A DNA stretch of 24,327 nt, taken from positions 1-24,327 of IMG/VR virus record IMGVR_UViG_3300008266_000782; one strand, written 5' to 3'. The notes beneath the pieces were generated by a model that searched no databases, was not told where the DNA came from, and saw only the letters and a list, made by a program, of their open reading frames with translations. This document shows positions 1-24,327 of the stretch, one piece after another (within the stretch, counting starts at the first letter, position 1; each line of letters opens with the position of its first letter). Both the position numbers and the translations under genes were made by a program. This stretch comes from a virus.

Positions 1-2
1 CA

Positions 3-41
3 GGTATCAGCATGTATTACCTGAAAACAGGAATCAGCTAA
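3..41 (+). CDS. possible 3' end of an upstream gene (partial)
   Basis: One frame is open from the window edge to a TAA at 39-41 and reads GISMYYLKTGIS. The MYYLKT string resembles the C-terminal strand seen in ribonucleotide reductase large subunits (for example MYYLRT), which would fit a phage that also encodes dCMP deaminase and DNA polymerase. Only 12 residues are visible, so this is a weak guess and the frame may be chance. Confidence 0.25.
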   Translation, partial: GISMYYLKTGIS

Positions 42-73
42 TACTTGCCCGCTTACGACCCGTCTCAATTTCC

Positions 74-289
74 ATGTCTGAACTTTCCTCCGCCGCGCAG
101 GCGGTGATTACTGCTAGCAACTGTGCTGGGTCTCGAATCGTGCAGTTGCACATTGCCGCCGCTTTGCGAGCTGCTGCGGATCAGGTGGTGCCAGCGCCAC
201 ATCTTCCGTATGACTCTTGCTGTGATGTAAACGCAGCAGCAATACGCGCCGAACTTTTGGCCATTGCCGTTGAACTTGAAACCCAGTAG
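74..289 (+). CDS. small AAALRAAADQ-family protein, copy 1
   Basis: A 71-aa protein starting at ATG 74 with no clear Shine-Dalgarno sequence. Around residues 27-37 it carries IAAALRAAADQV and it ends in AIAVELETQ. The gene 20 bp downstream has the same central motif and the same type of ending (LLADELEAQ), so the two are tandem paralogues. I recall similar short proteins with AALRAAADQV from picocyanobacteria and their phages, with no known function. It is predicted to be a soluble helical cytoplasmic protein. Confidence 0.65.
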   Translation: MSELSSAAQAVITASNCAGSRIVQLHIAAALRAAADQVVPAPHLPYDSCCDVNAAAIRAELLAIAVELETQ

Positions 290-308
290 TCGCTTCCACT
301 AATCACCT

Positions 309-530
309 ATGACACAGCAACATCCCATCACCCCGTCTAACCTTTCACCACAAGCCTGGGCTGTATTAGAGGCAGCCTATCAAGCACCTGACGGTAGGAA
401 CGCCACTCGCCAATCCGTTGCCGCAGCCCTGCGAGCTGCTGCAGATCAACTCAAATACAAGCTCCTCGATGTGGAGGTTATTGATTGCTCACAACTGCGC
501 TTGCTTGCTGACGAGCTTGAAGCCCAGTAG
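309..530 (+). CDS. small AAALRAAADQ-family protein, copy 2
   Basis: A 73-aa protein, paralogue of the gene just upstream. The shared core VAAALRAAADQL lies at about residues 37-48, followed by a variable linker and the acidic helix LRLLADELEAQ. At the DNA level, 418-448 matches 153-183 at 27 of 31 positions, so the duplication is visible in nucleotides as well as protein. The N-terminal part (SPQAWAVLEAAYQAP) is a likely helix. Function is unknown; tandem copies suggest dosage or diversification. Confidence 0.7.
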   Translation: MTQQHPITPSNLSPQAWAVLEAAYQAPDGRNATRQSVAAALRAAADQLKYKLLDVEVIDCSQLRLLADELEAQ

Positions 531-550
531 TCACCTTCAATTAAAAGCTA

Positions 551-572
551 AGCCGTGTGTGGAACCACGGCT
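551..572 (+). terminator. hairpin after the paralogue pair
   Basis: A perfect 7-bp stem (AGCCGTG at 551-557 with CACGGCT at 566-572) closes an 8-nt loop about 20 bp after the stop codon of the preceding gene. It lacks a following T-run, so it may be an mRNA-stabilising hairpin or a factor-dependent stop rather than a classical terminator. The rest of the 531-659 gap shows only a short GTTAC-GG-GTAAC inverted repeat. Confidence 0.35.
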
Positions 573-659
573 CTATGCTCTCCAGCTCAGACCAAGCTTC
601 ACGAGGCAAGGCCCTGACCGTTGCTGGTTACGGGTAACGCCCCATGAAAAATCATAGGA

Positions 660-974
660 ATGAACACTCTATCACTGATGAAAGGGTTTACCGCCAGCAA
701 ACAAAAGGAAAGGCAAGCGACTTACTGGATCTCTTGCTATACCAAAGACAATGAGGACGAACCTTTTGGTGTCACCAAAAAACAACTCACCTACAAATCT
801 GGTCAAGATAAGAACAAGTTGATCCTGACTTACTGCACCCAACTAATGAAGATCAACCACGCAATCTGGGAGATCCTTGTCCATCAAGGACCTTCTGAAA
901 TCCCAGAGCATGGTGATCAGGTTACGCACCGGTTGAGCCGTGAGAAGTTCCGGGGCTCGACAACGATCATTTAG
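660..974 (+). CDS. hypothetical protein (104 aa)
   Basis: I do not recognise this 104-aa protein. It is hydrophilic and rich in Lys, Gln and Thr, with a mixed alpha/beta look (ATYWISCYTK early, AIWEILVHQG in the middle), no signal peptide and no membrane segment. The ATG at 660 has AGGA directly before it, too close to act as a normal ribosome site; an in-frame ATG lies at 678. The C-terminal codons overlap the strong promoter at 957-985 that faces the structured region downstream. Coding status is supported by length and composition only. Confidence 0.5.
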   Translation: MNTLSLMKGFTASKQKERQATYWISCYTKDNEDEPFGVTKKQLTYKSGQDKNKLILTYCTQLMKINHAIWEILVHQGPSEIPEHGDQVTHRLSREKFRGSTTII

Positions 975-985
975 TCCTTTATAAT
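957..985 (+). promoter_or_regulatory. sigma70-type promoter facing the 990-1275 RNA
   Basis: TCGACA at 957-962 (one mismatch to TTGACA), a 17-bp spacer, then a perfect TATAAT at 980-985. Initiation would fall at about 991-993, just before the first hairpin of a gene-free, strongly folded stretch. The -35 box lies inside the last codons of the upstream gene. No gene start follows on this strand for about 850 bp, so the likely product is a non-coding transcript. Confidence 0.65.
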
Positions 986-990
986 TTCTT

Positions 991-1275
991 TGGTTCTGCA
1001 GACCACCAGTGGCCACTGGTCCGTCATCTTCAGGGATGACTATTCGATGTCACAGAGTGGAAGCTGTGACATCGCAACGATGAAGCAACGAGAGGAGTAA
1101 GGGCCGACCCTTGCTTAAACCCCGTGAACGGGATCCTCTCTAGCTTCAAAGTAATCCGCCAGTCTGGATGGGACGGTACTGTTGACCGCGATACCGAAGC
1201 CAAAGCGTAGGACGGTGCGCTAAGTTCCACCAGTTACGGTTTGCTAAAGCTTCTTCTTCCTTGTTGTAAGGAACA
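991..1275 (+). ncRNA. candidate structured non-coding RNA
   Basis: No credible gene lies here. A dense series of stems follows the promoter: a 16-nt palindrome at 1005-1020; GTCATC/GATGAC at 1023-1028 and 1035-1040; a perfect 10-bp stem CGATGTCACA/TGTGACATCG at 1045-1054 and 1065-1074; GAAGC/GCTTC (1083-1087, 1142-1146) and GAGAGGA/TCCTCTC (1090-1096, 1134-1140) enclosing two small hairpins (AAGGG/CCCTT and CCCG-TGAA-CGGG), forming a multibranched junction; and TTCCTT/AAGGAA at 1257-1262 and 1268-1273. I do not recognise the family. No obvious T-run terminator follows; the 3' end is a guess. Confidence 0.6.
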
Positions 1276-1358
1276 CCACGATAAGTTAATTGAGTCACGG
1301 CATTTGCCACATACAATTAACTGTAGATAAATGTAGTAATTATTACAGTTTATAGTGC

Positions 1359-1382
1359 AACACTAAATGTTAAATTAGTGTT
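1359..1382. terminator. 8-bp hairpin at the end of the 90-aa gene
   Basis: AACACTAA at 1359-1366 pairs perfectly with TTAGTGTT at 1375-1382 around an 8-nt loop, and overlaps the stop codon of the minus-strand gene that ends at 1381. A clean T-run is missing on both sides, so it may only protect a transcript end. The rest of 1276-1380 is AT-rich, with another inverted repeat TTAATTG/CAATTAA. Confidence 0.35.
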
Positions 1383-1653
1383 AAGGTTTCAGGTAATAGT
1401 TGGGAGGAAACAAACCTGGAGACATAATTCGTGCAGCATCTAACTCACGCATTGCACGTTCAGTATTCATCCCCACGTTACCTGGTTCACTGAAACGATA
1501 GTCACGTGCACGACGTTCCATGTTACGGATTGGTCCACCCATCATTTCATAATCAAATGCAATATCTTGGGTAGGAACCGTGACAGGGATAAATTCTTGG
1601 CCACCAATAAAGTTTGCTAAGAATTGATTAGCTTCAGGACTGGCGCTGTGCAT
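1381..1653 (-). CDS. hypothetical, possibly virion-associated protein (90 aa)
   Basis: A 90-aa soluble protein starting with MHSASPEANQFLANF. It contains a run of arginines in NMERRARDYRF and ends with a Pro/Tyr-rich tail (GLFPPNYYLKP). Its style (small, minus-strand, Pro-, Asn- and Gly-rich tail) resembles the small genes at the right end of the window (about 23580-24166), which suggests a structural or assembly role, but I do not recognise the family. No Shine-Dalgarno site is seen. Its stop codon sits in an 8-bp hairpin and its upstream region is the hairpin-rich gap at 1698-1805. Confidence 0.6.
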   Translation of the reverse strand: MHSASPEANQFLANFIGGQEFIPVTVPTQDIAFDYEMMGGPIRNMERRARDYRFSEPGNVGMNTERAMRELDAARIMSPGLFPPNYYLKP

Positions 1654-1697
1654 TTTATAGTTATCTTATATCATCATTTTACAACATCTTTCTTATT

Positions 1698-1805
1698 GGG
1701 GCGCAACCCCACCGATAGCTACACGGCAGGGCTGTTCACTTACCAGCAGAAGGAAACCACAAAAACTTCTGCTCCCCAGGGCCTGGCGTGGTTCTTCTAC
1801 GGCCC
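1698..1805. other. hairpin-rich gap between divergent genes
   Basis: This gap contains GGGG-CGCAA-CCCC (1698-1710), a perfect 8-bp stem AGCAGAAG/CTTCTGCT (1745-1752 and 1766-1773) with a 13-nt loop, and GGGCC/GGCCC (1779-1783 and 1801-1805). It would be 5' leader RNA if the minus-strand gene at 1653 is transcribed from farther right. The plus-strand promoter at 1808-1816 starts downstream of it. No gene is visible here. Confidence 0.4.
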
Positions 1806-1807
1806 CT

Positions 1808-1816
1808 TGATATAAT
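1808..1816 (+). promoter_or_regulatory. extended -10 promoter
   Basis: TGATATAAT is a perfect extended -10 element (TGnTATAAT). No good -35 box is seen 16-18 bp upstream, as is common for extended -10 promoters. The start would be at about 1822-1824, giving a leader of roughly 24 nt before the ATG at 1847. It probably drives the three overlapping small genes 1847-2501. Confidence 0.6.
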
Positions 1817-1846
1817 AGGTTCTATGTGCTTTACAAGAACCTCACT

Positions 1847-2077
1847 ATGGCCGTATTATGCAAACCAAAGATCATAGGGACAGTTGCCTGTGATTCCGGT
1901 TCAATCGCTCTTGTTGACCCATCTCATCTTGAAGTATCGGATACAGATACTGTGCAGCTTCCTCATTGGAATCTGTTTACTTCTGTTGATACTGAAATTG
2001 GAGATGGAGAATTTGTTGTCTATGCTCAACGCGACAACCGTGGTTGTTTGCGCCGTGTCATCATTGAAATTGAATGA
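1847..2077 (+). CDS. small beta-rich protein, GDGEF-VY family (76 aa)
   Basis: A 76-aa protein; ATG 1847 is chosen over an in-frame GTG at 1826, which sits at the predicted transcript start. The sequence runs through IGTVACDSGSIALVDPSH, then GDGEFVVYAQRDNRG and a C-terminal LRRVIIEIE strand. This order (DSG, then a D-P pair, then GDG-x-F/Y-x-VY and a final basic-acidic strand) matches small phage and bacterial beta-barrel-like proteins I have seen annotated as DUF4241-like, of unknown function. Its stop overlaps the next start (ATGA at 2074), so the genes are translationally coupled. Confidence 0.7.
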   Translation: MAVLCKPKIIGTVACDSGSIALVDPSHLEVSDTDTVQLPHWNLFTSVDTEIGDGEFVVYAQRDNRGCLRRVIIEIE

Positions 2078-2226
2078 TCTCTACAACTATCTTTCTGATC
2101 TGGGTTTTCATTAATATTATCTTTTTATTCAACTTTAATCTTCCTGTTGGTTACCTCGTTATTGTCAACCTATCCTTTATAGTAGCCAGTATCCTTTCAG
2201 ACACTGATCCTCGCAACCGGATATGA
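2074..2226 (+). CDS. small membrane protein (50 aa)
   Basis: A 50-aa gene whose ATG (2074) overlaps the previous stop and whose TGA (2224-2226) overlaps the next ATG (2223), an ATGA junction on each side. The protein is very hydrophobic: two probable transmembrane segments at about residues 4-20 and 23-41, then a short polar tail (SDTDPRNRI). The double overlap and the membrane profile make it convincing although it is very short. Function is unknown; a small inner-membrane protein acting on the host envelope is plausible. Confidence 0.65.
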   Translation: MISTTIFLIWVFINIIFLFNFNLPVGYLVIVNLSFIVASILSDTDPRNRI

Positions 2227-2501
2227 GCAACCTGCTTGACCCCAGGCGTGAGCCTAATCGTTGGCTTGCTGCTATGTTTGACCATCTGCTTCAAGTTGGT
2301 GATGCTGACTCTCTTGATTCTCTTCGTTCTGGTTATTATCAACTTTGTAATGTTGTTGAGCCTGGTCTGATTGATAGTTTGTTTCAGCCGTGGATTGAAG
2401 CATATCTTCAAGGACTCCAGGAAACGGATGGAACAGAAAACATTCAAAATATTTCTCGCCCACCGCAGGGGCTAGAGGATCTGCCGGAACCACTCCAGTA
2501 A
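2223..2501 (+). CDS. hypothetical helical protein (92 aa)
   Basis: A 92-aa mostly helical acidic protein (RWLAAMFDHLLQVGD, GLIDSLFQPWIEAYLQGLQ) with a Pro-rich C-terminus. The start is fixed by an ATGA overlap with the gene upstream. The last 230 bp lie antisense to the C-terminal tail of the minus-strand gene 2272-2988, so both strands appear coding there. I do not recognise a family. The regular helical pattern and coupled start argue that it is real. Confidence 0.6.
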   Translation: MSNLLDPRREPNRWLAAMFDHLLQVGDADSLDSLRSGYYQLCNVVEPGLIDSLFQPWIEAYLQGLQETDGTENIQNISRPPQGLEDLPEPLQ

Positions 2502-2988
2502 TCTTCCCTAACTCATACAGTGGCTCAGCTGCATACGGCGGTCTGTGCCACCAAAACTTCAAGGCTTCCCAATCCACTGACCAGTCCGGGTGGTATGCCA
2601 ACCACCTGGACCACGCCTTGAATTGTTTGTCTGGATGCCGTGAAGTGCAATCCAAGTACAGACAGTCGCCAGGTTCTAGTTGCCACCGTGCTACCAATAG
2701 GTGCTTAAAACCTTGGTTGATTGATTTGAAACCACCTTTTCCTGTTAGGTGGCTGCGCATATTACTAGCACGTTTGTTCTTTTTATTTTGGTACCAATCA
2801 TTAAGTTGGCGCTTTGATTTGCTGATGGCATAAGCAACACGCCATACCCAATGGTTACCAGTAAAGCAAAACTCTGGTGTTAAAAAGAGCTTGCAATACT
2901 GATCGTTGATTTTAAACGTAGTAGTGCTACGCTTGCGGCATACTCTATGGGTCATGGCGTGGACGATCTTATCATTGCTATCCAACAA
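2272..2988 (-). CDS. hypothetical basic/aromatic protein (238 aa)
   Basis: A 238-aa protein, or 227 aa if translation starts at the in-frame ATG at 2955. The core (about residues 25-185) looks like a genuine folded domain rich in Trp, Tyr and Lys, for example NHWVWRVAYAISKSK, MRSHLTGKGGFKSI and WLAYHPDWSVDWEALKFWWH. The last ~55 residues are Gln/Asn/Glu-rich, low in complexity and antisense to the gene 2223-2501, so the tail may be tolerated rather than conserved. Its 5' end overlaps the plus-strand gene starting at 2947. I do not recognise the family. Confidence 0.6.
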   Translation of the reverse strand: MLDSNDKIVHAMTHRVCRKRSTTTFKINDQYCKLFLTPEFCFTGNHWVWRVAYAISKSKRQLNDWYQNKKNKRASNMRSHLTGKGGFKSINQGFKHLLVARWQLEPGDCLYLDCTSRHPDKQFKAWSRWLAYHPDWSVDWEALKFWWHRPPYAAEPLYELGKITGVVPADPLAPAVGEKYFECFLFHPFPGVLEDMLQSTAETNYQSDQAQQHYKVDNNQNEENQESQHHQLEADGQT

Positions 2989-3237
2989 GATCCCGAACTA
3001 TGGGAAATTGTTGAAAAGCTGAAAAGTCCTGATGAAGATCTAGAAGATTTCCTGCTCAGCATAGCGCACATGCTGTCGATTGAATTCCAGGAACTTCATA
3101 AGACAGATCTTTCTGACAAACTTGCTTCTCTGTTCGGTGGTCTTCCTAACAAATCACTGATCATGGCACCGATGCTGCTGCACATTGCACTGGATATCTT
3201 CCTGATGCGTGCTATTCCACAGCATGGGGAGGTGTGA
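2947..3237 (+). CDS. hypothetical helical protein (96 aa)
   Basis: A 96-aa acidic, mostly helical protein (DDLIIAIQQDPELWEIVEKL, then SLIMAPMLLHIALDIFLM). The hydrophobic segment at about residues 71-87 is amphipathic rather than a clear membrane span. No other in-frame ATG exists before residue 42, so ATG 2947 is the only reasonable start; this makes its 5' end overlap the minus-strand gene. It ends 1 bp before the next ATG (3239), suggesting co-translation. No family recognised. Confidence 0.6.
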   Translation: MGHGVDDLIIAIQQDPELWEIVEKLKSPDEDLEDFLLSIAHMLSIEFQELHKTDLSDKLASLFGGLPNKSLIMAPMLLHIALDIFLMRAIPQHGEV

Positions 3238-3238
3238 A

Positions 3239-3472
3239 ATGCAACGCGGCTACGTGCTTTGTAACTACGATCTTTCCCAGGTGTTGTGTTTGACGCCAGG
3301 GAAAGATGGTGTGGTGTTGCAAGATGTAAGTAGTACAAAGGTACTCAATAAGGCAATGTGCTTGCCAGATCTGACTGAAGCTAAGAATGTTTCACAAATG
3401 CTTCAGAATAAAGAGATGACAGGTGGCCTTGAAATTGTTAATGTGGCTCGGCTCTATAAGAAATTCTTCTAA
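3239..3472 (+). CDS. hypothetical protein (77 aa)
   Basis: A 77-aa protein starting MQRGYVLCNYDLSQVL. ATG 3239 is preferred over in-frame upstream starts because GGGGAGG at 3226-3232 sits at ideal distance, one of the few strong ribosome sites in the window. The N-terminal half looks like a beta hairpin domain (VLCLTPGKDGVVLQD), the rest helical with a basic end (ARLYKKFF). It sits 12 bp upstream of DNA polymerase and is probably co-transcribed with it. Function unknown. Confidence 0.65.
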   Translation: MQRGYVLCNYDLSQVLCLTPGKDGVVLQDVSSTKVLNKAMCLPDLTEAKNVSQMLQNKEMTGGLEIVNVARLYKKFF

Positions 3473-3484
3473 GGTGATCGCAGT

Positions 3485-5332
3485 ATGAGATTGGTATTGG
3501 ACCTTGAGAGCAATGGATTGCTTCCAGAAATGGATAAGGTCCATTGCATTGTCCTGCGTGACCTCGATACAGGTAACATCATCAGCTGTGCTGACCAACC
3601 TGGTTATCACAGCCTTGAGATGGCGCTTGATTTTATAAGAGAAGCAACATTAATTGTTGGTCATAACGTTATCAAATTTGATATACCTGCGCTTAAAAAA
3701 ATATATCCAAGCCTAGAACTTAAATCTAACGTTGAGTATTACGATACGTTAGTTATGAGCCGCGTTATGTGGCCGGAACTAGAGCCTGTTGATTCCGCTA
3801 AGTTCTCACATATCCCACGTAAATACTTTGGTCGCCACAGTTTGGCTGCTTGGGGTGAGCGTCTTGGTGTAAGCAAGATTAATTTCAAAGCAGAGAGTAA
3901 AAAAGATAATGATGAAATAGAAGATGTGTGGGAGAAGTGGACACCTACAATGCAAACATATTGTGAAGGTGACGTAGAAGTATCGACTAGACTATATGAA
4001 TATCTTTCCTGCCAAGAGCTTGGCCCCAGGTGTCAGAAACTAGAGCATGAGTTTGCTTTAGTGATGGCACAGCAGGAAATATTTGGGTTTCCCTTCAATG
4101 AAAAGGCAGCCTATGCGTTGGTCAACACGCTCAAAGCTCGACGCTCTGAGCTTGAGGATGAATTGCAATCGACCTTCCCGCCAATCGAGGAAAAGCGCTG
4201 GTCGGAAAAGACTGGCAAACAACTTAAAACAAAGGTTACGATATTCAACCCTGCTTCCAGACCACAAACTGCTGAGCGTCTCAAGTCCAGGTATCCAGAG
4301 ATTGAGTTTGAATCAACTCCTAAAGGTGGCCCCAAAGTTGATGACGATGCTCTTGAAGCTCTGGGTAAAAAATATCCAGAAGCTAAGCTCTTGGCTGAGT
4401 ACCAACTGTTTAACAAGATACTTGGTCAAGTTGCAGAAGGGAAAGAAGCATGGTTAAAACATTGCAGAGTTTATAACGATGGCCGTATTCATGGCGAAGT
4501 TATTACTAACGCTTGCATTAGCGGCAGATGTAGCCACAAACGGCCTAACATGGCCCAAGTCCCCAGTGTTGGTCACGCTTTTGGAGCTGAGTGCAGGGCT
4601 CTGTTTTATGCTCCTGATGGTTGGCTGTTGGTTGGTGCTGATGCTTCTGGACTCGAACTCCGGGCGCTAGGATCTTGGCTTGCCTACTTTGATGACGGTG
4701 AGTACGCCAGGCTGGTCAGCACTGAAGGTTTTGATATCCACACACATAATGCCAAACTCTTTGGTATCTATGATGGTGTAGGTGAGATCAGCAAAGCTAC
4801 CCGTGATCTATCGAAGCGCCTTATCTATTGCATCTTATATGGTGGCGGTGCAAAAAAGACTGGATCCATTATATCTCCTGACGAAAGTGAGGATACCCAG
4901 TACAAGCAAGGTAAGAAAACGATTGATACTTTCTATCGGAATCTACCTGCTATCAAAAAGCTTAAAGATCTCATCGATGAACGCATTACGCAACGTGGCT
5001 ATCTTACTGGTATTGATGGGAGACGGTTACAGATTCGCTCTAAACATTCAGCCCTCAACCAGCTCCTCCAATCGACGGGAGCGGTGTTAATGAAAAAAGC
5101 AACATGTATTCTTTATGAAGACCTTACTTCTAAAGAATTAATTCACGGTAATCACTGGGGACTCTGTGCTTTTGTTCATGACGAGTGGCAAATTTTAGCT
5201 CGCACTTCTTATGAAAATGTTGTAGCAGATGTTGCAATTCAGAGTATTACAAAAGCTGCAATTTACTTTAAGCTGTTATGTCCTTTTACCGGAGAAGCAA
5301 GAGTAGGCAAAAACTGGATGGAAACTCACTGA
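3485..5332 (+). CDS. polA: family A DNA polymerase with 3'-5' exonuclease
   Basis: This 615-aa replicative polymerase has an N-terminal DnaQ-like proofreading domain (D6 and E8 in LDLESNG, D66 in GHNVIKFD, Y159...D163 in YCEGD) and a C-terminal pol I palm. Motif A is D386 in ADASGLELR, motif B runs R440-K444-Y448-Y452G, and motif C is H565-D566-E567. No 5'-3' exonuclease domain is present, as in T7 gp5 (about 700 aa). The residue equivalent to E. coli Phe762 is Tyr448, the T7-like state linked in viral surveys to virulent, fast-replicating phages. It copies the phage genome with the primase-helicase and SSB encoded here. Confidence 0.96.
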   Translation: MRLVLDLESNGLLPEMDKVHCIVLRDLDTGNIISCADQPGYHSLEMALDFIREATLIVGHNVIKFDIPALKKIYPSLELKSNVEYYDTLVMSRVMWPELEPVDSAKFSHIPRKYFGRHSLAAWGERLGVSKINFKAESKKDNDEIEDVWEKWTPTMQTYCEGDVEVSTRLYEYLSCQELGPRCQKLEHEFALVMAQQEIFGFPFNEKAAYALVNTLKARRSELEDELQSTFPPIEEKRWSEKTGKQLKTKVTIFNPASRPQTAERLKSRYPEIEFESTPKGGPKVDDDALEALGKKYPEAKLLAEYQLFNKILGQVAEGKEAWLKHCRVYNDGRIHGEVITNACISGRCSHKRPNMAQVPSVGHAFGAECRALFYAPDGWLLVGADASGLELRALGSWLAYFDDGEYARLVSTEGFDIHTHNAKLFGIYDGVGEISKATRDLSKRLIYCILYGGGAKKTGSIISPDESEDTQYKQGKKTIDTFYRNLPAIKKLKDLIDERITQRGYLTGIDGRRLQIRSKHSALNQLLQSTGAVLMKKATCILYEDLTSKELIHGNHWGLCAFVHDEWQILARTSYENVVADVAIQSITKAAIYFKLLCPFTGEARVGKNWMETH

Positions 5333-5443
5333 TTATTTTTTCTTGCCGCCGTTTTTTGCTTTCTTGGCAACAGCATTACCACTATTCTGTTTAGCGTTTT
5401 GCTTTGCAGTTGCAACAGACTTTTTGTTCTTAGCTTTTGCCAT
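5333..5443 (-). CDS. lysine-rich small protein (36 aa)
   Basis: A 36-aa ORF reading MAKAKNKKSVATAKQNAKQ and ending GGKKK, with about a third lysine. It abuts the polymerase stop and lies 2 bp after the 66-aa gene upstream on its strand. GGAG about 8 nt before the ATG is a good ribosome site. It is an Ala/Lys/Asn-rich basic peptide like those that bind nucleic acid, or a virion DNA-associated peptide. Function inferred from composition only. Confidence 0.6.
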   Translation of the reverse strand: MAKAKNKKSVATAKQNAKQNSGNAVAKKAKNGGKKK

Positions 5444-5445
5444 GA

Positions 5446-5646
5446 TTAAACTCCACGGAAGAGATTACGGCGAGCACGTAAATCAAGGATAGCTTTACGA
5501 ATGTCTGGGCTATCTCCCATCTCACCACGTTCTAAAGAACGCAGTAAAATGTCATCATCTTTATTCCACTGATCAGCAGGATACTCTTGCATTGCTACAA
5601 GAGGTTCTTTTGTTTCTGTGTTTAACAAGTCTCCTGCAAATCTCAT
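5446..5646 (-). CDS. hypothetical protein (66 aa)
   Basis: A 66-aa hydrophilic, charged protein: MRFAGDLLNTETKEPLVAM, then a helical C-terminal part with ILLRSLERGEMGD and ILDLRARRNLFRGV. It is followed 2 bp later by the 36-aa lysine-rich gene, so the two form an operon. The promoter-like element at 5673-5695 places a TAGAAT box 27 bp before its ATG. I do not recognise the family; a virion accessory role is possible because the surrounding island is structural. Confidence 0.6.
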   Translation of the reverse strand: MRFAGDLLNTETKEPLVAMQEYPADQWNKDDDILLRSLERGEMGDSPDIRKAILDLRARRNLFRGV

Positions 5647-5672
5647 GGAAAGTACTGACCTGTGTAGTTTTT

Positions 5673-5695
5673 ATTCTAAAGGAACCAAGTACAGT
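5673..5695 (-). promoter_or_regulatory. minus-strand promoter-like repeat, copy 1
   Basis: Read on the minus strand this is ACTGTACTTGGTTCC, two bases, then TAGAAT. A second copy at 7344-7366 shares ACTGTACT, GTTCC and TAGAAT, and both place TAGAAT 27-29 bp before a minus-strand ATG. TAGAAT differs from TATAAT at one position, so it is probably the -10 box. The -35 position is not consensus, so the conserved upstream block may be an activator or alternative-sigma site. Confidence 0.55.
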
Positions 5696-6720
5696 TACCT
5701 GCTAATCTCTTCCCAATCCATGGATGCGTAGATGTCTGCGCCAGCAACATCAGATGCTACGGCTAAGGTTATCTCATACGAAGTTCCAGTTAAACCATTA
5801 CGTTCTAACTGGAATGAGAATAGCGCTTCTTTCAGAATATCAACAGCTTGACTTCCTTGGTTTGATCCATTGGTAAAACCAGAAGCAAGGATCCGACCAC
5901 CTGCAAGGCTTGCTCCTGTTCGGTTGTATTCCACAGCTGAGTTGACGCCTGCACTAACCCAAGTGCCACCAGTGGTTGTAGTGCTTGCAATAACTTGCCA
6001 GTTATAGTTGGCGTTATTGCTAATCCCCATGATCGATAATGCAGTGAGGATTACAATTCCATCTAAAAAATTAGGAGATGTTTTTAAACGTAAAGAAATT
6101 ATTGGGTAGTAAGTGTTGACAGTTGTTAAATCTCTTGGAGATCCAATTGGAGTTTCAATAGATTGTTGTAAACCACGTAGTTCATAACCACCTTCTGAAA
6201 TTACAGTAGAACAAACTTGCTTTAATGTGCTAGAGGTAGTAGTTGTTCCTGTATTTTCAATCTCATAACGAAGAGGTAAGGATGCAGTAGTGATGTAAGT
6301 ACCGGTAATTAGGTTGGCATGGTTAAATGAATGACAATGTATAAATTGCCCGTTAATTATAAAACCAACACGAACAGTACCAAGACCTAACCACTCAATA
6401 TCCATCCAAAGGATTTGAGATTTAGAAACATCTAACGTTAACTTAGACGGACCGGTTCCATCTAACTTGTCAACATTCCAATTAGATTGAGTGATTACTG
6501 ATTCGGTTACGGCTCCAGTAACTAAACTTCTTTCAACAAAAGAAACACTACTGGCACCTGTTCCATCAACTTGAAAATAGATCCCATTGTCTGCACCGTA
6601 GTAACCACAACGTTGCCTAAGGTTAACTTTAGGAGCATTAAATGTAAAAGTATTTAGAACAAGTAATGATTTACCAGGCTGATAAGAAAATACTTTTGTT
6701 GTTGTTAACCAGTCCTTCAT
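5695..6720 (-). CDS. virion-like beta protein, C-terminal part after a frameshift
   Basis: From 6720 (MKDWL) this frame runs about 340 residues. It contains FSYQPGKSLLVLNTF and a beta-rich, Thr/Ser/Gly-rich body ending DIYASMDWEEISR, typical of a phage tail or decoration protein. The open frame extends upstream to 6801, but that part (MIPATVIKIMVCGK) is a shadow of the gene at 6671-6973, whose own frame carries the matching N-terminus. The two frames differ by +1 and cross near 6700-6720 in a run of AAC/AAA codons. This could be a programmed shift, a sequence indel or a true break. Confidence 0.7.
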   Translation of the reverse strand: MKDWLTTTKVFSYQPGKSLLVLNTFTFNAPKVNLRQRCGYYGADNGIYFQVDGTGASSVSFVERSLVTGAVTESVITQSNWNVDKLDGTGPSKLTLDVSKSQILWMDIEWLGLGTVRVGFIINGQFIHCHSFNHANLITGTYITTASLPLRYEIENTGTTTTSSTLKQVCSTVISEGGYELRGLQQSIETPIGSPRDLTTVNTYYPIISLRLKTSPNFLDGIVILTALSIMGISNNANYNWQVIASTTTTGGTWVSAGVNSAVEYNRTGASLAGGRILASGFTNGSNQGSQAVDILKEALFSFQLERNGLTGTSYEITLAVASDVAGADIYASMDWEEISR

Positions 6721-6973
6721 TGGCGCTGAACACTGCAGCACCACCTGATGCTGTTTGTGTTTCCCACAGACCATTATCTTTATAACGGTGGCTGGAATCA
6801 AATAGGGTTAAAGGAGTGGAAACCCGTTGCCTGCCAAAAGCATCTACAGCTGTAGATGTTGTACCACTTGCAGTGCTTTGAGAAAGGCTTACATTGAGTG
6901 GACGTGTTCCCCAGTTTCTTACTTCTACAACTTCATATCTATTTAGATCATCGGCTTCAATTACGGTTGCCAT
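6671..6973 (-). CDS. virion-like protein, N-terminal part (frameshifted)
   Basis: A 100-aa frame beginning MATVIEADDLNRYEVVEVRN, containing AFGRQRVSTPLTLFDSSHRY, a motif I know from N-terminal regions of cyanophage and other phage virion proteins. It runs out of frame after SANEGLVN, ending in NNNKSIFLSAW, while the frame +1 to it continues with TTKVFSYQPGKS. The real product is most likely a fusion of this with the 5695-6720 frame. In related proteins I recall a longer stretch between these blocks, so a small deletion is possible here. Confidence 0.7.
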   Translation of the reverse strand: MATVIEADDLNRYEVVEVRNWGTRPLNVSLSQSTASGTTSTAVDAFGRQRVSTPLTLFDSSHRYKDNGLWETQTASGGAAVFSANEGLVNNNKSIFLSAW

Positions 6974-6976
6974 TGC

Positions 6977-7315
6977 TCAACGTGCAGAGTAGCTCAATGT
7001 CACAACAGCTGCGGTGCCGCCGGACTCGCTCAGGAAGTTGCCACGAATAAACTTCATCGGGCAACCAGTAATATTGTAGACGTAAGTTCCGTTAGCTGTG
7101 ATTGTATTTGAAATCAGTGGACCATAGTTGGTTCCATCAATACTGCCATCCAAACGGACAACAACATTGGTATTAATGTTTGTGACAGTTGCTACCAAAG
7201 CGTAGTCACATGTTGAAAAGTAATTGTTTTCATAAACAGCTACAGCCGTGGTGAGGCCAGGGGCTGTCAGCGCTGGTGCATTAAAAAACAGAGTGTCCTG
7301 GAAGTACGTGACCAC
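6977..7315 (-). CDS. beta-rich virion-like protein (112 aa)
   Basis: A 112-aa all-beta-looking protein with VTYFQDTLFFNAPALT at the start, NYFSTCDYALVATVTNIN in the middle and RLDGSIDGTNYGPL, patterns typical of small phage head-decoration or tail-associated beta sandwiches. It is the first gene of the minus-strand structural island and lies 3 bp upstream of the AFGRQRV gene, so the two are co-transcribed. The promoter-like repeat at 7344-7366 is 29 bp before its ATG. A virion role is inferred from style and neighbours, not from a known family. Confidence 0.65.
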   Translation of the reverse strand: MVTYFQDTLFFNAPALTAPGLTTAVAVYENNYFSTCDYALVATVTNINTNVVVRLDGSIDGTNYGPLISNTITANGTYVYNITGCPMKFIRGNFLSESGGTAAVVTLSYSAR

Positions 7316-7343
7316 GTTTTTTTAATCTTATTTTCCTATTGCA

Positions 7344-7366
7344 ATTCTAGGGGAACTGAGTACAGT
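7344..7366 (-). promoter_or_regulatory. minus-strand promoter-like repeat, copy 2
   Basis: The minus-strand reading is ACTGTACTCAGTTCC, two bases, then TAGAAT; it matches the 5673-5695 copy at 19 of 23 positions. TAGAAT lies 29 bp before the ATG at 7315. The element also carries AGGGG/CCCCT flanks (7349-7353, 7368-7372) that could form an inverted repeat in the divergent 7316-7387 gap. Confidence 0.55.
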
Positions 7367-7387
7367 GCCCCTGGTGCTTACCTTTTC

Positions 7388-7558
7388 ATGGAACCCCAAC
7401 GCATCCGCGACATCAAAGCCTCCCTTTACGACATGTCAATGGAGGAACTCCAGGACATGAGTGACGATCTCGGTGATCTCATCTCAGTCTTAATTACACG
7501 CCAGGTTGCCATTGAAGATGCCATCTTGGATCGCTTGGAAGCGGTCTTTGCAAAATGA
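7388..7558 (+). CDS. small acidic helical protein (56 aa)
   Basis: A 56-aa gene: MEPQRIRDIKASLYDMS, then an acidic helix (LQDMSDDLGDLISVLITR) and AILDRLEAVFAK. It is almost entirely helical and would form a coiled-coil pair. Its stop overlaps the next ATG (ATGA at 7555), coupling it to dCMP deaminase. No family recognised. Confidence 0.65.
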   Translation: MEPQRIRDIKASLYDMSMEELQDMSDDLGDLISVLITRQVAIEDAILDRLEAVFAK

Positions 7559-8025
7559 CTTCCCAAGAATTGAAATGGCATTGCCGGTTTATGAGATTGG
7601 CATTGCAAGTTTCAAAATGGAGCAAAGATCCGAGCACAAAAGTTGGTTGTGTTCTTGTTCGAGATAAAAAAGTTTTAAGCACTGGCTACAACGGTTTTCC
7701 CAGGAGAGTTGGTGATGACCTCAATCGACTTTCAGATCGAGACATCAAGTACGAGATCACAGTCCATGCTGAAGTTAATGCTGTTACAACAGCTGCACTT
7801 CATGGCATCAGTACTGAAGGAGCTACTGCTTATGTCACTTTCAATCCATGCTCTCGCTGTGCTGCTGTACTGCTTAACGCTGGTATTGATTCCGTCTATA
7901 GCTACGCAGGTGCCGACATCCCTAACCGTTGGTTAGAAAACTTCATACTTGCCAGCAGGCTTTTTGCTGAAGCTGAAGTAAAGTACGACACCATTGATCC
8001 TGACTCCTACCCAGAAGAATCATGA
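7555..8025 (+). CDS. deoxycytidylate (dCMP) deaminase
   Basis: A 156-aa zinc-dependent deaminase converting dCMP to dUMP, the feed for dTMP synthesis during phage replication. The zinc and proton-transfer motif is H71-A-E73 (HAEVNA) and the paired cysteines are C99 and C102 in NPCSRC. TGYNGFPR at about 43-50 is the usual substrate-loop motif. Length fits the family (about 140-190 aa). It is joined by ATGA overlaps to the genes on both sides, forming a nucleotide/ssDNA operon. No allosteric domain beyond the core is obvious. Confidence 0.93.
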   Translation: MTSQELKWHCRFMRLALQVSKWSKDPSTKVGCVLVRDKKVLSTGYNGFPRRVGDDLNRLSDRDIKYEITVHAEVNAVTTAALHGISTEGATAYVTFNPCSRCAAVLLNAGIDSVYSYAGADIPNRWLENFILASRLFAEAEVKYDTIDPDSYPEES

Positions 8026-8771
8026 ACAACTTACTTGCCACTGGTATTTATGCTGGTGAAAAATTCATGGATAATGGTTTGCGTTTTGTGCAAATCAATC
8101 TTCCTAAAGTTGGTAATTCTGGTGCACAAGTTCCGTTACTTGTTGTACCAAATAAAGCGGCTGGTGAAACTTTTGATGTGTTCCAACCAGGAGCATCATT
8201 GTTAGTTGGTGGTCGGTTGTATCCTAACCGTCAAGACTACAAGATGTACTTGGTTCCTAATCAAGTGTTTCAAATTGCACCGCCCAACTTAACTGTTAAT
8301 CAAGTTAATCTTGCTGGTGGTGTTGGTTTTATTCCTGAACAGAACCGTGAGGATCTGTTTACTTTCTCGCTGATGTGCTCGGCGCCAGCGCAGCAGATCC
8401 TTGGTCACACCTGGGATGACAGCCTGGCATTCCGCATGGAAGCATGGGGTGATGATGCCAAGCGCATGACCACAAACCTCCACGTGGGGCGGCAGATTGC
8501 TGTGACTGGTGTGCTTCGGTACAACACCTGGACAACACAGGACGGTCAGCAACGCGGCATGTACCAGGTCCGCGTTAAGAGCGGGAGCTACGCCTTCTTT
8601 GGTAAGAACAAAAAGAAGGAGGAGCAGAACGAGCTACGGGCAGTCAACAGCGGTAATCGGTTTGAGTCTCCAGCAGCTGTAACTGCTGAGCCTTATCAGT
8701 CTGCTGTGCAGTTGCCTCCACTGCAACAGGATGTGCCAGCTGGCATCAGCACCGATGACGTACCTTTTTGA
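8022..8771 (+). CDS. single-stranded DNA-binding protein, two OB-like halves
   Basis: A 249-aa protein ending STDDVPF, the acidic tip typical of bacterial SSB (DDIPF) that recruits partner proteins. The body splits into two beta-rich halves (about 1-95 and 108-197), the second with HVGRQIAVTGVLRYNTWTTQ and MYQVRVKSGSY as in OB-fold SSBs. A linker rich in Gln, Ser and Pro precedes the tip. The N-terminal half resembles another OB domain, so it may be a double-OB SSB, longer than the usual ~170-aa form. It shares an ATGA start with the dCMP deaminase stop. Confidence 0.82.
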   Translation: MNNLLATGIYAGEKFMDNGLRFVQINLPKVGNSGAQVPLLVVPNKAAGETFDVFQPGASLLVGGRLYPNRQDYKMYLVPNQVFQIAPPNLTVNQVNLAGGVGFIPEQNREDLFTFSLMCSAPAQQILGHTWDDSLAFRMEAWGDDAKRMTTNLHVGRQIAVTGVLRYNTWTTQDGQQRGMYQVRVKSGSYAFFGKNKKKEEQNELRAVNSGNRFESPAAVTAEPYQSAVQLPPLQQDVPAGISTDDVPF

Positions 8772-8932
8772 TAAGAAAAAGTTATCAGTAACAATGGATT
8801 GAATTGCTCGACCTTAGCTAAGGTAGGGGAGCGAAGAACCGATGGGTTGTAGGTCATTCCTACAACTCTTTCATCCTCAGGTCAGCACCAGTGGACCAGC
8901 TCACTGTGTAGGTGCAACTCCTGCTCTGAGGA
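8769..8932 (+). ncRNA. structured leader or small RNA between SSB and the 306-aa gene
   Basis: No gene fits 8772-8954. TGATAA/TTATCA (8769-8774, 8782-8787) overlaps the SSB stop. Next come a 14-nt palindrome ACCTTAGCTAAGGT (8811-8824) bracketed by GCTC/GAGC, a perfect 8-bp stem GTTGTAGG/CCTACAAC (8846-8853, 8859-8866), and TCCTCAG/CTGAGGA (8874-8880, 8926-8932) enclosing about 45 nt. Being just upstream of the 8955 ATG, it may be a 5' leader, a processed RNA or a transcript end. The family is unknown and no ribosome site is visible. Confidence 0.45.
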
Positions 8933-8954
8933 CCATCCAAACGCACTGAACGTA

Positions 8955-9875
8955 ATGTCTGTACTGAACCGCTACCTCAACACTGAGAAGTACCAGGGTG
9001 TCCTGCGTGACTTCTGCAACTGCCAAATCCTAAATGACAAGAGCCAATGTGGCCTCTTTCTGAAGGATACGGTGCTTGCCCGTATTGGGTGGACTGGTAC
9101 TCCTGATCAATTTCCTGATGCTGAGGAGTATGAGCACACCTATAACAACGGTGATAGCAACAAAGGAATCTTCTTTAAGACTCCTCGCATGGTAGTCCTG
9201 CACTGCGGTTTCAGGAAAGATGTCACCTTTATCGAGAACTCCGAGAAGGGTGGCATTGAAGGAATCTATCCCCGTGATTCGTTTCTTTATGACGATTGGC
9301 AGGAAAAGAATCCCAACAAGCCTTCGCCTTACAAGCGTCGTCGCCTTGTTCTGATCTTCCTTGTCGATGAAAAGGGCACACCGGTTCATAAGAAACCGCT
9401 GCTCCTTTCAATCCACGGTGGCGCTTCCAACCTGTTTACCGATGCCTATGGCACTTTCATCGAGCAGCTGGAGTCTGCATTTGCTGAATTTGCTGGTCTG
9501 AAAGGTGGCGCTGGGTTTGACCCGAAGCAAGCTGCTGCTGCAATCTTTACTCCTACTTTTGGTTCTCAGCTTTACGGCGAGAGCAACAAGAGCTGGATTG
9601 CATTCCCCAAGCAATGGGTTGTCCCCACGGTCAAGAACATCGAATCCTTCTTCCCTAAGGGAGAAGATGATATTGATTTCATTGAGGAAGTGTGGGAGAC
9701 CTGCCCGCCTGAAGTGTATGCCAAGTCCTTCTTCCAGCAATGTGAGAAGGAAATTGGTTACCACGCCATTAAGCCTGGCCTTGATTTCTCGCTTCCTCCT
9801 GTTGAGTCGTCCGGCTCCAGTGCTCGTGTGCTGACAGGCGCACGGGATCCTGAAACCGGTGAGATCGAGCTTTGA
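8955..9875 (+). CDS. conserved phage hypothetical (306 aa, perhaps DUF5895)
   Basis: A 306-aa soluble protein with mixed alpha/beta features: RYLNTEKYQGVLRDFCNC at the start, ARIGWTG, PYKRRRLVLIFLVDEKG and LLLSIHGGASNLF, then a Pro/Ser-rich tail ending DPETGEIEL. I believe such proteins occur widely in cyanobacteria and their phages and have been called DUF5895, without a known activity; this is from memory. It is the last gene of the nucleotide/ssDNA run and is followed by a clear terminator. A DNA-replication role is a guess from neighbours. Confidence 0.7.
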   Translation: MSVLNRYLNTEKYQGVLRDFCNCQILNDKSQCGLFLKDTVLARIGWTGTPDQFPDAEEYEHTYNNGDSNKGIFFKTPRMVVLHCGFRKDVTFIENSEKGGIEGIYPRDSFLYDDWQEKNPNKPSPYKRRRLVLIFLVDEKGTPVHKKPLLLSIHGGASNLFTDAYGTFIEQLESAFAEFAGLKGGAGFDPKQAAAAIFTPTFGSQLYGESNKSWIAFPKQWVVPTVKNIESFFPKGEDDIDFIEEVWETCPPEVYAKSFFQQCEKEIGYHAIKPGLDFSLPPVESSGSSARVLTGARDPETGEIEL

Positions 9876-9900
9876 TCTAGACTGCTCTTGGAATGTTTAG

Positions 9901-9924
9901 CCGCTCCCTCGGGGGCGGTTTTTT
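9901..9924 (+). terminator. rho-independent terminator
   Basis: CCGCTCC at 9901-9907 pairs with GGGGCGG at 9912-9918 (one T-G wobble) around a short loop, followed by six T residues at 9919-9924. It ends the 7388-9875 plus-strand unit. The stop codon of the convergent gene (9923) falls in the T-run. Confidence 0.85.
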
Positions 9925-10168
9925 ATTCTTCGTAGTAGGTCTTGATCACATCAGCTTCCAGGTTGGCAAGCCGTGCAACCAAACTTCTAATGATGGCTTG
10001 GCGGTGTACAGCTAGTTGAAGAAGCTTTAATGCACCTGCTCTTAAAACTTCTGGATCTTTAGCTGCTTCTAGTTCCTTTGTAATCTTTGCCATGAGGAAT
10101 TCATCTTCTAAAGAAAGATTGAAATCATCAGGACTGAACTTAAATTCAATTAGTTCAAAGCCAGACAT
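9923..10168 (-). CDS. small helical protein (81 aa), weak NblA-like look
   Basis: An 81-aa all-helical protein: SLEDEFLMAKITKELEAAKD forms helix one and a long helix follows from about residue 38 (LRAGALKLLQLAVHRQAIIR). The LSLEDEF start, acidic first helix and RQ-rich second helix recall NblA, the ~60-aa phycobilisome-degradation adaptor found in some freshwater cyanophages, but this protein is longer and I cannot confirm key residues. It is transcribed away from the 10292 gene from its own TTGACA-TAGACT promoter (10189-10216). Safer call: small coiled-coil protein of unknown role. Confidence 0.65.
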   Translation of the reverse strand: MSGFELIEFKFSPDDFNLSLEDEFLMAKITKELEAAKDPEVLRAGALKLLQLAVHRQAIIRSLVARLANLEADVIKTYYEE

Positions 10169-10188
10169 ATTGACATGGCATAATGTTC

Positions 10189-10216
10189 AGTCTAAACATT
10201 CAACATTTAGTGTCAA
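10189..10216 (-). promoter_or_regulatory. divergent promoter, left copy
   Basis: On the minus strand TTGACA (10216-10211), a 16-bp spacer, then TAGACT (10194-10189). The start would be near 10182, about 14 nt before the ATG at 10168. Both boxes and the spacer length are the same as in the rightward promoter at 10236-10263. Confidence 0.65.
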
Positions 10217-10231
10217 GTAACTATTGTTACT
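10216..10231. promoter_or_regulatory. inverted-repeat operator between twin promoters
   Basis: AGTAAC-TATT-GTTACT is a perfect 6-bp inverted repeat with a 4-bp centre, lying between the two -35 boxes of the divergent promoters. A dimeric repressor or activator bound there could control both genes. The cognate protein is not evident; an AbrB-like gene (13203) and a winged-helix gene (14897) are candidates. Confidence 0.5.
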
Positions 10232-10235
10232 GTGC

Positions 10236-10263
10236 TTGACACCACAGGCTAAGAACCTAGACT
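10236..10263 (+). promoter_or_regulatory. divergent promoter, right copy
   Basis: TTGACA (10236-10241), a 16-bp spacer, then TAGACT (10258-10263), followed about 28 bp later by ATG 10292. It should drive the basic peptide, the membrane protein and the following genes. Confidence 0.65.
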
Positions 10264-10291
10264 GGCACTGGCTTCTGAGCTCTCAGCTACA

Positions 10292-10423
10292 ATGGCAAAG
10301 AAATCCTTAACGGGCGCAATGCACAAAGAGTCCGTGCCTAAGCGGACCTCCATTGGCCATGGCCGGCGGAAACGTGGCTCGTTTAAGAACAGCAAAAAGT
10401 ACAGAGGACAAGGTAAAGGTTGA
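10292..10423 (+). CDS. basic cyanophage peptide, TSIGHGRRKR type (43 aa)
   Basis: A 43-aa gene: MAKKSLTGAMHKESVPKRTS, then IGHGRRKRGSFKNSKKYRGQ and a short basic end. It is very rich in Lys and Arg with no acidic cluster, so nucleic-acid binding is likely. I recall short proteins with a TSIG-x-G-x-R pattern and a K-K-Y-R-G-Q-G end in many cyanophages. The stop overlaps the next ATG (TGATG at 10421-10425). It is the first gene of its transcript. Confidence 0.7.
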   Translation: MAKKSLTGAMHKESVPKRTSIGHGRRKRGSFKNSKKYRGQGKG

Positions 10424-10629
10424 TGCGTCGAACAATGTCTAGCTCTTCTTCCAACTCCAGTGGGATTGGTTTTGTTGGGATGCTTCAAATCCTTTTTATT
10501 GGATTGAAGCTTACTAACTTCATTGCTTGGCCTTGGTGGCAGGTTTTGCTGCCAACTATTATTAGTTTTTCCATTCTTATTATTTGCTTAATTATTGTTG
10601 CTATCATTCTTTTCTTCAAAGATAAATAG
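10423..10629 (+). CDS. small membrane protein (Fragile-X-F-like, 68 aa)
   Basis: A 68-aa protein with a Ser-rich start (SSSSSNSSGIGFVG) and two hydrophobic segments at about 17-35 and 40-64, separated by the aromatic patch AWPWWQVLLP. The G-F-V-G-M-L-Q then FIGLKL...WPWWQVLLP pattern matches the short phage and bacterial proteins annotated as transmembrane Fragile-X-F protein. It likely sits in the host inner membrane; its role is unknown. Start ATG 10423 overlaps the preceding stop; a TTG at 10420 is the alternative. Confidence 0.75.
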   Translation: MRRTMSSSSSNSSGIGFVGMLQILFIGLKLTNFIAWPWWQVLLPTIISFSILIICLIIVAIILFFKDK

Positions 10630-10691
10630 TAATTAGTTAACCGACCTGGAGGATGTCGTTAAAAGCCTCATGCACACACCACCTGACCGTA

Positions 10692-11564
10692 ATGACCGTA
10701 ACCGAAGCGCTGCTTTCTGATGCTCAGCGTCTTGTGTATGGACGCAGAAGAATTGTTGATACGCTCTACCAAGAAGATCCTGATAAGTTCAAGGTTCTAC
10801 AAGCAACTGATATTCAATCCATTTCACTCCAAGATGATCTGGTTTGTTTAGATCTTGCAGACACCCAACTCTATATAGAGAGGGCAAAAATTCTCAAAAA
10901 TTTTTGGGAGCACAGAACACGTACACCCTCCTACTTTGATTACAAGGTTTGGAGCCAAGCATTAAGCAGCCGTCCTTGGAATGGTACGCCTGTTGCAGCT
11001 TTAGATTACGGTCCATCTTCCACAATGGATGCGCTTCAGCCGTTGCTTGGACGTGCTCCACGCATCCAAACTGATAAAGATGGAGTACAGAAGTTGTACT
11101 TTGTCATGGAGAAAGAGGAGATGTGTAGCTGTGAATCTTGGAACCAGCTGCATACTCATCGCCAGGAATTTTCTGATGAGTTCTCTACTTATACGGACAT
11201 TCAATTCAAACCTATTTGTAAACATCTTCAGTGGTGTTCTGCCAACATGATGCTTCATGCCATTCGGTTTGAAGCCAGGCAAGGGGAGAAGGAATACAAT
11301 CCACGGATCTGCGTCTATTATTTTGATCACCGTCGTGGTTTGTTGCTTTATCGCGTTACCTATGACGGTGTAAAGACTGGTGGTCAGTGGTTACCTGTCA
11401 GTGGTTGGAAAGAGAAAGCTGTTTATGACAACAATCACATGCCAACTGGCGCATGTTGGCAGGTGTTTACTGATGCCTTAACGCAAGATCCGCCTTTTAA
11501 ACTCTCTCCTTATTCGCAAAGTCTTGGTGCTCTGATGAATAGCACCCGTTCTAAGCAGTCCTGA
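10692..11564 (+). CDS. SWIM-type zinc-finger hypothetical (290 aa)
   Basis: A 290-aa protein (303 aa if it starts at ATG 10653, whose GGAGG is too close to act as a ribosome site). A possible SWIM finger is present: C145-x-C147 (MCSCESW), then 28 residues to C176-x-H178 (ICKHLQW), the CxC...CxH arrangement used for DNA or protein binding. The spacing is longer than usual and the rest of the protein (LVYGRRRIVDTLYQ near the start, VYYFDHRRGLLLY near the end) is unfamiliar. It lies between a membrane protein and the Gp157-like gene. Confidence 0.65.
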   Translation: MTVTEALLSDAQRLVYGRRRIVDTLYQEDPDKFKVLQATDIQSISLQDDLVCLDLADTQLYIERAKILKNFWEHRTRTPSYFDYKVWSQALSSRPWNGTPVAALDYGPSSTMDALQPLLGRAPRIQTDKDGVQKLYFVMEKEEMCSCESWNQLHTHRQEFSDEFSTYTDIQFKPICKHLQWCSANMMLHAIRFEARQGEKEYNPRICVYYFDHRRGLLLYRVTYDGVKTGGQWLPVSGWKEKAVYDNNHMPTGACWQVFTDALTQDPPFKLSPYSQSLGALMNSTRSKQS

Positions 11565-11588
11565 TTGCACACTACCGCATTACTCACC

Positions 11589-12185
11589 ATGGCCGACAAA
11601 CTCAGCCTCATTCAAATTGCTGAATCCATTCAGCACATCGGTTTCCTCAAGGATATGCCTGACATTCCTGAGGATGAACGGGCTTTACTGGAGCAACACC
11701 TTCATGATCTGGCTTCTCGCCAGGAATCTAAATTTGATGCCATCATTGGCATGATTAAAAAGTGCGATGCTTACATCGATGCATTGCAAACAGAGATGGA
11801 TGAGATTAAAGCAAACCTAGAAGCTTGGAAAAAGAATCGAGAAAAGATGGTTTCTATTGTTAAGTTTGCTTATCAGCAGAACCTCATTGATAACAAACCA
11901 ACTGGTGTCAAGTATCAAGCCACAATTAGAAAGGTTAAACCACGTCTTGTGGATAACTTTGAACACTGGGAAGAGGAAGATAGAACTGAGTTTGGTTTGC
12001 GTAAGACTACAACAGTAACGCGCATTAAAGACAACACTGTTGTAGATGTAAAGCAAGAGGATATTCCAGATAAAGATCGTGTTAGAGAAGCCCTTGCTAC
12101 TGACGACGGTTCAGCGCCAGTGGCTGCTCAGCTCGTTCCTGGATTTTCTTTTGTTTATGAGCGCCGCAAAAGGTTGACAACGTGA
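11589..12185 (+). CDS. Siphovirus Gp157-like protein
   Basis: A 198-aa protein from ATG 11589, chosen over an in-frame TTG at 11565. A long coiled-coil region at about 32-90 ([20 protein letters not shown], then [19 protein letters not shown]) is followed by a basic beta region ([17 protein letters not shown]) and a C-terminal [13 protein letters not shown]. This order matches the Gp157 family of phages, whose role is unclear although resistance to other phages was reported for one member. The gene ends just before the structured RNA region. Confidence 0.75.
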
Positions 12186-12195
12186 TAAACTAAAT

Positions 12196-12558
12196 GAGTT
12201 CCCCCTCTCTTTTCGATGGGGCTCAGTTGGCCGCTGATGCGCCGGGGACCGATTCGGCAAGCGCGAAGGCTGGGTGACTCGTTAGGCAGATAGCCTAGAA
12301 GGAGAGCCCAAGATAGAGGTGCAGTCCCTGTCTGGATACGCCTGGTTAACTCATAGCCCGATTGTCGGTAAGCCAGTCACACTGCATCCATCTATCCCTT
12401 AGGGTGTAACAAGGAACGTTGCATTAAACAAAAGATCCCCTCGGCCGCATCGTAGATTCACCGTTAAGTTTGTGGTAACACAGCCCTAGCGATGGTCGGT
12501 GAACGTAGGCGGACATCCTTGCCCTCGGTTCAGGCGGCGTCCGATAACGTCGCCCCAC
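12196..12558 (+). ncRNA. candidate large structured RNA
   Basis: This ~360-nt stretch lacks a coding frame and looks GC-richer than its neighbours. Stems seen: GAG(tt)CCCC with GGGGCTC at 12196-12224; GCCG/CGGC at 12241-12258 inside GCGC; TAGGC/GCCTA at 12283-12297; a long two-part stem GATAGA/TCTATC (12312-12317, 12391-12396) plus TGCAGT/ACTGCA (12320-12325, 12381-12386) enclosing a sub-domain with CCGA-TTG-TCGG; and alternative GGGCTC/GAGCCC (12219-12224, 12304-12309). It leads directly into a tRNA-like element. GOLLD is a known phage RNA class found near tRNAs; I cannot confirm membership. Promoter not clear. Confidence 0.6.
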
Positions 12559-12634
12559 CACCCAGTCCGAGCCAATTGGATAGGACGGCTACTGCTGCTG
12601 CAGGGCGATGCGGGTTCGAATCCCGTCTGGGTGC
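12559..12634 (+). tRNA. tRNA-like element, degenerate
   Basis: A 7-bp acceptor stem (CACCCAG 12559-12565 with CTGGGTG 12627-12633), a textbook T-arm (GCGGG-TTCGAAT-CCCGT at 12610-12626) and a D-loop-like AATTGGATA are present in tRNA order over 76 nt. The D-arm has about two extra bases and only a shifted TCC/GGA stem. No 5-bp anticodon stem with a 7-nt loop can be drawn; CTGC-TGCT-GCAG sits there instead. No CCA is encoded. It may be a decayed tRNA, a tRNA-like end of the upstream RNA or an attachment-site remnant. No amino acid is assigned. Confidence 0.45.
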
Positions 12635-12635
12635 T

Positions 12636-12806
12636 ATGAAACCTCGTTACTTGTGGCACCTGTGGGCAAAAGCCCTTGGAGAAAAAACAGGACGCACTGC
12701 CTCTGAAGCTGATCAAGTTGCTGTTATCCGCTCCATAATTTTCTTTACTTATTTCTTAACCAACTGTTTCATTGTGGCTGGTGTTATTCGCCACTGGAAC
12801 AATTGA
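12636..12806 (+). CDS. conserved cyanophage membrane protein (56 aa)
   Basis: A 56-aa protein MKPRYLWHLWAKALGEK..., then a membrane segment at about 33-50 (IIFFTYFLTNCFIVAGV) and RHWNN. I recall very similar short proteins from several cyanophages, function unknown. The in-frame upstream extension to 12492 reads through the tRNA-like element and is rejected. The ATG begins 1 nt after the tRNA-like element ends, with no ribosome site, so processing of the RNA could yield a nearly leaderless message. Confidence 0.75.
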   Translation: MKPRYLWHLWAKALGEKTGRTASEADQVAVIRSIIFFTYFLTNCFIVAGVIRHWNN

Positions 12807-12895
12807 GTCTCAAATAAGACTTAACACTTTCTCCCTACCCTCCCTAGTCACCAACAAAAGAATCCGCTAATCTTGGTCCGGCCTCCCGCTTGCAC

Positions 12896-13219
12896 ATGAC
12901 TGAGTTTTACTACAAGGATTACGACGATTACTTTGAGATTTTTGTTGAGCATTCTAAAAAGATTGCTGAAATGATGTCACAACTCAACTACCAAATTACT
13001 GAGTTTGGTTTAGAGCCAGTGTCTAGCTACAAGTTGTTTCGCATGACACTGGATTTGCTTTATCATGCAGATCAAACTTATAAGATTGAGAAAGATATTC
13101 CTAACAAATATGACCTGTTAGCTTTCCCTTCTTCCAATGAAATGCTTAATTCAATGCGATCTGTCCTTAAGGAAGAACTTGATCGGTACTTGGGATCTAG
13201 CGATGCAACCAACCAATGA
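12896..13219 (+). CDS. hypothetical acidic helical protein (107 aa)
   Basis: A 107-aa protein starting MTEFYYKDYDDYFEIF; ATG 12896 is chosen over a TTG 6 bp earlier. It is acidic and helical throughout (VEHSKKIAEMMSQLNYQI, MLNSMRSVLKEELDRYL), without membrane segments or known motifs. Its end overlaps the start of the AbrB-like gene by 17 bp. The upstream gap 12807-12895 contains only a small AGTCT/AGACT hairpin and no clear promoter. Confidence 0.65.
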   Translation: MTEFYYKDYDDYFEIFVEHSKKIAEMMSQLNYQITEFGLEPVSSYKLFRMTLDLLYHADQTYKIEKDIPNKYDLLAFPSSNEMLNSMRSVLKEELDRYLGSSDATNQ

Positions 13220-13388
13220 AACAACCAAGTCCTGGTTCTGTGATGTTGATGAGGATGGTGTTCTCACCTTCCCCGATGAACTCTGGCAGCTCCTGGGCTG
13301 GAAAGAAGGAGATGAAATTGAATTTGTTGATCAAGAAGATGGTTCATTTATTCTTCGAAAAGTAGAGGAAGATGATCAAGATAGTTAA
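13203..13388 (+). CDS. AbrB/SpoVT-like swapped-hairpin protein
   Basis: A 61-aa protein with DEDGVLTFPDELWQLLGW followed by KEGDEIEFVDQEDGSFILRK, the beta-loop-helix-beta order of the AbrB/MazE swapped-hairpin DNA-binding fold; phage members often keep GVLTFPDEL and a LGW-KEGD turn. Members bind DNA as dimers or act as antitoxins. Start ATG 13203 lies inside the previous gene. It is a plausible regulator or antitoxin-like repressor; no toxin partner is obvious. Confidence 0.75.
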   Translation: MQPTNETTKSWFCDVDEDGVLTFPDELWQLLGWKEGDEIEFVDQEDGSFILRKVEEDDQDS

Positions 13389-13557
13389 AGATAAGTTAAT
13401 TCGTAGGTTGAATGTACACCTGGTGTCTCACATTGGGGCACCAGAGTCTTCAACTGATTGGGTTAACGGTTATCAACAAGCTATCAACGATGTTGAAAAG
13501 TTTCTTGCTCAACTTGAAGTTTACGAACCTTACACAGAATGCGACTCTCAGAACTGA
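13372..13557 (+). CDS. hypothetical protein (61 aa)
   Basis: A 61-aa protein MIKIVKDKLIRRLNVHLVSH, then GAPESSTDWVNGYQQAINDV and a helix EKFLAQLEVYEPY. The WxxGYxxAIxDVxxFL pattern is common in small phage proteins predicted to bind DNA or partner proteins, function unknown. It overlaps the AbrB-like gene by 17 bp and the next gene by 19 bp, so the start is decided by the overlap chain. Confidence 0.6.
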   Translation: MIKIVKDKLIRRLNVHLVSHIGAPESSTDWVNGYQQAINDVEKFLAQLEVYEPYTECDSQN

Positions 13558-13907
13558 TTAATCAGCTGCAACGCTTGCATGATCTGTATCCACAGATTGA
13601 TCCTCATGTTTTAGTAACTGAAACAGCTTATTCTTCATGGGATATTAATAAAACAGATCCTCAATTTTTTTGTCGAGAGTTTAATCCAACTTGTTTTGAA
13701 ATCAGAACAGTTGTACATCTTCCATCAGAAAGTTTGTTCTCTGAAAGAGGTCCCTATGTAAATATCTTCTATGAAGGAGATGTTATTCACAGCCCAGAAG
13801 ACTTCTGGAAAAACAATCACTTTGAACAACATGCAAACAAACAATCTGGATGCACTGATTCAAGCAGCTGCACAACAACAGACACAGGAACTAAGATGGA
13901 TACATAA
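13539..13907 (+). CDS. hypothetical protein (122 aa)
   Basis: A 122-aa protein beginning MRLSELINQLQRLHDLYPQ, then a beta-rich region (VLVTETAYSSWDIN, TCFEIRTVVHLPSESL, VNIFYEGDVIHSPEDF). The N-terminal helix with L-x-Q-L-x-x-L is typical of small phage proteins of unknown role. The last ~25 residues are Thr/Ser/Cys-rich and are also the 5' end of the next overlapping gene, so the C-terminus is probably unstructured. Confidence 0.6.
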   Translation: MRLSELINQLQRLHDLYPQIDPHVLVTETAYSSWDINKTDPQFFCREFNPTCFEIRTVVHLPSESLFSERGPYVNIFYEGDVIHSPEDFWKNNHFEQHANKQSGCTDSSSCTTTDTGTKMDT

Positions 13908-14001
13908 CGTTTATCAGCAACGTCTTAAAGATTTGATGGAGATGAATGAACGTTATCAAGAATATCTTTTAAGCAAAGATGCCAATTTACGCAATGGTTG
14001 A
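13831..14001 (+). CDS. helical protein (56 aa)
   Basis: A 56-aa protein from ATG 13831: MQTNNLDALIQAAAQQQTQE, then a long helix (VYQQRLKDLMEMNERYQEYL) and ANLRNG. It is predicted to be a coiled coil. It overlaps the previous gene by 77 bp; the shared DNA encodes the low-complexity tail of that protein. No in-frame ATG closer to the overlap is better placed. No family recognised. Confidence 0.55.
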   Translation: MQTNNLDALIQAAAQQQTQELRWIHNVYQQRLKDLMEMNERYQEYLLSKDANLRNG

Positions 14002-14206
14002 TCTCCAGCAACCTGATTGGGTTTGCCGTGAGTGTGGCCGCCAGTGGGGGCTCTGGTGGGATCAAGATCGGTACAAAGGTCCTGCTAAACACTGCGCTAC
14101 ATTTCATTCAGGAACCTGTGGTGTCTGCAAGAAAAAAGCAGGTGTTACTGAAGCCCGTGACTATGGCTATTTAAGAGAAGGATGGCATAAACCTTTGGTA
14201 GAGTAG
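13979..14206 (+). CDS. small zinc-ribbon phage protein (75 aa)
   Basis: A 75-aa protein with C16-x2-C19 (WVCRECG) and H43...C47-x2-C50 (TFHSGTCGVCKKK), then VTEARDYGYL. The CxxC...H...CxxC plus a V-T-E-x-R-D-x-G-Y-L end matches a short zinc-binding phage family I recall (GTCDVCG...VTEPRDFGYL), function unknown. It overlaps the previous gene by 23 bp. An alternative ATG at 13994 would drop five residues without losing the metal ligands. Confidence 0.75.
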   Translation: MPIYAMVDLQQPDWVCRECGRQWGLWWDQDRYKGPAKHCATFHSGTCGVCKKKAGVTEARDYGYLREGWHKPLVE

Positions 14207-14232
14207 TTGAATATATCTTTAGTTCTAGCGTC

Positions 14233-14598
14233 ATGAAGCAAGGGTTTATTGCTCAAAAAATTGCCGAGCGTAAAGCTGCAGCTGCTGCCAAAGAAAAAGG
14301 TGCGCCTGAGAAAAAAGAAAAAGCTAAAACTTTCTTGAAGGAAAAAGCTAAGAAGATGGCTGAAAAACCAGGTCAGCCTCCTGCTCGTAACAAGCCTAGC
14401 GCAACTAAAGAAATTATGAAGAGCAAGGCGCCAAAGGAAGAGAAAAAGAAAATGGTAATGGCCGAAGCTCGTAAAAAAGTAGGCGTTAACGAAGAAAAAC
14501 GCGCTCAGTTTAAGGAACGTGCTAAGCAGTCCCAAGCTAAGCGTATGGTTGATAGACAGAAAAAATCCGGTATGAAGGGTAAAACACCTGTTGCATAA
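14233..14598 (+). CDS. histone-H1-like Lys/Ala-rich protein (121 aa)
   Basis: A 121-aa protein with about one third Lys plus Arg and many Ala: AERKAAAAAKEKGAPEKK, then KAKTFLKEKAKKMAEK and ERAKQSQAKRMVDRQKK. The simple, repeated basic/alanine pattern resembles bacterial H1-like or nucleoid proteins, so DNA condensation or virion DNA packing is likely but not shown. No signal peptide. It is separated from the zinc-ribbon gene by 26 bp that may hold a weak promoter. Confidence 0.65.
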   Translation: MKQGFIAQKIAERKAAAAAKEKGAPEKKEKAKTFLKEKAKKMAEKPGQPPARNKPSATKEIMKSKAPKEEKKKMVMAEARKKVGVNEEKRAQFKERAKQSQAKRMVDRQKKSGMKGKTPVA

Positions 14599-14626
14599 TT
14601 GCACTGGGTATAAAACCTGTTAATTT
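14599..14626 (+). promoter_or_regulatory. promoter before the 78-aa gene
   Basis: TTGCAC (14599-14604), a 16-bp spacer, then TAATTT (14621-14626), ending 22 bp before ATG 14649. The 16-bp spacing matches the twin promoters at 10189-10263. Support is moderate because both boxes have mismatches. Confidence 0.45.
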
Positions 14627-14648
14627 AGTGCTGTAAGCTCCATTTCAT

Positions 14649-14885
14649 ATGGCTCGCAGCACTAAACAAACACGCTTTAAAGGTAAACCCTCAGAAATCT
14701 TGGACCCTGTTGAGTTCGAGGGTTATACCATTCAGTCTTTGCGCCACGGGGTAACCGGTCATGTTCTCTATCGCTATCCCAGCGAAGAGTATGACTGGGA
14801 ACCCTGCTGGGGTATGGACCTTGAAACAGCTAAAAAATCTGTACTGCGCTGCAAAGACGCAGAACAACTACAATCAAAAGCATAA
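14649..14885 (+). CDS. hypothetical protein (78 aa)
   Basis: A 78-aa protein: MARSTKQTRFKGKPSEILDP, a central beta region (YTIQSLRHGVTGHVLYRYPS) with aromatic WEPCWGMDLETAKK and a short helical end. It looks like a small alpha/beta domain. I do not recognise a family. It is the first gene after the 14599-14626 promoter and is followed 11 bp later by the winged-helix gene. Confidence 0.6.
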   Translation: MARSTKQTRFKGKPSEILDPVEFEGYTIQSLRHGVTGHVLYRYPSEEYDWEPCWGMDLETAKKSVLRCKDAEQLQSKA

Positions 14886-14896
14886 ATAGTGTTGTC

Positions 14897-15157
14897 ATGG
14901 GACCAGTTAAGAACGACCTGATGGATGACCTTGCATGGTCCATCTATGAGTACTTAGTTGATGAGTCAACCAAGTACGAGGGTTCTTTGCTGGTCCTCAT
15001 GCCAATCACTAAGATTGCTAAACAATTTGAACGCAATCATCGGACTGTAACCAGGCGGTTAAGTGCGTTAAAAAATGAAGGGTTAATTACTCCTATCATC
15101 AAAAAAGACTATGTAACACTTTATAGTGTTGCTGATGCGGAGAGTCCCGATGAATGA
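14897..15157 (+). CDS. winged-helix DNA-binding protein (86 aa)
   Basis: An 86-aa protein with a helix-turn-helix at about 36-60: ITKIAKQFERNHRTVTRRL followed by SALKNEGLI and a beta wing (VTLYSV). The recognition helix HRTVTRRL is typical of winged-helix regulators. It is a good candidate for a phage transcription regulator, possibly of the 10216-10231 operator. The stop overlaps the next start by 8 bp. Confidence 0.7.
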   Translation: MGPVKNDLMDDLAWSIYEYLVDESTKYEGSLLVLMPITKIAKQFERNHRTVTRRLSALKNEGLITPIIKKDYVTLYSVADAESPDE

Positions 15158-15443
15158 ACGAGAACATAACCAACTCACTGATCTCACCTTTCTACTAGGT
15201 AGCTTCACTGACAATGGCCGCTCGCTTCGATCCTTCGTGAACCACCCTCAAGAACTGGCTATCACCATCTTGGTTACTGGCTTACTGTCTAACTCCAGGT
15301 GGGCCATGGATCCTGAAGATGCCATCAAGACTGCTTTTGTGATCCATGAGCAGATTCAGAAGGAGGTTCAGAACTACCAGTCGCTCAAGTTTGTCAACAA
15401 TGTTGAGAACTGCTTTCGTAAGCCGGAGTTGACAGAGGAATGA
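15150..15443 (+). CDS. hypothetical helical protein (97 aa)
   Basis: A 97-aa protein from ATG 15150: MNEREHNQLTDLTFLLGSFT, then helical segments (ELAITILVTGLLSNS, AIKTAFVIHEQIQKEV). The middle helix is hydrophobic but short of a certain membrane span. In-frame upstream ATGs reach back into the winged-helix gene and are less likely. The final ATGA overlaps the next gene start. Function unknown. Confidence 0.6.
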   Translation: MNEREHNQLTDLTFLLGSFTDNGRSLRSFVNHPQELAITILVTGLLSNSRWAMDPEDAIKTAFVIHEQIQKEVQNYQSLKFVNNVENCFRKPELTEE

Positions 15444-15700
15444 AGAAGAAACTTTCTTATGCACCTCTTTACTACTTTGATGTAGAAAGCGAGTGGGGGC
15501 ACCTAAGAGTTGGTCCTCTCCTTATTCATTGGTTTAACTCCAGTACAGAGCACGATTCCTGGGGTAGCTGCGATATCACCTGGGATCTTAAGCATTCTTT
15601 TCTTTTCTGTTTCAATGAGCTGCGTCAGCGGTTTGAATTCAGTCACCGCATCATTGATCCCGACATCCGCAGGGTCATGAAGGGAGTTCAGCACTTCTAA
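15440..15700 (+). CDS. hypothetical protein (86 aa)
   Basis: An 86-aa basic, aromatic protein: MKKKLSYAPLYYFDVESEWG, then HLRVGPLLIHWFNSS, CDITWDLKHSFLFCFNE and a C-terminal helix (PDIRRVMKGVQHF). The start is fixed by an ATGA overlap with the gene upstream, with GAGG about 6 nt before it. No family recognised. It is the last small gene before the nuclease; the 47-bp gap after it holds only a weak GCAAA/TTTGC repeat. Confidence 0.6.
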   Translation: MKKKLSYAPLYYFDVESEWGHLRVGPLLIHWFNSSTEHDSWGSCDITWDLKHSFLFCFNELRQRFEFSHRIIDPDIRRVMKGVQHF

Positions 15701-15747
15701 TTCCTTGCAAACACTCGGGTTTTTGCTACGTTGTAGGGACTTGAGCT

Positions 15748-16674
15748 GTGCTTGTGCCTGCTGTCCTGGATGAAATTTGTGCAGACGTTCGCGTTATAGA
15801 AGAACTAGAGCGCAAGATTTATACGCCGTACTCTAAAACTGCATCGTATGAGCAGTTCTTGGATTACCGCTCGGAAGGGGATACCCGATTAACCATTAAT
15901 GGAAGTCGCCATTATAAGACTCCTTATGGTGCACTGCCTTCTGTTACTACTATCCTGTCTGCTACCAGTGGGAATAAGGCAGCACTTGAACGGTGGGCAA
16001 AGAAGAATCCGGGTGGACGAGAAGCTGCTGCAGCTCGTGGTACCCGTGTTCACTCCTTGATGGAGGAGTATCTGCTGGGTATCAACAAAGATCCGCAGAT
16101 TGATGATGAGGAGATTGCTGCGTTTTGGTCTGGTCTTCCTGAGAAGCTGGACAAACTAGAACGTGTGATGTGGGCTGAAAATCCTGCCAACCCTGACGAT
16201 TTCAGTTGGACCATGGGTGGTGACGGGATTAGTCGAGTTTGGCACCCAGGAACACACGAAACAGAAACGTGGGGCTGGGCTGGAGCACCAGATATCGTGG
16301 CAGAGTACAAAGGAAAGGTGGTTCTTGGTGACCTTAAAACCAGTAATGGCTTGTACTTCAGTCGTTGGCCAGGACCTGAAACCCTAAAGAGTGAGTATGG
16401 AATGAAGCGTGCTGGCTTCATGAAGTATCAAAAATGCATGATGCAGATGGGTGCCTACGCCATGGCGCTGGAGCACACGGTGGGTATCGTTCCAGAAATC
16501 ATGATGATTTTTGTGGCTACTCGGGAACGTTCTCAGGTGTTTGCGGTGCAGGGCGGCACCATCGAGAAGTACAAGAACAAGTGGCTAGATGCCGTAAACA
16601 AGTATTACTCTGAGATTCTTCCGTCTCTTAATAAGACTGAGATTGATATGGATGTGGTCGACGGCGACGCCTGA
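15748..16674 (+). CDS. RecB/Cas4-like PD-(D/E)XK exonuclease
   Basis: A 308-aa nuclease. Ligands in order: H102 in ARGTRVHSLMEEYL, D182 in GAPDIV, D195-x-K197 in LGDLKTS, and Q233...Y237 in MQMGAYA, the H...D...DxK...QxxxY set of the RecB-like PD-(D/E)XK superfamily. It probably processes phage DNA ends during recombination, replication or packaging. The start is GTG 15748 (GTG 15754 is possible); no in-frame ATG occurs before residue 105. AGGGA 9-13 nt upstream is a weak ribosome site. Confidence 0.85.
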   Translation: MLVPAVLDEICADVRVIEELERKIYTPYSKTASYEQFLDYRSEGDTRLTINGSRHYKTPYGALPSVTTILSATSGNKAALERWAKKNPGGREAAAARGTRVHSLMEEYLLGINKDPQIDDEEIAAFWSGLPEKLDKLERVMWAENPANPDDFSWTMGGDGISRVWHPGTHETETWGWAGAPDIVAEYKGKVVLGDLKTSNGLYFSRWPGPETLKSEYGMKRAGFMKYQKCMMQMGAYAMALEHTVGIVPEIMMIFVATRERSQVFAVQGGTIEKYKNKWLDAVNKYYSEILPSLNKTEIDMDVVDGDA

Positions 16675-16730
16675 GTGCAGGTGTCTGCCCCGTAAATTAA
16701 AGATACGAAGAAAAACGGTGGATCCTATGG

Positions 16731-16750
16731 GCGGTGCAGTAAAACACCGC
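16731..16750 (+). other. hairpin upstream of the primase-helicase
   Basis: GCGGTG (16731-16736) pairs with CACCGC (16745-16750) around an 8-nt loop, 44 bp before the GTG start. It may shape the leader of the large gene. A 34-residue ORF (16727-16831) overlaps it but is not convincing. Confidence 0.35.
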
Positions 16751-16793
16751 TACGCTGGCTCCGTCGTCTTCTCCCGATCTGCAATAAAACAAC

Positions 16794-19409
16794 GTGACGA
16801 CTGCTACTCCAGAACCCAAGCCCCCGCATAAGCACCTGTCTCCAGGGCAGATCAATCTTGATTTGATTCCTGTTGATTTCCCCCTAACCCCCTTGCAGGG
16901 GAAGAAAGCTTATCTTCCTGGCTGGACTAGCGATCCTAAAACTGTTAATGAAGTTCGTAAAGAATTAGAAGAAGGTCGAGCTACTGGTGTTGGCCTGTTG
17001 TGCGGCCAATGGAGCAATGACCTTGCACTAATCTTTGTTGATGTGGATGGAGAAGATGCCATCCCCGTCATCGAAGAGCTGGGTGGTGGTCCAATTGGTG
17101 AGATCTTTCCTCCCACACTGACCATTACCAGCGGGAAACCTGGGAAGTTTCGGATGTTGTTTCGGGTGCCGCCAGAGCGCATCCAACAACTACCCGATAA
17201 AGCAACCATTAAAGTTGATAAGGCGCCATGGGAAATCCTTTGGAGGTCCCGTCAAGGTGCATTGATGGGTGCTCACCCAGATACAGCTGGATATTCCACA
17301 ACACCGCATGGTGGATTTGAATATGCCAAACGGTTACCTGAAATGCCAGAGTGGCTTTATGAAGCGATTGCTCGTGCTTATCCCAGTAGCCGTTACCGCA
17401 AACGGAACTCTCCAGCAGGTGCTGTTGTTACGCAGAGCATCACACTAAACTACGATACGGACTCGAAATATCATCAAGAAACTGTTTTAGCGGAAGCTCT
17501 TGAGTACCTTTCTGCTTTATCAGAAGAACGAGCTGATGATTATGAAGAGTGGCTTGCCGTTGGCATGTCCCTCCATCAAATTGATGACTGTCTTCTAGAA
17601 GCATGGGTTGAATGGTCCTCTCAATCTGAGCATTTTGAAGACGGTGCTTGTGAACGCAAATGGTCTAGCTTTGAACGACTGCCTGGTGGTCCAAACCCTG
17701 ATGGTGCCAGGGGTTTAAAGACCCTTCGGGCTAAAGCAAAAGAAGATGGTTACATTGATATGGGAGGATTTGTTGTTCCTTCCATTGATACCATCAGGAA
17801 ACGGGCAGGCCTTGATGATGAAGGTGCTGCTGACCACGATGAAAGCAACCTGTTTGCTGAGATCTTTGGTGGTGCAGAGATGCCAGAAGATCTCTTTGGT
17901 GATGATGGTGAGCTAGACGTTGTTCGAATTCCAGGTCAACCATCTCTGCCAGGGGGTAAAAAGCAGAAGGGGGCAACACGTAATCCGCCTGCTTCTGAAA
18001 TTGCTAACTTCATCTCACCCATGTTCAATAAGAATGGGTGGCGATATGACCCTAGGTTTGATAGGTTTATGAAGTATGACCGCCAGCGCGGTGTGTGGAA
18101 TGAACAAGATCATACGAAAGATTTTAAGCATGAGGTCCAGTTTGTCCTCGGAAACGTTTCTCTCCCTGGCGGGTACACTTCTCATCTCGTTAATGATGTG
18201 TGTGCTCTGTTGGAGGGGCACCTCACCGAGTACCAATGGAATGATGATCCCTCGCGTCTTGCATTCCGTAACGGTGTCTACGATCTGGATACCAAAGAAT
18301 TTTTAGAGCACGATTCAGATCACTTCATTATTTGGGGTCTGGATATTGATTACATTCCAGAGGCTGATCCAGGTCCTATTACCGAGTGGCTCTATCGCAC
18401 TCAATACGGTGATGAGGCCAGGGTGAATGTACTGCGGGCATGGCTTAGGGCGTGTCTCGTGGGACGTGGTAACGAGATTCAACGCTTTTTTGAAGTGATC
18501 GGTCCAGGTGGTCGCGGTAAGTCCACCTTTGCCAACCTCTGCTGTGCCCTTGTTGGTAGTGGGAACTACGCTAGTACAACCCTCAACCAGCTGGAGCAAA
18601 GCCGCTTTGAGCTGTCCTCGATCAAGGGCAAGCGGCTGACGCTGATCAATGATTCTGAGCGTTATGGCGGTTCTGCCCAGACCTTTAAGGCGCTGACTGG
18701 CGGTGACTCGCTGCGCTACGAGGAGAAGCTGAAGCCTATTGGTGAACCATTTGTGTACACCGGTATGGTCATGGTGGTTGCTAATGAACCAATTCAAACC
18801 ACGGATAACACCAGTGGTTTAAGCCGCAGGCGCTTAACAATTGAGTTCAATAGGCCCTTATATGACCGCAATAGTGAAGCCAAGGACATGATCAAGATTG
18901 AACATGGCCGGGTCTCTGGTATCTGGAAAGATTACCTGCCGGGTCTTGTGAACTGGGTTATGGAAATGGATGAGCAAACTATGAGGCAGTATCTGTTGGA
19001 TACCAATGAAATGGTGCCAGCACTGCGCCGTGTTCGTAATAACATCCTTCTCAATAGCAATAACCTGATTGAATGGTTGCAATCAGAAGTTGTGCAGGCA
19101 GAGCATGTTACTGCTGTTGGTAAGAAGATTCCAAACGGTAATAAGGAAAGTAATGAGCGTTATGTCAACAGTAACTATCACCTATATCCCAGCTACTGTG
19201 AATATTGTGACGCCACGGGATCTAAAGCCGTGGGTCAGAAACGATTCATCAACTTGCTGCTTGATTGCTGCAAGAACCAGCTGGGATTAGATGAGGTTCG
19301 TACCTTCAGTAAAGGTGGTAAGCCCTTTGTGAAAGGGCTTGCTATCCGTAACTCTGATCAGAAGTTTAAGGATCTTCCTACCATCCTTCCTGAAGGTAAT
19401 GAACTATAG
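16794..19409 (+). CDS. PrimPol-SF3 primase-helicase
   Basis: An 871-aa bifunctional replication protein. The N-terminal prim-pol domain (about 1-195) has D83-x-D85 in IFVDVDGED and SGKPGKFRMLFR near 113. A helical primase C-terminal domain follows (about 230-320, EYLSALSEERADDYEEWLAV). The C-terminal D5/SF3 helicase has Walker A at 570-578 (GPGGRGKST), Walker B at LTLINDSE (D620, E622), the sensor N664 in VMVVANEP and the arginine finger SRRRL at 677-681. It would unwind DNA and make primers for the family A polymerase. Start GTG 16794; the preceding sequence has no strong ribosome site. Confidence 0.93.
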   Translation: MTTATPEPKPPHKHLSPGQINLDLIPVDFPLTPLQGKKAYLPGWTSDPKTVNEVRKELEEGRATGVGLLCGQWSNDLALIFVDVDGEDAIPVIEELGGGPIGEIFPPTLTITSGKPGKFRMLFRVPPERIQQLPDKATIKVDKAPWEILWRSRQGALMGAHPDTAGYSTTPHGGFEYAKRLPEMPEWLYEAIARAYPSSRYRKRNSPAGAVVTQSITLNYDTDSKYHQETVLAEALEYLSALSEERADDYEEWLAVGMSLHQIDDCLLEAWVEWSSQSEHFEDGACERKWSSFERLPGGPNPDGARGLKTLRAKAKEDGYIDMGGFVVPSIDTIRKRAGLDDEGAADHDESNLFAEIFGGAEMPEDLFGDDGELDVVRIPGQPSLPGGKKQKGATRNPPASEIANFISPMFNKNGWRYDPRFDRFMKYDRQRGVWNEQDHTKDFKHEVQFVLGNVSLPGGYTSHLVNDVCALLEGHLTEYQWNDDPSRLAFRNGVYDLDTKEFLEHDSDHFIIWGLDIDYIPEADPGPITEWLYRTQYGDEARVNVLRAWLRACLVGRGNEIQRFFEVIGPGGRGKSTFANLCCALVGSGNYASTTLNQLEQSRFELSSIKGKRLTLINDSERYGGSAQTFKALTGGDSLRYEEKLKPIGEPFVYTGMVMVVANEPIQTTDNTSGLSRRRLTIEFNRPLYDRNSEAKDMIKIEHGRVSGIWKDYLPGLVNWVMEMDEQTMRQYLLDTNEMVPALRRVRNNILLNSNNLIEWLQSEVVQAEHVTAVGKKIPNGNKESNERYVNSNYHLYPSYCEYCDATGSKAVGQKRFINLLLDCCKNQLGLDEVRTFSKGGKPFVKGLAIRNSDQKFKDLPTILPEGNEL

Positions 19410-19427
19410 AAATAGTAAAGAGTAGAA

Positions 19428-19934
19428 CTACTGCGGCTTAGGCGGCCACTGTACGTTCCAGGGGAAACCTTCTTGTTGCGGCACCATGCGAAGCGTTTCG
19501 CGGTAGAGCGCCCAAGCACCTTTGCCGTCAGGATTCAGCGGGCTGTCTTCCAGCTGGGTCCAATCACATTCGGCTAGATGGCGGTTGCGATCTTCTCGGA
19601 CAGCCTTGCTCTGTTCTGCGTCTTTGGCGAAACAGTATGCCTCGTACTGCTCAGCGGCGGTATGTACCACGCCTTGGTCGTCGGTGTAGTCCTGGAAGAC
19701 AGGACCGGCGATGTAGTGCGTAAACCACTGCCCGTTCACCTCGACCACGCCATCACGCTGGCTGTACTGATAGGGCGGCACGGTGGTGGCTTGTGGGCCT
19801 TCCAGCACGGGGTCGTAGCCGAAATCGCTGATGATCTCAGCGGTCAGCTGCGGCGGGAAACTGGTGTTCGGATTGTCGGAGCGGAATTGGCTGTCGGTGA
19901 TGACGGCGCCGGTGGTGCGGTTGCGGAGTTCCAT
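19428..19934 (-). CDS. tail assembly chaperone / tail-fibre chaperone-like
   Basis: A 168-aa protein whose second half (VREDRNRHLAECDWTQLEDS, then GAWALYRETLRMVPQQEGFP and WNVQWPPKPQ) matches the common phage tail assembly chaperone C-terminus with R-x-x-R-N, D-W-T-Q-L and a final P-Q-Q-x-G-F-P-W-x-V-x-W-P. Such proteins are encoded just after tail-fibre genes, as here. It likely helps fold or assemble the 647-aa fibre. It converges with the primase-helicase, 18 bp apart, with no clear terminator between. Confidence 0.8.
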   Translation of the reverse strand: MELRNRTTGAVITDSQFRSDNPNTSFPPQLTAEIISDFGYDPVLEGPQATTVPPYQYSQRDGVVEVNGQWFTHYIAGPVFQDYTDDQGVVHTAAEQYEAYCFAKDAEQSKAVREDRNRHLAECDWTQLEDSPLNPDGKGAWALYRETLRMVPQQEGFPWNVQWPPKPQ

Positions 19935-19939
19935 GGTGA

Positions 19940-21883
19940 TCAGGCAATAGCGAGGCCGATATAAGTAGCCCCGTTGACGTTGGCGTTAGCCGTGGCTTCT
20001 TGATTGACGACAAAGCCGCTGTTGTCTGGATCAATCCAATCCAGCGTGGTGACTTCTGCGGCAGTGCTGTTGAGATAAAGCAGTGGATCGTTGCCGGAGA
20101 CGATGCCGCGAGCGGTGTCAGCGACTAACCAGTTGCCCGTTGAATCCGTCCTCTTTATGAGTACGAACTTTGCACCGGCAGTAAAGCCACAGTTAATCGT
20201 TTGACTGGTGCCGTTGCCGGTAAAACTGAAGCACTTGCTCACGCCGGGGCAGGAGGCGAAGAGGTAGGCGATGTAAGTGCCAGAGGAAACATTGACACTA
20301 TTTGCAGTCCCAACAGTGAATACACTAGAAGTAGGAGCAGTATTATTCCATCTGGTAGACGATGCTTGAGACGCATCGGTGCCAAATAGCAAAAAGTTAG
20401 TCGCGCCCGTGGCCGCACTGTACACAGTCCAGTCATTTCCTACATCCCTTCGCCTAACAATCATCAACTCCGGCGCCACGCCGAGGTTATGGCTCACCGT
20501 GCGGGCTGATCCCGTGCCGGTGTAACAAACGGCGTCGAAGTAGCCGGGGGCGCGGCGGAAGTTCCAGTTGACATAAGTTAAAGACGATCCATTAAATCCG
20601 CTTCCTGTGTATTTAATTCCGACCATCGTATCCCAAGCCACAGAAGAGCTGAATTCTTGATCTGTGGAACTTGAATCCAAGTAATTTACGCCTGTCATAC
20701 GCGCATTCCACGCAGCACCGCCGGCACCATCTCTGCGTTTATTAACGGCAACATCAGTAAGAACTGAAGATCCTGCTGTAGTAGCAGAGCCAGTGCCGGT
20801 ACGAGCTACAACCTCAAACACCTTCGTGGCATCGGTGGGCGTCTTCATCGGCCCACGGCGAATGGCGATGTAGATGTAGGTCTCGCCAGAGTAATTAGTA
20901 TCAAAGCCAGCAGCAGTTAATGTAAATCCTGTGGGGTTGAGCTGCGCCTTGTTCGATGAGCTTGTAAAAAAACTTTCGGTATTAGAAGAGTTTGCTGCCA
21001 AAACAGGCATCCAGGGTGACACAGAAGGATTTATGATGCCTCGCATGTTGTCTATTATCGCCCATTCAGCACTTCCGGACGAACGCTTGATCAATAGCCA
21101 TTGCGGCTCCCAGCCAAGGTTTATCTCATTGGTTGAGCCATTACCCGTATAGCTCCCACATTTCACCACACTGTCATTGCCGCTATCGCCAAACCCGCCA
21201 GCGTCGTGCGCGAACAGGTAGGCGACGTAGGTGCCGCCGGAGGCGTTCACAGTGGCATCAGTGCCAAGACTGAAGACGGTGCTGGTTGGGGTGGTGCTAT
21301 TCCAGCGAGTTGTGCCTGTTGCTTTGGCTGCAGTGCTGTTGAGCACCATGTATTCAGTGTTGGCGAGGCTACGGTGATAAACCTGCCAGTCGCCTGTGGT
21401 GTCTGTTCGCTTAACAATGATGCACCCAGGCACGCTGCCAAGGTTGTGAGCAATGGTGCGGTTGCTGCCGTTGCCTGTCCACGTCACCACATCAAAGAAC
21501 TTGGCCTGCTCGCGGAAGGTCCAAGAGGCGTATTTGCGTGTATCTGAATTGATGTTTACGGTGGCTTCAACGCCTAGCGTAAATCCATCACTATTAAACG
21601 AGGTAAAGTCCGTTGTTGTAGTCGCTTGAGCGGATGTTGCGTCAGTTGACAGTGACTTGTTGTAGCCCCTGACTGTATCAAAAAGTCTGTGCGGTACACC
21701 TAGGTCACGATTTTTTATCCAAACCAGACCCCCCTTCCCGCTCAGATCAATCCCATTCGTAATCGTCTGCGTGCTGTTGTTGCCGGTGTAGAGCCAGGTG
21801 CTGAAGACATCTTCAATGTAAGTCTTTGCTGCACTTGCTGCACCAGCAGCACCCATCTGTAGTAACCGAGATATAGGATCCAT
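19940..21883 (-). CDS. tail-fibre/receptor-binding protein with internal repeats
   Basis: A 647-aa protein built from about five divergent units of roughly 95 residues (about 28-121, 132-225, 241-341, 449-543, 551-646). Units share a FTGNGS or YTGTGS opening, a V/L-I-x-K/R-R strand and either a W-x-V/I-x-D-x-x-RG or a STTPTSTVFSLGT-type block. Units 2 and 4 are closest (HNLG, TRWN, GTYVAYLFA). The repeats resemble the DUF7483-type modules of marine phage fibres. A host-binding fibre is likely; the chaperone gene downstream supports this. Confidence 0.8.
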   Translation of the reverse strand: MDPISRLLQMGAAGAASAAKTYIEDVFSTWLYTGNNSTQTITNGIDLSGKGGLVWIKNRDLGVPHRLFDTVRGYNKSLSTDATSAQATTTTDFTSFNSDGFTLGVEATVNINSDTRKYASWTFREQAKFFDVVTWTGNGSNRTIAHNLGSVPGCIIVKRTDTTGDWQVYHRSLANTEYMVLNSTAAKATGTTRWNSTTPTSTVFSLGTDATVNASGGTYVAYLFAHDAGGFGDSGNDSVVKCGSYTGNGSTNEINLGWEPQWLLIKRSSGSAEWAIIDNMRGIINPSVSPWMPVLAANSSNTESFFTSSSNKAQLNPTGFTLTAAGFDTNYSGETYIYIAIRRGPMKTPTDATKVFEVVARTGTGSATTAGSSVLTDVAVNKRRDGAGGAAWNARMTGVNYLDSSSTDQEFSSSVAWDTMVGIKYTGSGFNGSSLTYVNWNFRRAPGYFDAVCYTGTGSARTVSHNLGVAPELMIVRRRDVGNDWTVYSAATGATNFLLFGTDASQASSTRWNNTAPTSSVFTVGTANSVNVSSGTYIAYLFASCPGVSKCFSFTGNGTSQTINCGFTAGAKFVLIKRTDSTGNWLVADTARGIVSGNDPLLYLNSTAAEVTTLDWIDPDNSGFVVNQEATANANVNGATYIGLAIA

Positions 21884-21889
21884 CGTTTA

Positions 21890-23404
21890 TCAGTTCGTGT
21901 AATTGATCAGGCTAGAAGCACGCCAGCGAGTGCCACCATCATCGGTAACAAACATAAAGAGGTGTGTTTTACCGGTGGTCAAGGTTGGTGCTACGCCACC
22001 AGGCCACTCTACACCACTGAACCAGGTGATCGTTCCACTGGTGTGTGTTAATTCTAGTGTAAATGCAAATGCACGAGAAGAAGGTACATTACTAACAGTA
22101 AATGTACTGTTGCCGTTAATTGTTTTAGTAAAGTAATTACCAGCAGAGCAATCAATATCTAGGGCTGCAACAGCGACAATATTGTTATCGTATGCACCAG
22201 TAAGCTGCATTCGACCAGCAGCTGTTAAACGCATCCGCTCCGTTGGGCTGCTTGTTCCATCTGCGGTTGTGAGGAAGACCAACCTGCCCGGCATGTCATT
22301 CGCTGAGGGGGTGCCGTCTACCACGGCTCTGATCTGAGCGCCACGAACCATGTTCGTGCCATCTGCGCCTTCAAAATTTATTTCACCAAAATCATCCCCA
22401 TCGGCAACGATTGTATTTGATCCAACCGCAGTTCCTCTTGACTTAGAGATGACAATTCCACATGGAGCAGTATTGTTAGAGTTTCTAGTAATTGACAGAA
22501 AGCTTGTATCTGCACTTGTGCCCTCAATTTGAAAAACAGCCGTTCTAGCTCCAACATTAAAGTTTGCCCTTGCACTACTCGTCCCCACCAGCAGGCGACC
22601 CGAACTGTCGAGGCGGGCTTTTTCGCTGCCTGCCGGTTCAAACGTAATCGCTGTGCCTGTTTTGGATCGTAAACCCAAAACAGTTCCGCCATAAACTAAG
22701 TGATCACCATTGGTTCCCCTGTCACTATTTCCAAGTCTTAATGCAACATAACCACCCGCATCTGAGTTGTTTAGGAAAACGCCGCTCTCTGCTGCTTGGT
22801 TTTTCTCAACATGAAGAACGGCCTGCGGTGCCGTGGTGCCGATGCCGACGTTGCCAGTTGATGTGATGCGCAGGCGTTCAAAAGCGGCGGATCCGTCTCT
22901 TGTGTTTATAAAGAAATGCGAAGACCAGTTAGTTGGACTGGTGTATTGAGTTACTGATGCAGTCAGTTCTGCACCTGGCTCAAACGCGGTTCCACCATAT
23001 GCTTGAAATGGTATGTATCCAATGTTGTCGCCTGTCTGTACTGCAGAGAGACTGCTCAAAGAGCCACGTGCTTTGCGAAAAATAATTGACGTAGCGTTTA
23101 TTGCATCGGCAGCCTTAATTGCAGTAAAGCTGCTCCCTGATGTTGTATTTGTTGCCGCTAAGTAGCCAAGGCTGACCGTCCCTCCTCCAATGTCAGTAGG
23201 TGAGCCTTGGCGTACAACGCCACTCGCATCAACAAACAACCGCCCCGTGCCAGCCGTGCTGATTGCTACTTGGTCTGCACCAGGGGAGTAGATGCCGGTG
23301 TTGGTGTCGCCAGTGAAGGAAATAGTGGGGCTACTTGCGCTTCCTGCGCTGAATTGAATAGAGGAAGCCTTACCGTCAAGAAGCTGGGCTTTTGTTTGCG
23401 ACAT
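21890..23404 (-). CDS. tail-fibre-like protein (504 aa)
   Basis: A 504-aa Gly/Ser/Thr-rich beta protein. GDTNTGIYSPGADQVAIST near the start and repeated GNVGIGTTAP and GRLLVGTSS beta-fibre blocks are typical of phage side fibres and adhesins. The C-terminal ~85 residues (TKTINGNSTFTVSN, then TFVTDDGG-like and RWRASSLINYTN) form a common fibre-tip domain. No S74 self-cleaving chaperone end is visible. The start is ATG 23404, and the following 647-aa gene begins 6 bp after its stop, so both fibres are co-transcribed. Confidence 0.8.
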   Translation of the reverse strand: MSQTKAQLLDGKASSIQFSAGSASSPTISFTGDTNTGIYSPGADQVAISTAGTGRLFVDASGVVRQGSPTDIGGGTVSLGYLAATNTTSGSSFTAIKAADAINATSIIFRKARGSLSSLSAVQTGDNIGYIPFQAYGGTAFEPGAELTASVTQYTSPTNWSSHFFINTRDGSAAFERLRITSTGNVGIGTTAPQAVLHVEKNQAAESGVFLNNSDAGGYVALRLGNSDRGTNGDHLVYGGTVLGLRSKTGTAITFEPAGSEKARLDSSGRLLVGTSSARANFNVGARTAVFQIEGTSADTSFLSITRNSNNTAPCGIVISKSRGTAVGSNTIVADGDDFGEINFEGADGTNMVRGAQIRAVVDGTPSANDMPGRLVFLTTADGTSSPTERMRLTAAGRMQLTGAYDNNIVAVAALDIDCSAGNYFTKTINGNSTFTVSNVPSSRAFAFTLELTHTSGTITWFSGVEWPGGVAPTLTTGKTHLFMFVTDDGGTRWRASSLINYTN

Positions 23405-23412
23405 CTAACTGG

Positions 23413-23577
23413 CTAATCGTTGTCCTTACTTATCATTTTACAGTCTTTACATTTCTTGCACCAGGTTTTATCGCCAGGAATGACCTCAGTTCCATATTCA
23501 AAGTCATCGTAATCTGGTTGATTACGAATCCAACGTGCAAACTCTTCAATGTATTTTTTGATGAGTTGTGTTGGCAT
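23413..23577 (-). CDS. small zinc-knuckle-like protein (54 aa)
   Basis: A 54-aa ORF: MPTQLIKKYIEEFARWIRNQ, then DYDDFEYGTEVIPGDKTW and CKKCKDCKMISKDND. The three cysteines in CKKCKDC suggest metal binding, though a fourth ligand is not obvious. The N-terminal helix is amphipathic. It lies between the 104-aa gene (2 bp away) and the fibre gene (8 bp away) on the same strand, which supports it as real. Confidence 0.65.
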   Translation of the reverse strand: MPTQLIKKYIEEFARWIRNQPDYDDFEYGTEVIPGDKTWCKKCKDCKMISKDND

Positions 23578-23579
23578 AA

Positions 23580-23894
23580 TCAAAGAAAACCAGGTAGTTG
23601 TGGGCCTTTAGGTCCAGGAGCTTTTAGTGGTTTAAACCCGCGTTCAATTAATTGATCCATGTAAGGAGAATCAAGATGCGGGGTTTTAAGAATTGCGTTA
23701 GGCGGGGAATAACGAATTGTGCGTGCAACTAATGGGCCATCTTGTTCTTGTCCGTAATCAGTGCGAAAACTTTGTTCAGGAATATCAGTACCAGCTTGTT
23801 GATAACTCTGGAAACCTTTTAGATACTCACGTAAAAAGCCAACGCTATCACCACCATTTGCCATTGCCGTAGGGAAATCGTTATCCATCATCAT
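23580..23894 (-). CDS. hypothetical virion-region protein (104 aa)
   Basis: A protein of 102-104 aa with three consecutive ATG starts (23894, 23891, 23888). It runs through VGFLREYLKGFQSYQQAG and ARTIRYSPPNAILKTP, then a Pro/Leu-rich tail ending PGPKGPQLPGFL. It is probably a virion accessory or structural protein by location between fibre and unknown genes. It shows no signal peptide or membrane span, and no family is recognised. Confidence 0.6.
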   Translation of the reverse strand: MMMDNDFPTAMANGGDSVGFLREYLKGFQSYQQAGTDIPEQSFRTDYGQEQDGPLVARTIRYSPPNAILKTPHLDSPYMDQLIERGFKPLKAPGPKGPQLPGFL

Positions 23895-23896
23895 GA

Positions 23897-24166
23897 TCAG
23901 AGTTCTTTTTGTAGTTCAGCAAGAGCACGCCGACGTTCCAATAAGCTACCGGCTAGGTTATTTGTTTGATATTTTTGAGTTCCTCCTTTATCAGCTTCCT
24001 TAATGGCAGCATCCGCTTTACGAGAGAACCAATTTAATGGATTTAAAAAGTTAAGGTCAGCTACTTCAGCAATTTGATTTGAGTTTTTTTGCATGTATTG
24101 AGCCAGGAAGTCGGCTCCGGTTTCTTGAGGTGCATTAAGGTCCTCTTCATGCATTGGAAAATTCAT
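23897..24166 (-). CDS. hypothetical virion-region protein (89 aa)
   Basis: An 89-aa protein from ATG 24166 (a GTG one codon earlier is possible): MNFPMHEEDLNAPQETGADF, then QYMQKNSNQIAEVADLNFLN, KADAAIKEADKGG and a helical SLLERRRALAELQKEL. GGAGG 6 nt before the ATG is an excellent ribosome site. Its stop is 2 bp from the next gene, so the chain is co-translated. No known family; a structural or scaffolding role is possible. Confidence 0.6.
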   Translation of the reverse strand: MNFPMHEEDLNAPQETGADFLAQYMQKNSNQIAEVADLNFLNPLNWFSRKADAAIKEADKGGTQKYQTNNLAGSLLERRRALAELQKEL

Positions 24167-24327
24167 CACAAACCTCCAATGAATGCTTGAACTCGGTTAC
24201 GCACAGGAAGGCGGACAGTGGTTGCCATGTCAGCTTGACCTGCAGTAGCTGCTTGTTGTGCAGCTTGTTCTGCCAAAGGGTTTAAAGTTTCCATGGTTGG
24301 ACCCATCTCACCTTGTGCTCGGGTGCC
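24166..24327 (-). CDS. partial gene at the right window edge
   Basis: An open frame enters from the right edge and ends at a TGA (24166-24168), overlapping the next ATG. The 53 visible residues are Gln/Ala-rich (PLAEQAAQQAATAGQADMA), then TTVRLPVRNRVQAFIGGL. The overlap and the composition, similar to small virion proteins, support it as real. The N-terminus and length are unknown. Confidence 0.6.
   Translation of the reverse strand, partial: GTRAQGEMGPTMETLNPLAEQAAQQAATAGQADMATTVRLPVRNRVQAFIGGL

Follow-up and report, generated by a model that had tools for sequence, protein, structure and literature searches.

Which regulator acts at the palindrome that separates two divergent promoters in an uncultured viral genome, and which genes does it serve? 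The locus lies in a window of 24,327 nucleotides, the whole stretch of DNA that was analysed (IMG/VR record IMGVR_UViG_3300008266_000782), and its features are listed in Table 1. The original prediction was that two identical mirror-image promoters flank an operator placed exactly between their −35 boxes, and that an AbrB-like (13203) or a winged-helix (14897) protein of the phage uses it as a switch for the leftward 81-aa gene and the rightward operon. The reading preferred here, to which we give a probability of roughly 0.72, is that the palindrome is a site for host NtcA within a promoter of the class II NtcA-activated type, from which the 81-aa gene would be induced under nitrogen stress.

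Both strands carry TTGACA-N16-TAGACT, facing apart, at 10189-10216 (−) and 10236-10263 (+), and the perfect 6-4-6 palindrome AGTAACTATTGTTACT lies at 10216-10231, all as predicted; the window has no second copy of the palindrome. Two such TTGACA/TAGACT pairs (spacer 15-19) were observed in the window against a shuffle mean of 0.03, and none of the shuffles reached two. Both promoters scored 10/12 in a sigma-70 scan of positions 8000-13000, the top score, which was tied with one other site. The palindrome does lie between the promoters but not exactly midway, as its first base (10216) is also part of the leftward −35 box, it ends 4 bp short of the rightward −35 box, and its centre (10223.5) is 2.5 bp to the left of the midpoint between the two boxes (10226). 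From the putative NtcA site within it to the rightward −35 box there are 5 bp. The 81-aa gene and the first rightward gene are separated by 123 bp, and the latter starts 28 nt past the rightward −10 box and opens an operon for the 43-aa basic, the 69-aa hydrophobic and a 303-aa protein, as well as others. No tRNA was found in the window.

Table 1. Features of the divergent promoter region and flanking genes (positions in the window).
Feature	Position	Strand	Remarks
Upstream rightward gene, DUF5895	8955-9875	+	
Terminator-like hairpin, end of upstream rightward gene	9899-9920	+	
81-aa two-helix protein, picocyanobacterial small-protein family, distantly NblA-like	9923-10168	−	
Dyad AATGTT-N7-AACATT over leftward −10	10182-10200		18 of 19 columns invariant
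Leftward −10, TAGACT	10189-10194	−	fits TAN3T; 22 nt downstream of putative NtcA site
Leftward −35-like box, TTGACA	10211-10216	−	adjoins putative NtcA site
Putative NtcA site, GTAACAATAGTTAC (GTA-N8-TAC)	10217-10230	−	core of palindrome 10216-10231
Rightward −35, TTGACA	10236-10241	+	invariant in six haplotypes
Rightward −10, TAGACT	10258-10263	+	invariant in six haplotypes; also present in G014
43-aa basic protein (MAKKSLTG...), opening gene of the rightward operon	10292-10423	+	weak phrog_516 match
Second rightward gene, 69-aa hydrophobic protein	10420-10629	+	phrog_1374

Judged by its proteins, the phage is distantly related to the freshwater Synechococcus phage S-EIV1, the nearest cultured relative found (primase 36%, DNA polymerase 40%, exonuclease-like protein 43%). 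Because the DNA polymerase, primase, exonuclease and other genes are common to both phages, a cyanobacterial host that carries NtcA is likely, host identity being assigned here from gene relatedness only. A DNA search against phages gave short, weak matches only. Across positions 8000-13000, the sole DNA-level match in cultured phages is a stretch of ∼150 bp (12652-12800) that is 70-75% identical to the cultured Synechococcus phages DSL-LC03, S-B05 and S-CREM1.

Viral contigs contain 14 relatives of the 81-aa gene. Loss of the repeat in close relatives would have spoken against the original prediction, but 13 of the 14 keep it together with the whole divergent region, in six distinct haplotypes that vary at 37 of the 123 intergenic columns. 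All six agree at each of the 12 bases of the rightward boxes, at the T, A and T that define the leftward TAN3T and at the 6 GTA/TAC letters, though the last of these alone are weak evidence since 70% of the intergenic columns are invariant anyway. The inner letters of the dyad differ among haplotypes while the NtcA letters are constant. In the leftward promoter, the TTGAC part of the −35 box is invariant, and one haplotype has TAAACT as its −10 box. As the leftward −35 box drifts to TTGACG in four of the six haplotypes, the identity of the twin boxes, though exact in the window, is not conserved among the relatives and is on this comparison partly accidental. The fourteenth relative, G014 (L016), has an insertion of ∼1.5 kb between the two promoters. 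Its rightward promoter survives as TTGACG-N16-TAGACT and it keeps a variant of the dyad over the leftward −10 box, but the palindrome and the NtcA site are gone, and the 81-aa gene is retained without the putative site. The dyad over the leftward −10 box may be a separate control site. AbrB-like and winged-helix genes were present in 7 of 8 related contigs searched, including G014. Conservation thus gives good support to divergent control of the 81-aa gene and the rightward genes from this region, as in the original prediction, whose proposed binders are not supported.

In canonical NtcA-activated promoters, GTAN8TAC is centred near −41.5 and the −10 box has the form TAN3T, and sites at a distance of 22 nt from that box are termed putative class II sites (PMC3898017); the NtcA site was later redefined as GTN10AC (PMC6166021). 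Read leftward, the palindrome supplies the GTAN8TAC string and is followed after exactly 22 nt by TAGACT, or by its TAAACT form in the one haplotype. Of 15 related contigs (14-81 kb), 14 contain the pattern GTAN8TAC-N22-TAN3T a single time and in every case at this promoter; the fifteenth is G014, which has its insertion at the spot. The reversed control pattern gave 8 scattered matches in ∼635 kb of the same contigs. Dinucleotide shuffles of the 123-bp intergene contained the N22 string in 0.09% and N20-24 versions in 0.37% of cases, figures that are post hoc, the motif having been chosen after the sequence was viewed, and that serve as a guide only, with conservation and the host parallel weighing more. 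Another NtcA-like string, GTAGTAATTATTAC-N24-TAAATT, occurs at 1333-1376 (+), just beyond the end of the leftward frame 1381-1653 and with no obvious start codon just downstream; close versions are found in G001, G003 and G013.

The product of the leftward gene was considered as a possible NblA. It scores 14.9 bits against NblA PF04485, below the Pfam curated cut-off of 25, and NblA is its sole sequence match in the PDB (E 0.2). When a profile of 55 host NblA sequences was run against 4,935 phage frames, the nine copies of the 81-aa protein (from nine contigs, including the window) all ranked within the top 15, with a best E of 0.002 and 0.02 for the copy in the window. Comparison of the 81-aa family with NblA by hhalign gave 55% over 65 columns (0.2% for the reversed control), and 43% with the S-EIV1 ortholog [AHV82171] added. 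This ortholog occupies the same place, on the strand opposite to its neighbours, and matches the 81-aa family at 91%, but alone it has no match to NblA. The structure model of the 81-aa protein has helices at 20-35 and 39-79 (mean pLDDT 77), and Foldseek and VIA-align listed many unrelated hairpins; such comparison did not separate NblA from other helical hairpins, and the absence of NblA from the lists is not informative. The assignment as NblA was dropped because of the score below the Pfam cut-off and the S-EIV1 ortholog without an NblA match. An S-EIV1-type ortholog of the gene in a 95-kb contig (L190, 2501-2716) has an in-frame TAG at codon 38.

When genome contigs were scanned with the 81-aa alignment, no close similarity emerged; a later profile search did find matches. 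The phage-family profile with the S-EIV1 ortholog included detected small proteins down to E 1e-6, and most of these were encoded in cyanobacterial genomes of 1.7-3 Mb. Within one cyanobacterial family, 59 of 81 genomes encode members of the small-protein family, and hhalign comparisons of the phage and host small-protein families gave 87% and 95%. From these profile matches, the 81-aa protein is a member of a host small-protein family whose kinship with NblA is distant at most and that we take, from genome size and protein sequence, to be picocyanobacterial.

Host NblA is matched more closely by a second small family (MDANALDLPIDSEFAIHAA...; AHV82245 in S-EIV1, annotated as hypothetical) than by the 81-aa family, with E 1.6e-5 for the S-EIV1 member and 85% by hhalign for the uncultured group, and this second family is likely to represent an unannotated NblA-like gene. 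It is located at 73902-74222 (+) in S-EIV1 [KJ410740; L034/L189] and at 49455-49691 (−) in G005, with homologs in G014, G004, G010, G011 and G003. Clear NblA proteins, 40-71% identical to picocyanobacterial NblA, are encoded by 62 viral contigs (L126-L187), a number well above that of the cultured cyanophages with the gene, which are few.

The host genes of the small-protein family provide a parallel for the phage promoter. In a subgroup beginning MSEPLALSLGQ..., GTN10AC-N21-TAN3T was found upstream in 13 of 14 loci, within otherwise diverged sequence, the 14 loci being related to one another and not independent. The end of GTN10AC is 53-63 nt from the start codon, and the relaxed motif occurred in 0.8% of shuffles of the host upstreams. 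Only 3 of the 13 sites have the strict GTAN8TAC. The genomes of this subgroup (mostly 2.7-3.9 Mb) are presumably of Synechococcus/Cyanobium type. In addition to GTN10AC, the host promoters (L229-L251 upstreams) have in common a block, GAAACA..TTTGTAGC, that covers the −10 box; GCTAC and GTAGC form an inverted pair.

A general use of NtcA by phage nblA genes was rejected. None of the 62 viral contigs with clear nblA has an exact GTAN8TAC within 300 bp upstream, and the relaxed class II motif is absent within 150 bp in 36 distinct phage nblA upstreams. Likewise, the class II motif was not found within 250 bp at eight host nblA genes (cyanobacterial genomes of 2-3 Mb), nor GTAN8TAC within 350 bp of PaV-LD nblA, and nblA of Ma-LMM01 overlaps nrdA, the gene upstream of it. 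Because the phage and host nblA genes examined lack the motif, the NtcA-type promoter goes, in phage and host, with the small-protein family and not with NblA proper.

The motif, its spacing and conservation, the protein family and the host parallel point to the following course of events. Infection or the environment would raise 2-oxoglutarate and load host NtcA, the 2-oxoglutarate-sensing nitrogen regulator, which would bind at 10217-10230 and switch on the leftward 81-aa gene under nitrogen stress. The leftward start is predicted near 10182, placing the NtcA site at −41.5 and leaving a leader of ∼14 nt. The targets of the 81-aa product would then be proteins of the host, for which it may serve as a degradation adaptor. 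An ordinary, conserved sigma-70 promoter, with its start expected at about 10267-10271 (+), would serve the rightward operon, and since the two predicted starts are ∼88 bp apart, two polymerases probably compete for the same ∼90 bp.

Some observations run against NtcA activation. G014 has the 81-aa gene without the site, and S-EIV1 has no exact NtcA site in the 40-bp gap before its ortholog. Most host sites fit GTN10AC only, and the conserved block overlies the host −10 box. The leftward promoter also carries a −35 element, TTGAC(A/G), and might be active in the absence of NtcA. In one alternative, two ordinary constitutive sigma-70 promoters stand back to back, and both the palindrome and the NtcA-like spacing are coincidental. 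The strong consensus boxes of both promoters and the invariant leftward TTGAC fit such a pair, but the exact canonical spacing is rare in the shuffles, the site is retained in all six haplotypes, a similar promoter precedes the host family gene, and the last base of the leftward −35 box drifts; we consider coincidence improbable. Much the same low probability is given to the palindrome being an operator through which a phage regulator, whether the AbrB-like protein, the winged-helix protein or another, toggles both promoters. In its favour are the dyad between divergent promoters, perfect in the window, and the presence of both regulator genes in most relatives examined. However, there is one good copy per genome, the inner dyad letters vary between haplotypes where the NtcA letters do not, and G014 has both regulator genes without the palindrome, so the binders originally proposed are not favoured.

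NtcA activation of the 81-aa gene could also extend to a true switch, in which NtcA activates the leftward promoter and hinders the rightward one and nitrogen status picks the operon. Single NtcA sites acting on two divergent starts and NtcA-repressed promoters have both been described (PMC3898017), and the short distances from the site to the rightward −35 box and between the two starts are in keeping with this. Yet known repressing sites are downstream of the −35 box (PMC3898017), whereas the site here is upstream of the rightward −35 box, centred near −46.5 from the predicted rightward start, and the extension is doubtful. Equally speculative is its biological corollary, that one NtcA dimer between overlapping promoters lets the host nitrogen state choose between an NblA-like host-remodelling gene and an early replication operon, in parallel with the host promoter of the same family.

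The locus has known counterparts on both the promoter and the protein side. The phage promoter shares GTAN8TAC, the 22-nt gap and the TAN3T −10 box with the class II NtcA promoters of glnA, nirA, urtA and ntcB (PMC3898017), but is located in a virus, has the extra TTGAC(A/G) at −35 and is overlapped by a sigma-70 promoter that points the other way within the same intergene. Compared with the host family promoter, it has the strict GTAN8TAC and N22 in place of N21. The phage and host proteins (MSEPLALSLGQKFELERM...) share the pattern LxLxxxF...LR..A..LL, with a longer N-terminus and C-terminal helix in the phage members. Phage nblA genes are well known, and the cyanophage proteins encoded by those of Ma-LMM01, PaV-LD, MaMV-DC and S-SCSM1 (PMC9602691) resemble the 81-aa protein, with its modelled two helices, in their small size, two-helix make-up and LxLExEF-type start. 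Host NtcA sites in cyanophages have likewise been predicted, both in cyanomyoviruses from the sea (PMC3037559) and upstream of viral focA-nirA (PMC8115048). Those phages have 1-16 predicted sites, whereas each genome here has one class II N22 site; the group is close to S-EIV1, and the site precedes a gene for a small host-like protein. Apparently new, in the literature searched, are a single conserved class II site in a group related to S-EIV1, the family of the adjoining gene and the promoter that matches it in the host. With one exactly spaced site per genome across diverged relatives, and a comparable promoter at the host copies of the gene family, the locus offers a clear and cheap test case for whether phages exploit the host nitrogen signal, and it points to an uncharacterised small-protein family common to picocyanobacteria and their phages.
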